From an uncultured Sphingomonadaceae bacterium (lineage in GTDB: Bacteria; Pseudomonadota; Alphaproteobacteria; Sphingomonadales; Sphingomonadaceae): a DNA stretch of 64,000 nt. Below are positions 1-64,000 of the stretch, in pieces. The stretch covers positions 930,001 through 994,000 of the forward strand of contig CANMWO010000001.1 in NCBI GenBank assembly GCA_947501695.1, in the 5' to 3' direction. How positions within the stretch are numbered: the stretch's first letter is position 1; each line of letters starts with the position of its first letter. The notes beneath the pieces are model-generated. The model made no database searches and had not been told where the DNA came from. It saw only the letters and a program-made list of their open reading frames with translations. The position numbers and the translations under genes are program-made.

Positions 1-146
1 TAAAATGAACGGTTTGCTGCAAATGATACAATTTGCGACAATTTTATCCTGTTCTGACAAACTTGGGGGACATATCACCCTTAGAAGAATATTCATGGCG
101 GCCACAGAGGATCGCCTCCCTGAATGACTAGATAAGGATGAATATA

Positions 147-758
147 ATGAAAAAGACAATTTTGATTTCGAGTGCGGCGGCTCTTTTGATTACCGGTGGT
201 ATTGCCATCGCAGCGCCAGGTGGCGGCAAGGGCATGATGCGGGCCGATGCCAACAATGACAATCAGATCACGCGCGCCGAAATGACCGCCTCATTAGAAG
301 AACGCTGGACGAAAATGGACGTCAACCAGGACGGGCAGATTTCTAAAGCCGATCGGGACGCCCGCAAAGCACAACGTTTTACCGAAATGGACACCAATGG
401 TGACGGCGGTGTTTCCCAAGCTGAAATGGAAGCGCATCGCGCGAACCGTAAAGCCGAACGCTTTGCCCGGGCCGATGTAGACGGCAACGGCACTTTGAGC
501 CAGGAAGAAATGCAGAGCATGCGCGGTAAACGCGGCGGCAAAGGCATGGGAAAACGTGGCGGTAAAGGCAAGCGCGGCGGCATGATGAAGCGCGCTGACA
601 CCAATGGTGATCAGATGATTAGTAAAGCCGAATTTCAAGCAGCGGCTCTAGCGCGCTTTGAGAAAGCAGATGCCAATGGCGATGGTACAGTCACCGCCGA
701 AGAACGTAAGGCAGCTCGCGATGCGCGTCGCGGTGAACGGAATAAAAGAGGCGGTTAA
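147..758 (+). CDS. Secreted EF-hand calcium-binding protein
   Basis: Small exported protein expected to bind Ca2+ in the periplasm or outside the cell. Six EF-hand loops are visible (numbered from the ATG at 138): DANNDNQITRAE about 37-48, DVNQDGQISKAD 61-72, DTNGDGGVSQAE 85-96, DVDGNGTLSQEE 113-124, DTNGDQMISKAE 154-165 and DANGDGTVTAEE 178-189. A Gly/Lys/Arg-rich linker (about 128-152) separates loops 4 and 5. The N-terminus is a clear signal peptide with cleavage near AIAA. I prefer the ATG at 147 because AAGG at 134-137 then sits 9 nt upstream; the ATG at 138 directly abuts it. The gene stands alone, with its own terminator, just upstream of a two-component system. A calcium-sensing or buffering role is inferred from the loops. 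Confidence 0.88.
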   Translation: MKKTILISSAAALLITGGIAIAAPGGGKGMMRADANNDNQITRAEMTASLEERWTKMDVNQDGQISKADRDARKAQRFTEMDTNGDGGVSQAEMEAHRANRKAERFARADVDGNGTLSQEEMQSMRGKRGGKGMGKRGGKGKRGGMMKRADTNGDQMISKAEFQAAALARFEKADANGDGTVTAEERKAARDARRGERNKRGG

Positions 759-780
759 TCCCTGAACCACTCTTTTTTGT

Positions 781-838
781 GAACGGGTCACCGGCTATCT
801 CCCTCCCTTGAAAGCCCGGTGATCCGTTCCTTTTTTTT
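781..838 (+). terminator. Rho-independent terminator after the EF-hand gene
   Basis: A strong hairpin pairs GAACGGGTCACCGG at 781-794 with its near-complement ending at 829 (one G/A difference and one extra base). A run of eight T follows at 831-838. It closes the EF-hand gene and separates it from the response regulator at 861. Confidence 0.88.
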
Positions 839-860
839 ACACCCATGCTAGGTAAGCACA

Positions 861-1577
861 ATGTCAGGACAAACTCACATATTATTGGTTGATGACGAGG
901 CGTCTTTGCGCGAACCATTGGCCGAATATCTGACCAAACAAGGCTTTCGTGTCCAGCAAGCAAGTGATGCCAGTCAAGCGCGTTCAGTGATGAATGCGTT
1001 TAATTTTGATATCATATTGCTTGATATCATGATGCCGGGTGAGGATGGTTTGAGCTTCTGCCGCCATGTGCGCGAAAAAACCGAAACGCCGGTCATTTTT
1101 ATCAGCGCCAAAGGGGAAGAGCTGGAGCGCATTGTCGGGCTGGAACTGGGCGCAGACGATTATGTCACGAAGCCGTTTAGTCCGCGCGAATTGGTCGCAC
1201 GGATCAAGGTCGTGTTGCGGCGAACAAATAATGGCAATGGCATCAGTCCTGGAAGCGGTTCGATCTACCAATTCTCCGGTTGGACGCTTAAAACCGATCA
1301 GCGCAGCTTGATCGACGGGGAGGGAGTTGCTGTTCCGCTCTCCAGCGGTGAGTACCAGATGCTTCTTGCTCTGCTCTCCCGTGCTGGCCAAGTGCTCAAT
1401 CGAGATCAGCTACTCGACATCACCCAAGGACGTGAGGCACATGCCTTTGACCGCGCTGTCGACAATCAGGTAAGCCGTTTGCGCCGCAAAATTGAAGCTG
1501 ATCCCAAAAACCCTGAAATAATCAAAACCGTTTGGGGCGGCGGTTATGTGCTGGCCGGGGACGTCAAAACGCTATGA
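861..1577 (+). CDS. OmpR/PhoB-family response regulator
   Basis: Cytoplasmic DNA-binding response regulator of 238 aa. The receiver domain (about 6-120) has the acidic pair D11-D12, the phospho-acceptor D55 in LLDIMMPGEDG, S82 in the Thr/Ser switch position and K104 in TKPF. The second half (about 130-235) is an OmpR-type winged helix ending in KTVWGGGYVL. Its stop overlaps the start of the kinase gene by 4 bp (ATGA), so the two are translationally coupled. The partner is the kinase at 1574. The target genes and signal are not evident. It resembles general OmpR/QseB/CpxR-type regulators and cannot be assigned a specific name. Confidence 0.95.
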   Translation: MSGQTHILLVDDEASLREPLAEYLTKQGFRVQQASDASQARSVMNAFNFDIILLDIMMPGEDGLSFCRHVREKTETPVIFISAKGEELERIVGLELGADDYVTKPFSPRELVARIKVVLRRTNNGNGISPGSGSIYQFSGWTLKTDQRSLIDGEGVAVPLSSGEYQMLLALLSRAGQVLNRDQLLDITQGREAHAFDRAVDNQVSRLRRKIEADPKNPEIIKTVWGGGYVLAGDVKTL

Positions 1578-2974
1578 AGCGGTTGCTCCCTAAAAGTCTA
1601 ATCGGTCAGCTTTTGGCGTTGGTCGCGATCACATTGCTGATTGCGCAAACGATCAATATCGTGCTGCTCTATCGCGGTGCGCAAAATCAGAAAATGATAG
1701 AAGCCTCAGTCTCTGCTGTCGGTAGAATTTCGGGCGAAGTTGAACGAATAAACGAACGCGGTTTTCGTGAGCGTCGATTTCGGAAAGATGGCAGCCCACG
1801 CAAGCGCAGGAACTGGCCCTCAATTACCGCCAAAAGCTCCATAGATACCGGACAGCAGCGATTGCCAGCGGTGGAAGAGCGCGCAGCCCAGGCCTTTGAA
1901 AATATGGGAATTGATTTACAGGCGGTGGAAGTTGCGCTGGTGGATAAGTTACCAGCCAACATGACCAATAGCGTAGTAGGCTTAGGTCGCGAACGGCGAA
2001 GGCTTCGGGCTATTGGGTATCGCGGTCCCCCTAATCGGGTTGATGGATATATCATCATGTCCGCACAAGTAGCTGACGGGCAATGGCTGAACATTGCATC
2101 GGCGATACGAAACCGCAATCCTCGACTTATCCAGACCCTGTTGGCTCAGACTGCTGTTATATACTTGATATTGCTAATCCCGCTTATCTGGTTGGGACGG
2201 AACATATCCCGCCCGTTGAAGGCACTTACCAAAGCAGCTGAAAATTTCAGGCCGGGATCAAGCGAACCGATTGAAGAAAGCGGGCCTCCTGACACGAAGC
2301 AGCTCATCGCAGCGTTTAACGATATGAACGGGCGTGTTGGCGCGTTGATCGATGAAAAAGACGTGATGCTGGGCGCGATTGGTCATGACCTCCGTACTCC
2401 TCTGGCCGCCTTGCGCGTGCGCATTGAAAGCGTTGACGATGATAATGAACGCGAACGAATGATTGCCGGCATAGACGATATGGACCGGACGCTGGACGAT
2501 ATATTGTCGCTGGCGCGGCTAGGCCGAGCGGATGAAACGGCTGAGCCTACGGATATTAGCGCCCTGATAGAAACAGTGGCTGACGAATATTCCGATATGG
2601 GCGAGCAGGTTTCCTTTACCCGCAGCGGCCGCATAACGGCCAACATTCGCGCCACGTTAATCCGCCGCGCACTGCGGAACCTGATCGGTAATGCCGTGAA
2701 ATATGGCAAGCGGGCAGCAATTACTGTGGATAAAACCGACGATAAGCTGTTGATTCATGTTGATGATGAAGGCCCTGGCATTGCGGAGGATCAATTTGAA
2801 GCCATGTTCGAACCCTTTGTCCGCGCGGAGAAATCGCGTAATCGCGAAACCGGTGGATCAGGGCTGGGCCTTACACTGGCCCGCGCGATTGTCCGCGATC
2901 ACGGCGGCGATGTGGAGCTGAAAAACCGAGAAGAAGGCGGATTGCGAGCATCGTTGATGCTCAATCTAATATAG
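1574..2974 (+). CDS. Sensor histidine kinase of the adjacent two-component system
   Basis: Inner-membrane sensor kinase of 466 aa with two transmembrane segments (about 9-33 and 188-207) around a basic, Arg-rich periplasmic domain. A HAMP linker follows, then a HisKA domain with phospho-accepting H271 in GAIGHDLRTPLA. The HATPase domain has the N box RNLIGNAVKYG, G1 box DEGPGIAED and G2 box GGSGLGLTLA. An upstream ATG at 1532 lies inside the regulator; the ATG at 1574 overlaps the regulator stop and is the natural start. The 3' end overlaps the convergent motB by 14 bp. The periplasmic domain is not one I recognise, so the stimulus is unknown. Confidence 0.94.
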   Translation: MKRLLPKSLIGQLLALVAITLLIAQTINIVLLYRGAQNQKMIEASVSAVGRISGEVERINERGFRERRFRKDGSPRKRRNWPSITAKSSIDTGQQRLPAVEERAAQAFENMGIDLQAVEVALVDKLPANMTNSVVGLGRERRRLRAIGYRGPPNRVDGYIIMSAQVADGQWLNIASAIRNRNPRLIQTLLAQTAVIYLILLIPLIWLGRNISRPLKALTKAAENFRPGSSEPIEESGPPDTKQLIAAFNDMNGRVGALIDEKDVMLGAIGHDLRTPLAALRVRIESVDDDNERERMIAGIDDMDRTLDDILSLARLGRADETAEPTDISALIETVADEYSDMGEQVSFTRSGRITANIRATLIRRALRNLIGNAVKYGKRAAITVDKTDDKLLIHVDDEGPGIAEDQFEAMFEPFVRAEKSRNRETGGSGLGLTLARAIVRDHGGDVELKNREEGGLRASLMLNLI

Positions 2975-3833
2975 GTTCTGCCTGCCAACCCAAAGTTATT
3001 GAAATTCTGCGGTTGCGAGGATCATAGATGTCATGCGGCGTATAGGGTTCCCGGTCGGCGACACCCTCTATCCTGAAAAAGGCAACGGGGCGTATCCCGT
3101 TTTCTTGAAGCTCCTTGCGGGTTGCTTCGGCTCGAGCTGTTGAGAGCATCCAGTTGTTCATGGTGCGTCCAGAAGAAAAGGGCAGGGCATCGGTATGACC
3201 TCTTACCATCAACGGGTTAGGCGCCGGCTTAATGGCCTGCGCGACTTCACGCAGTAATTGCCGAGCGCGAGGCAATAAAGTGTCCGTAGCAAGAGCGAAC
3301 ATAGAAAAATCTGCTTTATCGATGAGCTCTATACGCAACCCTTCTCGCGTCTCAGTAAAGCGGACATTCTTATATAGCTCCCTGAGGTTTTCACTATCAC
3401 GGAGTTGCTGTTCAATCCGGCGCTTTATCTCTTCAAACTGTGCTCGATCTTCTTGGATAATGTTTCCGGTGTCGACATTATTGTCATTAGTACTGTGCTG
3501 AGGAATGCTTAATGTGCGTTCGCCAACTTGCCGTGCGCGGCTGCGATAATCTTCGTCTGACAGGATCGTATCTCCTCCGAACATGCCTTGAGCGCCCGCA
3601 CTATTGTTGCGCATTTGAATCAATGTCGGTGTAAAATATTCGGCCAAAGCTTCTCGTTCTTGGTCATCGGTTGCACCGAGCAGCCACAGCAGAAGAAAGA
3701 AGGCCATCATGGCTGTGACGAAATCAGCATAGGCAACTTTCCATGCACCTGCCGGGCGTGAGTGGCCTGTTTCCGCCATAATTTTTTTGACAATTATGGG
3801 TCTGAGTTCTTCTCTATTTTTGCCGCGGGCCAT
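2961..3833 (-). CDS. motB: Flagellar motor stator protein MotB
   Basis: Peptidoglycan-anchored half of the proton-driven flagellar stator (290 aa). A basic cytoplasmic N-terminus is followed by one transmembrane helix (about 33-52) carrying the proton-binding Asp D37 in KVAYADFVTAMMAFF. The C-terminal OmpA-like domain (about 165-285) contains the peptidoglycan-binding core RGHTDALPF and the downstream NNWMLSTARA segment. It lies 2 nt downstream of motA, as expected for a coupled pair at the end of the flg operon. The sequence around D37 and the LLWLLGATDDQE segment resemble H+-type MotB. It converges on, and overlaps by 14 bp, the histidine-kinase gene. Confidence 0.94.
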   Translation of the reverse strand: MARGKNREELRPIIVKKIMAETGHSRPAGAWKVAYADFVTAMMAFFLLLWLLGATDDQEREALAEYFTPTLIQMRNNSAGAQGMFGGDTILSDEDYRSRARQVGERTLSIPQHSTNDNNVDTGNIIQEDRAQFEEIKRRIEQQLRDSENLRELYKNVRFTETREGLRIELIDKADFSMFALATDTLLPRARQLLREVAQAIKPAPNPLMVRGHTDALPFSSGRTMNNWMLSTARAEATRKELQENGIRPVAFFRIEGVADREPYTPHDIYDPRNRRISITLGWQAEPILD

Positions 3834-3835
3834 CG

Positions 3836-4699
3836 CTAGTTTCCACGTATGCCATCAAACACGTCTACAAAAGCGGGCTGGTTGGTGCGTATCAGCCCGG
3901 ATCGTGCGGCTTCGATAACCAGGGGTTGCGGGTGGCCATGCAGGGAAGCGACGATAATCTGTTTAACAATATGATATATGGCATTATCGCTTTCGATCAC
4001 TTGACGCGAGCGTCCGGCCATGGGGCCAACAAAACCATAAGATAATAACACACCGAGAAATGTGCCGACTAATGCGGACCCAATCATCGCCCCCAATATT
4101 TCAGGCGGTTGATCGATGGCTCCCATGGTTTTGACGACACCCAAAACAGCCGCGACGATTCCTAGTGCAGGCAAGGCATCGGCAAGATTTTGGAGTTTAT
4201 CTGCGGGAGCGATAGCCTCATCATGTGTGGTTTTGAGGCTGTTGTCCATGACGTCCTCAACTGCATAGGGGTCGAGCTTACCGGAGGAAACTACAACCAA
4301 TCGAAGCGTGTCGCAGATCAGGAAAATCAAATTTTCATCTTCCAGCAGCTTGGGGTATTCGGCGAAGATAATTGAGTTGTGCGGATCTTCAATATGCTTT
4401 TCAAGCACTAACGGGCTGTCGGAGCGCAGTATTTTCATCAGTTTTGAGACGAGGAAAATGCAATCGAGGAAGTCGACTTTGCTATATTTGGGTCCTTTGA
4501 AAACACGCGTAACGCCGCCAAACAGTTGTTTCAAGCCATCAGCGTTGTTACCGACGATCAGGCCGCCAACAGCTGCGCCGCCGATAATGCCCATCTCAAT
4601 GGGTAGAGCTTGGATCACCGCATTGATATTTCCGCCGGACAGCGTGAATATACCAAAGACCATGACGAGTAGGATGACGATACCGATCGCTGCAAACAT
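3836..4699 (-). CDS. motA: Flagellar motor stator protein MotA
   Basis: Inner-membrane ion-channel subunit of the flagellar stator (287 aa, typical MotA length). It has four predicted membrane segments: two near the N-terminus (about 1-21 and 34-52) and two flanking the motif ADALPALGIVAAVLGVVKTM (about 170-225). A cytoplasmic loop for contact with FliG lies between the pairs. An AGGAAA ribosome site precedes the ATG. It follows flgL after 88 nt, so motAB may have its own promoter or read through from the flg operon. Together with MotB it should form the main stator; a second, smaller MotA-like protein is encoded at 13.1 kb. Confidence 0.95.
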   Translation of the reverse strand: MFAAIGIVILLVMVFGIFTLSGGNINAVIQALPIEMGIIGGAAVGGLIVGNNADGLKQLFGGVTRVFKGPKYSKVDFLDCIFLVSKLMKILRSDSPLVLEKHIEDPHNSIIFAEYPKLLEDENLIFLICDTLRLVVVSSGKLDPYAVEDVMDNSLKTTHDEAIAPADKLQNLADALPALGIVAAVLGVVKTMGAIDQPPEILGAMIGSALVGTFLGVLLSYGFVGPMAGRSRQVIESDNAIYHIVKQIIVASLHGHPQPLVIEAARSGLIRTNQPAFVDVFDGIRGN

Positions 4700-4787
4700 A
4701 TTTGTTTCCTGCCACTTAGATTTGGTGGGAATTTAGGCCACGCGGCCATCCGTCCTTGTCCATAAAACGGATTGAAACCGCTTGCTT

Positions 4788-5603
4788 TTAGCGAAGTTGA
4801 TCAAAGAGGCTTGTTTGTTCGATCCGTGCATAAGCGGCTTGTGCAGCCTCAAGACTGATGAGCATTTTTTGCACTTCGGTTATCGCTAAAGTGAGATCAG
4901 TCTCCTCAAGCGTGGCCCGATATTCGCTCACATCAATCTGTCGATCTTCTAACCGGGCTGCTCCCTGTTTGAGTTTGTCATTCTCAATACCATGTTTCCC
5001 CAATATATTGGCAGTAGCGGAAATTTGTATCTCAAGCGGATTCAGCAATGCGCTGCGCTGAGCGGCCGTGCCAGTTCGAATGGTGGTTGCTATCGTCCCT
5101 ATCAGCGGTGCCAATGCATTAAAGTCTGTTCTGGAGGGCGCTGGCGTCACGACTGCATTATCATCAATGGGGATTTCTAGTGGAGGTCCACCGCTGAAAA
5201 GAGGACGCCCGAAAGCATTTGCCTGCACTAACAAACCTGAAATCGTATCGCCAATACTCTCAATTTCTTGCGCTATAGTCTCTCGATCCGCTATTGAGAT
5301 CGTTTCGCTACTGGCTTGAACCAGAAGCTCCTTTGCGCGGATTAACCGGGTGCTGACGTCGTTCATTGCACCATCAGCCTGTGCAGCAATAGACAAGCCG
5401 CGATCTATGTTGCGCAGCCATGCATCCATGTTGGCTTGGACTTTTGCGATATTTGAAATTTGCGACCAAGCTGCGGGATCTTCCGAAGCCCGATCTATCC
5501 GCCTCCTGGTCGAGATTTGCTGCTGACGATCAGCTATAAGCTGTGCGAGCTGATTTTGCAGGTCTATGGCATGGGACGGACGAGAGCGATTGACGGATTG
5601 CAT
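4788..5603 (-). CDS. flgL: Flagellar hook-filament junction protein FlgL (HAP3)
   Basis: Exported adaptor between hook (through FlgK) and flagellin filament. At 271 aa it is flagellin-like, with coiled-coil-forming N- and C-terminal regions (RPSHAIDLQNQLAQLI near the N-terminus, TLAITEVQKMLISLEAAQAAYARI near the C-terminus). The N-terminal SEDPAAWSQIS element corresponds to the conserved DDPA region of FlgL/flagellin. The start at 5603 has a good GGAAGGA ribosome site. It directly follows flgK (18 nt gap), the standard order. Shorter than enterobacterial FlgL, consistent with the compact axial proteins in this cluster. Confidence 0.92.
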   Translation of the reverse strand: MQSVNRSRPSHAIDLQNQLAQLIADRQQQISTRRRIDRASEDPAAWSQISNIAKVQANMDAWLRNIDRGLSIAAQADGAMNDVSTRLIRAKELLVQASSETISIADRETIAQEIESIGDTISGLLVQANAFGRPLFSGGPPLEIPIDDNAVVTPAPSRTDFNALAPLIGTIATTIRTGTAAQRSALLNPLEIQISATANILGKHGIENDKLKQGAARLEDRQIDVSEYRATLEETDLTLAITEVQKMLISLEAAQAAYARIEQTSLFDQLR

Positions 5604-5621
5604 CAGAAATTCCTTCCGGAT

Positions 5622-6950
5622 CTAGAATAAGGCAAGAATGCTTTGGATGTTTTCGCGCGCAACCTGAATGACACGGGCAGAGGCATTATAGGCTTCCTGA
5701 TAACGGAGCAGGTCAGCAGCTTCTCTATCAAGGTCAACCGAAGACAAGTTATCACGCGCTTCGCGAGCAGCTTCATATTGTGCCTTCGCTGCTGCATTTT
5801 CGCTCTGCGCTGATGCAGTGACTATGGCTTGGGCACCGACGATATTTGTCCAGACTTGCTCGACTCCGGTTGCTCCCCTCAGAGCAGAAAAATTGATGAT
5901 GTTACCATTGGAAGCGCCACCGGGTGATGCGAGCGCAAGATCCGCTGGATCGCGCGTTGCCATAGTCAATGCAGCAGCGCCGCCAGTTGCGTTGAGAAGA
6001 GGTGAGCCGGCGGTTCCTGCATTGGTTTCGCCAGCAGTTTGCCAAGCATTAATATCAGTAGCAAATTGGGTGGCAAGATTGTCAAGCTCGGCGCGCCGTT
6101 GAACCGTCGTCGCTGCACTTGATATAAGCGCTGAAAGCGATCCCCGAGAGGGCGCGGCTACCGGATTTCCGTTGGCAATAAAATCTATGCTGCCGTTCGC
6201 TCCGTTTACAATGGACAGGCTGTTTGTTTGACCGACATCAACCAGTGATTGGCCATCAAAGCTGATGTTAGCAACGCCCTTATCGACAAAACTGATTGTG
6301 ACATCCACGCGTTCGCTAAGCACGGCAAGAGCCGCATCACGTTGATCCAATAAGGCGGCCTGTTTCGGCGATCCGTCGGCTGCAATACGCAGGGCAAGGT
6401 TGATTTTTGCGAGATCATCCAAAGTCTGATTGAATGTGTTGACTTCTTGCTCCGCTGCTCCGGTTATTTGGCTGGAAAGATTGCCAAGATCATTAGCGGT
6501 GCGATTAATCGCTGTAACGGAGGCATCAATTTCACTGATGAATTGGTTGCGCAATACAGCGTTAAATGGTGCGCTGGCGAGTTCTTCGGCAATGGCGAAT
6601 AATTTGGTTATTTTTGCACCAATTCCTTGTTCTGTATCGCCAAGGGCTGTTTCGGCACCCTTCATCCATCGTGACCTTGTTTCGGCCCCATATAAGGCTG
6701 CTCCCATCAGTCGAACATTTGCTTCGAGAAAGGGATCTGTGGCTCTTGAAATGCCGCCAATCTCGACGCCACCGAAACCCAATTGTTGAATGAAATAGGG
6801 ATTGATGCCAGTCGTCGTCAGCTCGTTTAGTCGCAGATCACGACGGACATAATTGGGGTTTTCAGCGTTACTAATATTGATTGAAATAGTCGACAGTGAG
6901 CGTTGGTAAGCCCGGATTCCTGACGTACCGATTGAATACATGTCCATCAT
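5622..6950 (-). CDS. flgK: Flagellar hook-associated protein FlgK (HAP1)
   Basis: First junction protein on the hook, secreted by the flagellar export apparatus (442 aa). The N-terminus (SIGTSGIRAYQRSLSTISINI, then NAENPNYVRRDL) is the conserved rod/hook-family D0 helix, with NP-x-Y typical of FlgK. The C-terminus (SSVDLDREAADLLRYQEAYN, ASARVIQVARENIQSIL) matches the FlgK C-terminal D0 helix. The ATG overlaps the flgJ stop (ATGA), implying translational coupling. Order flgJ-flgK-flgL is canonical. Confidence 0.95.
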   Translation of the reverse strand: MMDMYSIGTSGIRAYQRSLSTISINISNAENPNYVRRDLRLNELTTTGINPYFIQQLGFGGVEIGGISRATDPFLEANVRLMGAALYGAETRSRWMKGAETALGDTEQGIGAKITKLFAIAEELASAPFNAVLRNQFISEIDASVTAINRTANDLGNLSSQITGAAEQEVNTFNQTLDDLAKINLALRIAADGSPKQAALLDQRDAALAVLSERVDVTISFVDKGVANISFDGQSLVDVGQTNSLSIVNGANGSIDFIANGNPVAAPSRGSLSALISSAATTVQRRAELDNLATQFATDINAWQTAGETNAGTAGSPLLNATGGAAALTMATRDPADLALASPGGASNGNIINFSALRGATGVEQVWTNIVGAQAIVTASAQSENAAAKAQYEAAREARDNLSSVDLDREAADLLRYQEAYNASARVIQVARENIQSILALF

Positions 6951-7225
6951 ATCTTATCCTTCCATTGTGAAACCAGAAGATCCGCAATGCCCAGACCATT
7001 GTGCTGGACCATCTGATCGGCGATTTGGTCATCCATCAAAGTGCGAAATTGATCGGACCCGCTGTTGCCCAATAAATCTTCGCCGAGGCTGGCCGAGCGC
7101 ATTGCACCGATCATGTTGCGTACAAAAATGGCCTCGAAAGCCTGAGCGGCTTGCTCCAGTTTCTGCTCATCCGTAGGCGTGCTTGGACGAGTTATATTCT
7201 GACTAGGGGCTATGACCGGTATCAT
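6947..7225 (-). CDS. flgJ: FlgJ-type rod-binding protein (rod-cap domain only)
   Basis: Short protein of 92 aa with only the N-terminal rod-binding domain of FlgJ: LEQAAQAFEAIFVRNMIGAMR, then LGNSGSDQFRTLMDDQIADQM. It should cap and scaffold rod assembly in the periplasm. The C-terminal muramidase/glucosaminidase domain of enterobacterial FlgJ is absent, as in most alphaproteobacteria, so a separate peptidoglycan hydrolase must open the cell wall; none is seen in the window. Both ends overlap its neighbours (flgI, flgK) by 4 bp. Confidence 0.92.
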   Translation of the reverse strand: MIPVIAPSQNITRPSTPTDEQKLEQAAQAFEAIFVRNMIGAMRSASLGEDLLGNSGSDQFRTLMDDQIADQMVQHNGLGIADLLVSQWKDKI

Positions 7226-8352
7226 TGGATGAGAAGCTCCGCCTTCATCGCGCCCGCTTGTTTCAACGCTTCCAATATGGCCACCAAGTCTCCGGGCGTT
7301 GCTCCGATTGCGTTTATTGTTTCGACAATTTCGGACAGCGAAGCCCCGCGATCGAATGCAAACATCGGTGCGTTCTTGTCTTCGATATCAATTTCACTAT
7401 TCGGTTCCACCGCCGTTTCGCCGCGGCTAAAGGGCGCCGGTTGGACGACCAGTGGGCTTTCCTGAATCTTGACAGTAAGCTTTCCATGACTAACCGCTGC
7501 TGGAGTGATACGCACCATATCGTTGATCACTACGGTACCAGTGCGCGCATTGACGATAACGCGCGCTGCGCTCTTCGCGGGACTGACTTCGATATTTTCG
7601 ATTAGTCCCATTTGCACGATGCGCCGGGTTGCGCCGGGTTCGGAGCGAATTTGAATGGATACTGCATCAATCGCTTCGGCCATTTTACTGGCTGTCTTGC
7701 GGTTTATGGCATCAGCAACACGCAGGGCAGTGGTAAGGTCCGGTTCTGCAAGGTTGAACGTAAGATGAGGCGCATTAGCAAAACCCGTCGTCACACTTCT
7801 CTCGACCGTCGCACCGCCGGGTATGCGTCCGGCACTAGGCGTATTGACCAAAGTTCGCGAACCATCATTGGCATCAACACCCAGCCCGCCAACAGCTAAG
7901 TTACCCTGTGCCATCGCATAGATTTGACCATCGGCGCCAAGCAACGGCATCATAATGAGCGTGCCACCGCGCAGCGACTTTGCTTTGCCGAGCGCCGATA
8001 CGGTGATATCCAGTCTCTGTCCTGGTTTAGCAAACGGTGGCAGCTCCGCAGTCACAATAACGGCTGCCGCATTTTTCAGGGATGGATTAATAGCCGGCGG
8101 CAATGTCAACCCAAATCTTGAAACTGTTCCTTTGATACCTTGGGTGGCATATTCCAGGCTATCATCACCCGTACCGGCCAAACCAACAACGATCCCATAG
8201 CCGGTCAACTGATTGGTTCTCAGGCCTTCAAAATGTCCGATATCCTTGATGCGTGTTGCATGAACCGGTGCGGTCCATAGCAAAGCCGCACCGATTGCAA
8301 TTCCAACGAACAATTTGGCATGCCAGAAAAATAGGGAAAGCTTCATGGCCAT
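7222..8352 (-). CDS. flgI: Flagellar P-ring protein FlgI
   Basis: Periplasmic protein that forms the P-ring bushing around the rod in the peptidoglycan layer (376 aa, typical size). A signal peptide spans about 1-32, cleaved near PVHA. The mature N-terminus TRIKDIGHFEGLRTNQLTGY and the GLAGTGDDS segment are diagnostic of FlgI. The C-terminus GDLVAILEALKQAGAMKAEL is also typical. It lies between flgH and flgJ. Assembly should need the chaperone FlgA, encoded at 14.2 kb. Confidence 0.96.
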   Translation of the reverse strand: MAMKLSLFFWHAKLFVGIAIGAALLWTAPVHATRIKDIGHFEGLRTNQLTGYGIVVGLAGTGDDSLEYATQGIKGTVSRFGLTLPPAINPSLKNAAAVIVTAELPPFAKPGQRLDITVSALGKAKSLRGGTLIMMPLLGADGQIYAMAQGNLAVGGLGVDANDGSRTLVNTPSAGRIPGGATVERSVTTGFANAPHLTFNLAEPDLTTALRVADAINRKTASKMAEAIDAVSIQIRSEPGATRRIVQMGLIENIEVSPAKSAARVIVNARTGTVVINDMVRITPAAVSHGKLTVKIQESPLVVQPAPFSRGETAVEPNSEIDIEDKNAPMFAFDRGASLSEIVETINAIGATPGDLVAILEALKQAGAMKAELLIQ

Positions 8353-8360
8353 GAACCGAT

Positions 8361-9035
8361 CTAAAAGGGTGAGATTGCGGAGAAGAATTTCTGCAACCAG
8401 CCCTGTTTGCTAGCGCGGGCAATTTCACCTGAACCGGAATAAGCGATTCTGGCATCGGCGACACGCGACGATAATATGCGATTGTCCGTGCTGATGTCAG
8501 CAGCCCGCACAATACCAGTCATCTGGATATATTCCTCACCACGGTTCAGATTTAACAATTTCTCACCCTTCACTTTCATGGTGCCGTTGGGATAGATTTC
8601 CGCAATTGTGACACTGATTTCTCCGAACAGGCTGTTGGCTTGAGCAGCCCGTCCCGATCCAGAGAACGACTGATCGCCGCCAATATTTACGTCGCTTGAT
8701 TCAAAAACTGCGAGCGGACCAGTCGTTGGTGGGGTGAGGCCAAATTCGCCGCTTCTATTCGTGGCGGCGCTATTGCTTTTGATTGCTGATGTTCGTTCGA
8801 CGAGCTGGATGGTCAAGACATCACCAATCTGCGATGCACGGGCACCGCTGGTCAGTGGGGCATATCCGTTTGCGGCCTGAAATATAGCACCATTGCTGGG
8901 TATTGAAGCCACTGCTAATGGCGCAATTGTGGGTGAGAAGCCGGGCCGCGGTCCATCGTCAGTTCCCGCAAAGCAACCCGATAAAGCCATGGCGGCAGCT
9001 ATAATGAAAAAGCCTTTCATATCCGATCGGGTCAC
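8361..9035 (-). CDS. flgH: Flagellar L-ring lipoprotein FlgH
   Basis: Outer-membrane lipoprotein forming the L-ring of the basal body (224 aa). The N-terminal lipobox ALSGC places lipidated Cys at residue 21. Downstream FlgH blocks include GDVLTIQLVERTSAIKSNS, GSGRAAQANSLFGEISVTI, PNGTMKVKGEKLLNLN and TGIVRAADISTDN. The start overlaps the flgG stop by 4 bp, and flgI follows after 8 nt. Normal in length and context. Confidence 0.96.
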   Translation of the reverse strand: MTRSDMKGFFIIAAAMALSGCFAGTDDGPRPGFSPTIAPLAVASIPSNGAIFQAANGYAPLTSGARASQIGDVLTIQLVERTSAIKSNSAATNRSGEFGLTPPTTGPLAVFESSDVNIGGDQSFSGSGRAAQANSLFGEISVTIAEIYPNGTMKVKGEKLLNLNRGEEYIQMTGIVRAADISTDNRILSSRVADARIAYSGSGEIARASKQGWLQKFFSAISPF

Positions 9036-9820
9036 AATTGTTGGTTCACAAATTGCAGCATTTCATCGGTGGCAGAGATCATTTTGCTGTTCACTTCGTA
9101 GGCGCGCTGGGTCTCGATCATATCGACTAGCTCTTCGACGATGTTGACGTTAGATTGCTCCAGAAAACCGGACCGTAAACTACCGCGACCTTCTTCGTTG
9201 GCTGCGCCTGCTTGTGGTTCGCCACTGGCTTCGGTTTCGGCCAATAGATTGTCACCCATCGGATTGAGACCAGCGGGATTGACAAAAGACACCGTTTCTA
9301 TCTGACCCAGTTCGGTAATTTCAGTGTCGCCGGCTAGGGCGGCAGAGACGGTGCCATCACTACCTATGGTTATACCAGTGGCGCCTTCCGGTATCTGAAT
9401 TTCGGGGATGAGAGGAAGTCCGCCTGCTGTAACAATAATGCCTTCGGATGTTCGGCTGAAATTGCCAGCTCTGGTATAACCAATTTCCCCGTCCGGCATT
9501 TCCACTTGAAAATAACCGGGGCCTTCAATGGCTATGTCGAGCGTATTACCTGTCGTTTGTAGCGTGCCTTGTGTTTCTATCCGCGCGGTCCCTTGAACGG
9601 CAACGCCCGTACCGAGTGACAATCCGATGGCATATCGGTTCTGTGCATCTACCGGAGCGCCAGGCGTGATGTTGTGTTGATAAACCAATGTTTCAAAGCT
9701 GGCACGTTGCCGCTTGAAACCATTGGTGTTCACGTTCGCGAGGTTATTGGCGATCACGCGCATTTTTACATTTTGCGCGTCCAATCCGGTGCGCGCGACT
9801 TGCAGGGCTCCGTTACTCAT
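9032..9820 (-). CDS. flgG: Flagellar distal rod protein FlgG
   Basis: Axial protein of the distal rod, exported by the flagellar type III system (262 aa, standard for FlgG). The N-terminal D0 block NVKMRVIANNLANVNTNGFK and the C-terminal block SNVNIVEELVDMIETQRAYEVNSK are characteristic, and the protein ends in the canonical QFVNQQL. The middle contains the GPGYFQVEMPDGEIGYTRAG domain shared by FlgE/F/G. It follows flgF with a 13 nt gap. Confidence 0.96.
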   Translation of the reverse strand: MSNGALQVARTGLDAQNVKMRVIANNLANVNTNGFKRQRASFETLVYQHNITPGAPVDAQNRYAIGLSLGTGVAVQGTARIETQGTLQTTGNTLDIAIEGPGYFQVEMPDGEIGYTRAGNFSRTSEGIIVTAGGLPLIPEIQIPEGATGITIGSDGTVSAALAGDTEITELGQIETVSFVNPAGLNPMGDNLLAETEASGEPQAGAANEEGRGSLRSGFLEQSNVNIVEELVDMIETQRAYEVNSKMISATDEMLQFVNQQL

Positions 9821-9833
9821 CTTCCGTTCCTTT

Positions 9834-10586
9834 CTAACTGTTCGGCAGTTGCATCAGGCTCGCGCCGCTACTGTCGATATCTTTGGCTGTGGAGAGAAAT
9901 TTGACCTGCGTTTCCCAAGCCCGGCTCGCTTCGATCATATCGACCAAGGATGCAGTCATATTGACGTTGGATCCTTCCAGCGCTCCGGACGTAAGATTGG
10001 CGTCGGCATCGATGGGCAGGGCGCCGCCGCCCCGAACCCGAAACAGATTGTCATGCCCTTTGACGATGTCACTGCCGGTGAACGATACGAGCGCTACCCG
10101 ATCAATCTGTTGCATCTCGCCATCAATATCACCTTGTGGTAGAATCCAGACACCGCCATCCTTTGCGATGCTGATCTTGTCGGAGGGTGGAATAATCAGC
10201 GGACCAGCTTCACCCATTACAGGATCGCCTGCACCGGTGGTGACTAACCCAGTTTCACTCAACTGCAGATCACCACGTCTGGTATAAGCCGGTTCTCCAT
10301 TGCCACTCTGAACCGACAGCATAGCATCCCCGCCCATTGCAATATCGAGGGGCCGACCGGTATTGGTAACAGACGCTGACGTGAGATCAGCAGCCAATAC
10401 CCGCTCATAGGCGATGGCCCGGCTGTCAAATTCGGCGCTGCTTAGATGTCTGGCTTTTGCATTGATAATTTCGGCCCGAAAGCCAGTAGTTCCAGCATTA
10501 GCCATGTTATTGGCAATGGCTGTTTGACGCGCCATTATTCCTTGCATCGCGGTCAGGCTGCCATGGATCATTTTGTCCATTTTCAA
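9834..10586 (-). CDS. flgF: Flagellar proximal rod protein FlgF
   Basis: Proximal rod protein of 250 aa. The rod/hook-family N-terminal block is MQGIMARQTAIANNMANAGT followed by TGFRAE; the C-terminal block is GSNVNMTASLVDMIEASRAW. It lacks the longer Thr/Asn-rich stretches of FlgG and the FQANAQ motif of FlgE, and its place between flgE and flgG fits FlgF. Together with FlgB, FlgC and FlgG it builds the rod. Confidence 0.94.
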   Translation of the reverse strand: MKMDKMIHGSLTAMQGIMARQTAIANNMANAGTTGFRAEIINAKARHLSSAEFDSRAIAYERVLAADLTSASVTNTGRPLDIAMGGDAMLSVQSGNGEPAYTRRGDLQLSETGLVTTGAGDPVMGEAGPLIIPPSDKISIAKDGGVWILPQGDIDGEMQQIDRVALVSFTGSDIVKGHDNLFRVRGGGALPIDADANLTSGALEGSNVNMTASLVDMIEASRAWETQVKFLSTAKDIDSSGASLMQLPNS

Positions 10587-10601
10587 ACTCTCCGGATTTT
10601 A

Positions 10602-11432
10602 TCAGACCTGCAGGTTGATGATGGTTTGGGTTAGCGTATTGGCTGTTTCAATCGCTTGTGCGTTGGCCTGGAAATTACGCTGTGCGCCGATTAGGGAGAC
10701 AAGTTCTTCAGTAAGATCGATATTGGCACGTTCCAGAAGGCCAGAGCGAACCTCACCGATTGGCCCCTGACCAGCGCCGTTGATTTGCGGATCACCGCTT
10801 TCGCCAGTCGCTTGCCAATGTGCATCTCCAATTGGCCTTAAGCCACTGGAACTGGTGAACGAAGCCATAGCCATAGACCCGAGGTTGAGTGTGTTGCCGT
10901 TTGCAAATGTCGCCGTAACCAAGCCACTATTTGCGATCGAGATATTGGCAAGTACTGCCGTCGGATCAGCTGGATCAAATTCGGGGATTTCGAAGTCAAT
11001 CATACTACCGATCGCAGTGGAGGTGATATTGCCATTGGCATCAACGGGCAATAGCTGTACCTTGCTGCCCAACGTGTCGACAACTTCTCGATCGGCGTTA
11101 ACGTCGAAAACGCCATTGCGGGTGAAACTCGTTTCCGAACGCGGGGGTTGACCGCGAACGACGAAGAAGCCTTCTCCTGCAACGGCAACATCTAATGTTC
11201 TGCCAGTTGATTCCAAAGTGCCTTGCGAAAATTGTTGGGTAATGCCGTTCAGTCTTACACCTTGGCCCGCCACTGTTTTTGTGGATTGTGTTGGTGAAGC
11301 TGCGAACAGGTCGCCAAATACCGCGCGACTTCGTTTAAAGCCGACCGATCCAGCGTTGGATACATTGTTGGAAATGGTCGACAGATCTGTTTGGGAAGCC
11401 TTAAGACCAGATAGGGATGTATAAAATGACAT
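10602..11432 (-). CDS. flgE: Flagellar hook protein FlgE (compact form)
   Basis: Subunit of the flagellar hook. The start MSFYTSLSGLKASQTDL at 11432 has GGAG 8 nt upstream; the longer open frame up to 11657 shows no FlgE homology. N-terminal block: LSTISNNVSNAGSVGFKRSR. C-terminal block: ERANIDLTEELVSLIGAQ followed by RNFQANAQAIE, which is specific for FlgE. At 276 aa it is clearly shorter than enterobacterial FlgE (about 400 aa) and seems to keep the D0/D1 core but little of the D2 surface domain. Flanked by flgD and flgF, so the identity is safe despite the size. Confidence 0.93.
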   Translation of the reverse strand: MSFYTSLSGLKASQTDLSTISNNVSNAGSVGFKRSRAVFGDLFAASPTQSTKTVAGQGVRLNGITQQFSQGTLESTGRTLDVAVAGEGFFVVRGQPPRSETSFTRNGVFDVNADREVVDTLGSKVQLLPVDANGNITSTAIGSMIDFEIPEFDPADPTAVLANISIANSGLVTATFANGNTLNLGSMAMASFTSSSGLRPIGDAHWQATGESGDPQINGAGQGPIGEVRSGLLERANIDLTEELVSLIGAQRNFQANAQAIETANTLTQTIINLQV

Positions 11433-11461
11433 GAGAATTCTCCATGATTTGAGGGCGTAAT

Positions 11462-12097
11462 TTAACGGAGGCGGATTGCTTCTGAGAGCCAGAACTCTCC
11501 GCGGGGAGTTATCAAGCGGGCGTTGGAACCATCTGTTGGAGACTGGACGGCCTCGACCTTGGCCCATGAAGAAAGCCCTGCAACAACGCCGCCATTCACG
11601 CGTACCTTGAGTTGGCCGTGGTCCAGTGGCTGGCCAGTGCCGTCGAGAGCATCCCAATCGAAGGCAATCGATCCGGCTTTCTGTTCACCCAATTCGATGG
11701 CTTGGACAATTTCGCCGCGATCATTCAAAAAGTCGATGGAAAGATTCTTAGCGGGTGCTGCGAGATAAAACTCACCGGCATATTGGCCTGCTTCATTCGG
11801 TACGGCGATATTGCCGGGAACTAATACGTTTCTTCCCAACCAGCTTGATGCATCGCCGATACGATTATTCTCATATAATTTCTTCAGCGACCCATTCATT
11901 TCTTCAATGCCAGCCACGGTCGAGAATTGTGCCATTTGCGCTACCATATCGTTGCTATCTAGAGGCTTGAAAGGGTCCTGCATTTTTAGCTGCGCCGTCA
12001 TCAGGCGAAGGAACGCGGCTTGATCAAGGTTGCTACTTGAAAAACCCGTCGCGGCAGTGCCTGCACTGGTTGGTGATATATCTGAAATGGTCGTCAT
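11462..12097 (-). CDS. flgD: Flagellar hook-capping / scaffolding protein FlgD
   Basis: Hook-cap scaffolding protein that directs FlgE polymerisation (211 aa). The FlgD signature is near the N-terminus: LDQAAFLRLMTAQLKMQDPF, then KPLDSNDMVAQMAQFSTVAGIEEMN. The C-terminal part carries the FlgD Ig-like/tudor-like region (AFDWDALDGTGQPLDHGQLKV pattern). It shares one base with flgC upstream, and flgE follows after a 29 nt gap. Confidence 0.95.
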   Translation of the reverse strand: MTTISDISPTSAGTAATGFSSSNLDQAAFLRLMTAQLKMQDPFKPLDSNDMVAQMAQFSTVAGIEEMNGSLKKLYENNRIGDASSWLGRNVLVPGNIAVPNEAGQYAGEFYLAAPAKNLSIDFLNDRGEIVQAIELGEQKAGSIAFDWDALDGTGQPLDHGQLKVRVNGGVVAGLSSWAKVEAVQSPTDGSNARLITPRGEFWLSEAIRLR

Positions 12098-12501
12098 TAT
12101 TTGCCCATCCTTATGGTTTCCAAAATTAGTGATTTCGCGGTTTGCAGTACCTGCACGTTGTTCTGATATTGGCGAGCGGCTTCGATCATCTCGATCATTT
12201 CGGTGGCTTCATCGACGCCGGCTTCCCAGACATAACCATCTGGGTCAGCTAGTGGATTTGTTGGGTCATGACGTTTCTTGGGCTGAGTGTCAGATTGGAC
12301 GATCTGTTCGACATCGACCGTGGCCATGTCTGGACCATCAACATGAGTTCGGAAAACAGGCTTGAGCGCTCGAAATGCGTCTGCCTCGCTGTTCGCAACG
12401 GAACGGGCGTTTGCCATGTTCGAGGCGGTTGTGTTGAGCCGGGTTAACTGCGCAGCCATGGCCCGCCCAGAAACATCAAATATGGTGATTGGATTAGTCA
12501 T
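12097..12501 (-). CDS. flgC: Flagellar proximal rod protein FlgC
   Basis: Rod protein of 134 aa, the usual FlgC size. The N-terminal block IFDVSGRAMAAQLTRLNTTA plus NMANARS and the C-terminal block DEATEMIEMIEAARQYQNNV are diagnostic. The middle segment VDVEQIVQSDTQPKKRHDP followed by NPLADPDGYV is the FlgC-specific region. It sits immediately after flgB with no gap. Confidence 0.95.
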   Translation of the reverse strand: MTNPITIFDVSGRAMAAQLTRLNTTASNMANARSVANSEADAFRALKPVFRTHVDGPDMATVDVEQIVQSDTQPKKRHDPTNPLADPDGYVWEAGVDEATEMIEMIEAARQYQNNVQVLQTAKSLILETIRMGK

Positions 12502-12846
12502 CTATTCACCCTTCATCGCGCGACGAAGCGTGCCGAGGCGGCCATCGAGAAAAGATAAAGTAGTGCGATATTGCACAGCGTTTTCCGCGAAGAGCGTTTG
12601 TTCGGTTGACAGTTCAACCGTGTTGCCATCCATGGCAGGCTGTAGAGGGATGCGATAACCGATATGGCTCGTCGCGCTGTCGCTTAGTGTGGTTCCATCA
12701 ACAACCGATGCGATGGCCTTGTCAAAGTCCAGATCGCGGGCCTTGAAATGAGGCGTAGCTGCATTGGCGATATTGGATGCCAGCATATTGAGTCGCTGCG
12801 ATCGCAGCGCCAGCGCATCCCCGTAAATACCGAATATCTTGTCCAT
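12502..12846 (-). CDS. flgB: Flagellar proximal rod protein FlgB
   Basis: Rod protein of 114 aa and first gene of the leftward flg operon. It shows the FlgB blocks LALRSQRLNMLASNIANAAT with PHFKARDLDF, and the ending LFAENAVQYRTTLSFLDGRL, though shortened relative to E. coli FlgB. A near-perfect sigma-54 promoter lies 91-105 nt upstream (12937-12951, minus strand), so this is the head of a sigma-54-dependent unit of at least flgBCDEFGHIJKL. Confidence 0.94.
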   Translation of the reverse strand: MDKIFGIYGDALALRSQRLNMLASNIANAATPHFKARDLDFDKAIASVVDGTTLSDSATSHIGYRIPLQPAMDGNTVELSTEQTLFAENAVQYRTTLSFLDGRLGTLRRAMKGE

Positions 12847-12936
12847 GACTGGAACCGATGCTCCCTTTGTTCAAGGTTAAACGAGTGCCTGCGCAATCCG
12901 TTTTGAAAGGCAGAGCGTGTTTGTCCAAGTCACTCA

Positions 12937-12951
12937 GCAAAGGGTGTGCCA
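12937..12951 (-). promoter_or_regulatory. Sigma-54 promoter for the flgB operon
   Basis: Read on the minus strand the site is TGGCACACCCTTTGC. It matches the -24 (TGGCAC) and -12 (TTGC) boxes with the required N5 spacing. The -12 element is about 90 nt upstream of the flgB start codon. The same pattern and spacing recur before flhA and fliE. Confidence 0.9.
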
Positions 12952-13065
12952 AAGTCCTAATGTCCAGCATTTCTGCCTTTCTTCCGATACGATCAGTTCA
13001 ATGCGTCAAATTATTGCGACATTTTTTTGTCAGTTTGCGCCATTTATTTGGCACTGCCATATTCT

Positions 13066-13728
13066 ATGAAGCCGGAGTTTGACGTGGAGTCGTTGATCGC
13101 CCTTATTGATCCGCTTGCTCTAGCTCTGGTTTGGATAGGGTCGATTGCCGTGGTAGGCCTGCAAGAGGGACGAGCGGGTTTGCTTCAAAGCTTTTCGGCT
13201 TGGCAAGCCCTTGTTCGTTCTGACCCCGCTAGCGATGCACTATCGGCGCGACAGGCATTTCGCCGAGTGGAATCCATTGTTGATACAAAGGGTCTGCAAT
13301 GCATTGATCGCGTCGAAGCGGATAACAGCTTTGTTGCGCATGCCGTTGCCTATCTTGCAAGCGAGCAGGACGTCGGGCGGTTCGCCGCCTGGGCCGAACT
13401 TAATCTGGGTGACCGCGAAAGGCGCCATAACAATATTGTTCGTTTCTGGATGGCGGTTGCGGATGTGTCTCCAGCGATTGGAATGGTGGGGACTATTTTT
13501 GGCCTTGTGCGTCTGTTTTCCGATCTTGATAACGCAGCAAATATGGGTTCGGCGATGGCGTTAGCATTGCTGACAACGCTCTATGGGTTGCTACTATCCA
13601 ATGTTATTGCTGCACCGATATCTTATCGTTTCCAACGGCTTTCATCGGAAGAGTTGAAATGGCAGAGGGTTACAACGGACAAGCTAATTGCACTCGCACT
13701 TCGAAACGAAAAGCAAGCATGCTCGTAA
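13066..13728 (+). CDS. Accessory MotA/PomA-like stator protein
   Basis: MotA/TolQ/ExbB-family membrane protein of about 220 aa. The C-terminal half has a strong MotA/PomA signature: ADVSPAIGMVGTIFGLV, then SAMALALLTTLYGLLLSNV, covering the last two channel helices. The N-terminal part shows only one obvious hydrophobic helix (LIDPLALALVWIGSIAVVG), so the protein is shorter than the motA product at 3.8 kb (287 aa). The start is uncertain: ATG 13066 has no clear ribosome site, whereas GTG 13084 has GGAG at 13074-13077, 6 nt upstream, and may be the true start. The gene overlaps a MotB-like gene by 10 bp and sits between flgB and flgA. A second stator or a flagellum-linked proton channel is the likely role. 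Confidence 0.82.
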   Translation: MKPEFDVESLIALIDPLALALVWIGSIAVVGLQEGRAGLLQSFSAWQALVRSDPASDALSARQAFRRVESIVDTKGLQCIDRVEADNSFVAHAVAYLASEQDVGRFAAWAELNLGDRERRHNNIVRFWMAVADVSPAIGMVGTIFGLVRLFSDLDNAANMGSAMALALLTTLYGLLLSNVIAAPISYRFQRLSSEELKWQRVTTDKLIALALRNEKQACS

Positions 13729-14210
13729 ACCGTGCCAATCGATGGTGCCTTGCTTTTGCTGACCTAAGCCTATTGATGCTTGGCTTTGTAGTTTTATCCT
13801 TTAGCCGCCCATCAACCGTCACAGATGTTGCTTCGATCGCAGCACCGTCGAAGAAGTACGAATGGCCTACTGCATCGCTTTTTGAACCCAGCGAAGCGAT
13901 GCTCACTATGACGGGGAAAGAAAAGGCCAAGGTGGTTGCCAATTCTATCGATGAGCGCTCTGATCGGATAACATTGTCGATCAACGGTGACGCTCAGGCA
14001 TCGGCAAGGCTTGACGCATGGGAATTATCTGCGGCGCGCATGGCTTCTTTTGCACGTGCATTAAAGGATAATGGTGTAGAAGATTTTGCAATCACATTTG
14101 GCGAACAGAACCAAATCGATAATCATGCGCCGCAACAACTAATCGTTTCCGTCGGATATGATCTCCCGAATATTACAGCTGCGGATGGCACGGGGTTTGC
14201 TTCTCAATAA
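13719..14210 (+). CDS. Small MotB-like protein, partner of the accessory stator
   Basis: 163-aa protein starting at ATG 13719, inside the 3' end of the MotA-like gene. One membrane helix near the N-terminus, RWCLAFADLSLLMLGFVVL, keeps the ion-binding Asp (D15) in the FAD motif of MotB/PomB. The C-terminal part has a shortened OmpA-like region (LDAWELSAARMASFARAL, then an ITFGEQNQ segment). I cannot find the peptidoglycan-contact motif GHTD that is obvious in the main MotB. It is therefore either a stator B subunit with a reduced anchor or a related channel partner. Followed by flgA 23 nt downstream, so part of a flagellar unit. Confidence 0.75.
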   Translation: MLVNRANRWCLAFADLSLLMLGFVVLSFSRPSTVTDVASIAAPSKKYEWPTASLFEPSEAMLTMTGKEKAKVVANSIDERSDRITLSINGDAQASARLDAWELSAARMASFARALKDNGVEDFAITFGEQNQIDNHAPQQLIVSVGYDLPNITAADGTGFASQ

Positions 14211-14233
14211 GCATCAACAAAGGAGAAGTGATT

Positions 14234-14752
14234 GTGTCGATTGTGAAACAAATAGTCTTGGCTGGGAGCGCATTGATTGGGATTTCGGGTGCGCCGGTTC
14301 ATGGGAAAACGATAGAACCCCTAACGGCACTTGAACAGCAGTTGGCGTTATTTCTAGGTAAACAGGAAGGCGAAGTTGGTGGCGCTCGAAGCAATATTGA
14401 TCCGCGGTTGAGATTAACGAAATGCACCCAACCACCTATGTTCGAAATGCGGAGTAAAAACCTGGTCATCATAAAATGTGAACCGCTTAACTGGCGTATT
14501 CCGATAGCGCTCGTGCAGCCTGTGGTTAGCAGTCAGGCCTCTTCAAGACGGCAGATGATCGTAAGGCGCGGACAACCGGTATTGCTGATCATAGAGAAAA
14601 ACGGGTTCATGATTTCTCGGCAGATGCATGCTGACCGAAACGGCGAAATCGGCGATATTATCCCCGTCCGAGCGGCACGAAGATCATCTCCGATATTAGT
14701 CGAAATAACAGGGCAGGGTCGAGTTTCCCTCCCATCTTATCAGGCAGACTAA
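14234..14752 (+). CDS. flgA: Flagellar P-ring assembly chaperone FlgA
   Basis: Periplasmic chaperone for FlgI polymerisation into the P-ring (about 172 aa). The N-terminus is a signal peptide (IVKQIVLAGSALIGISGAPV). The C-terminal SAF-like region includes RRGQPVLLIIEKNGFMISRQ and the ending DIIPVRAARRSSPILVEITG, typical of FlgA. Two in-frame GTG starts exist: 14228 (only 2 nt after AGGAG) and 14234 (8 nt after it); I chose the second. It follows the MotB-like gene and precedes flgM. Confidence 0.88.
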   Translation: MSIVKQIVLAGSALIGISGAPVHGKTIEPLTALEQQLALFLGKQEGEVGGARSNIDPRLRLTKCTQPPMFEMRSKNLVIIKCEPLNWRIPIALVQPVVSSQASSRRQMIVRRGQPVLLIIEKNGFMISRQMHADRNGEIGDIIPVRAARRSSPILVEITGQGRVSLPSYQAD

Positions 14753-14807
14753 ATCTAAGCGCCGCGCGCCCGTATTAGAAGGCAAGCATGCCACACAGGA
14801 GACTGTC

Positions 14808-15095
14808 ATGATAGACAAGATAAACTCGGGACGGAGCCCGTCAGCTAGCACGGGACGCATCGATATTGTTCGGCCATTGAGCAAATCTAACAATCCAGTA
14901 AGTTCCAGCATAAAAGAAGCAGCTGGATCTTTAGCCGGGACCGTTAAACATATGGCGCAACAAGGCGCACCGATTGATAATGATCATGTCCACTTCATTC
15001 GAAATGCGATAGCGGATGGCCAATACCCCGTTGATGCTATGTTGATCGCTGACAAGATGATTGTATTTGATCGGTCTGGCACCGACGTTTCATAA
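14808..15095 (+). CDS. flgM: Anti-sigma-28 factor FlgM
   Basis: Small exported anti-sigma factor (95 aa) that holds FliA (sigma-28) until hook completion. The N-terminus is low-complexity and Ser-rich, expected to be disordered. The C-terminal half matches FlgM: HFIRNAIADGQYPVDAMLIA with DKMIVFDRS, the helices that wrap sigma-28. AGGAG lies 7-8 nt before the ATG. fliA itself is encoded at 17.7 kb, so the antagonist pair is in the same supercluster. Confidence 0.92.
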   Translation: MIDKINSGRSPSASTGRIDIVRPLSKSNNPVSSSIKEAAGSLAGTVKHMAQQGAPIDNDHVHFIRNAIADGQYPVDAMLIADKMIVFDRSGTDVS

Positions 15096-15097
15096 TC

Positions 15098-15400
15098 ATG
15101 CTATTGTTGGATCGTCTCGAACAAGCTTTTAACGACTTGAATGATGCCCTGGACGGGCAAGACCCGGAGTCGATCATCGCAGCCGCTGCGGCCATTCGGC
15201 CTTTGGTGTCCGAGATAGAAAAAACGGGCGTTTGGCATGACAATGATGCGGTCAAAAACAGATTGATTGCCCTGTCAAAACTTATTGATGCTGCTCGGTT
15301 CCGGGTCAATAAATTGACGAATTTAAACGAACAGCGCGCCAATAATCTGTCGCTTGCTTTGGGCGTGGGTATATCATCAACCTACGATAGGTTGTTGTAA
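15098..15400 (+). CDS. flgN: FlgN-like flagellar export chaperone
   Basis: 100-aa all-helical protein encoded 2 nt after flgM. It fits FlgN by size, position (flgA-flgM-flgN is the common order) and heptad-rich sequence: LLLDRLEQAFNDLNDALD at the start and a C-terminal RFRVNKLTNLNEQRANNLS helix with the L-x-x-N-x-x-R pattern of FlgN. FlgN escorts FlgK and FlgL to the export gate. Sequence identity to studied FlgN must be low, so the name is based mainly on context. Confidence 0.72.
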   Translation: MLLLDRLEQAFNDLNDALDGQDPESIIAAAAAIRPLVSEIEKTGVWHDNDAVKNRLIALSKLIDAARFRVNKLTNLNEQRANNLSLALGVGISSTYDRLL

Positions 15401-15451
15401 TCCACTCTTTTTAAAGCACATTAATTGTATTTTCAAGGCTAGCTGATCGAT

Positions 15452-15466
15452 TGGCATAAGCTTTGC
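15452..15466 (+). promoter_or_regulatory. Sigma-54 promoter for flhA-fliA
   Basis: TGGCATAAGCTTTGC, preceded by T and followed by T, fits the YTGGCAY-N5-TTGCW consensus. It is 78 nt upstream of the flhA start and inside the 143-nt gap after flgN, so flhA-fliA can be transcribed independently of flgA-flgM-flgN. Confidence 0.9.
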
Positions 15467-15543
15467 TGATCTCAAATTGAACAATATTTGGGATCATTCA
15501 TGCGGCCAAGTCGATCAACATGTTTCGTTAGTGAAACTGTACC

Positions 15544-17697
15544 ATGCTAACATTTCTGTCATCACGGCAGCGCTGGTTAGGCGATACAGCGAAGGCGGGC
15601 ATATTACCTGTAGCTACGTTGTTGCTGGTAATTTTCATGGTCTTGCCGGTACCGGCTACCGTCCTTGATATCGGCTTCATAGCGAATATCACCATTGCGC
15701 TTGCGGTTTTGATGGTGGCACTAAACGTGGCCAAACCTTTGGATTTTTCCAGCTTTCCGACGGTTCTTCTATTTGCAACCTTGTTGCGGCTTGCCTTGAA
15801 TGTAGCATCAACTCGTGTGGTGTTAGTGGAAGGACATGCCGGCCCCCATGCTGCAGGTCAGGTGATCGAGGCGTTCGGAAATTTTCTCATCGGCGGTGAT
15901 TATGTTGTTGGCATATTCGTGTTCGCTATCCTGATGATCATCAATCTGGTGGTGATAACGAAGGGGGCAGGGCGCGTTTCTGAAGTGACCGCTCGTTTCA
16001 CTCTTGATGCGTTGCCTGGCAAGCAAATGGCGATTGATGCAGATTTGAATGCGGGCCTTCTATCTCCAGAGGAAGCCAAGGAACGGCGTCAAGAAGTGGC
16101 AACGGAATCCGATTTCTACGGATCAATGGATGGTGCCTCCAAATTCGTAAAAGGTGATGCGGTGGCCGGCGTGCTCATCCTTATTATCAATATTATTGGC
16201 GGAATGATCTTGGGAATCTTTAGCCACGATATGGACGTTGGTGATGCAGCCCAGACTTATGTTTTGCTAGCGGTCGGTGATGCGTTGGTCGCACAGGTTC
16301 CGGCTTTGCTGCTGTCGATTGCGGCTGCTGCGATTGTTACCAGGGTTGCGTCCCCGATGGATTTGCCAGGGCAGATCGGAAGCCAGTTTGCCAATTCCAA
16401 GGCTTGGGTTCCCGTGGTTGCGATACTCGCCGTCATGGGATTGTTACCAGGCATGCCCCACTTTATCATCCTGCCGATTGCGGGAATATCCGGATTTATG
16501 GCTTGGCGCATGTTGAGAAAGGCAAAGTCGACCAATTCACCCGAACCGCAACTACAAACGCCCGAGCAGAAAAACCATATTGCCTGGAGCGATGTCACCG
16601 ACGGAGCGGTTCTTAACATAGAAATTGGTTATGGGTTGGTGCCGCTAGTTGACGATCGCAAAGGTGCGCCATTGATGCAACGATTGACCGGAATTAGGCG
16701 GCAGCTCTCGCGCGAACTAGGTTTCGTTGTTCCGCTTGTCCGAGTCAAAGATAATATGGCGCTTTCGCCGAACGCCTATCGTATCCAGATTAGCGGTGTG
16801 ACGTTGGGTGAGGATCAGGCTTGGCCGGACGATCTGTTGGCGCTCGATAGCGGCGAGATCAATGAGGTTGTTGATGGACAGGCATGCAAAGACCCAACTT
16901 TTGGTTTAGAATCTTTATGGATTTCTCCAGAAAAGCGCAGCGAAGCGGTTGTGTCTGGATATACGGTTGTTGATGCTTCCACTGTCATTGCGACCCATTT
17001 TAATCATCTGGTCGGGCTCAATGCCTCTGAGCTATTTGGGATGGATGAAGCGCAAGGCTTGCTGGATAACCTGAAAGAAATGGCCCCACAACTTGTTGAA
17101 GGACTGACGCCAAAGCCGCTGAGTCTGTTCCAAATCGCCGCTATCTGTCGCTCCCTGTTGAGCGAAGGCGTCCCGCTCAAAGACTTTCGCCGCCTCAGTG
17201 AAGCAATGATCCACGCTGCGACGGATGATGCAGCTAGTGACGCACCGTCACTCGACAATATCGTTGATGGTGTGCGGAAGCGTATTGGATCGCTAATCAT
17301 TCAGTCACTGGTTCCGATCAAATTGCCTTTGCCAGTGATCACGCTCGACGCAGAATTGGAGATTTTGTTAGCGCAAGCGATCGAAAACGGCGGCTCTGCT
17401 TCCCATCCGATCGAGCCCGGCCTTGTACAAAAAATAGTGGGTGCCGTTGAAGTTGCAGCCCGCCCGATCATGGCGGAAGCCCGGCGTTTTGCAATCGTGA
17501 CCTCACCGATCGCGCGCAGAACCTTGCTGAAAATACTAAGGCCCAGCTTTCCCGGAACGCCCGTTTTATCCTTTGAAGAACTGCCAGATGACAAGGCGAT
17601 CGAAGTCATTGCGGTTGTCGGTGGTCGGCCCAAAGAATTACCGACTTCAGAACAAAAAAATACCAAAAATGTTGATCATAAAAAGGACACAGCGTGA
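15544..17697 (+). CDS. flhA: Flagellar type III export gate protein FlhA
   Basis: Central ion-conducting component of the export gate (717 aa, typical). About eight membrane helices lie in residues 20-315, including NITIALAVLMVALNVAKPL and the FHIPEP-family core SSFPTVLLFATLLRLALNVA with STRVVL. The cytoplasmic loop has GRVSEVTARFTLDALPGKQM and AIDADLNAGLLSPEEAKERR, both diagnostic. The soluble C-terminal half (about 350-700) forms the substrate/chaperone-docking ring. Transcribed from its own sigma-54 promoter and overlapping fliA by 4 bp. Confidence 0.97.
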   Translation: MLTFLSSRQRWLGDTAKAGILPVATLLLVIFMVLPVPATVLDIGFIANITIALAVLMVALNVAKPLDFSSFPTVLLFATLLRLALNVASTRVVLVEGHAGPHAAGQVIEAFGNFLIGGDYVVGIFVFAILMIINLVVITKGAGRVSEVTARFTLDALPGKQMAIDADLNAGLLSPEEAKERRQEVATESDFYGSMDGASKFVKGDAVAGVLILIINIIGGMILGIFSHDMDVGDAAQTYVLLAVGDALVAQVPALLLSIAAAAIVTRVASPMDLPGQIGSQFANSKAWVPVVAILAVMGLLPGMPHFIILPIAGISGFMAWRMLRKAKSTNSPEPQLQTPEQKNHIAWSDVTDGAVLNIEIGYGLVPLVDDRKGAPLMQRLTGIRRQLSRELGFVVPLVRVKDNMALSPNAYRIQISGVTLGEDQAWPDDLLALDSGEINEVVDGQACKDPTFGLESLWISPEKRSEAVVSGYTVVDASTVIATHFNHLVGLNASELFGMDEAQGLLDNLKEMAPQLVEGLTPKPLSLFQIAAICRSLLSEGVPLKDFRRLSEAMIHAATDDAASDAPSLDNIVDGVRKRIGSLIIQSLVPIKLPLPVITLDAELEILLAQAIENGGSASHPIEPGLVQKIVGAVEVAARPIMAEARRFAIVTSPIARRTLLKILRPSFPGTPVLSFEELPDDKAIEVIAVVGGRPKELPTSEQKNTKNVDHKKDTA

Positions 17698-18425
17698 CAT
17701 ATCTTGATCCCAAGCTTGCCGACCTGACCTATGGCCCAAGCCCCACCGCGCAAAACCAAGAGCAGCTGATCAATAGTCACCAGCCGCTCGTCCGCAAACT
17801 CGCCTGGCACATCCATTCCCGGGTTTCGACAACCATCGAAGTGGAAGACTTGCTGCAAATTGGAATGGTGGCATTGGTCGAAGCGGCTCAAGGATATGAG
17901 GATCGCGGTCTGGGTTTTACCAACTATGCAAAACTGCGTGTCCGTGGTGCGATGATTGATCAGTTGCGCAAGCAGAGCAATATCAGCAGGTCGGCGATGC
18001 AATTTCAGAAAAAACTGCGCGAAGTGAAAGAGGCGCTCGCCCAAAAACTGGGACATGCTCCTAATCAAGTTACTCTCGCGGCGGCCATGGATATGGACTT
18101 GGAGAGCTTTCGTGTTGCGATAGACAATGCCGAAGCAGTGGATCTACAGTCGATGGACGAGGTTTACTCTGATCAGAATATCTGGTTCTCTGATTCATCG
18201 GAAAAGGCTGATGATAGGATGGAACGGCACCAGCGGCAGCGGATGATTGCAGATGCAATTGGATCTCTGCCGGAACGCGATGGCCTGATATTGCAATTAT
18301 ACTTTATTGAGGAAATGAATCTGGAAGAGATTGGGCAGACGTTGGATATTGGTGCTTCGCGCGTGTGCCAGATTAAAAAGGCCGCGCTAGAAAAACTGCA
18401 TCAAATCCTTGCGTATTATGAATAG
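17694..18425 (+). CDS. fliA: Flagellar sigma factor FliA (sigma-28)
   Basis: Alternative sigma factor (243 aa) for late flagellar genes such as flagellin. Region 2 is about 25-95 (VEDLLQIGMVALVEAAQGYE; YAKLRVRGAMIDQLRKQ). Region 3 follows, and region 4 is C-terminal (LPERDGLILQLYFIEEMNLE; EEIGQTLDIGASRVCQIKK). It starts at a GTG that overlaps the flhA stop (GTGA). No flhF/flhG genes lie between flhA and fliA, unlike in Pseudomonas or Vibrio. Its inhibitor FlgM is encoded 2.6 kb upstream. Confidence 0.96.
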   Translation: MTYLDPKLADLTYGPSPTAQNQEQLINSHQPLVRKLAWHIHSRVSTTIEVEDLLQIGMVALVEAAQGYEDRGLGFTNYAKLRVRGAMIDQLRKQSNISRSAMQFQKKLREVKEALAQKLGHAPNQVTLAAAMDMDLESFRVAIDNAEAVDLQSMDEVYSDQNIWFSDSSEKADDRMERHQRQRMIADAIGSLPERDGLILQLYFIEEMNLEEIGQTLDIGASRVCQIKKAALEKLHQILAYYE

Positions 18426-18525
18426 TATCTGTTGGCGAGATCGCGTTTTCAACCCTACGCAATGTACAATTGGTGATGCGGTTCTGAGCCCAATAATGGT
18501 GCAAATTGTTGTAGTGAGTTAAATA

Positions 18526-18566
18526 GTCCCCGACGCTCATAGTGGGGTTTAATAAGCGTCGGGGAC
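18526..18566 (-). terminator. Hairpin between fliA and fliC, probable fliC terminator
   Basis: A 12-bp perfect inverted repeat: GTCCCCGACGCT at 18526-18537 and its complement at 18555-18566, with a 17-nt loop. It lies 29 nt past the flagellin stop (minus strand). On that strand TATTT follows, a weak T-tract. On the plus strand no T-run follows, so it mainly serves fliC or acts as a bidirectional block. Confidence 0.7.
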
Positions 18567-18594
18567 CGTAAGATCAGTTAAGCGGACCAGTGAC

Positions 18595-19410
18595 TTAACG
18601 GATCAAACTAAGCACGCCTTGCTGCGACTGATTGGCTTGAGCGAGCATCGCCGTCGATGCCTGGCTCAATATTTGGGCCTTGGCGAGGGCGGTTGTTTCA
18701 CCGGAAAAGTCGACATCTTCAATCCGTGACCGGGACTCCGTGATATTGGCCAAGCGATCGTTGAGGTTCGACACCGTTGCTTGCAGACGGTTTTGTGAAG
18801 CACCAAGAGAAGCCTGCGCCGTGGTCACTGAATCCATAGCGGTGCCGAGTGCGGTCAGTGCGGCATTCGCGCCGGCAACCGTGCTAATATCCAGTGCGTC
18901 GACAGCCAAGGTTGTCGTTGTAACATCAGTGAGCGCGATGGATACTACTTCCGCAGCATTAGTTCCGGTTTGGATATCCAAGCTGACGTTGGTGCCATCG
19001 AGTAGTGCAACATTGTTGAACGTGGTGCGTGATGCGACATCGTCAATCTGTGCAATAAGAGCGGCAACTTCAACTTGCAGATTGACGCGATCGGTATTTG
19101 CTAGGGTGCCGTTGGCAGACTGAACCGACAGTTCGCGCATACGTTGCAGCATATTGTTGATTTCATTCATGCCACCTTCTGCTGTTTGAGCCAACGAGAT
19201 ACCATCATTGGCGTTGCGGACAGCCATGTTGAGGCCACGGATTTCTGATGTCATCCGTGTAGCAACGGCCAGGCCGGCAGCATCATCGCTAGCGCTATTG
19301 ATACGACGACCCGTGGACAGGCGCTCTATGGATTTGGCGAGACTCATTTCCGCACTATTGGCGGCATAGTTTGTGCGTAGAGCCGCAACATTGGTTCCGA
19401 TAATTGTCAT
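18595..19410 (-). CDS. fliC: Flagellin
   Basis: Filament subunit, 271 aa, starting [20 protein letters not shown] at 19410 with AAGGAAAA before the ATG; the five extra codons upstream are unlikely to be used. The N-terminal D0/D1 block includes [19 protein letters not shown] and the [12 protein letters not shown] helix. The C-terminal block includes [20 protein letters not shown] and ends [14 protein letters not shown]. Only about 50-60 residues separate the conserved ends, so the variable D2/D3 domains are essentially absent. It is the only flagellin in the window and is transcribed opposite to its neighbours. Confidence 0.97.
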
Positions 19411-19474
19411 GTATTTTCCTTTCAATGACGGGCTGGTCGCTGAGTTTATCGATGAGCGACGGCCTCATGTAGAA

Positions 19475-19501
19475 AGAACGGATAGCGATAGAATAGGTTT
19501 A
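19475..19501 (-). promoter_or_regulatory. Possible sigma-28 promoter of fliC
   Basis: On the minus strand TAAA (19501-19498) is followed after exactly 15 nt by TCCGTTCT (19482-19475). This keeps the sigma-28 spacing and the CCG core of GCCGATAA but matches only about half of the -10 box. A second weak candidate with CGATAA lies nearer the gene (about 19446-19453) but lacks a good -35. FliA control of fliC is expected from biology; the exact site is uncertain. Confidence 0.35.
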
Positions 19502-19633
19502 ACAGTCTCAAAACGCGTCATGAAAATAGCGGTTTGTCAGTAGTTTGACGGAGCGGAGTCAGAAATTTGGCTCCACCTCAAAGCTAGGCTCTAAAGTAGT
19601 TGAAAAGACGGAGAAATATTTTCCCTTAGAAAT

Positions 19634-19648
19634 TGGCACAGCGTTTGC
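19634..19648 (+). promoter_or_regulatory. Sigma-54 promoter for the fliE operon
   Basis: TGGCACAGCGTTTGC, preceded by T, is a full -24/-12 match with N5 spacing. It points rightward in the gap after the fliC start, 69 nt before the small ORF at 19717 and about 380 nt before fliE. It is the obvious promoter for the long fli operon. Confidence 0.9.
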
Positions 19649-19716
19649 GAAGCCATGGTCAGCCGCATTTCATAATTTCAGATGCGGTATTTTAGGACCA
19701 GATATTGGGGAAGATG

Positions 19717-20025
19717 ATGACTGTATTAAATCTATATGATGGTGCGTTTGCGGACCGGATGCCGATCAAAAATTGGCAGTGCAGTCCGCAAAAAACCATT
19801 TGTCAGATTGTAAGGCTCGCGCACAAAATAAGTTCCCACATGAGTTTGCGTTCCTTTCTTGAGACATTAGGCCGCAACCATCGGCACAGTCCTTCCTCTC
19901 TTGATACTGGCTCTCTCGAACTGGTCCGGGCGAGCCATGGCCTACCGCTGCGTATCGCTTATCTGGCGCCAAAATGCCCCTTGGTGTCAACGCGATACGT
20001 AGCGGACTTGGCGGAAGGACTCTAA
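19717..20025 (+). CDS. Small protein of unknown function upstream of fliE
   Basis: Open frame of about 102 aa between the sigma-54 promoter and fliE, ending 3 nt before the fliE start. ATG 19717 has GGGGAAG immediately upstream; ATG 19714 and TTG 19705 are alternatives. No signal peptide or membrane helix is visible. The sequence contains SLRSFLETLGRNH and GLPLRIAYLAPKCPLVST segments and is rich in Ser, Arg and His. I do not recognise a family. The fliE ribosome site (GGAAGGA) lies inside its last codons, which would couple the two. It may be a flagellar regulator or chaperone, or a chance frame in the leader. Confidence 0.45.
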   Translation: MTVLNLYDGAFADRMPIKNWQCSPQKTICQIVRLAHKISSHMSLRSFLETLGRNHRHSPSSLDTGSLELVRASHGLPLRIAYLAPKCPLVSTRYVADLAEGL

Positions 20026-20028
20026 TCC

Positions 20029-20364
20029 ATGAAAACGATAGAAACTTCAGGCCTTATGGCGATGCGTCAGGATGTTATTGCCCAGAATGATGCATTGAAA
20101 AAAACCGCTTTAGCGGGCGTGACTGGCGGAGTGACAAATTCACAGCCCGCCTTTGGTGCAGCGATGAACGCAGCCTTTAATCAAGTTAACAACATGCAGC
20201 ATGCTGCAGGCGACATTACCCAAGATTACACCATGGGCAAGACAACCGATATTGCTGGTGTGATGATGGCGCGACAGAAATCATCACTCGGATTTGAGCT
20301 GACGCTGCAAGTCCGGAACAAGCTGCTGAAAGCCTATCAAGACATTATGAGCATGCCGGTGTGA
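20029..20364 (+). CDS. fliE: Flagellar hook-basal body adaptor FliE
   Basis: Small basal-body protein (111 aa) that links the MS-ring to the proximal rod. The FliE signature occupies the second half: TMGKTTDIAGVMMARQKSSL, GFELTLQVRNKLLKAYQDIM with the ending SMPV. It is 1 nt from fliF, the standard fliE-fliF start of a fli operon. Confidence 0.95.
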   Translation: MKTIETSGLMAMRQDVIAQNDALKKTALAGVTGGVTNSQPAFGAAMNAAFNQVNNMQHAAGDITQDYTMGKTTDIAGVMMARQKSSLGFELTLQVRNKLLKAYQDIMSMPV

Positions 20365-20365
20365 T

Positions 20366-22093
20366 ATGAACGAACTTAGTCTCAACACCGATCAACAGGT
20401 CGACAAACTGGCTCAAGATTTGACGCCGCTCTGGCAACCGAATGGTGCTGCAAGTGATGCCAACTGGCGTGATCGTTTCCAGGCATTTGCCAAACAGCCG
20501 GCCATAACAAATGCTCTGCCGTGGCTGGGATTACTTGCCGTGGCCGTATTGGCTGCCACCTTTTGGCTGGCTCTGCGTGAACCACCGCAAAGAGATCTGT
20601 TCCGCGGGCTTCCTGAATCCGACAAAGCTGCGGTCGCAGAAGCGCTCCAGCAATCAAACATCCGCTTTAATATTGATCAATCAAACGGTAGCTTGACGGT
20701 GTCGCAGGATGACTATCATCGGGCCAAGCTAGCATTGGCGGCACAAAACTTGCCCAAAACGGCGCCTGACGGAGACAGTTTGATTTCATCGATGCCGATG
20801 GGCGCAAGTCGAGCGGTGGAAAACGAAAAGCTACGTGCTGCTCGCGAACTTGATCTGGCGCGCACTATCGAGGCGATGGATGATATCTCTTCGGCGCGGG
20901 TACATCTCGCAGTTGAGGCGGCCAGCATATTTGTGCGGGATCGTTCGGAGCCCTCTGCGTCTGTTATGCTAACATTCGTCGGCGGAAACCGGCTTAGTGA
21001 AGCTAAGGTTCAGTCGATTGTTTATTTGGTTGCCAGTTCTGTTCCTGGATTGTCAGTAGATGCCGTCAGTGTAGTCGATCAAAACGGTCGCCTGATGTCG
21101 CGCCATGGATCGAGCAGCGCATCGGATCAAGCCGAGCAGCATCTGATAGTACAGGGCCAAGTCGAAGAACGTTATCGCCGCACGATCACGTCATTGCTGA
21201 CCCCCATGATTGGTGCAGATAATTTCACTACCGAAGTTACTGCAGAAATGGATTTTTCCGAAAATCAAGCGACCCGTGAGAGCTTTCCGCCAGAAGATGC
21301 GCGTGTACGAACGGAACAAGGAAGCTGGTCCAATGAGCCGGGAGCGCGAGCGAGCTATGGAATTCCCGGCGCGCTTGCCAATCGGCCGCCAGAAGAGCCG
21401 GAACTGACAGATGAGTTTCAAGGCGATGACGGCGCGGCAGAGGAAGAGGAAACGAGCCGCACATCCGAAAAATTTGCTCGCCAATTTGAACTAGGCCGCG
21501 AAGTGTCCGTGACCAAACAGGCTGCAGGGTCATTGAAGCGCTTGTCTGTCGCAGTAGCGCTCCGCTCGCCGATCGGGAAAAATCAACGCTCGGCGCAAGA
21601 ACTAGCCGCTGTAGAAGCCTTGGTTAAAGGGGCTATCGGCTTTCAGGCGGAGCGCGGCGATCTAGTAGCTATAGAAGCCCGAGCCTTTCTGCCTGTGGAA
21701 GAAACAGTGGAAAACTGGTGGGAAGCCAGTTGGGTTTCTCTGCTCGTTCGGAATGTTTCGGCATTGCTGGTCGCACTGGCATTGATCTTTGGTCTTGGAC
21801 GGCCACTACTGAAGAAAATCCGCACCAACCGGCCAATCCTATCCGATGCGGAGCAATTACAACTGGCATCCGATATCGATCAGGAATTGAACCGCGAGAG
21901 CGGTGCCGCGAATAAGCCGGTTGATCCAGTATCGCTCGATATGATCAGCTCTGCTGATGGCTATGCCGAGCGCGCTGCTCTGATTCAGAATTTTGTTCGT
22001 CAAAATCCCGATCATGCGGCGCTGACGGTGCAGGATTTGCTGGTGCAAGAGCGCGCCAACGATAACGTGCAAAAGGACACGGCCAATGGCTGA
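20366..22093 (+). CDS. fliF: Flagellar MS-ring protein FliF
   Basis: Inner-membrane ring protein and assembly platform of the basal body (575 aa). TM1 is about 50-70 (PWLGLLAVAVLAATFWLAL) and TM2 about 455-475 (LLVRNVSALLVALALIFGLG). Between them are the YscJ/FliF ring-building motifs, including RGLPESDKAAVAEALQQSNI, RAARELDLARTIEAMDDISSA and ARVHLAVE. The C-terminal cytoplasmic tail (ALIQNFVRQNPDHAALTVQD) binds FliG. It overlaps fliG by 8 bp. Confidence 0.96.
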   Translation: MNELSLNTDQQVDKLAQDLTPLWQPNGAASDANWRDRFQAFAKQPAITNALPWLGLLAVAVLAATFWLALREPPQRDLFRGLPESDKAAVAEALQQSNIRFNIDQSNGSLTVSQDDYHRAKLALAAQNLPKTAPDGDSLISSMPMGASRAVENEKLRAARELDLARTIEAMDDISSARVHLAVEAASIFVRDRSEPSASVMLTFVGGNRLSEAKVQSIVYLVASSVPGLSVDAVSVVDQNGRLMSRHGSSSASDQAEQHLIVQGQVEERYRRTITSLLTPMIGADNFTTEVTAEMDFSENQATRESFPPEDARVRTEQGSWSNEPGARASYGIPGALANRPPEEPELTDEFQGDDGAAEEEETSRTSEKFARQFELGREVSVTKQAAGSLKRLSVAVALRSPIGKNQRSAQELAAVEALVKGAIGFQAERGDLVAIEARAFLPVEETVENWWEASWVSLLVRNVSALLVALALIFGLGRPLLKKIRTNRPILSDAEQLQLASDIDQELNRESGAANKPVDPVSLDMISSADGYAERAALIQNFVRQNPDHAALTVQDLLVQERANDNVQKDTANG

Positions 22094-23159
22094 TCCAGTT
22101 AGTAACAATATGGCGCCGGCGCGTAATCTGCCTGTAGCGGAAATTGCAACCGATCCCGATTGGTCAGGCAGTGAGATAGCCGCGATATTGCTAATGACCT
22201 TTGGAGAGGATGAAGCCGCGGACATATTGTCGCGTCTCAGACCAGGTGAGGTTCAGAGCCTTGGCAGAGCCATGCTCGCAATTAGTAAGGTCGGTGAAGA
22301 TGACGTGAATTTCGTATTTGATCGCTTTGTTCAACAAGCGCGCAGTCGCACGGCCATCGGCTATCGCGCGCATAAGCAGATTACATCGATCATGGGCAAA
22401 GCATTTGGTCCCGGTCGAGCAGCCAACATGTTGAGCCGTATAGCCCCCCATCAATCGCGCTCGGATCTCAACCACTTGCACGGCCAGTTAGACTGGATGA
22501 CGGCCGATGATATTGCCAGCATGATAGAGGATGAGCACCCGCAAATGATGGCTGTCATCCTGTCTTTTCTGGAACCCGAAACGGCAGGCGATGTGCTGCA
22601 ACAACTCGCCGATGAGATCCAGGATGATGTTGTGTTCAGGGTTGCGGATATGGGTTCCATAGGCGCACAGGCGATTGCCGATATCGAGGCCTTGATAGCC
22701 CGGCAATCACAAAAGCCGGCGACGACAACCAGTCAGAAATCTGGCGGCACCAGCGAGGCTGCTGCGATCATGAACAATGTAGAAAAACAGGCGGAACAGC
22801 GGATCATCAAAGCGCTGCTTAAAAGGGACAAGGTCCTCGCCCGCAAAATTGAAGAGGAAATGTTTGTCTTCGGCGATTTGATTGATCTGGATGACAAAAA
22901 CCTCGGAATGGTGTTGCGATCGGTCGAAAATGCAGTCCTTACTCTGGCCATCAAGGGTGCCGATTCCGATCTCGCTGCAAAAATGTTTAGCTGCATGTCA
23001 AAGCGCGCTGCTCAATCGATAGAAGATGAAATTGCAGAAATGGGGCCGGTCTCAAAGGGTGAGGTTAGCGCGGCTCAAAAGCAGATCGTGGCTCAGACTC
23101 TCATGCTCGCCGAAGATGGAACGATTATCATAGGGGGGCAGAATGATGAATTTGTCTGA
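22086..23159 (+). CDS. fliG: Flagellar rotor/switch protein FliG
   Basis: C-ring protein that transmits torque from the stator (357 aa). N-terminal domain: IAAILLMTFGEDEAADILSR. Middle domain: EHPQMMAVILSFLEPETAGD, the EHPQ motif of FliG. C-terminal torque domain: EIEEEMFVFGDLIDLDDKNL-type sequence, with charged residues facing MotA, and SCMSKRAAQSIEDEIAEMGP. There is a Ser/Thr/Gly-rich insert (about 208-225) between middle and C-terminal domains. Overlaps fliF and fliH. Confidence 0.96.
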   Translation: MADPVSNNMAPARNLPVAEIATDPDWSGSEIAAILLMTFGEDEAADILSRLRPGEVQSLGRAMLAISKVGEDDVNFVFDRFVQQARSRTAIGYRAHKQITSIMGKAFGPGRAANMLSRIAPHQSRSDLNHLHGQLDWMTADDIASMIEDEHPQMMAVILSFLEPETAGDVLQQLADEIQDDVVFRVADMGSIGAQAIADIEALIARQSQKPATTTSQKSGGTSEAAAIMNNVEKQAEQRIIKALLKRDKVLARKIEEEMFVFGDLIDLDDKNLGMVLRSVENAVLTLAIKGADSDLAAKMFSCMSKRAAQSIEDEIAEMGPVSKGEVSAAQKQIVAQTLMLAEDGTIIIGGQNDEFV

Positions 23160-23799
23160 CAATGATTTCACTTCGGTAAAGCATAGCCCAGACTTTATTA
23201 TGACCGGCTCTTTGCAAATGCGCGAAACAGCCTTCCATCCGAAATATGACTGGCGTTTGGATTGCGGAAGTGAGCCTCCCGAGAAAGACCGCATCGAAGA
23301 AGAAACCGAGCCATCAGATGATGGACTAAACAAAGAAATCGCGGATGCATACGCACAAGGATATTTGAATGGACAGCAGGCGGCTATGGTCCGGGATGAT
23401 CAGGACGATCATGCTAGGGATTTGTTGGCTGCGGCGATCAATCGCCTGAAAATTGTTGATGAAGCGAAGCTTGCGCAACAGTTTTGGGAAGTCATTCTCT
23501 CACTGTTTGAGCAAGCTGTTGGTCACGCCAATATAGATCGAGAATTTATGGAGCAGCGATGTGATGAGGCTGTTGCATTGATCAATGAAAATATCGGCGA
23601 ACCGTGCCTCCATGTTGCGGCAAGCGATGCGGATATTTTGCAAGACTATGATTGCGAGATCCCGATCAAGGTCGACCCGGTGTTGCTGCCGGGATCGGTT
23701 CGTCTGACTCATGCAGCCGGACAAATTATATCCGGCACAATTACAATTAGCGAAGAGATTGAAACCAGGCTTGGTTCGCCGGATGGTGACACGTGTTAA
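23143..23799 (+). CDS. fliH: Flagellar export ATPase regulator FliH
   Basis: 218-aa FliH-like protein, the regulator of FliI. The mid-region ADAYAQGYLNGQQAAMV fits the alternating Gly/Ala FliH helix. The C-terminal region (ENIGEPCLHVAASDADI; CEIPIKVDPVLLPGSVRL) resembles the FliI-binding V-type ATPase E-subunit-like domain. FliH is poorly conserved, so the assignment leans on position between fliG and fliI. Overlaps fliG by 17 bp and fliI by 7 bp. Confidence 0.85.
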   Translation: MMNLSDNDFTSVKHSPDFIMTGSLQMRETAFHPKYDWRLDCGSEPPEKDRIEEETEPSDDGLNKEIADAYAQGYLNGQQAAMVRDDQDDHARDLLAAAINRLKIVDEAKLAQQFWEVILSLFEQAVGHANIDREFMEQRCDEAVALINENIGEPCLHVAASDADILQDYDCEIPIKVDPVLLPGSVRLTHAAGQIISGTITISEEIETRLGSPDGDTC

Positions 23800-25124
23800 A
23801 TCTGGATTACGATCGGCTCTCAAGGCTTTTGCTGGAAAGCGGTGCAATTTCACCAGCGCCAGTAAAATGGGGGAAAGTGAAGGCTTGTTCCGGCGGTTTG
23901 TTGCACGCGAGCGGATTTGATTATCCCATCGGTTTTGGCGCGCAGATTCAGTCTGAGAACGGGCGCACGATTGGCGCTGAAATTGTTGGCTTTGATGGGC
24001 ATGTGACAACGCTGGCACCGTTTGATCAGCATGTCGAAATCTGTGTCGATGCGCGCGTTCGTCCGACCCAGCAAGCGGCACAGGTGGCGGTCGGTTCCCA
24101 GTTGATGGGACGTATCATTGACCCGTTAGGAAGCCCGCTGGATGGCATGGGACCAATCCAAACCGAAGCGCAATGGCCGCTTATGGGCAAGCCATCCAAC
24201 ATCCTCAATCGCGGTAGCATAACCCAGCCATTGGATGTCGGTGTCCAGGCTATAAATGCGCTATTACCAGTCGGGTGTGGCCAACGCCTAGCGCTGATCG
24301 CAGGGTCTGGCGTGGGGAAGACAGTGTTGATGCGTCAGCTGACATCCAGAACGCAAGTCGATGTTATTGTGGTCGGCCTAATCGGCGAACGCGCTCGCGA
24401 GGTTAGTGATTTTGTCTCTGCGAGCCGGGATAGCGGGATCGCTAGTAAGACCGTTATCCTAGCTGTCCCAGCCGACCATTCACCGATATTGCGGATCAAA
24501 GCGGCGCAGCGTGCTGCGGCCATCGCCGAATATTTCCGGGCGGAGGGCAAGAGCGTTTTGCTGGTGATCGACAGCTTGACCCGTATTGCTCATGCCCAAC
24601 GAGAAATCGGTTTGGCCGCTGGTGAACCACCCACCATGAAAGGCTATCCGCCCAGCGCAATCGCACTCATTCCGCAATTGTTGGAACGCGCCGGATGCGA
24701 TGTCGAGACAGGTGGTTTCGTAACAGCGTTTTATACCGTTCTTGCTGATGGTGATGATCTCGACGATCCGATTGTTGATGCTGCCCGCGCCATTGCGGAT
24801 GGGCATATTATCCTGTCGCGCGAATTGGCCGAGCAAGGCGTATTCCCCGCCATCGATATCGGCAAGTCGATCAGCCGGGTTGCGCAGGATATAATCGGAA
24901 AAGAACATAGCTCGGCTTTGCGAACCTTTCGCTCTTTGTGGAACCGTTATGCCGAAAACCGTGATCTAATAACGATGGGAGCCTACCGAGCTGGCAGTGA
25001 TAGCTTGCTGGATGATGCGATCTCCAGGCGTCCTGACCAGCTGTCTTTTTTGCAACAAACCATCGACGTCAAATCCAGCCTTAAAAGTTCAGTGGCCAGA
25101 CTTGTCGAGAGTTTCGGTTTATGA
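23793..25124 (+). CDS. fliI: Flagellum-specific export ATPase FliI
   Basis: Hexameric ATPase of the flagellar type III export apparatus (443 aa). Walker A is GSGVGKTV at 171-178 and Walker B is VLLVIDSLTR with D260. Other F1-beta/FliI motifs are GLIGERAREVSDF, TMKGYPPSAIALIPQLLERA and SGFVTAFYTVLADGDD-like DDLDDP. It begins at a GTG (23793) that overlaps fliH; the first methionine in frame is much further in. Couples with FliH and FliJ. Confidence 0.97.
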   Translation: MLNLDYDRLSRLLLESGAISPAPVKWGKVKACSGGLLHASGFDYPIGFGAQIQSENGRTIGAEIVGFDGHVTTLAPFDQHVEICVDARVRPTQQAAQVAVGSQLMGRIIDPLGSPLDGMGPIQTEAQWPLMGKPSNILNRGSITQPLDVGVQAINALLPVGCGQRLALIAGSGVGKTVLMRQLTSRTQVDVIVVGLIGERAREVSDFVSASRDSGIASKTVILAVPADHSPILRIKAAQRAAAIAEYFRAEGKSVLLVIDSLTRIAHAQREIGLAAGEPPTMKGYPPSAIALIPQLLERAGCDVETGGFVTAFYTVLADGDDLDDPIVDAARAIADGHIILSRELAEQGVFPAIDIGKSISRVAQDIIGKEHSSALRTFRSLWNRYAENRDLITMGAYRAGSDSLLDDAISRRPDQLSFLQQTIDVKSSLKSSVARLVESFGL

Positions 25125-25558
25125 AAAATATGCGGGCAAAAAAGCGGTTACTCAGTGTTTGCCGGATGCAAGCCAAATTGAGCCAATGGGATTTGATCCA
25201 TGCGGAAAGTCAAGCCGTGCGACTGGAAATATCGCATGCTCAAATATTAGCGATAGCGGATGACATGCTCGGCACGATTGATAGTCGTCAATCTGCCATG
25301 CTCGCCGGCAGGTTGGAATTTGGTCACCGGTTGATCGCGTTGAGCAGCGTCCAGAAATTGAAGATGGCCGAGGCGCAAAACATCGCAAAGGCGCTGCGGT
25401 CGTCGGTGCATTCTTCCACCCTTCGAGAAGAGCGCGCGGAGCAAAAATTTAGGAGCGCCAGAAATTTCCATGACCAACAAGTGCTGGAAAAGCAGACTTA
25501 CCGGATCGGGAAACATCGCATCTTACCCAATGGATTGAAGAGAGGATTGTCATCATGA
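25121..25558 (+). CDS. fliJ: FliJ-like export chaperone
   Basis: 145-aa coiled-coil protein starting at an ATGA overlap with fliI. Long heptad-rich helices (MQAKLSQWDLIHAESQAV; LRSSVHSSTLREERAEQKF) and position between fliI and fliK identify it as FliJ, the gamma-subunit-like stalk of the export ATPase. Sequence conservation of FliJ is low, so the call depends on gene order and predicted helical structure. Confidence 0.82.
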   Translation: MKNMRAKKRLLSVCRMQAKLSQWDLIHAESQAVRLEISHAQILAIADDMLGTIDSRQSAMLAGRLEFGHRLIALSSVQKLKMAEAQNIAKALRSSVHSSTLREERAEQKFRSARNFHDQQVLEKQTYRIGKHRILPNGLKRGLSS

Positions 25559-26733
25559 ATGGCCCATTTCGATTGCTAGAAAATTTCCATTCAAAAGTCG
25601 CTGGCGCTTCATTGCAGCAACCGTTTGACGTGATTGAAGGGCATGAATTTGCGCTCCGTTTTGTTGATGCTTCGCTCGCGATTGATGCTGATGCTCTGGA
25701 CCGTGAACCGCCGACGGAGACACCATTTGAAAAAGAAGAGCCTGATATGTTGTCGCCAGGCCAGTCTGAACATCCGGAGCCTGAGGTTGGTATGAACGAG
25801 CCGGTAATCATCGCTTTCGGACAAGGGGAAAATGGTTCCCCGGCTCCGTTTTCAAAGGGTCAGAACATCCCCGATGAAATATTGAGTCCTTCAGAGGCAA
25901 AAGCTAGTTATCTTGAACGCGGGCGAAATCAAATTGAACCCGATATGCCGAAAGGAATATTGCGGATCGGGCAGAGTCGTGATGAGCAACCGACGGCAAA
26001 GTTGCTTGTTCCTACTCGGACAATGAATGATCAGAAAATAGAAACAGATTTTCCGTTTTTTGAAAATGCTATTCCAAGGGATCAAAAGTCACTCTTAGAC
26101 AATCACTCGATCAAATCAGTTGGTGAAGAATCAGCGATGAAAATGGATGCGCTAGGCGATGCTTCCGCATCAGTGTTTCGAGCTGTTTTGCCGATCAACC
26201 AGACGTTATCACCAATGGCTTCTTTGTCGCCGACTGACATTGCTTCCGTTGCTCCAACGGTAAGCAGGCCAACAGCTGCAACTGCTCCGCCGCTACCAAC
26301 TTTGGATACCATGATCGATGATCAGTGGGTTGCAAGATTGGGTCAGGAAATCGGCAAACTGACAGGTGAAAAGACGAGCCTTAGTTTTCAGTTGAAACCC
26401 CAAAATCTTGGTAAATTGCATGTGCAGATAATGTCCGATGCAGCAGGAAATATTGTGCGTGTTGATACAGATAGTGAAATTGCCAAACAACTCATCTTGG
26501 GCGCGCAAGGGCGACTGGAACAGGACATCCGCCTCAACGGCTCGAAGCTAGTGCGTGTCGATGTGACCCATCAGGAGCAATCAGGGCATCAGAGTCAGGA
26601 CGCGCAGGGTCGAGGGCCGACGACTGAGCGGGGCGAATATTTGTCACCTGACGAATCTCTCGCGGATCCCTCTTTGCCTGCAACAACGAGACCTGATGGA
26701 CCTTCTTCCCATCTCGGTGCGCGATACGCCTGA
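25555..26733 (+). CDS. fliK: Flagellar hook-length control protein FliK
   Basis: Secreted molecular ruler of 392 aa. The N-terminal two thirds is low-complexity, Pro/Ser/Glu-rich and poorly conserved, as usual for the ruler part. The C-terminal Flg_hook domain (about 255-340) is clear: GEKTSLSFQLKPQNLGKLHV and QLILGAQGRLEQDIRLNG. This domain acts on FlhB to switch export from hook to filament substrates. Starts at an ATGA overlap with fliJ. Confidence 0.93.
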   Translation: MNGPFRLLENFHSKVAGASLQQPFDVIEGHEFALRFVDASLAIDADALDREPPTETPFEKEEPDMLSPGQSEHPEPEVGMNEPVIIAFGQGENGSPAPFSKGQNIPDEILSPSEAKASYLERGRNQIEPDMPKGILRIGQSRDEQPTAKLLVPTRTMNDQKIETDFPFFENAIPRDQKSLLDNHSIKSVGEESAMKMDALGDASASVFRAVLPINQTLSPMASLSPTDIASVAPTVSRPTAATAPPLPTLDTMIDDQWVARLGQEIGKLTGEKTSLSFQLKPQNLGKLHVQIMSDAAGNIVRVDTDSEIAKQLILGAQGRLEQDIRLNGSKLVRVDVTHQEQSGHQSQDAQGRGPTTERGEYLSPDESLADPSLPATTRPDGPSSHLGARYA

Positions 26734-26764
26734 TCACCTGAAAACAAAATTTCGGAGAATATAT

Positions 26765-27340
26765 ATGGCTGATACGATTGAAAAAAGGTTGGAAAACCCG
26801 GTCCGGGGCAGGCGGCTTAGAAAAGTCATTTTGGGAACCCTATTCGTAGTTCTTCTCGGCAGCGGCGGAATGGCCGCCGGATATTTGCTCGCCAATGGCG
26901 GCGCGGGGCGACAACAGGGTGTCGAGAAACCGGAACTTGTGTCAAAGGATGAAGGTAAAGTAGCCATCACTTTATCTGATCTCAAAGGCGACAAACGCAC
27001 ACCCAATTTTTCCGAAAGCGCGTTCAAGGCAACCTATTATCCAATTGATGGGCCGTTCACATCCAACCTGAGAAACAGCAATAATTTTGCACAGCTCTCT
27101 ATCTCGATCGCGACCTATTATGACGAGCGAGTACTAGAGAATATTAAGGAGCACGAAACAGCTATTCGATCCTCTATCCTTATGACATTGGCGGAACAGG
27201 AATCGGCAACGCTCAGTACCCTCCAAGGTAAGGAAATATTGCAAGGGTTGTTGACGAGTGCGATCAACGAAGTGCTGGAAGAGAAGACCGGTTTCGGAGG
27301 CGTCAACAATGTTTATTTTACCAGCTTCGTGGTGCAGTAA
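26765..27340 (+). CDS. fliL: Flagellar basal body-associated protein FliL
   Basis: Inner-membrane protein of 191 aa that stabilises the stator-rotor interaction. Start MADTIEKRLE at 26765 has a GGAG site upstream; the ORF extends further but only into fliK. One membrane helix about 22-45 (VILGTLFVVLLGSGGMAAGYL). The periplasmic domain has the FliL pattern NNFAQLSISIATYYDERVLE, HETAIRSSILMTLAEQ and the ending VYFTSFVVQ. It overlaps fliM by one base (TAATG). Confidence 0.93.
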   Translation: MADTIEKRLENPVRGRRLRKVILGTLFVVLLGSGGMAAGYLLANGGAGRQQGVEKPELVSKDEGKVAITLSDLKGDKRTPNFSESAFKATYYPIDGPFTSNLRNSNNFAQLSISIATYYDERVLENIKEHETAIRSSILMTLAEQESATLSTLQGKEILQGLLTSAINEVLEEKTGFGGVNNVYFTSFVVQ

Positions 27341-28227
27341 TGACGGTTGCTGTTACTCATATATTTGCAAAGAAATCAAACCATAGCTTGACTGATATGG
27401 CGCCGTTGCGTCGAATATCGGATAAATATGAAAGCGGGCTCACTTCAGCTATCGAACAAGTGGTTGGCGAGAAGGTTGATGTCATCGCTCAGGATATCCG
27501 CTTCCTGCCTTATGGCGACTGGTCGGGTGGATTGGACAGTTTATCCAGCCTATCGATTTTTCGACTTTTGCCCTTACGTGGTCCGCTGATCCTTCGCTTC
27601 GAAGAGGCCATGATCAACAGCCTGGTTGAGCTTTATTTCGGCGGCACTCTTGGCCCGCCGGTGACGCGTAAAAAAGACTGTTTTCGGGAGGCTGAATTGC
27701 AATTGATTGCGCGGCTTCAAGGTGCATTGATTCAGCAACTGGGGGATTGTTTCGCCGATCATGGGGTGATGAAACATGCGCTGCTGCATCACGAAACCCG
27801 TCCGTTGCATGTCACAGTCTGCAAGCGAGATGAGCAGGTCATGTGCCAGTCGTTCAAAATATCAATTGAACCGGATATTTCGTGGCAGATTGATGTAATC
27901 TATTCCGCAGACGCGGCTGAAAGCGCTATCGAGCTTATCCAGAACAAAAGCACTGAACAGTCCGAGGCGTCGGACCCCCATTGGCAGCAGCAATGGTATA
28001 ACGGGCTGCAAAATATACATTTGCCGCTGCGCACCATTTTGGCGCAACCGGTGATGCAATTACCAGAACTTTTCGAGCTGAAGCCGGGTGACATTATTCC
28101 GATAGCACCGCGCGTAAAGCCGCCGCTATTTGTTGCCAATCATAAATTTGCAATCGGCACATTGGGTGAGAAAAACGGCTGTGCCGCATTCAAAATTGAA
28201 CATATAGAAAAAGGAGATGCACGATGA
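27340..28227 (+). CDS. fliM: Flagellar motor switch protein FliM
   Basis: C-ring protein linking FliG and FliN (295 aa). Middle domain: FLPYGDWSGGLDSLSSLSIF, LRFEEAMINSLVELYFGGTL; C-terminal FliN-like domain: LPLRTILAQPVMQLPELFEL, KPGDIIPI and a C-terminal FAIGTLGEKNG. It is shorter than typical FliM (about 330 aa). The N-terminus (TVAVTHIFAKKSNHSLTDM) lacks the conserved LSQxEIDALL-type peptide that binds phosphorylated CheY. Because the ATG overlaps the fliL stop, a longer start is unlikely. Confidence 0.92.
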   Translation: MTVAVTHIFAKKSNHSLTDMAPLRRISDKYESGLTSAIEQVVGEKVDVIAQDIRFLPYGDWSGGLDSLSSLSIFRLLPLRGPLILRFEEAMINSLVELYFGGTLGPPVTRKKDCFREAELQLIARLQGALIQQLGDCFADHGVMKHALLHHETRPLHVTVCKRDEQVMCQSFKISIEPDISWQIDVIYSADAAESAIELIQNKSTEQSEASDPHWQQQWYNGLQNIHLPLRTILAQPVMQLPELFELKPGDIIPIAPRVKPPLFVANHKFAIGTLGEKNGCAAFKIEHIEKGDAR

Positions 28228-28559
28228 GTGGTCCGAAAGAAACGTCTGCGGCCAAGAAAGTCATAGACGCGGAAAAAGCACCATGGGCCGAGAATGAAAA
28301 CTTTCGGTTGCTCGCCGATATTCCAGTAAGATTATCCGTCGAAGTCGGATCGATATCCAAACGACTTGCCGAGATCATGGCCTTTAAGGAAGGTGAAGTT
28401 GTGGAGCTGGACCGGCAATCCGATGACTTGCTCGACATCATGATCAATGGGACATTGGTCGCGAAGGGAGAGGTGGTAACCATTGATGGACGCTTTGGCG
28501 TCCGCATCGCCGAATTGGCCAACGAAGGCCTAAGCTTTCCGGCAGTGGAGAGACGCTGA
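28224..28559 (+). CDS. fliN: Flagellar motor switch protein FliN
   Basis: C-ring/export-platform protein (111 aa). The SpoA-type domain fills the C-terminal 80 residues: LLADIPVRLSVEVGSISKRL, AFKEGEVVELDRQSDDLLDI, GEVVTIDGRFGVRIAEL. Overlaps fliM by 4 bp and fliO by 1 bp. Typical length and position. Confidence 0.95.
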   Translation: MSGPKETSAAKKVIDAEKAPWAENENFRLLADIPVRLSVEVGSISKRLAEIMAFKEGEVVELDRQSDDLLDIMINGTLVAKGEVVTIDGRFGVRIAELANEGLSFPAVERR

Positions 28560-28819
28560 TGATGGCTGCCTATATCATCAAGCTGCTGGTTCTTTTGCCG
28601 GTCATGGGCGGGCTGATATTCGCGGCCTTGTGGCTGTATCGTAAATATCAACCTGCGCTGATGAGCGTTCAAAAAGATCGCCGCGTCAAGATTCTCGAAA
28701 CACTTCCTATGGGTGGATTCACAAAATTGGCGGTGATAGAATTTGAAGGTCAAACGCTTTTGATATCCGTCAACCGAAACCAGGTTCATCGACTTGCCGT
28801 CAGCGTTGATGAATCATGA
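28559..28819 (+). CDS. fliO: Flagellar biosynthesis protein FliO
   Basis: Short membrane protein (86 aa) that helps assemble the FliP ring of the export gate. One membrane helix near the N-terminus ([20 protein letters not shown]), then a cytoplasmic domain with the FliO pattern [20 protein letters not shown] and VEFEGQ-like [19 protein letters not shown]. Located between fliN and fliP, with 1-4 bp overlaps on both sides. Confidence 0.88.
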
Positions 28820-29565
28820 AGAGGCTTTTGGTAATCGCGTTTGCTCTAATGGGTTTTGCAGACCCCGCGCTAGCGCAGGACGGTCTGTCAGAGGGATTGG
28901 GGCGGGCGCTGGAGGATATTTCTGGTGATGGTCGACCGCTGACACTCTCTCTCCAAATATTGCTGCTGATGAGCCTGCTGACGGTATTGCCATCCATCGT
29001 TCTGATGATGAGCAGCTTCACCCGGATCATCATTGTTTTGTCGATCCTGCGGCAGGCGCTGGGATTGCAGCAAACTCCACCCAACCAGGTCTTGGTCGGA
29101 CTGGCCTTATTCCTGTCGCTGTTTGTCATGCGTCCGGTCATCGATACGATCAATGTCGATGCCTATTCCCCCTATGGCGAGGGTGAGATATCCATTGAAG
29201 AAGCGATTAGCCGGTCGGGTGATGCCTTGCATGGATTCATGATCAAGCAGGCGCGGCAGTCGGATTTGAAATTATTTATGGAATTGGCAGGCACGCCGCC
29301 GGTCGCTGAGCCGGAGGATATTCCGTTTTCGATTTTGCTGCCAGCCTTTGTCACCAGTGAACTCAAGACCGCTTTTCAAATCGGCTTTCTCATATTTCTA
29401 CCGTTCTTGATCATCGACCTTTTGGTTGCATCGACGTTGATGGCGTTAGGGATGATGATGTTGTCTCCGACTATCATTTCGATGCCGTTCAAGCTTTTGC
29501 TTTTCGTACTCGTTGATGGATGGGCACTTACGATGGGCACGCTAGCCGGTTCTTTTGCAATTTAG
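28816..29565 (+). CDS. fliP: Flagellar export gate protein FliP
   Basis: Core pore subunit of the export gate (249 aa). It has a cleavable signal sequence ([20 protein letters not shown]), as other FliP proteins do. Four membrane helices follow. Diagnostic segments are [20 protein letters not shown] with [28 protein letters not shown] and [20 protein letters not shown]. Assembles with FliQ and FliR, encoded next. Confidence 0.97.
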
Positions 29566-29579
29566 GGAAGGCTTAGAAC

Positions 29580-29855
29580 ATGTCAGACAGTGGTGATTTT
29601 TTCATTGGCATGGCGCAGCAAACGCTTTGGATTACCGCGTTGGCAGCCGCCCCGATATTGGTTCCGGCGCTACTCGGCGGTCTATTGCTGGGGATGATCC
29701 AAGCCGCGACATCGGTCAACGAAGCCACGCTTAGCTTCGTGCCCAAATTGTTGATTGTTGCGATCATGCTGAGCATTTTCGGCGGATCTATCATGTATTT
29801 GATCGTCGATTTTACTGTTGATGTATATGATCGGATACCGGCCCTGCTGGTTTGA
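29580..29855 (+). CDS. fliQ: Flagellar export gate protein FliQ
   Basis: Small two-helix gate subunit (91 aa). FliQ features: AQQTLWITALAAAPILVPAL, LGMIQAATSVNEATLSFVPK and a second helix LLIVAIMLSIFGGSIMYLIV. Lies 14 nt after fliP and 9 nt before fliR. Confidence 0.95.
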   Translation: MSDSGDFFIGMAQQTLWITALAAAPILVPALLGGLLLGMIQAATSVNEATLSFVPKLLIVAIMLSIFGGSIMYLIVDFTVDVYDRIPALLV

Positions 29856-29864
29856 TAGTCTGAA

Positions 29865-30647
29865 ATGATTGCCCCCGGATTTGCAGGAATGGAAGACCAG
29901 CTCTGGTTGTGGCTTTTTGCTATGATCAGACCCGGCGCTGCCTTTTTTGCGGCACCAGTTACAGGCGCGAAAGTGGTGCCAATCCAGTTGCGCTTGATTA
30001 TCGCTTTGGCGGTTGGGATGGCGGCAACCGGCGGGTCTGATATCAAGCTTCCTGAAGATGGCCTGATCAGTATCTCCGGCCTTGCCTTGATTGCCGGTGA
30101 GATCATCATCGGCCTCGCCATCGGTTTCACTATCCAGATAGGATATGCCGCCGCTTTTGTTGCGGGCGAGACCATCAGCAACGCCATGGGTTTGGGTTTC
30201 GCATCCATGTCTGATCCGCAAACCGGGCAATCCACACCGGTCATCGGCCAGTTTCTGTCGATCATTGCGACACTCATTTTTCTGGCGATGGACGGCCATT
30301 TGATCCTCGCTTCGATCATCGTACGCAGTTATGAATTCGTGCCGCCCGGTAGCGAGCTGTTGTCAGCGGATGCCGCGCTGAGACTGGCCCATTTCGGTGG
30401 GTCATTATTTGTCGCAGGACTGGCCATTGCTTTCCCCGTCGGATCGGCGTTGCTGCTGGTGCAGATCATTCTTGGATTGTTAGCGCGCTCGGCTCCGTCG
30501 ATGAACCTGTTTGCAGTAGGCCTGCCCGCGACACTCACATTGGGATTAGTCATGCTCGCCATGGCAGCGCCCTTGATGATCGACGGCGTTGGGCAAGCGC
30601 TCATCCAGTCGCTCGAATATAGTGATACGCTAGCGAGGGGCGGCTGA
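29865..30647 (+). CDS. fliR: Flagellar export gate protein FliR
   Basis: Gate subunit with six membrane helices (260 aa). FliR pattern: IRPGAAFFAAPVTGAKVVP, then RLIIALAVGMA; GEIIIGLAIGFTIQIGYAAA; VAGETISNAMGLGFASMSDP; ARSAPSMNLFAVGLPATL. The ATG 29865 begins 9 nt after fliQ. The stop overlaps the flhB start by one base (TGATG). Confidence 0.96.
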   Translation: MIAPGFAGMEDQLWLWLFAMIRPGAAFFAAPVTGAKVVPIQLRLIIALAVGMAATGGSDIKLPEDGLISISGLALIAGEIIIGLAIGFTIQIGYAAAFVAGETISNAMGLGFASMSDPQTGQSTPVIGQFLSIIATLIFLAMDGHLILASIIVRSYEFVPPGSELLSADAALRLAHFGGSLFVAGLAIAFPVGSALLLVQIILGLLARSAPSMNLFAVGLPATLTLGLVMLAMAAPLMIDGVGQALIQSLEYSDTLARGG

Positions 30648-31789
30648 TGGCGGATGGACCGCCGGGCGGCGGCGAGAAAACCGAGGCGCCAACCCCTAAG
30701 CGGCTTCAGGATAGCGCGAAAAAAGGTGATGTCTTGCAATCCAAGGAACTGGGCGGGGCAATGGTTGTTGTGGCCGGCGCGCTTGGCTTTGCGGCATTAG
30801 GCAGTTTAATAATGGATGCGATTGCCGAGATGCTGACCAGTGGTTTGACCATCGAAAGAGCCGATATCGAGAATTTCAATCCCAGCGAGCAAACCTATCG
30901 TCATATCCGCAAGATATTGTTTCCATTTCTCGGTTTGTTTGGAATGACTATGCTGGCGGCCATAGCGACGCCGATATTGCTCGGTTCGCTCGGTTTTCGC
31001 TGGTCGGCGATGAAACCGAAAGGGGAGAAGCTTAATCCCATCAATGGCCTGAAGCGAATGTTCGGAACGCGCGGTCTGATCGAGCTGGGTAAATCCTTGG
31101 CGAAGGTCCTGCTGTTGGGATGTATCGGGCTTTGGCTAGTCTATGCCAATCTGCCCTATATGTTTGCGTTGGGCCCTCAGGATATGCGCAGCGCTGTCGG
31201 GCAATTTGGAGATTTATTTGTCCTCATCATGCTAGTGATGGCAGTTGGATTTTTTGCGATCGCGGGCATAGATGTGCCGGCACAAATGTTTCAGCGCAGC
31301 AAACGGCTTCGCATGACGAAGCAAGAGGTCAAGGATGAGCACAAGGATATTGAGGGTGCGCCAGAGGTAAAATGGGCGCAGCGTAAAAGGCAACAGGAGA
31401 GCCTGTCACAATCCGTCCGCAAAGCGATGGAAGAAGCAACTGTTGTACTTAATAATCCTGCCCATTTTTCGGTCGTACTGCGCTATCGCCCGGGCATGGA
31501 TGCTGTGCCAATCATGTTGGCAAAAGGTAAAGGTGAGACGGCGGACGCCATTCGTCAATTGGCCGAAGAACGAGCGGTGCCGATGTTGCAGTTTCCGATG
31601 CTGACCCGTGCCATTTATTTCACTACACCGGTTGGTGGTTTGATTGACGAGCGGCTTTATGTTGCGGTCGCCACAGTACTGGCTTTCTTGTTTAGGCTTG
31701 ATGCGCAAATTGCAGAAGCGCTGGAGCAGCCGCATGTTGATCTGCCGGATGAACTGCGGTTCGATAGTGACGGCAATTGCCACAATTAA
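30647..31789 (+). CDS. flhB: Flagellar export switch protein FlhB
   Basis: Gate-associated protein that switches substrate specificity (380 aa). The N-terminus EKTEAPTPKRLQDSAKKGDV is classic FlhB, followed by four membrane helices (to about 215). The cytoplasmic domain has DEHKDIEGAPEVKWAQRKRQ. The autocleavage site is NPAH (N270-P271-A272-H273) where most FlhB have NPTH; the cleaved Asn-Pro pair is intact. Last gene of the gate block, 36 nt before fliD. Confidence 0.96.
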   Translation: MADGPPGGGEKTEAPTPKRLQDSAKKGDVLQSKELGGAMVVVAGALGFAALGSLIMDAIAEMLTSGLTIERADIENFNPSEQTYRHIRKILFPFLGLFGMTMLAAIATPILLGSLGFRWSAMKPKGEKLNPINGLKRMFGTRGLIELGKSLAKVLLLGCIGLWLVYANLPYMFALGPQDMRSAVGQFGDLFVLIMLVMAVGFFAIAGIDVPAQMFQRSKRLRMTKQEVKDEHKDIEGAPEVKWAQRKRQQESLSQSVRKAMEEATVVLNNPAHFSVVLRYRPGMDAVPIMLAKGKGETADAIRQLAEERAVPMLQFPMLTRAIYFTTPVGGLIDERLYVAVATVLAFLFRLDAQIAEALEQPHVDLPDELRFDSDGNCHN

Positions 31790-31825
31790 TCTAAAGCTAT
31801 TCAGGCGCTCGTCGTTTTGAGACCT

Positions 31826-33199
31826 ATGTTTGATTCAATATCCAATTTCATCGGTTCCGGCACAGGCGTGAATAGCCAGCAACTCATCGCGGATCTATTG
31901 GCCGCTTCCCGCGAGCCGAAAGAAGCCATATTGCGAAGCCGCGAACAGACAAACAGTCTAAGAATTTCAGCCTTGGCATCGGCATCCTCATCGCTCGATA
32001 CCTTTGCTACCGCGCTTTCCGATTTGCTCGATGGACGAGCCTTTGCGGGCAGTCTTGTTTCCAGCAATCCAGCGCTTGCCACCGTTGGTTTTATAGACGA
32101 TGTGCGTCCCCAAGGCTTACCCGCAACGCTCGAAATAGCTCAGCTGGCATCGTCACGGCGGCTTGCCTCCGGCGTCGTCGCTGACAGCAATGTTTCATTG
32201 GGTGCAGGAGCTATGACGATCAGCACCGGCAGTGGTAATTTTAATGTCACATTGACCAATGGTACCGACAGCTTGTCTGATCTTGCGGAAGCCATAAATC
32301 AGTCGGGGTCTGGCGTAACAGCGTCCATCATTACCGATGATACGGGTGCGCGGCTTGTGCTGGAAGGGCAGGAGGGCGCCAGCAACATGTTTACCCTCAG
32401 CGGAGACTTTGCCGACTATAACTATCCTCCCGGCGGGGCTGGAATGACGCTAGTAAGTGAAGCGGCTGATGCCCTGATAAAAATTGATGGTGTGGATTTG
32501 CGCTTTGGCAGCAACACGATCGAGAATGCGATTCAGGGTGTGTCCATAAACCTCAATGCCGCCGCACCTGGAACGCCACTTACCATCAGCGGCGATCAAC
32601 CGACAAAGACCATATCGGCTTTGGTTGGAGAATTTGTCGATGCCTATAATCAGTTGCGAACCGCACTGAATGCGGCAACCGCACCCGGTGGAGCAGGGGG
32701 CTCCGCCGGCCCTTTGTCCGGCGACACAGGGGTGCGTGAAATGATGCGGGCTTTGGCCCAGATTGGCGCAACCGCGTTGGTTGATAACGGTCCCTATCGC
32801 GCCCTTTCTGATATCGGTATCAAGACCAATCGCGACGGGACGCTGTCTATCGATAAAGATCGACTTGACGACGTTCTTGCTGACAACCCGGAAGCGGTAT
32901 CCAATATGCTTGATCCGCTAAAAGCCGATAGCAATAATCCTGGAGTCGCCGGTATATTGCAGTCGATAAGAGATCGCTTGCAAGGGAATGACGGTGCGCT
33001 GGAAGCAAGTCAGAACCGGTATAAGCAGATTAAGACCAACTTGCTGGAAGCGCGCGAAAAACTAGATCAAGACAGCACGCAATATGAAACACAGCTGCGG
33101 CGAACCTTTGCCAATATGGATCGCCAGCTCGCGGTCTTGCAAGCGACACAAAGCTATCTCACCCAGCAAATCGCAGTTTGGAATGGAGATAATAATTAA
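31826..33199 (+). CDS. fliD: Flagellar filament cap protein FliD (HAP2)
   Basis: Capping protein that promotes flagellin polymerisation (457 aa). N-terminal domain: MFDSISNFIGSGTGVNSQQL, then IADLLAASREPKEAIL. C-terminal domain: ALSDIGIKTNRDGTLSIDKD followed by RLDDVLADNPEAVSNML, and a coiled-coil end TFANMDRQLAVLQATQSYL. I start at ATG 31826; a TTG at 31817 also lies in frame. Followed after 23 nt by its usual neighbour fliS. Confidence 0.94.
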   Translation: MFDSISNFIGSGTGVNSQQLIADLLAASREPKEAILRSREQTNSLRISALASASSSLDTFATALSDLLDGRAFAGSLVSSNPALATVGFIDDVRPQGLPATLEIAQLASSRRLASGVVADSNVSLGAGAMTISTGSGNFNVTLTNGTDSLSDLAEAINQSGSGVTASIITDDTGARLVLEGQEGASNMFTLSGDFADYNYPPGGAGMTLVSEAADALIKIDGVDLRFGSNTIENAIQGVSINLNAAAPGTPLTISGDQPTKTISALVGEFVDAYNQLRTALNAATAPGGAGGSAGPLSGDTGVREMMRALAQIGATALVDNGPYRALSDIGIKTNRDGTLSIDKDRLDDVLADNPEAVSNMLDPLKADSNNPGVAGILQSIRDRLQGNDGALEASQNRYKQIKTNLLEAREKLDQDSTQYETQLRRTFANMDRQLAVLQATQSYLTQQIAVWNGDNN

Positions 33200-33222
33200 C
33201 CTTCCATCATGAGGTACAGACT

Positions 33223-33603
33223 ATGAATTTGATGCGTTCAGTGCAGTCCGGCTACGCTGTTGCCGGAAAAAATACGCGGGTTTTGACCGCCAATGCGCAC
33301 GAGTTAATTGCGATATTATTTGAAGAGCTGCTCAACCTGCTCGACGAAATTCAGATCATCCATAAACGCAGCGAAACAGGTGATATTGCGGATCAACAGG
33401 TTATGGCCTTGTCGATTGTGGATTCGTTGATCGCCAGTCTGGATATGGAGAAAGGTGGCGAACTAGCGCAAAATTTGAAGCAGACCTATGGTCAGGTTCG
33501 CACTTTAATTGCCGCGAAAGACCCCACTACCCAGCTAGAAAATAACCGGGCAGCGCATAAAACCATGTCGGAAATTTACGCGGCATGGGCGCATATAGGG
33601 TAG
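33223..33603 (+). CDS. fliS: Flagellin export chaperone FliS
   Basis: Cytoplasmic chaperone for flagellin (126 aa). Four-helix FliS pattern: NAHELIAILFEELLNLLDEI near residue 25, IVDSLIASLDMEKGGELAQN near residue 70. A GAGG site precedes the ATG. Last gene of the flagellar supercluster; no fliT follows. It converges on the DUF4126 gene 3 nt away. Confidence 0.92.
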   Translation: MNLMRSVQSGYAVAGKNTRVLTANAHELIAILFEELLNLLDEIQIIHKRSETGDIADQQVMALSIVDSLIASLDMEKGGELAQNLKQTYGQVRTLIAAKDPTTQLENNRAAHKTMSEIYAAWAHIG

Positions 33604-33606
33604 GTG

Positions 33607-34194
33607 CTAATTTCCGCTCGAAACCATTTTTCGCCAGAGCCGATAGCCTTTATAAACCAGAAAAAGGCACAGAATCAGCAACAGCGACGCAATGATCAAC
33701 GCCGCGATCGGATTGGTGAACGCAAGGATCAGCAATCCTCCTGTCGCAATATCTTCGCCCGTGGATACTACCGCATTGCTGACGGGTTCCGGGCTCGTAT
33801 TCACAATCGCACGTGCGCCCGCTTTCGCGCCATGGCTCATCAACGCTGCGCCGCCGCCGAGCAGGAAGATGATGACCTGCCAGGCCGGATCTCTGGAATC
33901 GACTACGGCAAGCGCGAGTAGCGCGCCGCCTAGCGGACGGATGACCGTGTGGATCGTATCCCAAATGCTATCGAGCCATAATATCTTGTCCGCAAAAAAT
34001 TCTGCCAAGGCGCCAAGCGCGCTGATGCCAAGCACCCATGGATTGGCGAGCGCGTCCAGCATCTGTAAATTTTCGGGCAGGCTTATCCATTGCAGCCGCA
34101 TCGCGAGGCCGGTCACAAAGACGGTGAGATAGAGCCGCCAGCCGGATAAAAGGCTGACGCTGCCAGCTAAACCCAAGATTTCAATAATGCCCAT
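33607..34194 (-). CDS. DUF4126 family membrane protein
   Basis: Membrane protein of 195 aa with several predicted helices and glycine-rich turns. Blocks such as LAGSVSLLSGWRLYLTVFVT, LADKILWLDSIWDTIHTVIR-like DKILWLDSIWDTIHTVIRP and GGGAALMSHGAKAGARAIVN are typical of DUF4126, whose function is unknown. The start at 34194 (MGIIEILGLAG) is preferred; the open frame to 34365 adds 57 residues without homology and crosses the upstream gap. Transcribed leftward, opposite to the Nudix gene. Confidence 0.8.
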   Translation of the reverse strand: MGIIEILGLAGSVSLLSGWRLYLTVFVTGLAMRLQWISLPENLQMLDALANPWVLGISALGALAEFFADKILWLDSIWDTIHTVIRPLGGALLALAVVDSRDPAWQVIIFLLGGGAALMSHGAKAGARAIVNTSPEPVSNAVVSTGEDIATGGLLILAFTNPIAALIIASLLLILCLFLVYKGYRLWRKMVSSGN

Positions 34195-34300
34195 AAGACG
34201 GTGATTGCCACGAACAGTGCTGCTTGGCAAATCGCAGCATGAACAACATGCATCGCGCAATGGCTTTACATTGCATGAGCCATGCTGTTCATATGATGGT

Positions 34301-35116
34301 ATGACAGAAAATAATAAGCCGAACAGCATTGATGCCCTGACGGGAAAACCGATGCCAAAACCCATTCCCGCCTCAACATTGGTTATTTTTCGAGATCAAC
34401 CCGGTAGCGCCGCTCCGGAATTATTGATGGTGGAGCGTTCGGCGAAAATGGCTTTCGCGGCAGGGGCAGCGGTGTTTCCCGGTGGCCGTGTGGACGATGC
34501 TGACTATGATTTTGCCAAGATGCTCGGCCATGATGATCTCGACGAATATGCTGGCCGTATTGCCGCTATCCGTGAGTCGATTGAGGAAACCGGCATAGCT
34601 GTGGCGGTCGAAGGCGACCTTGCCGCTAGCCGTGTTATCGAGGCCCGTGCAGCGCTCCATGACGGCACCATATTGTCGGATATATGCGGTCAGTTCGACT
34701 GGCAGCTCAGCCTTGAAAAACTGGTGCCCTTCACCCGCTGGTGCCCGCCCTTTGCGGAAAAGCGCGTGTTCGATACACGCTTCTATATGATCTCCCACGA
34801 TGATCACGCGGCAGAAGCGACAGTTGACGAGACCGAAAATTACAATCTGTTCTGGAGCAGCGCGCAAGGCGTGCTGGAAAAGGCGGACGCCGGAGAGGTG
34901 AAAATCATCTTCCCGACCAAGCGTAATCTGGAACGGCTCGCCCAATTTGGCTCTTTTGCAGAAGCGGCCGAGCATAGCAGCCAGCACCCGGTAACAATGG
35001 TATCGCCGACGATCGAGAAGCGCGACGACGGCGTGCATCTGTGCATACCCGAGGGGATCGGCTATCCGATCACCTCAGAGCCAATGGACGCAGTCCAGCG
35101 TGGTTTTAACAAGTAG
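34301..35116 (+). CDS. Nudix hydrolase with extended Nudix box
   Basis: 271-aa Nudix-fold hydrolase. The conserved Nudix end RESIEETGIAV (R91-E92, E95-E96, G98) is present. The glycine that opens the box (G62 in FPGGRVDDAD) is about 29 residues before R91, instead of about 14, so there is an insert inside the box as in NUDT19/RP2-like and CoA-diphosphatase-related proteins. The C-terminal half has FTRWCPPFAEKRVFDTRFY. Substrate unknown; a CoA or nucleoside-diphosphate derivative is plausible. Start chosen at ATG 34301; the frame upstream to 34205 lacks homology. Confidence 0.88.
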   Translation: MTENNKPNSIDALTGKPMPKPIPASTLVIFRDQPGSAAPELLMVERSAKMAFAAGAAVFPGGRVDDADYDFAKMLGHDDLDEYAGRIAAIRESIEETGIAVAVEGDLAASRVIEARAALHDGTILSDICGQFDWQLSLEKLVPFTRWCPPFAEKRVFDTRFYMISHDDHAAEATVDETENYNLFWSSAQGVLEKADAGEVKIIFPTKRNLERLAQFGSFAEAAEHSSQHPVTMVSPTIEKRDDGVHLCIPEGIGYPITSEPMDAVQRGFNK

Positions 35117-35127
35117 CGGAGAAGGAT

Positions 35128-35204
35128 TGGCGCGCCCGACAGGAGTCGAACCTGTGGCCTCAAGATTAGAAGTCTCGCGCTCTATCCAGCTGAGCTACGG
35201 GCGC
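35128..35204 (-). tRNA. tRNA-Arg (anticodon UCU)
   Basis: A complete cloverleaf reads on the minus strand. Acceptor stem GCGCCCG pairs with CGGGCGC; the D-arm is GCTCAGCTGGATAGAGC. The anticodon stem CGAGA/TCTTG holds loop CTTCTAA with anticodon TCT. The T-arm contains GGTTCGACTCC. The 3' end has discriminator G and an encoded CCA (35130-35128). It reads AGA codons. Confidence 0.96.
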
Positions 35205-35298
35205 GCGCCTTAGGAAATCCCACTTAATCGCAGTTTTCTGCGGCCTAGCGCGTAAACAGGATCGGATAGGATGTCAACCATCTGATGATAACTTCCAG

Positions 35299-35329
35299 CG
35301 TTCGCTTTGGGCGCAAAAGCGGACGTTAA
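35299..35329. repeat. Hairpin repeat, copy 1
   Basis: CGTTCGCTTT (35299-35308) pairs with AAAGCGGACG (35316-35325) around the 7-nt loop GGGCGCA, followed by TTA. One of three related intergenic palindromes (also 36976 and 38403) with consensus CTAACGTCCGCTTT and its complement. This copy lies between tRNA-Arg and the 3' end of the FAD monooxygenase gene. Confidence 0.8.
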
Positions 35330-35379
35330 CCTGTCTGGTATCATGCAAAATAGACTGGTCTTCTGATTCTAAAAGCCAT

Positions 35380-36825
35380 TTATTGAAGAGCAGCAATTGT
35401 TCCGGCCGCTAAGCTGGAGAGCAGCGCTATCCCCAATATTCGCATCGTTAGACTAGATTTTTTTTGACGTCGTTCGATTTCGACATAATCCTTATTATGA
35501 TCCTGCGTGAGCATGAATGTTGGCTTATCAATCAACCAGGGCATAACCTTGTTTAGGCCGCGTTGAATCATGAACGTCAATATCCATTTTCGAAACCGCC
35601 AAGGCATGTGATTATATTGATAAGGAGCAACGGTCTGCACAAGGCGAACCAAAGATTCATTGTTGGGAATACGCACTTTCTCGTAATTTTTACAAAGCTG
35701 CTCAATATTGCCCCCGTCAGCAATAATTTGATCAAGGATAAAAAGATCTTCTAAAGCCGAATTGACACCAAGCCCAAGGTCCGGCGGGAATGCATGGGCT
35801 GCGTCGCCGATCAGCAGACAATGCATAGCATCATAGCCGTCGCCAAGTTTGGCATGGACATTCTTGGCATGTTGCGGCGCGGGAAATTGTCCAGCTTCAA
35901 GCATTGCAAAATCCTCTGCTTCCTCAAGCGAGACAATCTCCGATATGTCTAGCTGTGGGAAAGAATCCTGCAAATATTTGATTAAATCATTGGCGTTATC
36001 GATCTTCCATAAATTATGATCGGCCTCTCTAATGATGTTTACACTTCGCGGATGGTTCGGATCGGTAACCGGAAATGCAAATAACGCGAATGCATCACGC
36101 CGGTCCTTATGCCGCGACAAAATCGAATAGGTCATGCAATGATCGTCGACTGCGCCAATTTTTCCTTTAACCGGAAAACAGGCCGGAAGGTTCAGCACCT
36201 TGTAAGTCAATCCGGTACTGGCAGATGGATATTGGATCATTTTAAACTGATCAGGTGCCATCCCAGGCCATCGTTTCAATGATCGGCGGACCTGCGAGTT
36301 CAACCCATCGCAGGCGAGCAAAAGGTCCGGTTTAAAAATATGCTCGTTGCTACCCTCGTCGGTAATTGTAATTTGAGGGACTCCACCTGGTCCCTGCTCA
36401 ATATTTTGGAAGCTATGGCCATACAAAAGACGGATGCGGCCGTCATTGCGCTCTTCGATAGCTCGGTACATCATTTCTAAAAAATTTCGGCGTGTCATCC
36501 AATAAGAGGTCTGACGTTCAGGATCAATTATCGGTGGTGTTGCCACCACATCATCACCATCAGCTTTGATCGTGGTCAAAGTGAAACTGCGGTTGGCAAC
36601 TCCATATGTGCCAAGCATGTCCGCAATGCCGAGCCGCTTTAGCAGTTTTTGCCCACGCGGATCGATTTGATAGTTAAAGGCTTTATTTTTTTCAAAATCA
36701 CCGGGGGTGAGTCGCCTTTCGACTAGGATAATGTCATCCCATCCAAGGTCAGCGAACAATAATGCCGCAGCAAGGCCGCTTGGGCCGCCGCCGCTAATCA
36801 CGATCTGTCGCTTTTTCTTTACCAT
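35380..36825 (-). CDS. FAD-dependent monooxygenase, membrane-anchored
   Basis: 481-aa flavoprotein of the PHBH/kynurenine-3-monooxygenase-like group. It has an N-terminal FAD-binding Rossmann motif GGGPSGLAAALLFADLG (about 11-27), a middle DG motif (LLACDGLNSQVRRSL), and the second FAD motif LLIGDAAHAFPPDLGLGVN-type GDAAHAFPPD. A hydrophobic C-terminal helix (MRILGIALLSSLAAGTIAAL) should anchor it to the membrane, as in kynurenine monooxygenases. The substrate is unknown. It is transcribed away from the marR cassette, with a shared 237-nt upstream region, so the MarR protein may control it. Confidence 0.88.
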   Translation of the reverse strand: MVKKKRQIVISGGGPSGLAAALLFADLGWDDIILVERRLTPGDFEKNKAFNYQIDPRGQKLLKRLGIADMLGTYGVANRSFTLTTIKADGDDVVATPPIIDPERQTSYWMTRRNFLEMMYRAIEERNDGRIRLLYGHSFQNIEQGPGGVPQITITDEGSNEHIFKPDLLLACDGLNSQVRRSLKRWPGMAPDQFKMIQYPSASTGLTYKVLNLPACFPVKGKIGAVDDHCMTYSILSRHKDRRDAFALFAFPVTDPNHPRSVNIIREADHNLWKIDNANDLIKYLQDSFPQLDISEIVSLEEAEDFAMLEAGQFPAPQHAKNVHAKLGDGYDAMHCLLIGDAAHAFPPDLGLGVNSALEDLFILDQIIADGGNIEQLCKNYEKVRIPNNESLVRLVQTVAPYQYNHMPWRFRKWILTFMIQRGLNKVMPWLIDKPTFMLTQDHNKDYVEIERRQKKSSLTMRILGIALLSSLAAGTIAALQ

Positions 36826-36975
36826 ATCTGCTGGTTATAGCTTCACTTTACCAAATATACCCGATGTAACTTTGTTGACCGCCTATCGAATATTTACAGT
36901 TGGTAAGGATATGACTCCTGTGCTGAATCTACCATATCAACCAATGTCAGCTTTCGGGATATAGCGGGCACAACG

Positions 36976-37010
36976 CTAGCGTCCGCTTTAGGCGCAAAAG
37001 CGGACATTAG
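36976..37010. repeat. Hairpin repeat, copy 2
   Basis: CTAGCGTCCGCTTT (36976-36989) pairs with AAAGCGGACATTAG (36997-37010), with only two central mismatches, around a 7-nt loop AGGCGCA. Loop and stem match copy 1 closely. Located in the divergent gap between the FAD monooxygenase and marR. Confidence 0.82.
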
Positions 37011-37022
37011 ATCTTGTTCTTT

Positions 37023-37074
37023 CATATGAGCCATATTGACAATATATTGTCATATTGACTATATGGCTCATATG
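37023..37074. promoter_or_regulatory. Nested palindromes over the marR start: probable MarR operator
   Basis: An outer pair CATATGAGCCATAT (37023-37036) and ATATGGCTCATATG (37061-37074) is a perfect 14-bp inverted repeat. Between them TGACAATATATTGTCA (37037-37052) is a perfect 16-bp palindrome. The right arm covers both candidate ATG codons (37063, 37072). TTGACA at 37036-37041 and TATATG at 37060-37065 could be -35 and -10 boxes (18-bp spacer), which would start transcription at about ATG 37072. MarR proteins bind such palindromes, so autorepression is likely. Confidence 0.7.
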
Positions 37075-37524
37075 AAAAAACGAACCGCAAATGGACAAGC
37101 GCTCACCGAGCTGATTTTGGAAATATTCCGCGTCAACGGAGAATTGCTCAGCGCTGGCAACCGGATCACAAAGCCGTTTGGCCTGACCAGTGCACGATGG
37201 CAGATTATGGGCGCAATAGACGAGGAGGGGCAGCCGCTGACAGTTTCGCAAATCGCGAGACGGATGGGACTGGCCAGGCAGGGCGTTCAACGCATCATCA
37301 ATGATCTCGAGGAACTCGATCTGATCACTAGTGCAGTGAATATCGACCACAAACGTGCGCCGATTTTTTCACTGAGCGATGAAGGTGAAAAGGTGATTAC
37401 CAAAATCAATGCAGCACAAACTTCATGGGCAAATTCTCTTTCAAGTGACTTGTCGGTTCGGCAACTGACGGACATCCAAACAACTCTTCAAACTATTCGA
37501 GAAAAATCTGAAATTCTCGACTGA
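37063..37524 (+). CDS. MarR-family transcriptional regulator
   Basis: Dimeric winged-helix repressor of about 150 aa. The MarR DNA-binding region is clear: LTSARWQIMGAIDEEGQPLT, SQIARRMGLARQGVQRIIND with LEELDLI, and a wing NIDHKRAPIFSLSDEGEK. Two ATGs are possible (37063 and 37072); the second gives a possible leaderless mRNA. The gene heads a cassette with an ABM-type monooxygenase and a small membrane protein, and its start lies in a large palindrome. The ligand is unknown; aromatic compounds or quinones are usual for the family. Confidence 0.92.
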   Translation: MAHMKKRTANGQALTELILEIFRVNGELLSAGNRITKPFGLTSARWQIMGAIDEEGQPLTVSQIARRMGLARQGVQRIINDLEELDLITSAVNIDHKRAPIFSLSDEGEKVITKINAAQTSWANSLSSDLSVRQLTDIQTTLQTIREKSEILD

Positions 37525-37545
37525 AATGGAAAAGGAAACTAAAAG

Positions 37546-37917
37546 ATGCCAAATGTAAAAGAGCTTAACGATACCGTTAGTCTGATGGATCAGATGCAAA
37601 CCAATGAAGATGGTTCGATTGTCCTCATAAATGTTTTCACCATTGATCCGGCGGACGAAAACGCGCTCATCGAAGCTTGGTCGCATGATGCAGAGTTTAT
37701 GAAAGCTCAACCGGGGTATATTTCCACCCAGATGCATAAGGGCATCGGCAGCAGTCCAACTTTTATCAACTATGCCATTTGGGACAGTGTTGAGAGCTTT
37801 CGCAATGCCTTCATCAATCCTGAATTTCAGGAGCGCATAGGACGGTACCCAGACAGTGCAACAGTATCGCCTCATCTATTTAAAAAGATGACAATCCCCG
37901 GACACTGCGTTGCATAG
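37546..37917 (+). CDS. Antibiotic biosynthesis monooxygenase (ABM) domain protein
   Basis: 123-aa single-domain dimeric alpha-beta barrel protein of the ABM family. Typical segments are INVFTIDPADENALIEAWSH, AQPGYISTQMHKGIGSSPTF and NYAIWDSVESFRNAFINPEF. ABM proteins are cofactor-free monooxygenases of quinone/polycyclic substrates or related heme-degrading enzymes; the specific activity cannot be read from sequence. 21 nt after marR, so probably co-transcribed and under its control. Confidence 0.85.
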   Translation: MPNVKELNDTVSLMDQMQTNEDGSIVLINVFTIDPADENALIEAWSHDAEFMKAQPGYISTQMHKGIGSSPTFINYAIWDSVESFRNAFINPEFQERIGRYPDSATVSPHLFKKMTIPGHCVA

Positions 37918-37930
37918 CTAGGATACCATC

Positions 37931-38377
37931 ATGAAAACGCGCATTCACGCCTTTGCTGGAATTATTGGGTTTCTAATCATTTTGACCTTCTGGACGTCAA
38001 CGGTGATCTCCGAGCTATTCGGCAGCTATGAGACCATATCCTCGGTCAAACAGACAGTCCTTTATGGGATGGCTCTACTGATACCCGCTCTCATGATAAC
38101 CGGCGGGTCAGGCATGTCATTGGGGGCTAAGCGTAAAGACCCAAAAACGATGGCCAAGAAGAAAAGGATGCCCTTTGTTGCAGCTAACGGCCTGTTGATA
38201 CTGGTGCCGTCGGCCTTTTTCTTGGCCTCTAAGGCTGCAGCTGGATCGTTTGACGGTTGGTTCTACACCATCCAGACCATCGAACTGGTTGCCGGTGCTA
38301 CAAACCTTATTCTTATGGGCCTGAATATCCGCGACGGACTTATGATGACAGGTAGGATACGTCGAAAAAGAAAGTGA
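37931..38377 (+). CDS. Small four-helix membrane protein of unknown function
   Basis: 148-aa protein with four predicted membrane helices: HAFAGIIGFLIILTFWTSTV, LYGMALLIPALMITGGSGMS, PFVAANGLLILVPSAFFLAS and IQTIELVAGATNLILMGLNI. A basic loop KRKDPKTMAKKKRM sits between helices 2 and 3, and the C-terminus RIRRKRK is basic, so both face the cytoplasm. I do not recognise the family with certainty. It starts 13 nt after the ABM gene and completes the marR cassette; it may partner the monooxygenase or move its substrate. Confidence 0.8.
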   Translation: MKTRIHAFAGIIGFLIILTFWTSTVISELFGSYETISSVKQTVLYGMALLIPALMITGGSGMSLGAKRKDPKTMAKKKRMPFVAANGLLILVPSAFFLASKAAAGSFDGWFYTIQTIELVAGATNLILMGLNIRDGLMMTGRIRRKRK

Positions 38378-38402
38378 GAAAGTCACATCTTGCTGATGAA
38401 TT

Positions 38403-38436
38403 CTAACGCCCGCTTTCGGGATATTGCGGACGTTAG
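38403..38436. repeat. Hairpin repeat, copy 3
   Basis: CTAACGCCCGC (38403-38413) pairs with GCGGACGTTAG (38426-38436) with one mismatch. Same family as 35299 and 36976 but with a different loop (TTTCGGGATATT). It lies 25 nt after the membrane-protein stop, closing the marR cassette, where it may act as a terminator. Confidence 0.75.
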
Positions 38437-38524
38437 GCATTCAGCGACTACCGATATCCACTCTTTCCTACAAATAACCAGATAGGTTATATCAGCGTTT
38501 TCTCCCTCAACAAAGGAAATGCAT

Positions 38525-39277
38525 ATGACTGATCAAGCTAATCAATCTCAATTTACTGACATTCCACCTGCTGCCGATCTGGCGCATCCCAAGGAGCGCC
38601 ATGATGGCTGGTCGCCGGATAAGCAGGTGACATTTCTTGAAGCGCTAGCGCGGACCGGGAACGTGCGGGCGGCGGCTACCTATGCGGGGTTGTCGCGGGA
38701 AAGCGCATATAAATTGCGGCGGCGGGCAGATGGGCGGGCCTTTGCCCGGGCGTGGGATGCGGCGATTATCCATGCGCGGGATATATTTCAGGATGCACTG
38801 CTTGATAAGGGGCTGAATGGCTGGAGCGAGGCGGTTTGGCATCAAGGGGAGGAAGTGGGGACGAGGGAACGGTGGAGCGCGCCTTTGTTTCTTGCGGCGC
38901 TTTCGCGGCTAGATAAGATGGCGGATGGTTTGGATGTGAAAGGCAATCCTGCGCGGGCAGCAGCAGAGAATTTCGATGCGCTGCTCGAAGGTATCGGACA
39001 GGGCAGTGATTGCGCTGAGCTGGTTGATGAAATTGATGGGACTGGCCGGACGGCAAGCGCGCCTAAAAACCATCGTTCCGGTAGCGACTTGCTTGCGGCA
39101 ATCAGCTTCCATTCCGAGCGCGAACGGATTGGCGCGATGGCGCCAGAGAATATTGATGTTTCTGACCTCGACATTGCTGAACGGGAGGAGTGGGATGATC
39201 TCCAATGGGAACGCGCGGATCGCAGCGGGTTGCTAGAGCGCAGTGGGATATTTGATGACGAGGCAGAAGTTGTGTGA
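38525..39277 (+). CDS. Hypothetical protein with N-terminal helix-turn-helix
   Basis: 250-aa protein with AAAGGA 7 nt before ATG 38525; ATG 38519 directly follows that site and is less likely. Residues about 25-75 form a helix-turn-helix resembling phage terminase small subunits: KQVTFLEALARTGNVRAAAT followed by YAGLSRESAYKLRRRADG. The rest is charged and not recognised. Similar short HTH proteins are common in sphingomonad chromosomes. No phage genes lie nearby, so a chromosomal regulator is more likely than a terminase. The sequence just past its stop is the first unit of an intergenic repeat. Confidence 0.75.
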   Translation: MTDQANQSQFTDIPPAADLAHPKERHDGWSPDKQVTFLEALARTGNVRAAATYAGLSRESAYKLRRRADGRAFARAWDAAIIHARDIFQDALLDKGLNGWSEAVWHQGEEVGTRERWSAPLFLAALSRLDKMADGLDVKGNPARAAAENFDALLEGIGQGSDCAELVDEIDGTGRTASAPKNHRSGSDLLAAISFHSERERIGAMAPENIDVSDLDIAEREEWDDLQWERADRSGLLERSGIFDDEAEVV

Positions 39278-39338
39278 TTTGTTTGAACTTTGGGAAGGGG
39301 ATGGAGAAATGACCGTGTGAGAATTGTGTGAACTTTGG
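39272..39338 (+). repeat. Two GTGTGAACTTTGG repeat units
   Basis: Unit 1 (39272-39294) has TGATTTGTTTGAACTTTGG; unit 2 (39315-39338) has GAGAATTGTGTGAACTTTGG. Three more units occur inverted at 60853, 61012 and 61069. Unit 1 overlaps the stop of the HTH gene. Read as protein the core gives ENCVNFG. Confidence 0.82.
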
Positions 39339-39365
39339 GGGGAAGAGATACGTCTTGTCTGGCGG

Positions 39366-39450
39366 TTTGTGCTCCGGGCGCAGACCCGGACCCTAGAGTA
39401 GACGGGCGTAACAGCCATCCTAGGCTCCGCATCAAGTGCGGCGCCTGAGG
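39366..39450 (+). repeat. Composite intergenic element, copy A
   Basis: About 85 nt from TTTGTGCTCCG to CAAGTGCGGCGCCTGAGG that aligns end to end with 60897-60980. The shared core is CAGCCATCCTAGGCTCCG followed by ATCAAGTGCGG. In this copy the left arm has diverged (GGGCGCAGACCCGG), so the long hairpin seen in copy B is broken. The rest of the gap to 39571 is A/C-rich (AAACAAAAAACACACAC) and shows nothing else. Confidence 0.8.
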
Positions 39451-39571
39451 TAAACAAAAAACACACACAAACAAAAAACTATCTCCACCAACAGCGATTC
39501 TTCTCGCTTGGGTACTTGCCGAGTGCCGCCTTGCATCCTTATGTGGGAGGAAACGAATCTAGGATAGAAAT

Positions 39572-40537
39572 ATGACCGAAACACATCGTACTAAAATGCT
39601 GATCTTGGGCTCTGGTCCTGCTGGGCTGAGCGCCGCTATTTATGGCGCGCGGGCGGGGTTGGAGCCGATTGTGGTTCAGGGTCTGCAGCCCGGCGGTCAG
39701 CTGACCATAACAACGGATGTGGAGAATTACCCCGGCTTCCGCGATGTGGTTCAAGGTCCATGGCTGATGGAAGAAATGCAGGCTCAGGCGGATAAAGTCG
39801 GCACGCGAACGATGTTCGATATCATTACTGAAGTTGATGTGTCGCAGCGCCCTTTCCGGATGACCGGCGACGGCGGGACGGTTTATGAAGGTGATACGTT
39901 GGTGATTGCGACTGGCGCGCAAGCCAAATGGTTGGGCGTTCCGGGCGAAGAAGAGCTTGGCGGCAAGGGCGTTTCGGCCTGTGCGACGTGCGATGGCTTT
40001 TTCTATCGCGGCAAAAAAGTGATTGTTATCGGCGGAGGCAATACAGCCGTTGAAGAAGCCCTATATATGACCAATCATAGCGATGATGTAACATTGATTC
40101 ATCGCCGCGATAGCTTGCGGTCGGAAAAGATTTTGCAGGATCGGCTCTTTGCCAACCCGAAAATCACCGTGCTGTGGAACAAGACGGTCGAGAAATTTGT
40201 CGGCGGTGGTGATCCTGCCGGTCTGGTTGGCGTGGATCTGATCGATACGCAGACTGGCGAGCAAACCCATATGGCGGCAGATGGGGCCTTTGTAGCCATT
40301 GGCCACGCGCCTGCGACAGAGATATTCAAGGATCATCTCGATCTGATCGACGGCGGATATATTGAGGTTGAGCCGGGTACCCCGAAGACTAAGATTCCGG
40401 GCCTATTTGCTTGTGGTGATGTGATGGATCATGTCTATCGGCAGGCTGTGACGGCAGCCGGTACCGGTTGTATGGCGGCTTTGGACGCAGAACGTTTCTT
40501 GGCGGAAGAAGAATTCGAGCTTTTGGCAGCTGAATAG
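39572..40537 (+). CDS. trxB: Thioredoxin reductase
   Basis: NADPH-dependent flavoenzyme (321 aa) that reduces thioredoxin. FAD motif GSGPAGLSAAIYGARAG (13-29), redox-active CATC (C137, C140), NADPH motif GGGNTAVEEALYMT, and the terminal FAD motif FACGDVMDHVYRQAVTAAGT. Length and motif order are those of low-molecular-weight bacterial TrxB. It stands alone, preceded by a repeat-rich gap and followed by the convergent XrtA hydrolase gene. Confidence 0.97.
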   Translation: MTETHRTKMLILGSGPAGLSAAIYGARAGLEPIVVQGLQPGGQLTITTDVENYPGFRDVVQGPWLMEEMQAQADKVGTRTMFDIITEVDVSQRPFRMTGDGGTVYEGDTLVIATGAQAKWLGVPGEEELGGKGVSACATCDGFFYRGKKVIVIGGGNTAVEEALYMTNHSDDVTLIHRRDSLRSEKILQDRLFANPKITVLWNKTVEKFVGGGDPAGLVGVDLIDTQTGEQTHMAADGAFVAIGHAPATEIFKDHLDLIDGGYIEVEPGTPKTKIPGLFACGDVMDHVYRQAVTAAGTGCMAALDAERFLAEEEFELLAAE

Positions 40538-40551
40538 GTCCGGCTAACAAG

Positions 40552-41373
40552 TCAGGCGTTTTCGAGGGCTTCCAAAAGCTGGTTTTCTAACCATAGCTTG
40601 GAATTGTCATCGGCAAAGCTGTGTGATGCGCTGTCCAATGTTTTTGTCGTGATATTGGGTTTTACTCTGGCGGCGGCAAAATCTTTGCTACTCCAAGCGG
40701 CTAGGAAAGCACGAGCTGTCGTATCGCGGTTAGCGAGCAAAATTCGGGTGGGAACGCCCAATCGGATTAGCCCATCCCTGAGTAGGATCGATAAGGCTGT
40801 ATTCTCTTGTTTTTGAGTCGCTTGTTTTAGACCGCTGGCAAGCTTTCTTAAATCGATTTTGCCTGTGATAAGGTCGATAATCGACGTTGGGTTTTTTATA
40901 CGCTCCCAATAGCGTGACCGTATCGCAGAAGGCGGCGGGGCAGTGGGTGCTTCGGAAGTGTTATCAGTTTCTTCGATCACCCACGGGTTGGCGAGGATGA
41001 CCATATCAACGGCGATATTTGAACCAAATATTGCCAGCGCGGATGCCGCATCGCAGTTACCAAAGGCGACGACTTTCTCGATTTGAGGATTGATTTTATG
41101 AAACTGTTCAATGGCGGAGCTAATATCGTCTTGTGTTTCCAAAAAACCCCGGTTTGTACCGCTGCTATCGCCTATACCCCGGCGGTCATAGCGAAAGACC
41201 GGATAGCCTTTTTTTGCGATTTTCTGAGCCAATCTTGCCATCCCGGCATGCGCACCAGAACGGATTTCATTACCGCCGCTGACGATGATCAGGCCGGTCG
41301 TCAAGGAACCTTCATCAAGTGTTCCAGCGAGCGTTTGTTCTTCGCATTCAAACGGATGAAAGGATCGCGTCAT
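40552..41373 (-). CDS. Exosortase A system-associated hydrolase 1
   Basis: Alpha/beta-hydrolase of 273 aa from the family found with XrtA loci. Blocks: IVSGGNEIRSGAHAGMARLA, YDRRGIGDSSG, and a nucleophile elbow VVAFGNCDAASALAI where Cys replaces the usual Ser. The C-terminal His is probably in DSASHSFAD. ATG 41373 overlaps the stop of hydrolase 2 (ATGA); the frame opens 4 codons earlier. The product is presumably involved in making or transferring an acyl group on the exopolysaccharide, but the reaction is unknown. Confidence 0.86.
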   Translation of the reverse strand: MTRSFHPFECEEQTLAGTLDEGSLTTGLIIVSGGNEIRSGAHAGMARLAQKIAKKGYPVFRYDRRGIGDSSGTNRGFLETQDDISSAIEQFHKINPQIEKVVAFGNCDAASALAIFGSNIAVDMVILANPWVIEETDNTSEAPTAPPPSAIRSRYWERIKNPTSIIDLITGKIDLRKLASGLKQATQKQENTALSILLRDGLIRLGVPTRILLANRDTTARAFLAAWSSKDFAAARVKPNITTKTLDSASHSFADDNSKLWLENQLLEALENA

Positions 41374-42080
41374 TCTGAAATCCATAACGCAAGATCATCC
41401 GCAATGGCGGCTGAGAGCAACAGGTCATCGTCAGGTTCTGCCCGTAACCAAAGCGCGGAACCGGGCAGTTTTGTATCAGCGGCTCGGGTGCTGCTTTCCA
41501 ATTGCGTCGTTCGCACGGCACGCACTGGCGAGGGGAATGCTTCTTCCAGTTGTGAAAACAGCGCAGACCCAATGTTGTTACCCGCCAAATTGACTTGGCC
41601 TTGGCCGGCCTCTGCAGTCAATTGTGCCATGTTTGTTGATAGCCCCGCCTCTTTATCGGAGGCAATGCGCGTGCGCATCATGGTTTTCATCAGCATTTGG
41701 CCTTTAACGGGGGAAAACCGCCACAGTTTTACATCCTCGACAAAATCATCGATTAAGCATCCTCCGCGGAAGGAGGCGACATATGGGGCGACTGAAAGCT
41801 CGGAAGTGCAGGCAAAAAGGGCTTGGCGCCATATCATGAGGCTGGCGCGTTCTTGTGGGAAGAGGCTTTCGTTGGTCCCAGGAAGGTCGGGTAAGGCGCT
41901 GCCAATGCCCTTGGCATCCAGTAGCCGCATTACGTCGAGCAGCATCCGCCGCATCCGGTTCATTTCATCGAATAGGGGAGGGATAAGGAGGATGGTTTTG
42001 GGATGGTGAGAACCCACCTTCAGGCAAAGTTCGTCATTTCCCTCAAACTGGTAATGCGCATATTCGAGCGCTGCGCTCAC
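41370..42080 (-). CDS. Exosortase A system-associated hydrolase 2
   Basis: 236-aa protein related to alpha/beta-hydrolases, adjacent to hydrolase 1 as in other XrtA loci. N-terminal pattern TILLIPPLFDEMNRMRRMLL and ALPDLPGTNES is typical of this family (phosphate-loop-like DLPG segment). The expected nucleophile elbow is weak (VASFRGGCL), so catalytic competence is uncertain. Overlaps the ACP gene by 4 bp and hydrolase 1 by 4 bp, so all three are co-translated. Confidence 0.8.
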   Translation of the reverse strand: MSAALEYAHYQFEGNDELCLKVGSHHPKTILLIPPLFDEMNRMRRMLLDVMRLLDAKGIGSALPDLPGTNESLFPQERASLMIWRQALFACTSELSVAPYVASFRGGCLIDDFVEDVKLWRFSPVKGQMLMKTMMRTRIASDKEAGLSTNMAQLTAEAGQGQVNLAGNNIGSALFSQLEEAFPSPVRAVRTTQLESSTRAADTKLPGSALWLRAEPDDDLLLSAAIADDLALWISE

Positions 42081-42349
42081 TCAGCTGCTTTCATCTCGGC
42101 AAAGGCCACGAGATTACCGAACGTCTCAAACATCTCGCCATCAACTTCATCATCCTCAATCATGATATCGAGGCGATCTTCAAGCTCGGTCAACAAGCCG
42201 GCAACAGCCATGCTGTCCAGTTCCGGTAAAGCGCCGAAAAGCTCGGTATCTGCAGTAAACGCGCTGACTTGATCAGCGTCCAATCCCAATATGTCTTGCA
42301 TGACGGCACGCACGGCGGCCTCTGGTGTCAAATCAAGATTTTCCGACAT
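42077..42349 (-). CDS. Acyl carrier protein of the XrtA locus
   Basis: 90-aa acyl carrier protein. The phosphopantetheine site is PELDSMAVAGLLTELEDRLD, with the modifiable Ser in DSM. GGGGG precedes ATG 42349; the longer frame to 42508 runs into the next gene and lacks homology. It should carry an acyl or amino-acyl intermediate between the ligase-like enzyme (43467), the hydrolases and the acyltransferase-like proteins of the locus. It is not the fatty-acid ACP, as no fab genes are near. Confidence 0.88.
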   Translation of the reverse strand: MSENLDLTPEAAVRAVMQDILGLDADQVSAFTADTELFGALPELDSMAVAGLLTELEDRLDIMIEDDEVDGEMFETFGNLVAFAEMKAAE

Positions 42350-42393
42350 TAATATACCCCCGATTCCCGGATAACGGCGCTTCCCTAAAGCGA

Positions 42394-43434
42394 TCAGCGC
42401 TTTCCTACAAGGGCTGACATCTGGTACCGCAGAATGGATAGCCATGAAAGGGGGTTGTTGGGCCAAAACATATCCAGACGATATCTCGTGCGAACATCTT
42501 CCATCCATTCGCGTTTATAAGGATCATTGCCGGTACCGAAATCAATCAGTTTAACGCCATCAACGTCAATGGCATGCTGAAACATCGCTACCGATAGCAA
42601 TGTTCCGGGCGATGATTTGGTTGCATCTTCGACATGGGCGAGCTTGTGGATCAGCGCCTCACCGTTTTCGACCGTCCAGAACTGCGCCGCGACCGGTTTA
42701 CCGTCAATGTAAGCGAGACCGAGGCGGAGACATCCGGCATTGGCTTCTTGTTGGGCAATATTCTTCAGGAATTCTGGATTGCCTTCCTCTGGTTTCCAAC
42801 TGTTGCTGTAAACGTCGCAATAATCGGTCCAATGTTCGTCGGCAAATTCTGTCTCGATCCGGATGGAAACGATGTTTTTCTTGGCCTTGCGGCGAACAGT
42901 ATTGCGCAATTGTCCGGGCCGAGACGCCCAATATTGGTCGAATGTGCGACCCTGAACGGATAGTATATGATTGTCATCGGCTTTGGACTTAAACACCAGC
43001 CAGCCGGCTTGCTCAAAGGCGCGTTCGGTCAGGCTTGCTGCATGGTCTTCTTCCGGAACCGGAGAAATTTCTATGCGATGGCATTGCGACGAGAGTTTTT
43101 TGGCGACGCTCGCCAACAGTGCTAATTTGGTGACTTCGTCATAATCGTCGGTAAAAATGGGGCGATAGGTAAAATTATACCAATTGGCGAGGGCGGTGTA
43201 GTTGCCATATCCCTTTTTCATCAGGAACAACCAAGCCTGCGCGTCGTTTTCAGCACTTTGAACAATCAGGGGTTGGTTGCCGGGGAGGCAAAGCTCATGC
43301 AGCTGTTTCAACCAGTCCAGCCGGTCAAACAGCGACTTTTGACCGGTCCGGCCAAGTTTTTCACCAGCCACGGCTTGCGCCGATAGGAAATTATCGTGAT
43401 ATTCACTGTTCATCGTTACCGTCATGTCTGTCAC
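42394..43434 (-). CDS. Acetyltransferase (FemAB/BioF2-like) of the XrtA locus
   Basis: 346-aa protein of the Acetyltransf_6 (BioF2-like, FemAB-related) type. The central region YWASRPGQLRNTVRRKAKKN and the C-terminal LIHKLAHVEDATKSSPGTLL, then LIDFGTGNDPYKREWMEDVR, match this GNAT-fold group. It may transfer an acyl or aminoacyl group in exopolysaccharide modification. The first codon is uncertain: GTG 43434 and ATG 43425 both lie in frame. Transcribed leftward, 32 nt from the oppositely oriented ligase gene. A second FemAB-like protein is encoded at 53.4 kb. Confidence 0.85.
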   Translation of the reverse strand: MTDMTVTMNSEYHDNFLSAQAVAGEKLGRTGQKSLFDRLDWLKQLHELCLPGNQPLIVQSAENDAQAWLFLMKKGYGNYTALANWYNFTYRPIFTDDYDEVTKLALLASVAKKLSSQCHRIEISPVPEEDHAASLTERAFEQAGWLVFKSKADDNHILSVQGRTFDQYWASRPGQLRNTVRRKAKKNIVSIRIETEFADEHWTDYCDVYSNSWKPEEGNPEFLKNIAQQEANAGCLRLGLAYIDGKPVAAQFWTVENGEALIHKLAHVEDATKSSPGTLLSVAMFQHAIDVDGVKLIDFGTGNDPYKREWMEDVRTRYRLDMFWPNNPLSWLSILRYQMSALVGKR

Positions 43435-43466
43435 AATTTTGTACTTTTTCCCATAGGCTCAAGCAT

Positions 43467-45008
43467 TTGAACACTCAATTTACAAACGCGGCATTTCCTT
43501 TGGATCGTCTTGCCATGGGTAAAAACCCTGATGCGACGGCATTGGTCACGCGCTCGGGGACTCTTAGCTACAAGATGTTAAATCATCGTGTGGGTTCGCT
43601 CGCGCGGTGGTTATTGGGTCAAGGCCTGAATAAGGGCGACCGGGTAGGGACATGGCTGCCAAAGACCGAATTAGCCTGTATTATGCCTTTGGCAGCGGTC
43701 CGGGCGGGATTGGTCCATGTGCCGATCAATCCGGTTCTGAAGCCGCCGCAGGTGCACCATATTGTTGCTGATAGCGGTGCCAAACTTCTTATTACCAACG
43801 CCGGACGCATAAAGTCATTAGCAGGCACGCCTCTGAATGAGACTTGTGCGATTTGGGAGGATACAGATGCTTCCAGCGACATGGAGCAAATCGAGGCTCC
43901 ATTGGACCCTAGCGAGATTTCCGAGAATACCGATGCTTTAGCGGCGATCTTATATACGAGCGGATCAACCGGACAGCCCAAGGGCGTTATGCTGAGCAAC
44001 GCCAATCTCAGCCTTGGTGCGATTAGTGTCTCGCAATATTTGAAGTTAGAGATGGATGATCGCACGTTATGCGTTCTTCCGCTCAGTTTTGACTACGGGC
44101 AGAATCAGTTGCTTTCGACTTGGTATGCTGGCGGTTGCGCCTATCCGCTGGACTATCTGACACCACGTGATGTGATTAAGGCATGTGCTCGTGAACAGAT
44201 AACGACTTTGGCCGCGGTACCGCCACTCTGGGTGCAATTGGTCGATCAGGATTGGGCAATTGAAGCGACTGTATCAATGCGGCGATTGACCAATAGCGGC
44301 GGGGCTTTGACGCCACCTTTGGTGAAGCAGTTGCGGTCCAATTTTGGTAACCAGACAGATATATATGCGATGTATGGGCTGACCGAAGCATTTCGTTCCA
44401 CCTATCTTGATCCCGCGTTAATTGATGACAATCCAACCAGCATGGGAACCGCTATTCCATTTGCTGAAATCATGGTGGTGGGCTCAGACGGCCAAATTGC
44501 CGCGATCGGCGAAGAAGGCGAATTGGTACATGCCGGACCGTTGGTGGCCCAAGGTTATTGGCAAGATGAAGAACGAACCGTTGAGCGTTTTAAACCGGCG
44601 CCGTCAGCATCAGAATATGGCGGGATAGCCGTTTGGTCGGGAGACACGGTTCGTCGGAATGAGGATGGTTTGCTCTATTTCGTCGGACGGACTGACAATA
44701 TGATCAAGAGTTCAGGCAATCGGATCAGTCCTACCGAAGTCGAGGAAGTCGCTGTGGAATCAGGCATTGTTGCGGAAGCTGTGGCTGTAGGGGTGGCTGA
44801 TGAGCGGTTGGGGCATGCTATTTGTCTTTATATTCGCCCGGCGGAAGTCCAAGAACATCAGGACGTTGAGAAGGAATTGCGCAAATTCCTCAAGCGGAAT
44901 TTACCCAATTTTATGTACCCTCGTGATATTATTATCCTCAAAGAGTTCCCCAAAAACCCCAATGGTAAGATAGATCGTAACGCTTTGGCAAAGAATGAGA
45001 AACTATGA
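43467..45008 (+). CDS. Acyl-CoA ligase (AMP-forming), exosortase A system-associated
   Basis: ANL-superfamily adenylating enzyme of 513 aa. Motif A3 YTSGSTGQPKGVMLS, A5 YGLTEAF, A7 SGDTVRRNEDGLLYFVGR, A8 GRTDNMIKSSGNRISPTEVE and A10 NPNGKIDR are all present. It probably activates a carboxylate and loads the locus ACP. Start taken at TTG 43467 because the N-terminal helix is needed for the fold; the next in-frame ATG is at 43515. Four bases overlap with the decarboxylase gene. Confidence 0.92.
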   Translation: MNTQFTNAAFPLDRLAMGKNPDATALVTRSGTLSYKMLNHRVGSLARWLLGQGLNKGDRVGTWLPKTELACIMPLAAVRAGLVHVPINPVLKPPQVHHIVADSGAKLLITNAGRIKSLAGTPLNETCAIWEDTDASSDMEQIEAPLDPSEISENTDALAAILYTSGSTGQPKGVMLSNANLSLGAISVSQYLKLEMDDRTLCVLPLSFDYGQNQLLSTWYAGGCAYPLDYLTPRDVIKACAREQITTLAAVPPLWVQLVDQDWAIEATVSMRRLTNSGGALTPPLVKQLRSNFGNQTDIYAMYGLTEAFRSTYLDPALIDDNPTSMGTAIPFAEIMVVGSDGQIAAIGEEGELVHAGPLVAQGYWQDEERTVERFKPAPSASEYGGIAVWSGDTVRRNEDGLLYFVGRTDNMIKSSGNRISPTEVEEVAVESGIVAEAVAVGVADERLGHAICLYIRPAEVQEHQDVEKELRKFLKRNLPNFMYPRDIIILKEFPKNPNGKIDRNALAKNEKL

Positions 45009-46240
45009 GTAAAGTCAAACCTATTGGTCCGATACCCAGCGGTTATGACAGCCTAGGTGGAGAGCTAGCGATTAGCGGTGCAAAAGCCAGCGCGTTGGTC
45101 GCCAAACATGGTTCGCCCTTATTCGTTTATTCCAAACGTCTGCTAAGTTCGCGGATTGAGGCATTGCGGGCTGCGATGCCGGAACAATTGCATATTCATT
45201 ATGCTATGAAAGCCAATCCCTATGCTCCGTTGCTTTCGCATATGGTCGAGCTCGTTGACGGGATTGATATTGCCTCAGGCGGTGAATTGGCCATGGCGTT
45301 GAATGCCGGGGCAGCCGATAAGAAGATTAGCTTTGCTGGCCCCGGTAAACGTGATGAGGAATTACTGGCAGCCATTGAGGCCGGTGTTACGATCAACATT
45401 GAGTCGCCCACCGAGTGCGATCGCGCACTGGCGATTGGAACGGAAACTAGATTGCAGCCTCGGCTTGCCGTCCGGGTAAATCCCGACTTTGATCTCAAAG
45501 GCTCCGGCATGAAAATGGGCGGGGGTGCTAAGCAATTTGGTATGGATGTCGATCTTGTCGCACCAACTGTACTAAAAATACTGGCTTCCGAAGCGCATTG
45601 GCGGGGCTTTCATATTTTTGCTGGATCACAGGCTTTGAAAGCAGATGCTATAATTGAAACCCAAGCGCAGACCATTGCGCTGGCTGCTCGACTGGCCGAA
45701 GAAATCGGACATGTCCCAGAGCATGTCAATCTTGGCGGCGGCTTTGGCATACCTTATTTTCCCAAAGATCAAGCTGTGGACATTACGAAAATTGGTGCTG
45801 CTATGAACCAACAGTTGTCCAATCTGCCAGCGATATTGTCGGGAACCCAATTCGCTCTGGAACTCGGGCGCTATCTCGTTGGAGAGGCCGGTGTTTATTT
45901 GACTAAAATTGTCGATCGGAAAGAAAGCCAAGGCGAGACATTTCTCGTTACCGATGGCGGACTGCATCATCAACTGGCGGCTAGTGGCAATTTCGGGACG
46001 GTTATCCGGCGGAACTATCCCGCGGCGATTGCCACTCAATACGACAAGAGCTCCAATGAGGTTGTGTCTATAGTGGGCTGTCTCTGCACACCGCTCGATT
46101 TGCTTAGCGATCGCGCAGAAATGCCAACCGCACAGGTTGGCGATATTGTCGTAATATTCTGTGCCGGTGCTTATGGCGCAACGGCCAGCCCGGCAAACTT
46201 TCTAGGGCAGGGGTCGGCGAACGAAATACTGGTTGGTTGA
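45005..46240 (+). CDS. PLP-dependent decarboxylase, exosortase A system-associated
   Basis: Fold-type III PLP enzyme (411 aa) related to diaminopimelate/ornithine decarboxylases. The PLP-lysine lies in HIHYAMKANPYAPLL. Other family motifs are IASGGELAMALNAG, NLGGGFGIPYFPKD and, at the C-terminal end, GCLCTPLDLL with FCAGAYGATASPANFL. In XrtA loci this enzyme always travels with the ligase and ACP; the amine product is not established. It starts at an ATGA overlap with the ligase. Confidence 0.92.
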   Translation: MSKVKPIGPIPSGYDSLGGELAISGAKASALVAKHGSPLFVYSKRLLSSRIEALRAAMPEQLHIHYAMKANPYAPLLSHMVELVDGIDIASGGELAMALNAGAADKKISFAGPGKRDEELLAAIEAGVTINIESPTECDRALAIGTETRLQPRLAVRVNPDFDLKGSGMKMGGGAKQFGMDVDLVAPTVLKILASEAHWRGFHIFAGSQALKADAIIETQAQTIALAARLAEEIGHVPEHVNLGGGFGIPYFPKDQAVDITKIGAAMNQQLSNLPAILSGTQFALELGRYLVGEAGVYLTKIVDRKESQGETFLVTDGGLHHQLAASGNFGTVIRRNYPAAIATQYDKSSNEVVSIVGCLCTPLDLLSDRAEMPTAQVGDIVVIFCAGAYGATASPANFLGQGSANEILVG

Positions 46241-46362
46241 GTCCATCAGACTCCACAATCCCATGAAAACAGCCGAATATTAACCCTAATTTCTGTCAAT
46301 CCTAACGCTATCTTCACTATTTTCGCCGATAGCTTCCCCATGATTATGCGTGATCGGCCTGT

Positions 46363-46406
46363 TTCCTCGTGGAATCGGTTGGTCGCCAACGGCTGTTTAC
46401 GAGGAA
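46363..46406 (+). promoter_or_regulatory. Possible RNA hairpin masking the ribosome site of the export gene
   Basis: TTCCTCGT (46363-46370) is complementary to ACGAGGAA (46399-46406), which contains the GAGGA ribosome site of the gene at 46413. Between them GTTGG-TCG-CCAAC (46378-46390) is a smaller stem-loop. Folding would hide the ribosome site. No known riboswitch consensus was recognised. Confidence 0.5.
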
Positions 46407-46412
46407 TTGAAA

Positions 46413-47069
46413 ATGACTGCTGCATTCAAAAATATGAAGCTATCAAAATATATGATCGGCGCGGGTTTGGTTTCCCTGGCGGTTGCCGGATGTTCTGGCG
46501 CGTCTTCAGGCCCGCAGTTGCCGCCAGCTTCCTTTGTATCGATGCAAGAAGGCCCCGGTGAAGAATATGTCATTGGACCGCTCGATGAACTCACGATCTT
46601 TGTTTGGCGCAACCCTGAATTGGGCGCGAAGGTGCAAGTTCGCCCCGATGGCCGAATCACAACGCCGCTGATTACCGATATGCCAGCCGTGGGAAAAACT
46701 CCCGCTATGCTAGCTCAAGATCTGAAACTGCAACTGTCGGAATATATCAATGAGCCGCTGGTGTCAGTTATCGTCAATAATTTTTCTGGCACGTTTTCCC
46801 AGCAAATCCGGGTTGTAGGTGCGACGGAAAAGCCAGCCTCAATTCCATACCGCGCCAATATGACATTGCTCGATGCAATGATCGCAGTGGGTGGCCTTTC
46901 CGAATTTGCATCCGGCAATAAGGCGCGCCTCGTTCGCTATAATCGCGGGACAGGCAAGCAACAAGAATATGCGTTGCGCATCGGTGATTTACTCGATCGC
47001 GGTCAAGCCAAAGCCAATGTGATGCTTCGTCCTGGTGATGTGATCATCATACCAAAGAGCATGTTTTAG
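46413..47069 (+). CDS. Polysaccharide export lipoprotein (Wza-like), XrtA-associated
   Basis: Outer-membrane/periplasmic polysaccharide export protein of 218 aa. Lipobox LAVAGC gives a lipidated Cys near residue 25. The poly-export domain begins YVIGPLDELTIFVWRNPELG; a SLBB-type domain follows (RVVGATEKPASIPYRANMTL, GLSEFASGNKARLVRY) and the end LRPGDVIIIPKSMF is typical. Start at ATG 46413 after GAGGA; the frame extends upstream without sense. First gene of the long EPS operon. Confidence 0.93.
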   Translation: MTAAFKNMKLSKYMIGAGLVSLAVAGCSGASSGPQLPPASFVSMQEGPGEEYVIGPLDELTIFVWRNPELGAKVQVRPDGRITTPLITDMPAVGKTPAMLAQDLKLQLSEYINEPLVSVIVNNFSGTFSQQIRVVGATEKPASIPYRANMTLLDAMIAVGGLSEFASGNKARLVRYNRGTGKQQEYALRIGDLLDRGQAKANVMLRPGDVIIIPKSMF

Positions 47070-47107
47070 TCGCGTTTGTCGCAAACTTATAGGAATCGAA
47101 AAGACCC

Positions 47108-48655
47108 ATGAACGGCCTTTATGATGAAATTCGCATAGCATTGCACAGCGTCTGGAACAGGCGCTGGCTTGCATTGGCGGTCGCCTGGGGCATTTGCCTA
47201 TTGGGTTGGCTGATCGTTGCGTTGATCCCGAATAGTTATGAATCCAAAGCTCGCGTATTTGTGGAAATGCAATCAATCCTGTCGGACAAAGTCGGGATTG
47301 AATCGCGTGACCGAAAAAGAAATATGGACCGGGTTCAGGAAACACTGGCTTCGACAATCAATTTGGAAAAAGTTGTCCGCGGGACGGATCTAAACCTCTC
47401 TGTCGCTAGTGATCGTGAATTGGCGGGCAAGGTCGAGATGCTGCGCAAGAGCATCGAAATCAAATCGGAAAAAGATAACCTTTTTGAAATCACTGCCACT
47501 GCATCAGCCAGCAATTTTTCGGATGCGGAAAATGCTGTATTGTCGCGCAAAATTGTCCAAAAAATGATTGATATTTTTGTTGAAGAAAATCTATCAGGCG
47601 ACCGAGATGAAACAAGCCAGACGCTGAAATTTCTGGATGCCCAGCTGGCAAGTCGCGAAAAAAACTTGCAGGAAGCCGAGCAAAAGCGGGTGCAATTTGA
47701 GACTGAAAATCTGGGTTTATTGCCCGGTGTGGGTTCGATCAGCCAGCGTATTGAAGCTTCTCGCGCAGAGTTGAGCCAGATTGAATCGCAACTCGGTTCA
47801 GCGTCCAGCTCTCTCGCGGCATTAAATGGTCAGCTATCGGGCACACCGCCAACCATTGCTACCCCGGGAGTCGGTGGCAGCTCAAGCGGCGGAGCGCGTG
47901 GACAGCTATCGCAAGCGCAGGGACAATTGGCATCGGCGCGCGCACGTGGATGGACAGATAGTCATCCTGATATCATCGCCATGAAAAGTCAGATTGCGGC
48001 TTTGCGCTCGCAAGTTGCTTCTCAACCTAAAGGCTCTGGCGGTTCCGTTTATCGGACGCCTAATCCAGCGTATAGTTCTCTGCAGAGCATGCGTGCCGAG
48101 CGGCAAGCTTCGGTTGCGGCGCTGCAAGCCCGAAAAAACGCGATCCAGGCGGATATGGCGCAGCTGGCTTCTAAGCAATCCTTGGAACCAGGCGTTGCCG
48201 CTGAAATGGCGCGAATTAATCGCGACTATGATGTGCTGAAAAGTCAATATGACAAAATGCTGCAAGACCGTGAGCAGATTAAGCTTCGCGGACAGGTTGA
48301 ATCGCAAACGGATTCGGTGAAATTCAAGGTTATTGACCCTCCTTCCAGCCCGCGTTCACCCGCGGCGCCTAATAGGCCGTTGTTGCTTGCCATGGTTTTG
48401 TTTGTCGGCATTGGTGGAGGCGTTGGTTCTGCCTTTGCATTGGGTCAGCTACGAACCAGCTATCCCACATCCGCCCGACTTGAAAAAGCAAGCGGACTGC
48501 CCGTTATCGGATCTGTCTCACAAATATTAACCAATAGCCAACGGGTAATCCGTCAGAAAAAGATGCGGCTATTTTACAGCGCCGGTGGTGCCTTATTTGG
48601 TGTGTTTGGTTTGTTGATGGTCGTGGAATTTATCCAGCGCGGCATGGTCGCTTGA
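47108..48655 (+). CDS. Polysaccharide chain-length determinant (Wzz/GNVR), XrtA-associated
   Basis: 515-aa inner-membrane co-polymerase with TM1 about 20-40 (LALAVAWGICLLGWLIVALI) and TM2 near 435-455 (LLLAMVLFVGIGGGVGSAFA). Between them is a long coiled-coil region (160-390), including Ala/Gln-rich heptads, and a GNVR-like DYDVLKSQYDKMLQDREQIK. A third hydrophobic stretch is at the C-terminus (FYSAGGALFGVFGLLMVVEF). It controls polymer length with the kinase encoded next. Confidence 0.92.
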   Translation: MNGLYDEIRIALHSVWNRRWLALAVAWGICLLGWLIVALIPNSYESKARVFVEMQSILSDKVGIESRDRKRNMDRVQETLASTINLEKVVRGTDLNLSVASDRELAGKVEMLRKSIEIKSEKDNLFEITATASASNFSDAENAVLSRKIVQKMIDIFVEENLSGDRDETSQTLKFLDAQLASREKNLQEAEQKRVQFETENLGLLPGVGSISQRIEASRAELSQIESQLGSASSSLAALNGQLSGTPPTIATPGVGGSSSGGARGQLSQAQGQLASARARGWTDSHPDIIAMKSQIAALRSQVASQPKGSGGSVYRTPNPAYSSLQSMRAERQASVAALQARKNAIQADMAQLASKQSLEPGVAAEMARINRDYDVLKSQYDKMLQDREQIKLRGQVESQTDSVKFKVIDPPSSPRSPAAPNRPLLLAMVLFVGIGGGVGSAFALGQLRTSYPTSARLEKASGLPVIGSVSQILTNSQRVIRQKKMRLFYSAGGALFGVFGLLMVVEFIQRGMVA

Positions 48656-48664
48656 GGAGAGAAA

Positions 48665-49585
48665 ATGAACAAATACAATCCTCTCAATAAATCTAACTCT
48701 CTGCTGGAACGCGCAGCACAGGTCTATGACTATGTGCCGTCGAAAACAGGCGGGCCTGTCCAGAATTACGGGCCGGAGATTTTACCGCCTGAAGTCGTGG
48801 GTTCAAAAAAGGTTGTTTCGGCGGCCCCCAAACGAGTGCCTGCGCATGACGGGCCGCGGGTCATTGTTGATCGTGATAAGCTGCGGGAAGCGGGTTTTGT
48901 TGTTCCTGACGGCCCTGTAAGTGGCATTTCCGAGGAGTTTCGGATTATCAAGCGCCATTTGCTGATGGCGGCCAAGGGAACCTCAAAGCATTCTGCCTTG
49001 CTCCATGGCGAGCGCATTTTAATTTGTTCTGCGCATCCGAATGAAGGAAAGACCTTTTGTGCGTTGAATCTAGCGCTGTCGATTGCGGCAGAGAAGGATA
49101 ATGAGGTTCTCCTTGTTGATGCCGACTTTGCAAAGCCAAGTATTTTGTCGAGCCTGGGTCTAGAAGGTAATAAAGGCCTGATGGATGCACTTGCCGATCC
49201 AAAATTGCCGGTCGAACAGTGCATCATTTATACAGACATAGATGGTCTAGCGATATTACCTGCTGGTGATCAAACCAATGCCGATACCGAATATCTGGCA
49301 TCCTCTCGAACAGAGCAGGTGCTTAACCAGCTAACCCAGCATAATCCCAACCGGATCGTTATTTTTGACTCACCACCTGCATTGTCCGCATCACCCGCAT
49401 CAGTGCTCGCAACGCATGTCGGACAGGTGGTGATGGTCGTAAAGGCCGATGAAACAACTGAAACTGCATTAAAAGACGCACTTAGCCTGATGGCTGGCTG
49501 CGACAATATCCAATTACTCCTGAACGGCACGAAATTCTCGCCGACCGGGCGGAGCTTTGGGTCCTATTATGGGTATGGAGAGTAA
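48665..49585 (+). CDS. XrtA-associated tyrosine autokinase (CpsD/CapB type)
   Basis: Cytoplasmic BY-kinase of 306 aa. Walker A: SAHPNEGKTFCALNLALSIA with GKTF; Walker A': VLLVDADFAKPSIL; Walker B-like: IVIFDSPPALS. The C-terminus SFGSYYGYGE carries the autophosphorylated tyrosine cluster. It starts 9 nt after the chain-length gene, whose product is its usual membrane partner. Confidence 0.94.
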   Translation: MNKYNPLNKSNSLLERAAQVYDYVPSKTGGPVQNYGPEILPPEVVGSKKVVSAAPKRVPAHDGPRVIVDRDKLREAGFVVPDGPVSGISEEFRIIKRHLLMAAKGTSKHSALLHGERILICSAHPNEGKTFCALNLALSIAAEKDNEVLLVDADFAKPSILSSLGLEGNKGLMDALADPKLPVEQCIIYTDIDGLAILPAGDQTNADTEYLASSRTEQVLNQLTQHNPNRIVIFDSPPALSASPASVLATHVGQVVMVVKADETTETALKDALSLMAGCDNIQLLLNGTKFSPTGRSFGSYYGYGE

Positions 49586-49587
49586 CC

Positions 49588-51210
49588 GTGACCAGCCGTA
49601 AAACTATGTGTATATTAAAAATCGGAGCGGTTTTATCACCGTTGGCAATGATTGCCGTGCAGCCAGCGCACGCCCGCGATCGCAATGTTGAGGTAACGCC
49701 TTATTTGGAAGTGCAGCAGGTATTAGTTGCAGACCTGAAAGATGGTTCTGATGTATTGACCTATACCACGGTTGCTGCTGGTCTCGAGACATCGATTCAA
49801 ACCCGTCAGGCAGAAGCGCAAGTGAACCTGCGCTATGAGCGCCGTTTCTTCTATCAGGATAACATCGGCGACGATGACATTTTAAGCGGTTTAGCGCGCG
49901 GTAGCGTGCAGGTTGTACCCAACGTATTAGCGATTGAAGCTGGCGGGATTGCTACCCGCAGCCGTATTGATATTCGAGGCGAAGCGCCGTCCAACACCGT
50001 TGGTAATATCGACAACGTCACACAGGTTTATTCAGTTTACGCTGGGCCATCCTTGTCGACCAATATTGGTGCGTTGAATGTAAATGCCAATTACCGTGTT
50101 GGCTATACGAAGGTCGAAAGCGAAGACACTGGCATATTACCTCCCGGCCAGTTGCCAATAGACATTTTCGACGACAGCGTAAGCCATTCGGCTAGTGCGA
50201 GCGTTGGTATGAGCCCGGGTGATTTGCCCTTTGGTTGGTCTGTTGGCGCGGGCTATGAAAGGGAAGACGCCGGTCAACTGGATCAGCGGTTTGAGGGTAA
50301 ATATGTCCGAGCTGATGTAACAGTACCATTAACACCGACCGTCGCTCTTGTGGGCGGTATCGGCTATGAGGATATCGAAATCTCGGAACGCGATGCACTG
50401 CGAGATGTGAATGGCGATCCAGTAATAGACAATGATGGCCGTTTGGTTACCGATGAAGCATCTCCCCGCTTACTATCCTATGATGAGGACGGTTTAATCT
50501 GGGATGCTGGAGTATTATGGCGTCCTAGTCGGCGGACATCTCTCGAAGCCCGTGTTGGTCGCCGTTACGGCAGTACAACATATTCTGGGAGTCTTGGTTA
50601 TCAACCAAACGAGAACACATCGTTGAATGTATCAGTTTATGATACGGTATCGGGCTTCGGTAATTTGTTGAATGATAATCTGGCATCCTTGGGGACCAGT
50701 TTCTCGAGTAGCCGCAATCCATTGAGCGGGGAGCTGAACGGTTGTGCCTTTGGCCAAACGAGTAGCCTTTGTCTCAACGATGCCTTGCAATCTGCTGCGT
50801 CTTCATCATTCCGCGCACGCGGTGTAAATGCACAACTGGCTTATGGTTATAATGGATGGAATGCTTCGGTAGCCGCCGGCTATTCACGCCGTAAGTTCTT
50901 TGCGTCGCAACTAGGTGGCCTATCCAACGTCGATGGTTTGGTGGATGAAAACTATTATGCCAATCTTTCAATCGGTCGCCAGATTGACGCGCGTTCGAGT
51001 TTCGGCACGAACGTCTATGCCAACCTTTTAGATAGCGGTTTTGCTGGTGCGCCCAATGTCCTCGCACTTGGTGCTAACGCTGCTTACTTTAGGCAGATTA
51101 TACCTGGCCTCACCGGGACGGCAGCCGTTGGCCTGGACAGCTTTCAACAAGATGGCTTTGACAGCGAACTTACGGCCTCTGCATTGCTTGGACTACAATA
51201 TGAATTTTAA
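49588..51210 (+). CDS. PEP-CTERM/XrtA-system outer-membrane beta-barrel protein
   Basis: 540-aa exported protein of the TIGR03016 type. A signal peptide (LKIGAVLSPLAMIAVQPAHA, cleaved after AHA) is followed by alternating beta-strand repeats with aromatic ends throughout and a final ALLGLQYEF, a C-terminal Phe typical of outer-membrane barrels. A cysteine pair lies near residues 385-395. It probably forms the outer-membrane export channel or anchor of the exopolysaccharide. GTG start 2 nt after the kinase, with GGAGAG upstream. Confidence 0.88.
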   Translation: MTSRKTMCILKIGAVLSPLAMIAVQPAHARDRNVEVTPYLEVQQVLVADLKDGSDVLTYTTVAAGLETSIQTRQAEAQVNLRYERRFFYQDNIGDDDILSGLARGSVQVVPNVLAIEAGGIATRSRIDIRGEAPSNTVGNIDNVTQVYSVYAGPSLSTNIGALNVNANYRVGYTKVESEDTGILPPGQLPIDIFDDSVSHSASASVGMSPGDLPFGWSVGAGYEREDAGQLDQRFEGKYVRADVTVPLTPTVALVGGIGYEDIEISERDALRDVNGDPVIDNDGRLVTDEASPRLLSYDEDGLIWDAGVLWRPSRRTSLEARVGRRYGSTTYSGSLGYQPNENTSLNVSVYDTVSGFGNLLNDNLASLGTSFSSSRNPLSGELNGCAFGQTSSLCLNDALQSAASSSFRARGVNAQLAYGYNGWNASVAAGYSRRKFFASQLGGLSNVDGLVDENYYANLSIGRQIDARSSFGTNVYANLLDSGFAGAPNVLALGANAAYFRQIIPGLTGTAAVGLDSFQQDGFDSELTASALLGLQYEF

Positions 51211-51245
51211 TAGGATCACCGAAAGAGTGGGTGGGAGATACCAAT

Positions 51246-52520
51246 ATGTATGAAACATTTTATGGACTGAAAAGTCGGCCATTTCAGCTGACCCCGGATC
51301 CACATTATTATTTTGAGAGCCTGACCCACCGGAAGGCATTGTCTTATCTTGGCTATGGCCTTGCCCAGGGCGAGGGCTTCATTGTCATTACTGGCGATGT
51401 TGGCGCTGGTAAGACGACACTTGTGAGCCACCTAATGGCGACGATTGATCGGGAGCGTTTGACTGCTGCCAACGTCGTGACAACTGCGCTCGATAGCAAA
51501 GATATTGTTCGCGTTGTGGCCGATAATTTCGAAATCGATACAGACAATATGGATAAGGCGCAGCTGCTCAGCGCGTTCGAAGAATTTTTACACAGCGAAG
51601 CGCGATCCGGACGTCGGTGTTTGCTGATTGTCGATGAATCACAAAACCTGCCGACTGGTGCTTTGGAAGAGTTGCGGATGCTCTCCAATTTCCAGCTTGG
51701 CGGTCAAGCTTTGCTCCAGATATTTCTGCTGGGTCAGCCAGAATTTCGGGACACACTACAGCAATCAGACCGATTGGAACAATTGCGTCAGCGAGTGATT
51801 GCACATCACCATCTCGAACCGATGGAAGCGCATGAAATTGAACCCTATATCACCCATCGTTTGTCAAAAAGCGGTTGGTCCGGACGGCCGAAAATAACAT
51901 CGGATGTATTTAGTCTGTTGTTCAGCGAAACAGCTGGTGTGCCGCGCAAGATCAACACATTGATGAGCCGTGTTCTGCTTATGGGCGCGGTTGAGCAGGC
52001 CGAGCTGATCGATCAGGCCTTAGTTGGCCGTGTCTTAGCGGATTTGAACGGTGAAGAGGTGGATATTGTTGAACCTGGAGAATCGATTGATCCGGTAACA
52101 GTTAAAAGTCCGCTGTGGGAGAAACCAGCACGTTCAACTCAAACTGAAACGGACGAAGAGGCTGCGCCTGTTTTTGAGACGGTGGAGCCGCAGGTTGCTA
52201 TGTCCATTCCTTCTCCTGTTGCCGAACAGCCAGTCGCTCCCGTTAAAGTTGAGCATGAGCCTGTATCCCTGCAAAGCGTTGACAGTATTTCGGAACTGCC
52301 GCCAGTACAGCCCGAAGAACCGTTGATCAATTCCGAACCTGCCGTAGATGATGCAGTTTTAGCTCGTATTGACGCTATTTCAGACAAGCTGTCTGCAATG
52401 GAAAACCGAATGGGTAGTCAGGAAGAAAATCTGCACCGCATCTTGACGATGCTCGTGGATTGGGTCGAAAGCGATATCCGGAGCAAGGAAAGCTATGTCA
52501 ATGCAGGACGCGCTGCCTGA
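51246..52520 (+). CDS. XrtA/PEP-CTERM system-associated AAA ATPase
   Basis: 424-aa ExeA-like AAA ATPase. N-terminus MYETFYGLKSRPFQLTPDPH is the family signature. Walker A: GDVGAGKTTL; Walker B: CLLIVDESQNLP; sensor region LLGQPEFRDTLQQSDRLEQL. Residues past 280 are an acidic, Pro/Glu-rich tail ending in a predicted coiled coil (ARIDAISDKLSAMENRM). Start at ATG 51246; the frame has 5 extra codons upstream. Overlaps the deacetylase gene by 26 bp if that starts at 52495. Confidence 0.92.
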   Translation: MYETFYGLKSRPFQLTPDPHYYFESLTHRKALSYLGYGLAQGEGFIVITGDVGAGKTTLVSHLMATIDRERLTAANVVTTALDSKDIVRVVADNFEIDTDNMDKAQLLSAFEEFLHSEARSGRRCLLIVDESQNLPTGALEELRMLSNFQLGGQALLQIFLLGQPEFRDTLQQSDRLEQLRQRVIAHHHLEPMEAHEIEPYITHRLSKSGWSGRPKITSDVFSLLFSETAGVPRKINTLMSRVLLMGAVEQAELIDQALVGRVLADLNGEEVDIVEPGESIDPVTVKSPLWEKPARSTQTETDEEAAPVFETVEPQVAMSIPSPVAEQPVAPVKVEHEPVSLQSVDSISELPPVQPEEPLINSEPAVDDAVLARIDAISDKLSAMENRMGSQEENLHRILTMLVDWVESDIRSKESYVNAGRAA

Positions 52521-53397
52521 ACCCATAAACAGGGCAAGAAAAGCAAATGCTTTGCTCAACGCTATGTCTGTGGACATTGAGGACTGGTTTCAGGTTGGTG
52601 CCTTTGAAACGGTAATTGATCGTGCCGATTGGGATAGCCTGGAGCACCGTGTCGAACAGAACAGCAATGCCGTTCTGGACCTGTTTGATGAAGTTGGGAT
52701 CAAGGCAACTTTTTTTACACTAGGCTGGGTAGCGGAACGCTATCCGGCACTGATAAAGCGCATTGCTGCAGCAGGTCATGAGGTGGCCAGCCACGGCTAT
52801 GATCACGCGCGCGTTTTTACATTGACGCCAGATCAGTTCCGCAACGACTTAGAATATAGCCGTAAAATTCTGGAAGATAGCTCTGGGCAAGCGGTAACGG
52901 GCTACCGCGCACCGAGCTTCTCGATAGATCAACGTACTCCTTGGGCGCATGAAATATTGGCGGAACAGGGTTATCGGTATTCGTCTAGCGTAGCGCCGAT
53001 CAATCATGACCATTATGGTTGGACCGGATCACCCCGCTTTGCATGGAAGCCCGTCGCAGGGTCTGACTTGATCGAACTGCCTGTCACAACTGTGAAAGTC
53101 GGAAGCCACATATTGGCATCGGGTGGCGGTGGGTTTTTCCGGCTGCTGCCTTATGCACTGTATGATTGGGCCATTCGGAAAATGCACAAGGATGATGGCC
53201 GTGGCGCGATATTCTATTTCCATCCTTGGGAAATAGATCCGCAGCAACCGCGCGTTGATAATGCCCCGCTTAAATCAAAGCTGCGCCATTACACTAAGCT
53301 CCATGCGATGCGTTCGAAATTGGTTCTTGTAGGAACGGACCATATATGGGGAAGGGTGGATGAATTGGCTGCTCTGGAAGCGGAGTTGGCGCAATGA
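52495..53397 (+). CDS. XrtA-associated polysaccharide deacetylase
   Basis: NodB-fold deacetylase (300 aa). Motif 1: MSVDIEDWFQV; metal His pair: SHGYDH; motif 3: GYRAPSFSID; motif 5: IFYFHPWEID. These are the catalytic Asp, two metal-binding His and the substrate-groove residues. It should remove N-acetyl groups from the exopolysaccharide. The annotated ATG 52495 overlaps the ATPase; MSVDIEDW at 52564 is a possible shorter start. Confidence 0.93.
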   Translation: MSMQDALPEPINRARKANALLNAMSVDIEDWFQVGAFETVIDRADWDSLEHRVEQNSNAVLDLFDEVGIKATFFTLGWVAERYPALIKRIAAAGHEVASHGYDHARVFTLTPDQFRNDLEYSRKILEDSSGQAVTGYRAPSFSIDQRTPWAHEILAEQGYRYSSSVAPINHDHYGWTGSPRFAWKPVAGSDLIELPVTTVKVGSHILASGGGGFFRLLPYALYDWAIRKMHKDDGRGAIFYFHPWEIDPQQPRVDNAPLKSKLRHYTKLHAMRSKLVLVGTDHIWGRVDELAALEAELAQ

Positions 53398-54467
53398 ACA
53401 TGCCTTTCTCTCCGAAAGCTATAGTCCTTCGTACATTGGATATCGAAGATCAAAATAAATTGGCGCGGATCGATAAATTTGTCGATGATCATGCGGAAGG
53501 TACCGCTTTTCATCGGCCCGCCTGGATAGTAGCGGTTGCAAAGGCTTGCGGTCATGAGTGGCGCTATATGCTTGCTGAAAATATCGACGGGGAATTGCAG
53601 GCCATATTGCCTCTTAACCTTATCCATTCCGCATTGTTTGGGCGTGCACTGGTTTCATCGGGATTTGCAGTCGGAGGCGGTATATTAAGCCTGAATGATC
53701 ACGCAACACAAATGCTGGCTGATGCGGTATGGGAGTTTGCCGAGACACATAGTTTTCCTTCTGTTGAGTTGCGGGGTGGCTCAGCACCATGCAACAAATG
53801 GCAAAATAAAGAAGGCATTTACGCTGGTTTTGTGACGGACTTGGCGGATGACGATGAGAGTCAATTGCTGGCTATTCCGCGTAAGCAGCGGGCAGAGGTC
53901 CGTAAGGGACTGAAAAACGAGCTTGCTGTTCGTATAGGGACGAATGAACAAGACCGTAAGGATCACTATAACGTTTATGCGGAAAGCGTTCGTAATCTCG
54001 GTACGCCAGTATTTCCAAGAGCTTTGTTTGACCAGGTCATGGACGCTTTTGGCGCAAATGCAGATATTCTTACCGTATCAAGCGACGGTAAGCCTGTCGC
54101 TAGTGTATTGAGTCTTTATCACAAAGGAACCGTCATGCCTTATTGGGGTGGAGGGAGTTTTGACGCAAGGCGCCTGCGGGCTAATGATGTTATGTATTAT
54201 GCGCTGATGAACCACGCCCGTGAACGAGGTTGCAGGTATTTTGATTTCGGTCGCTCCAAAGTTGGTACTGGCGCTTATTCGTTTAAGAAAAACTGGGGCT
54301 TTGAGCCCGCCCCGTTATCCTATGCCATTCGCACGGTAGACGGTGAAGAGGCGCGAGATGTAAATCCGATGAGCCCAAAATATCGTTTGCAAGTTGCCCT
54401 TTGGCAAAAATTACCGCTTTCTTTTGCCAACCGTCTGGGGCCGATTATTGCCAAAGGCTTAGGTTAA
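53394..54467 (+). CDS. FemAB family XrtA/PEP-CTERM-associated protein
   Basis: 357-aa GNAT-fold FemAB-like protein. Recognisable blocks: LELRGGSAP-like VELRGGSAPCNKWQNKEGIY, AIPRKQRAEVRKGLKN and the C-terminal RGCRYFDFGRSKVGTGAYSF, then KKNWGFEP. Found in most XrtA loci, where it may add an amino acid or acyl group. Four bases overlap with the deacetylase. It shares its superfamily with the protein at 42.4 kb, but the two differ widely. Confidence 0.9.
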   Translation: MNMPFSPKAIVLRTLDIEDQNKLARIDKFVDDHAEGTAFHRPAWIVAVAKACGHEWRYMLAENIDGELQAILPLNLIHSALFGRALVSSGFAVGGGILSLNDHATQMLADAVWEFAETHSFPSVELRGGSAPCNKWQNKEGIYAGFVTDLADDDESQLLAIPRKQRAEVRKGLKNELAVRIGTNEQDRKDHYNVYAESVRNLGTPVFPRALFDQVMDAFGANADILTVSSDGKPVASVLSLYHKGTVMPYWGGGSFDARRLRANDVMYYALMNHARERGCRYFDFGRSKVGTGAYSFKKNWGFEPAPLSYAIRTVDGEEARDVNPMSPKYRLQVALWQKLPLSFANRLGPIIAKGLG

Positions 54468-55690
54468 TGGGCGAGATACTGTTCCTGACCCACCGGGTCC
54501 CTTGGCCACCAAACCGTGGCGACAAAATCCGCTCGCATCATATTTTACGCAAGCTTATGGAATATGCGCCTGTCCATTTGGCGTGTTTTGCTGACGATAA
54601 TGCGGAATCTTTAGAAGATAGCGATATTAGGGCGTCATTGGCGTCTATGCAGATCGTCCAGCGAAATAAATCCAATTGGCGGGCAGGAATTGAGGCTCTT
54701 GCTTCCGGCAGGCCGGTATCGCTGACATCTTTTGATAGCTCTGAAATACGGGACTATGTTGGAGATATTTTGAGAACCAGACCTATTGATTGCATTTTTG
54801 TGTTTTCGGGACAGATGGCCCAATTTATTCCAGAGGATTTTTCCGGTCGGTTGGTTATGGATTTTGCCGATGTCGATAGCGCTAAATTTGAAAGCTATGC
54901 GAAGGAAGGCTCTGGCCCGATGGCTTGGATCAATCGGCGTGAAGGAGAATTGCTTCGGGCTTTTGAAAAACGGATTGGTATTGTCGCTGACCATTCGCTT
55001 TTCGTTAGCGAAGCCGAAGCCCAGTTGTTCCGGCAACGCTCGGGTTTGGACGACCAAAAAGTCAAAGCCTTGGGTAACGGGATAGACTTAGGTTTTTATG
55101 ATCCCACCAAGGTTGTTGCGATAACGCGGGATAAGACCGGTCCGTTGATTATTTTCACCGGACAGATGGATTATCGTCCCAATGTTGAGGCTGTAGTCAG
55201 TTTATCAAGGGAAGCGATGCCTCAAATCTTGAAACAGCACCCTGATGCGCAGTTTGCAATTGTGGGACGTGCGCCCACTACCGATGTTTCTAGACTGGAC
55301 GGGTTGAATGGTACGATTGTTACTGGCAGTGTTGATGATATCCGGTGTTGGTTGAAGGCTGCTGATATTGTTGTTGCTCCTCTTCGCATTGCTCGAGGAA
55401 TTCAGAATAAGGTTTTGGAAGCGATGGCAATGGGCAAGCCAGTTGTTGCTTCCGCTGCAGCAGCGCAAGGCATAGAAGCTGAAAACGGTCAGCATTTTTG
55501 TGTCGCCGACGATGTGCAGCATGAGGCAATGCTGGTATCCGATCTATTGTCGGACTCCAAGAAGGCTAAGGCGCTCGGTAATAGGGCGTGTGCATTAATT
55601 CGCTCTAACTACAGTTGGGAAACCCAGCTTACAGATTTAGCTGCTCTATGCGGTATAGATGTGCCGGAATTGGCCGAGGCAGCGGAATGA
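54467..55690 (+). CDS. XrtA/PEP-CTERM-associated glycosyltransferase (GT4 family)
   Basis: 407-aa cytoplasmic glycosyltransferase. The N-terminus ILFLTHRVPWPPNRGDKIRS is the TIGR03087 signature. The C-terminal GT-B domain has GPLIIFTGQMDYRPNVEAVV and a donor-binding segment ARGIQNKVLEAMAMGKPVVA with E-x7-E. Start at ATG 54467, immediately after the FemAB stop (TAATG overlap). The stop overlaps the exosortase start. Confidence 0.93.
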   Translation: MGEILFLTHRVPWPPNRGDKIRSHHILRKLMEYAPVHLACFADDNAESLEDSDIRASLASMQIVQRNKSNWRAGIEALASGRPVSLTSFDSSEIRDYVGDILRTRPIDCIFVFSGQMAQFIPEDFSGRLVMDFADVDSAKFESYAKEGSGPMAWINRREGELLRAFEKRIGIVADHSLFVSEAEAQLFRQRSGLDDQKVKALGNGIDLGFYDPTKVVAITRDKTGPLIIFTGQMDYRPNVEAVVSLSREAMPQILKQHPDAQFAIVGRAPTTDVSRLDGLNGTIVTGSVDDIRCWLKAADIVVAPLRIARGIQNKVLEAMAMGKPVVASAAAAQGIEAENGQHFCVADDVQHEAMLVSDLLSDSKKAKALGNRACALIRSNYSWETQLTDLAALCGIDVPELAEAAE

Positions 55691-57237
55691 CCAGCGCCGC
55701 CGTCGAACAATCATTGAGTAAGCCAGTAAGTAAGGCTGGCATGACCCGGTGGACACAGCATATGCGCCTGCTGGGTTTAGCAGTTGCTGCGATATTGATC
55801 CTGTTTTGGCGTGATGGCGTCGCGATGCTTGACGCATGGTGGAATGTTTCGACCTATAATCATTGCCTGTTGATAGTTCCTATCATCATCTGGCTGGTGC
55901 AGCAGCGGCGAGAGGAACTCGCGAAAATAACGCCAACGATTTGGGCGCCCGGACTATTGTGGATGACCGCGGCTTCTGTCGGCTGGTTGCTGGGTGAAGC
56001 GGCTGGTGTTTCCTTTGCTCGACAACTTGGCTTGTTGATGATGTTGCAAGGAGCAGTCATCACACTGCTGGGCGCAAAAGTCATGCGGGGCCTCATCTTC
56101 CCCTTGTGTTACAGCTTCTTTCTAGTTCCTTTTGGTGAGGAATTTGTTCCATTCCTTCAAACCATCACCGCAAAAATGTCGATGGTTTTTCTTAGTTGGG
56201 CAGACATCCCTGCCTTTATCGACGGTGTCTTTATCTCGACGCCAACCGGTTATTTTGAAGTAGCAGAAGCCTGTTCTGGCGTAAAATTTTTGATCGCGAT
56301 GGTCGCTTATGGCGCATTGGTTACCAATCTCTGTTTTCAAAGCTGGAAGCGGCGTGCGCTGTTCTTGATCGCTGCGGTCGCAGTCCCGATTCTTGCCAAT
56401 GGCATACGTGCATTTGGTACGATTTATATTGCGCACCACACCACTACCGATTTTGCTTCTGGCTTTGACCATATTTTCTACGGCTGGTTTTTCTTTGCCT
56501 TTGTACTAGCTTTAGTGATGGTTATCGGCTGGCCATTTTTTGATCGCAAGATTGACGAGCCGATGATTGATGGTGACGTGATTGAACAACGTGCATCGGT
56601 CCAATCAAAACTGACACGCAAGGCAGCAATGATCATCATGGCGGCCATGATCACAGCACCGGTGCTGTGGACTTTCACTCTTGCCGCGCAAAACTCTCCG
56701 GTACCAGATAAGATTGCACTGCCTACTGTCGCAGGATGGGAACGGGTGGATTATCGGCCAGTATATGACTGGCAACCGCGGTTTGATGGTGCCAACCACC
56801 GATTGCTGGGCCGTTATAGCAATCCGCTAAACGGCGCACAAGTTGACCTCGCCATTGCCGTTTATGACCGTCAGGAAGATGGCCGTGAGATTGTCGGATA
56901 TGGGCAGGGCGCTTTCGATCCGGGTAGCGAATGGTCATGGAGCCGTAATCTGCCTGCTCCGGATTCTGGTAAGGCCATTCAGATAACAGCACCGGGTCCG
57001 GTAGTGCGTAATGTGCAGTCGTTCTATCGCGTCGGGAATAAACTTACCGGCAGCGGATCGACGGTGAAGATCGAAACGCTGAAATCCAAACTGCTTGGTG
57101 GCAACCAGCAAGCCGTGGCCGTCTTAATTTCGGCTGAGAAAGTCGATGAGGACGGGCCGACGGCTTCGATGGATGCGTTTCGCAAAGCGCTGGGACCGAT
57201 TGATAAATTGGCTGACGAAATGGCGGGTCTGCGCTAG
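55687..57237 (+). CDS. xrtA: Exosortase A fused to an EpsI-type domain
   Basis: 516-aa multi-spanning membrane protein. The N-terminal half is exosortase A with catalytic C196 in EVAEACSGVKFL, R241 in NGIRAFGT and H262 in FDHIFYGW, the triad that cleaves and transfers PEP-CTERM proteins. Eight or so helices cover residues 25-300. The C-terminal 190 residues after helix MIIMAAMITAPVLWTFTLAA form an EpsI-like periplasmic domain (VAGWERVDYRPVYDWQPRF; VDLAIAVYDRQEDGREIVGY). ATG 55687 overlaps the glycosyltransferase stop. No PEP-CTERM substrate is encoded nearby. Confidence 0.93.
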   Translation: MTSAAVEQSLSKPVSKAGMTRWTQHMRLLGLAVAAILILFWRDGVAMLDAWWNVSTYNHCLLIVPIIIWLVQQRREELAKITPTIWAPGLLWMTAASVGWLLGEAAGVSFARQLGLLMMLQGAVITLLGAKVMRGLIFPLCYSFFLVPFGEEFVPFLQTITAKMSMVFLSWADIPAFIDGVFISTPTGYFEVAEACSGVKFLIAMVAYGALVTNLCFQSWKRRALFLIAAVAVPILANGIRAFGTIYIAHHTTTDFASGFDHIFYGWFFFAFVLALVMVIGWPFFDRKIDEPMIDGDVIEQRASVQSKLTRKAAMIIMAAMITAPVLWTFTLAAQNSPVPDKIALPTVAGWERVDYRPVYDWQPRFDGANHRLLGRYSNPLNGAQVDLAIAVYDRQEDGREIVGYGQGAFDPGSEWSWSRNLPAPDSGKAIQITAPGPVVRNVQSFYRVGNKLTGSGSTVKIETLKSKLLGGNQQAVAVLISAEKVDEDGPTASMDAFRKALGPIDKLADEMAGLR

Positions 57238-57247
57238 GGCGCTATTC

Positions 57248-59143
57248 ATGTGTGGCATCGCGGGTATATTTCATTTGGAGACGGCCAAGCCGGTTGATCC
57301 AGCGCGTCTGCGCAAGATGACCGACAGCCTGACACATAGGGGACCAGATGGTTCGGGTATCTGGACCGCGCCGGGCGTCGGTCTGGGCCATCGCCGCTTG
57401 TCGATTATCGATCTGGAAGGTGGCGCGCAGCCGATGCTGACAGCTGACGAAGCACAGGTTATCAGCTACAATGGCGAGATTTATAATTTTCAGGATGTTC
57501 GGGTGGAGCTGGAATCGCTGGGTCATCAATTTGCGACCAACGGCGATACCGAAGTCATTCTCTATGCGTGGCGGCAATGGGGTGTAGATTGTCTGAAGCG
57601 GTTGAACGGCATGTTTGCCTTTGCGATATTTGACCAGCGCACCAAGCAATTGTTTCTGGCGCGAGACAGGTTGGGCGTAAAGCCGCTTTTCTATGCGCCG
57701 GTGTCTGATGGGAGCATCTTGTTCGGGTCTGAACTCAAGGCATTGCTGGCCAACCCCTTGCTGCGCCGCGAGCCGGAAATCCGGGCAGTCGATGACTATC
57801 TTGCTTTCGGTTATGTACCGGACCAGACTTCGCTGTTGAAGGGCGTAAAGAAGCTTCCTGCCGGCCATTATCTGTTGCTCGATCAAGGCAAGTCAGAACC
57901 TGCGCCGACCCAATATTGGGATATGGATTTCAGTCAGCGCAGCAAGGCATCCGCCGCGACGTTGGAAGAAGAATTGGTCGCATTGATGAAGGATGCCGTC
58001 GGCCTGCGGATGATTGCAGACGTGCCATTGGGTGCGTTCCTGTCTGGCGGTGTCGATAGCAGCGCGGTTGTCGCGCTGATGTCGGAAAAGAGCCGAAAGC
58101 CGGTCAAAACTTGCTCCATCGGCTTTGATCAGGCGTCGCTGGATGAGACAAGCTATGCCAAGCAGGTTGCCGATCGGTTTCGAACCGATCATCGCTCGCG
58201 CACCGTGGCTGCCGATGACTTCGGGTTGATCGACACGCTGGCGGATCATTTTGATGAACCCTTTGCCGACGCATCAGCATTGCCAACCTTTCGGGTTGCG
58301 GAATTGGCTCGCGAAAATGTTACAGTGGCTCTGTCTGGCGACGGCGCTGACGAAGCACTGGCTGGCTATCGCCGTCATGTTTTCCACCATGCTGAGGAGC
58401 GGGTGAGGGGCCTTTTACCGCAATCTATTCGCGGACCTGCTTTGGGATGGCTTGGTAAAATCTATCCCAAGGCCGATTGGGCGCCACGCCCGCTGCGGGC
58501 CAAGTCGACGCTGCTGTCGCTCGCGCGCACCGGACCGGAAGGCTATGCCGAAGCGGTTGGTGTAACAACACCCGCCGGGCGTCATGCGATCTATTCTGAT
58601 GCAATGACGAAGCAACTAGGTGGGTATCAGGCGGAATCGCGGATGATCGATTTGATGGAGCATGCACCGGCACGCAACGGTCTCGATCAGGCGCAATATG
58701 CCGATATGAAGATGTGGTTGCCCGGCGATATCCTGACCAAAGTCGACCGGACCAGCATGGCGGTGAGTCTAGAAGCGCGTGAGCCCTTGCTCGATTACAA
58801 GCTAATGGAATTTGCCGCACAGCTGCCGACCAACTTGCGGGTGCGCGGCGGTACTGGCAAATATCTGCTGAAAAAGTCGATGGAACGCTATTTGCCGCAA
58901 GACATACTCTATCGCCCTAAAATGGGCTTTGTGACACCGATTGCCAAGTGGTTTCGCGGACCACTGGCTGAAGAGGCGAGAAATATCTCAGGCGCTGGTG
59001 CATTGGCTCGAATGGGCTGGTTTGACCAAATAGCGCTCCGCAAAATGGCTGATGACCACATAGCCGGGAAAGCCGATAACAGTCGCCTATTGTGGCAATT
59101 GCTGATGCTAGACAAATCTTTGCAGCGTTTATTTGGTCTCTGA
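57248..59143 (+). CDS. XrtA/PEP-CTERM-associated glutamine amidotransferase (asparagine synthase-like)
   Basis: 631-aa class II amidotransferase. The nucleophile Cys2 follows the start Met ([11 protein letters not shown]). The glutaminase domain has [19 protein letters not shown] and [13 protein letters not shown]. The C-terminal synthase domain has the PPi motif [12 protein letters not shown] and [16 protein letters not shown]. It may amidate a sugar acid of the exopolysaccharide. The frame opens at 57146, but ATG 57248 puts Cys at position 2. Last gene of the EPS operon; its 3' end overlaps convergent truA by 15 bp. Confidence 0.94.
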
Positions 59144-59896
59144 TTTCTCCTTTGGTTGGGGATAAAATGCATCGACAAAATAGAGCCCATCGGGCGGCGC
59201 GTTAAACCCCAGAGCATCGCGGTCTTTGGCCAGCAGCGCTTTGCGCAAATCGGCGCGCGTCCATTTGCCATCGCCAACTAATTTTAAACAACCGACCATC
59301 GACCGGACCTGATGATGCAAGAAAGATCGCGCAGCCACCTCCACCTCTATCTCTTCGCCAAAGCGGGTGACCGCGATGCTGTCTAAGGTCTTGACCGGAC
59401 TTTGCGCCTGACAATGGGCGGATCGGAATGTCGTGAAATCATGCTGTCCCACCAGCTCTTGCGCCGCCTCATGCATTAATCCCGCATCCAGCGGTCGGGC
59501 TACCTGCCAGCTTTGGCCCCTATCGAGCGTCAGCGGCGCGCGACGGTTGGTAATCTTGTAAACATAGCGCCGCCCGATACAGGCGAAGCGCGCATGCCAT
59601 TCATCATCGACAATGTCGCAGGCAAGCACCGCGACAGGATGGGGACGCAGCCCGGCGTTGAGGCCTTCCATCAACCGGAACGGCGTCAACCTTGTCTCCA
59701 GATCAAAATGGGCCCGCATGCCCAGCGCATGGACACCGGCGTCTGTGCGGCCAGCGGCAAAGACGCGGATGTCTTGTTGCGTGATCTTTTTTATAGCTTC
59801 CTCAACGGCTTGCTGAACGCTGGGGCCATGGTCCTGATGCTGCCAGCCCATGAACGGACGGCCATCATATTCGAGGGTGAGCGCGAAGCGGGTCAT
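59129..59896 (-). CDS. truA: tRNA pseudouridine(38-40) synthase TruA
   Basis: Modifies U38-U40 in the tRNA anticodon stem (255 aa). The catalytic Asp lies in [13 protein letters not shown] (D52). Other TruA blocks: [28 protein letters not shown] and [16 protein letters not shown]. It starts in an ATGA overlap with fmt, a pairing common in alphaproteobacteria, and converges on the EPS operon. Confidence 0.96.
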
Positions 59897-60822
59897 TGGA
59901 GCGATGTGCCCACAGGGATTTGCGTACCGTTTAGGAACTCTGCAAGTGTCAGTTTCGGACGGCCTGCCTTTTGAATGAGTGTTGGTTTGATCGCCCCGTC
60001 GTTACAGGCGATTGTCATATCGTCATCCAGCACTGTGCCCGCTGAACCGGACGCGTCCATTAGCTCCGCAGCATGGATGCGATAGCGGTTCCCACCAAAT
60101 TCAAAAAATGCGCCTGGCGCGGGATTAAATGCGCGGATTTGCTGCAGCACCGCCGTAGCGGACTGATCAAAGTTGACATGGGCTTCTTCCTTGGTGATCT
60201 TCTTGGCATAGGTTGCGAGTGCATCATCCTGAACCTCTGGCGGATAATCTTCCGGAGAAGCGAGATATCGCACCATCAGATCAGCCCCGGTTTGCGCCAG
60301 CTCTTCGGTAAGTTCGCCAGCGGTTTTTTCCGCAACCGGCGTGCTGGATTTCAGCAGCATCGGGCCGGTATCTAATCCGGCTTCCATCTGCATGATGGTA
60401 ATACCGGTTTCCGCATCACCCGCCAAAATGGCGCGCTGCACCGGAGCAGCGCCACGCCAGCGTGGTAACAGCGAACCGTGGATATTCAGGCATCCCATTT
60501 TGGGCGCGTCCAATATGGCTTGCGGCAGGATCAAGCCATAGGCAGCAACGACTGCTGCATCGAGATCAAGCGCCGCAAATTCCGCTTGCGCCTCTTCGTT
60601 CTTCAAGGAAACCGGCACGCGGACTTCTAGGCCCAATTCCTCCGCGACCTGCTGAACCGGTGAGGGAGTTAGTTTCTTTCCCCGCCCGGCGCGTCGCGGT
60701 GGTTGTGAATAGACGGCAGCAATGTCGTGTCCCGCCGCATGCAAAGCGCGTAGGGCGGGGACTGCAAAATCTGGTGTCCCCATGAATGCCAGGCGCAGTT
60801 TTGTAGGGGTTTTGGTGGTCAT
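59893..60822 (-). CDS. fmt: Methionyl-tRNA formyltransferase
   Basis: Formylates initiator Met-tRNA (309 aa). Motifs: [18 protein letters not shown], the catalytic [20 protein letters not shown], and [16 protein letters not shown]. The C-terminal OB-like domain is [20 protein letters not shown]. Start set at ATG 60822; the open frame extends to 60912 but only into repeat sequence. The usual partner def is not in the window. Confidence 0.96.
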
Positions 60823-60852
60823 AATTGCACCTGGTGCGTCATACTGCCGGCT

Positions 60853-61092
60853 CCAAAGTTCACACAATTCACAGAGTGCTTTTTCCCAGCTTCCAGTTTT
60901 TGTGCTCCGCACTTGATACGGAGCCCAGGGCAGAAGGGCGCGACAGCCATCCTAGGCTCCGTATCAAGTGCGGAGCACAAGTTGTCATTTCTTGTTGTGC
61001 AATCCCGCCTTTCAAAGTTCACACAAATCACAGAGGTAATCCTCCGACCGCGCGAGCCTTTGGCCGCTCCAAAGTTCACACAATTCTCACCC
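60853..61092 (-). repeat. Three GTGTGAACTTTGG repeat units around the composite element
   Basis: On the minus strand units at 60853-60876, 61012-61036 and 61069-61092 read GTGA-(G)AATTGTGTGAACTTTGG with small changes. They match the two plus-strand units at 39272-39338. The stretch 60823-61257 contains no gene I can support; it holds these units, the long hairpin (60900-60980) and a further inverted repeat (61169-61213). Confidence 0.85.
60900..60980. repeat. Composite element copy B: long perfect hairpin
   Basis: A perfect 26-bp inverted repeat: 60900-60925 (TTGTGCTCCGCACTTGATAC...) pairs with 60955-60980, with a 29-nt loop that includes CAGCCATCCTA. It aligns end to end with the 39366-39450 element. 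There is no T-run after either arm, so it is not a standard terminator. A non-autonomous mobile or palindromic element is more likely. Confidence 0.88.
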
Positions 61093-61168
61093 CCCTGATC
61101 CGGCTTGGGCGATAAAGTGAATTCGTTTCGTAACGTCTTGAATGTCGCGAATTTAACGGGTTTGTGAG

Positions 61169-61213
61169 TCATGCTGTCTCCCTAACCAAACTCGTCGGTG
61201 TAGGACAGCATGA
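61169..61213. repeat. Inverted repeat upstream of recR
   Basis: TCATGCTGTC (61169-61178) pairs perfectly with GACAGCATGA (61204-61213) around a 25-nt loop, followed by TTTTATATT. It could be a terminator-like or protein-binding site 45 nt before the recR start. No promoter is obvious between it and recR. Confidence 0.6.
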
Positions 61214-61257
61214 TTTTATATTGGCAGCGCGCGCATCATGGCCCTAAAGGTCAAATC

Positions 61258-61860
61258 ATGGCATCGCAGGAAATCGAAAATCTGGTTCAGGCTCTGTCCA
61301 AACTGCCGGGCCTTGGCCCGCGTTCGGCGCGGCGTGCGGTGCTATATCTGTTGAAGCGCCCTGAAACAACCATGAAACCGATATTGGCGGCGATGGAGCG
61401 CGTGGATGCCAATCTCGTCACCTGCGGCATCTGCGGCAATGTCGATACGCAGGACCCCTGCCAGATTTGCAGCGATCCGCGGCGCGATCCAAAATCACTA
61501 TGCGTGGTCGAGGAAGTGTCGGATCTATGGGCGCTCGATAAATCGCGGCTCTTTCCCGGCAAATTCCATGTTCTGGGCGGACGGCTGTCGGCACTGGACG
61601 GCGTGCGACCCGAAGATATCGCGATCGACAAGCTGATCAAGCGCGTCGAGCAGGGCGGCATTGATGAAGTTGTGCTCGCGATGAACGCGACATTGGAAGG
61701 CCAAACAACCGCTCACTATATTGCCGAGCGACTAGAGACCTATCCGCTGCGCCTTAGCCAGCTTTCCCACGGCATACCGGTTGGCGGAGAGCTGGATTAT
61801 CTTGACGAAGGGACATTGGCTCAGGCGTTGCGATCTAGAAGGCCGATCAATCAGGATTGA
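61258..61860 (+). CDS. recR: Recombination mediator protein RecR
   Basis: DNA repair protein of the RecFOR pathway (200 aa, standard length). N-terminal helix-hairpin-helix [20 protein letters not shown]. Zinc finger [16 protein letters not shown] (four Cys). Toprim domain begins [19 protein letters not shown]; the C-terminus has [20 protein letters not shown]. Start at ATG 61258, the usual RecR N-terminus; the frame opens further upstream at 61210. dnaX is not adjacent. Confidence 0.97.
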
Positions 61861-62010
61861 TACAGCATCGAATCCGAATCTTAAAAATGTCATTTGAACA
61901 GGCAATTGCCTGCTATTGTTGTGGCTTGTCGGTAACAATCAGCTAGTAGGTTGACCTGTCATTTTGATTCTATACGGACAAAACGAAGCAATTACGGGGA
62001 TTCCAAATAA

Positions 62011-62031
62011 TAATTAAACACCTAATTAAAC
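62011..62031 (+). repeat. Direct repeat upstream of the TonB-dependent receptor
   Basis: TAATTAAAC occurs twice (62011-62019 and 62023-62031), 12 bp apart start to start. Just downstream GCTCTT (62032) and AAGAGC form a short inverted repeat. The 273-nt gap after recR is AT-rich and should hold the receptor promoter and operator; I see no clear -35/-10 pair. Confidence 0.5.
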
Positions 62032-62133
62032 GCTCTTGACGTAACGACTGTCTTAAGAGCACAGTGCACAACATAATAATAAGAAGTTGGTCCTCCCCAT
62101 AATATAAGAAGAGACTGACAACCAGGAGAGAGC

Positions 62134-64000
62134 ATGATGAGGAAATCTATTTTACGCAATAAATGCGCCCTAGGCGCCTTGACACTGGCGATGACGATGA
62201 CCCCCGGTCTGGTTCATGCGCAGGATGTTCAGGAAGACGACGACGCTGAAAATGTGATCGTCGTTACGGGGTCCTACATTCGTGGTACGCCCGAAGATGC
62301 CGCTGTTCCCGTGGATGTTTACACGAGCGCTGATCTTGCACAAAATGGTGTGTCTTCACCGCTTGAGTTTATCAAAGACCTTCCCGAGGTTGGTAGCGTT
62401 CTTGGCGATTCCAACCAGTTTTCTACTGCCGCTCAGGCTAACCAAGGCTTTGGTTCGGTAAACCTTCGTAACCTGGGACCAACGCGCACGTTGGTTTTAT
62501 TCAATGGTAGGCGGACCTTGACTGCGCCGGGTGCTGTTGGCGGCGGTTTCGGTGATACAAACGCGATTCCACTTTTCGCTCTCGACCGCGTTGAAATTCT
62601 GAAAGATGGCGCGGCGGCGACCTATGGTTCTGATGCTATCGCTGGTGTGGCAAACTTTGTTACCAAAACCGGTTTTGAAGGCGTTGAGCTGCAAGGCGAC
62701 TATGATTTCATCAAAGGCTCGGACGGTAACTATACCGCTTCGATATTGGTCGGACAGAATTTCGGTGATCTGAATATCATGGCTGGCTTTGGCTGGCAGC
62801 ATCGCTCCGAACTGGAGTCGACGGATCGCTCCTATGGATTTCAGCCTTATGAAGTAAATCCATCTGCATGGTCAGCACTAGCGACGCCAGGATTTTTTAT
62901 TGTACCAGGCGTAGGCGCACGACCTGATGTGGGTTGTGCCGAAACAGGTGGTACCCCTGATGGGATATGTCGCTTTAGCTTCATTCCCTTTGATAATTTG
63001 ATCGAGGAAGAGGACCGTTATCAGGGCTATATCCAAGCGGATATCGACCTGTCCGACACGTTCCGTTTTCATGGCGAATTTACTTACGCGCAAACTGACC
63101 TTGATGGAATTGGCACATCACCAGGCTATCCGCCGCTTCAAGGTCCAGGCGGCGCGCGATTAGGCGGCGGCTTTACCGTCTCACCGGATAACCCCGGTGC
63201 AGCCGTTTTTGCTGATCAAATTGGCCTTACGGCTCCGATCGCTGGGCCCATTGGTATATTTCTATGGCGACCTTTTGGTAATCTAGGAAACCCAACCGAT
63301 CCTGGCAGAGGCTCTGGGCGCCAAACAGCGAACAACAAAGCTTTCCGTTTGTCTGGTACGCTGGAAAAAGATTTTTCCGACACAGTGCGCGGTCAATTGT
63401 CTGTGACCTGGGCAAATTATGAGCGTCGACGCAGTTCACCGGGCGTTGTCGGTTCGCGTTTGCAGGACGCCTTGAATGGTTTGGGCGGTGCCGATTGTGA
63501 TCCGGCTACCGGCACACCGGGCGTTGGTGGATGTCAGTGGTTTAACCCTTTCATCAATGCTGGGCCTGGGCATCCTTCCTTGGATTTGACAAATCCATTT
63601 TATGTTCCTGGAAACGAGAACTCGATTGACCTGATTAACTTTTTGCAGGTTCCAAACGGGGTTGAGGAAACCGAAGATTCACTGGTTGTAGATCTTATCT
63701 TCTCCGGTGAAATGAATATTGATCTGGGCGGCGGCAACATTGGTTGGGCGGCAGGTGCGCAATATCGCAAAGTTGATTTTCTTTCTCGTCCGCTTGGCGT
63801 TGAATCCAATCTGGATATTAACCCCTGCGTGATTTTGGGCGATCAAAGCTGTATCGGCGGCGCACTAGAGGGTGCCGGTTCTTTCATCTTCCTCGGCGGT
63901 TCTAGGCCGGAACGCCTGGATCAAGACGTGAAGGCTATCTTTGTCGAAGTGGCTGTTCCGGTCACTGACACATTGGAAATTACGGCAGCGGCTCGTTTTG
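62134..64000 (+). CDS. TonB-dependent receptor, 5' part (runs off the window)
   Basis: Outer-membrane TonB-dependent transporter, at least 622 codons and still open at the window end. Signal peptide MMRKSILRNKCALGALTLA up to VHAQD. A TonB-box-like stretch NVIVVTGSYIRG (conserved in sphingomonad receptors). Plug domain: FGSVNLRNLGPTRTLVLFNG with RRT, then ALDRVEILKDGAAATYGSDA with IAGVANFVTKT. Beta-barrel strands follow. GGAGAG lies 6-10 nt before ATG 62134; ATG 62137 is also possible. The frame was followed to the last base without a stop. The substrate is unknown. Confidence 0.93.
   Translation, partial: MMRKSILRNKCALGALTLAMTMTPGLVHAQDVQEDDDAENVIVVTGSYIRGTPEDAAVPVDVYTSADLAQNGVSSPLEFIKDLPEVGSVLGDSNQFSTAAQANQGFGSVNLRNLGPTRTLVLFNGRRTLTAPGAVGGGFGDTNAIPLFALDRVEILKDGAAATYGSDAIAGVANFVTKTGFEGVELQGDYDFIKGSDGNYTASILVGQNFGDLNIMAGFGWQHRSELESTDRSYGFQPYEVNPSAWSALATPGFFIVPGVGARPDVGCAETGGTPDGICRFSFIPFDNLIEEEDRYQGYIQADIDLSDTFRFHGEFTYAQTDLDGIGTSPGYPPLQGPGGARLGGGFTVSPDNPGAAVFADQIGLTAPIAGPIGIFLWRPFGNLGNPTDPGRGSGRQTANNKAFRLSGTLEKDFSDTVRGQLSVTWANYERRRSSPGVVGSRLQDALNGLGGADCDPATGTPGVGGCQWFNPFINAGPGHPSLDLTNPFYVPGNENSIDLINFLQVPNGVEETEDSLVVDLIFSGEMNIDLGGGNIGWAAGAQYRKVDFLSRPLGVESNLDINPCVILGDQSCIGGALEGAGSFIFLGGSRPERLDQDVKAIFVEVAVPVTDTLEITAAARF

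Follow-up and report, generated by a model that had tools for sequence, protein, structure and literature searches.

Flagellar stators (FIT) have been defined by four features, and a four-helix A subunit, a plug with its linker and an OmpA anchor are treated as diagnostic stator traits that vary little (PMC12505986, in the parts available to us; the string 'sphingo' does not occur in its main text). At the level of single residues, the ion path is formed by T158, T185 and T186 of PomA together with D24 of PomB, and the contact with FliG involves R88, K89, R232, D114 and E96 of PomA, among which R88, D114 and E96 are indispensable for motility (PMC10374538, likewise in the parts available to us). 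The stretch of DNA analysed here (the window, 64,000 nucleotides from an uncultured Sphingomonadaceae bacterium) encodes a complete MotA and MotB and, in addition, a second pair of related proteins in which several of these traits are reduced. Our literature searches returned no paper on this reduced pair.

Locus and distribution of the reduced pair

A preliminary description of the window had placed a reduced MotA/MotB-like pair between flgB and flgA and a complete motAB at the other end of the flg operon, and both placements hold (Table 1). The two reduced genes, here mAs and mBs, overlap by 10 bp, and mBs is separated by only 17 bp from flgA, after which flgM follows. On the minus strand, flgB, flgC and the remaining flg operon lead to the complete motA and motB at the far end (the names of the flg genes between flgC and motAB are given from position and the order shared with a second cluster of the same genome, described below). 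The small open reading frame (ORF) after flgM gave no family match in the profile search. Pattern scans showed a sigma-54-type site reading towards flgB and no such pattern towards mAs in 12800-13100; of the 37 named loci scanned (L166-L202), 35 have a TGGCAC-N5-TTGC site towards flgB, as does the window, a looser sigma-54-type site faces the reduced pair in three, and no promoter of the pair itself was identified by the scans of the window and the named loci. An ORF of 240-356 residues with a lytic-transglycosylase-like motif lies downstream of flgM in several loci (among them L147, L151-L153, L158, L162-L165 and L170); the motif pattern picks it out whether or not a locus carries the pair, which gave no correlation, and did not find it in the window.

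Table 1 Features of the flagellar locus in the window
Feature	Position	Strand	Remarks
mAs, reduced MotA/PomA-like subunit	13066..13728	+	220 aa, ATG 13066, no TM1
mBs, reduced MotB-like subunit	13719..14210	+	163 aa, ATG 13719, degenerate OmpA-like domain
flgA, P-ring assembly chaperone	14228..14752	+	
flgM, anti-sigma-28 factor	14808..15095	+	
Small ORF after flgM	15098..15400	+	FlgN-like by position only
flgB	12502..12846	-	divergent neighbour upstream of mAs
Complete motA	3836..4699	-	TIGR03818, with MotA_N
Complete motB	2961..3833	-	plug and OmpA domain, GHTD present
Sigma-54-type site TGGCACACCCTTTGC	12937..12951	-	reads towards flgB; pattern match only

The preliminary description had also proposed a search for the pair next to flgA in other sphingomonads, and this search recognised it in 42 of 99 Sphingomonadaceae genomes, which fall into two groups: group 1 comprises the 26 of the 99 whose A match reaches at least 220 bits, and group 2 comprises 16 genomes, 15 with an A match of 85-111 bits and one (G079) with a weaker match confirmed by position. 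In group 1, flgB adjoins the A gene in 26/26 genomes, flgA was detected next in 24 (of the other two, one reaches a contig end and in one it was not found), and a reading of the B gene was obtained for 25. The group-2 loci that were fetched, from 13 of the 16 genomes, are all flanked by flgB and flgA, with roughly 0.9-1.7 kb between the pair and flgA in three of them. That the pair is a peculiarity of the window can be rejected on this conservation. Carriers with names include Sphingobium, Sphingomonas, Blastomonas, Novosphingopyxis and Sphingorhabdus, and the B gene was found in all 18 named-carrier loci tested. In S. wittichii RW1, Swit_1271 is listed as FlgB and Swit_1275 as FlgM (PMC3238334, in the part available to us), a spacing that would leave room for three genes, as the order A-B-flgA predicts.

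All 42 pair genomes encode FlhA (E 1e-200 or better) and 41 encode a full MotA. Conversely, 60 family genomes have both FlhA and a full MotA, and the pair was recognised in 41 of these and went unrecognised in 19. We read the loci of six of the 19 and found no pair there even at E 10; flgB adjoins flgA directly in five of the six. In a seventh (L152, genome G019), the place between flgB and flgA is taken by a MotA-like gene that looks degraded, with no MotB-like gene recognised, and this locus perhaps represents loss of the pair in progress.

Outside the family, no match above 200 bits was obtained in 385 genomes of the class or 398 of the phylum, the best A match being 188.5 bits; these sets contain some family members, up to seven candidates were scored per genome, and the threshold is strict enough that group-2 forms inside the family are missed too and diverged pairs elsewhere would escape. 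A MotB-like profile search of the class proved insensitive, overlooking the group-2 carrier G041. In the six outside-family loci that we read, the A-like protein has an extra N-terminal hydrophobic stretch, as in four-helix PomA-type proteins. We also observed a solitary gene of PomA type, with four helices in the copies scanned (L059, L100, L106 and L118, with neighbours read; L101-L120, gene only), which is flanked by ORFs named by eye as fliN-like and as an flbD-like sigma-54 activator, and no MotB gene lies beside it in L059, L100, L106 or L118. Three family genomes (G007, G052 and G056) gave PomA-like matches of this solitary type (123-144 bits; a fourth helix was seen only in G056) and were left out of the reduced-pair count.

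The genome of the window has a second flagellar cluster (G000:C1 430000-470000; L007 and L008), in largely the same gene order, which likewise contains a complete motAB of its own and, between flgB and flgA, a reduced pair. The two copies of the pair are 32 and 27 per cent identical by BLAST, below most of the genes common to both clusters. A duplicate FliC arrangement has been described as widespread in Sphingomonas genomes (PMC13015449, in the part available to us), in an article whose main text mentions neither motA nor motB. The low identity, the 19 of 60 flagellate genomes in which the pair went unrecognised and the apparently degraded A gene of L152 would all suit the view that the pair is what remains of a former second stator, now decaying and devoid of present function. 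We hold this to be very improbable: both clusters of one genome retain the pair, which argues that it is not a useless remnant, the channel residues are invariant across very diverged copies, and the dN/dS ratio is about 0.21 for both genes in the one comparison made (below).

Genome G036 contains the reduced pair and gave no MotA_N match; the three matches of a whole-genome search with PF01618 include the reduced gene, and the 20 kb read around the locus (L246) gave no match to flgJ, flgK, flgL, motA or motB past flgI, where repeats with transposase-like ORFs (by eye) were seen instead. We rejected this genome as proof that the pair can be a sole stator, since in those 20 kb no flg gene was matched after flgI and the repeats and transposase-like ORFs follow.

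The two subunits and their conserved residues

By its profile match (E 1.7e-19; 70.2 bits, above the cut-off of 22.9), mAs is a member of the MotA/TolQ/ExbB proton channel superfamily PF01618. Its best NCBIfam match is PomA (NF006527, E 4.3e-28, aligned from model position 29), and it falls short of the equivalog cut-offs for PomA (98.3 against 341 bits), for tolQ (23.5 against 221 bits; E 3.9e-5) and for exbB2 (14 against 135.35 bits). On the solved PomA, the alignment of the reduced-A family profile does not begin until residue 22-24, and the first helix is accordingly absent. Hydropathy agrees, with three peaks in mAs (11-29, 130-148 and 163-181) and, among 23 aligned family rows, three peaks in 21, two in two and four in none; the scan is crude, giving four peaks in six and three in one of seven four-helix relatives used as a control and five for the window's complete MotA. 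An upstream start restoring TM1 was considered and rejected, because the open frame from 12961 adds no convincing helix. The structure predicted for mAs (pLDDT 94.6) finds PomA and MotA chains as its nearest structural matches (PomA best, TMq 0.81), followed by ExbB (0.55), and its helices at 36-51, 54-75, 77-82 and 88-99, together with a long helix from 103, can be read as a retained expanded cytoplasmic domain, or torque-generating interface, with four or more helices. The suggestion that the MotA-like protein has one helix fewer is thus borne out by the PomA alignment, hydropathy and the model, each of which is without TM1.

mBs has a single transmembrane helix with Asp15 in the FADLS motif, and scores below the cut-offs for both OmpA (24 against 27.2 bits) and MotB_plug (16.5 against 24 bits). 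Its model (pLDDT 82.6) combines a single membrane helix with an OmpA-like fold that matches the periplasmic domains of MotB and OmpA in a structure search. Structure prediction of the separate subunits, by which the preliminary description could have been refuted, accordingly gives a divided outcome, as a full four-helix MotA is not predicted, whereas a largely complete OmpA fold is. What is short is the reach of the protein: 40 residues separate Asp15 from Phe55, where the domain starts. The distance is 30-56 residues in 35 of the 36 reduced B rows measured (out of 37 distinct group-1 rows) and 102 in one. It is longer in the complete MotB of both clusters of the genome, at 139 and 144 residues, and amounts to 82 and 99 in a further two proteins of MotB type. 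By this comparison the long linker of MotB is missing from mBs.

The peptidoglycan motif GHTD is absent from mBs, where the segment reads INGDAQ, and also from its counterpart in the second flagellar cluster. Across the 37 reduced-B homologs, however, all have the arginine that follows the LSxxR-type motif, and the aspartate 15 residues before it is kept in 19 (counted by spacing; 12 are without it, and a loose 'longer loop' class of six rows, of which L167 is doubtful, was left out of the kept count). We take these arginine and aspartate positions, from work on OmpA, to be the DAP-binding sites. The loss of GHTD claimed earlier stands for this protein and for the second-cluster copy, and at the level of the family the peptidoglycan site is eroded rather than absent. 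In the same way, the earlier phrase 'stator without a normal anchor' captures the short reach and the missing GHTD, but not the invariant arginine and the aspartate present in about half of the homologs; these residues indicate that wall anchoring is weakened rather than clearly absent. As far as the sequences tell, anchoring appears to have eroded in a graded way, and wall binding may be retained. In group 2 the periplasmic domain of B looks further reduced.

We then compared the A subunits at the positions known from PomA, using 39 group-1 and 13 group-2 rows, nine PomA rows and 14 other rows of four-helix (solitary) type; group-1 rows without an ATG start were excluded from A1 and A2. The equivalents of PomA P151, T158 and P199 are found in 39/39 group-1 and 13/13 group-2 rows, that of G189 is invariant across the same rows, and the T186 position is T or S in all 52. 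The membrane aspartate of B is likewise present in 37/37 distinct group-1 rows, and its motif in 13/13 group-2 loci fetched. The channel motif and channel aspartate that the preliminary description had noted are therefore retained well beyond this protein pair.

The rotor-facing positions behave differently. The R88 position is R in 9/9 PomA and 14/14 other four-helix-type rows, as opposed to 7/39 in group 1, where 15/39 are E or D, and 7/13 in group 2. At the D114 position, D occurs in all 23 PomA and solitary rows, in 25/39 of group 1 and in 0/13 of group 2. R232 is matched by R in 9/9 PomA, 11/14 other four-helix-type, 6/39 group-1 and 2/13 group-2 rows (counts that rest on a weak C-terminal alignment), K89 shows no conservation in group 1, and the E96 position is acidic in 38/39 group-1 and 6/13 group-2 rows. 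In mAs itself, positions 88, 89, 96 and 114 are D, T, D and S, and the rotor-contact charges of PomA (R88, K89, E96, D114 and R232) are not reproduced. Judged from these alignments, the reduced A subunit is a protein with nearly invariant channel positions in which most rotor-contact charges are not kept.

Between the window and its relative L166, the one comparison made, dN/dS is 0.208 for the A gene and 0.212 for the B gene; the ratios are 0.263 for flgA and 0.379 for flgM, and lower than in the pair for flgB (0.015), flgC (0.069) and the ORF after flgM (0.066). Together with the pattern of residue conservation, these values indicate that the channel is under selection and most of the rotor face is not.

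Possible functions of the reduced pair

The preliminary description had offered an auxiliary stator, a stator regulator or a proton channel for assembly. An auxiliary torque-generating stator, or a brake, that joins the C-ring of the complete MotAB under special conditions would be in keeping with a fold and closest relatives of PomA type, with the retained cytoplasmic bundle, with the acidic E96 position (38/39) and partial retention of D114 in group 1 and of R88 in group 2, and with the presence of FlhA in every pair genome. We nevertheless consider it unlikely. Most of the PomA charges required for motility (PMC10374538, in the parts available to us) are not conserved, which disfavours a normal auxiliary stator: R88, K89 and R232 are not conserved in group 1, the first of them being acidic in 15/39 rows, and group 2 has no equivalent of D114. 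The missing TM1, the short reach and the degenerate wall-binding site point the same way. Both sets of genes being encoded in the same cell and belonging to one superfamily, a reduced A or B could instead enter complexes with the complete MotA or MotB and modify ordinary stators; the conservation of A and B as an adjacent pair, and the fact that the complete MotA is of the other type, MotA1, make such mixing very unlikely.

The explanation that we favour, although we give it slightly less than an even chance, takes the pair for an ion motor of TolQR/ExbBD type of layout that descends from a stator, has been repurposed in the flagellum, does not push the C-ring and probably serves periplasmic assembly. 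A PomA/MotC-type stator would have been secondarily reduced to an ExbBD/TolQR-like layout, which the pair resembles in its lack of TM1, of a long linker and of conserved rotor charges, leaving a three-helix A subunit with its N terminus probably outside. The fold and the conserved channel lead us to expect an ion-driven 5:2 complex, most likely with about five A subunits around two B subunits. Ion flow through the conserved channel would rotate B's periplasmic domain or pull on it, and the force, instead of driving the C-ring as an ordinary stator does, would be passed through this short domain to something near the inner membrane or the wall, probably in the assembly or stabilisation of the rod and P-ring at the cell wall. 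The work is placed in the periplasm because the pair mostly shares an operon with flgA and all the genomes in which we recognised it have flagellar genes, and its operon with flgA suggests, by association, rod or P-ring assembly. A more specific form of this proposal, in which a stator reverted to an energiser of the Tol/Exb kind and became a dedicated motor for rod passage through the wall or P-ring placement together with FlgA, strikes us as improbable; our literature searches did not turn up a dedicated ion-powered periplasmic assembly motor as a class of flagellar component.

Several observations temper the motor reading. At least six flagellate relatives whose loci were read do without the pair, and the direct adjacency of flgB and flgA in five of six implies that P-ring assembly does not generally need it. 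The linkage to flgA need not mean a role at the P-ring either, considering the gaps of 0.9-1.7 kb and the presence of flgM after flgA. Some contact with the rotor may persist, given the retained PomA-like bundle, the acidic E96 position of group 1 and the R at the R88 position in 7/13 group-2 rows. The dN/dS values of the pair, above those of flgB, flgC and the ORF after flgM, also speak against this reading, as does a tree of A subunits (79 rows, 78 different) in which the reduced A proteins are interspersed with TolQ and ExbB, and the four-helix rows with MotA1; with long branches and unsettled bootstrap values, this tree neither roots nor dates the reduction.

Alternatively, the pair could be a regulator. 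Acting as a leak channel or as a decoy, it would adjust the assembly of stators, export or the expression of flagellar genes, and it might do so, for instance, by responding to contact with the envelope or to the flow of ions while the flagellum is being assembled. Such a role would make sense of channel residues that are kept as mechanical attachments erode, of a position ahead of both flgA and flgM and of an occurrence in only part of the flagellate genomes. It seems to us rather unlikely, in that no signalling part is visible in the sequence and the models of A and B each retain a structured domain outside the membrane. Of the three earlier proposals, then, the normal auxiliary stator has lost ground, and the present evidence does not divide an assembly motor from a regulator.

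With its channel kept, several stator traits lost or eroded and its genes still inside flagellar clusters, the pair amounts to a natural dissection of the parts of a stator needed for ion flow from those needed for torque. If the assembly role is true, it would add an energy-driven step to the building of the periplasmic part of the flagellum.

Relation to described ion-driven motors

Within the PF01618 superfamily, we do not file the reduced pair as a flagellar stator. The square fold with four transmembrane helices in A that belongs to the FIT definition is absent (three helices, no TM1), the rotor charges are not reproduced, and only one FIT feature, the cytoplasmic torque-generating interface seen in the mAs model, is clearly there. 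The pair shares with the solitary four-helix PomA-like gene of other families of the order the placement of a PomA-type A subunit inside a flagellar cluster, but the solitary gene keeps TM1, R88 and D114, sits in a different place and has no adjacent B that we could see.

ExbB and TolQ have three helices. The pair resembles ExbBD and TolQR in its three-helix A subunit, in a B subunit that is short and has little periplasmic domain, and in a presumed ion-driven 5:2 layout, and departs from them in that mAs is far nearer to PomA than to TolQ by E value and the domain of B is OmpA-related in its predicted fold. In the kind of work proposed, it can be likened to the gliding motor AglRQS, a MotAB-related motor that does something other than turn a C-ring (PMC9389320, in the part available to us), although AglRQS is a different system with different partners in different organisms.

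Closest to the pair in both sequence and fold are stators of the PomAB/MotCD type (FIT, TGI4 class; PMC12505986, in the parts available to us), which have in common with it the channel residues and cytoplasmic bundle of A, the membrane aspartate of B and an OmpA-related fold. The reduced pair differs from them in the absence of TM1, in rotor-contact charges that are mostly lost, in an Asp-to-domain distance of 40 residues against 82-144, in the loss of GHTD from this protein and in being encoded with flgA, with a separate complete motAB nearby.
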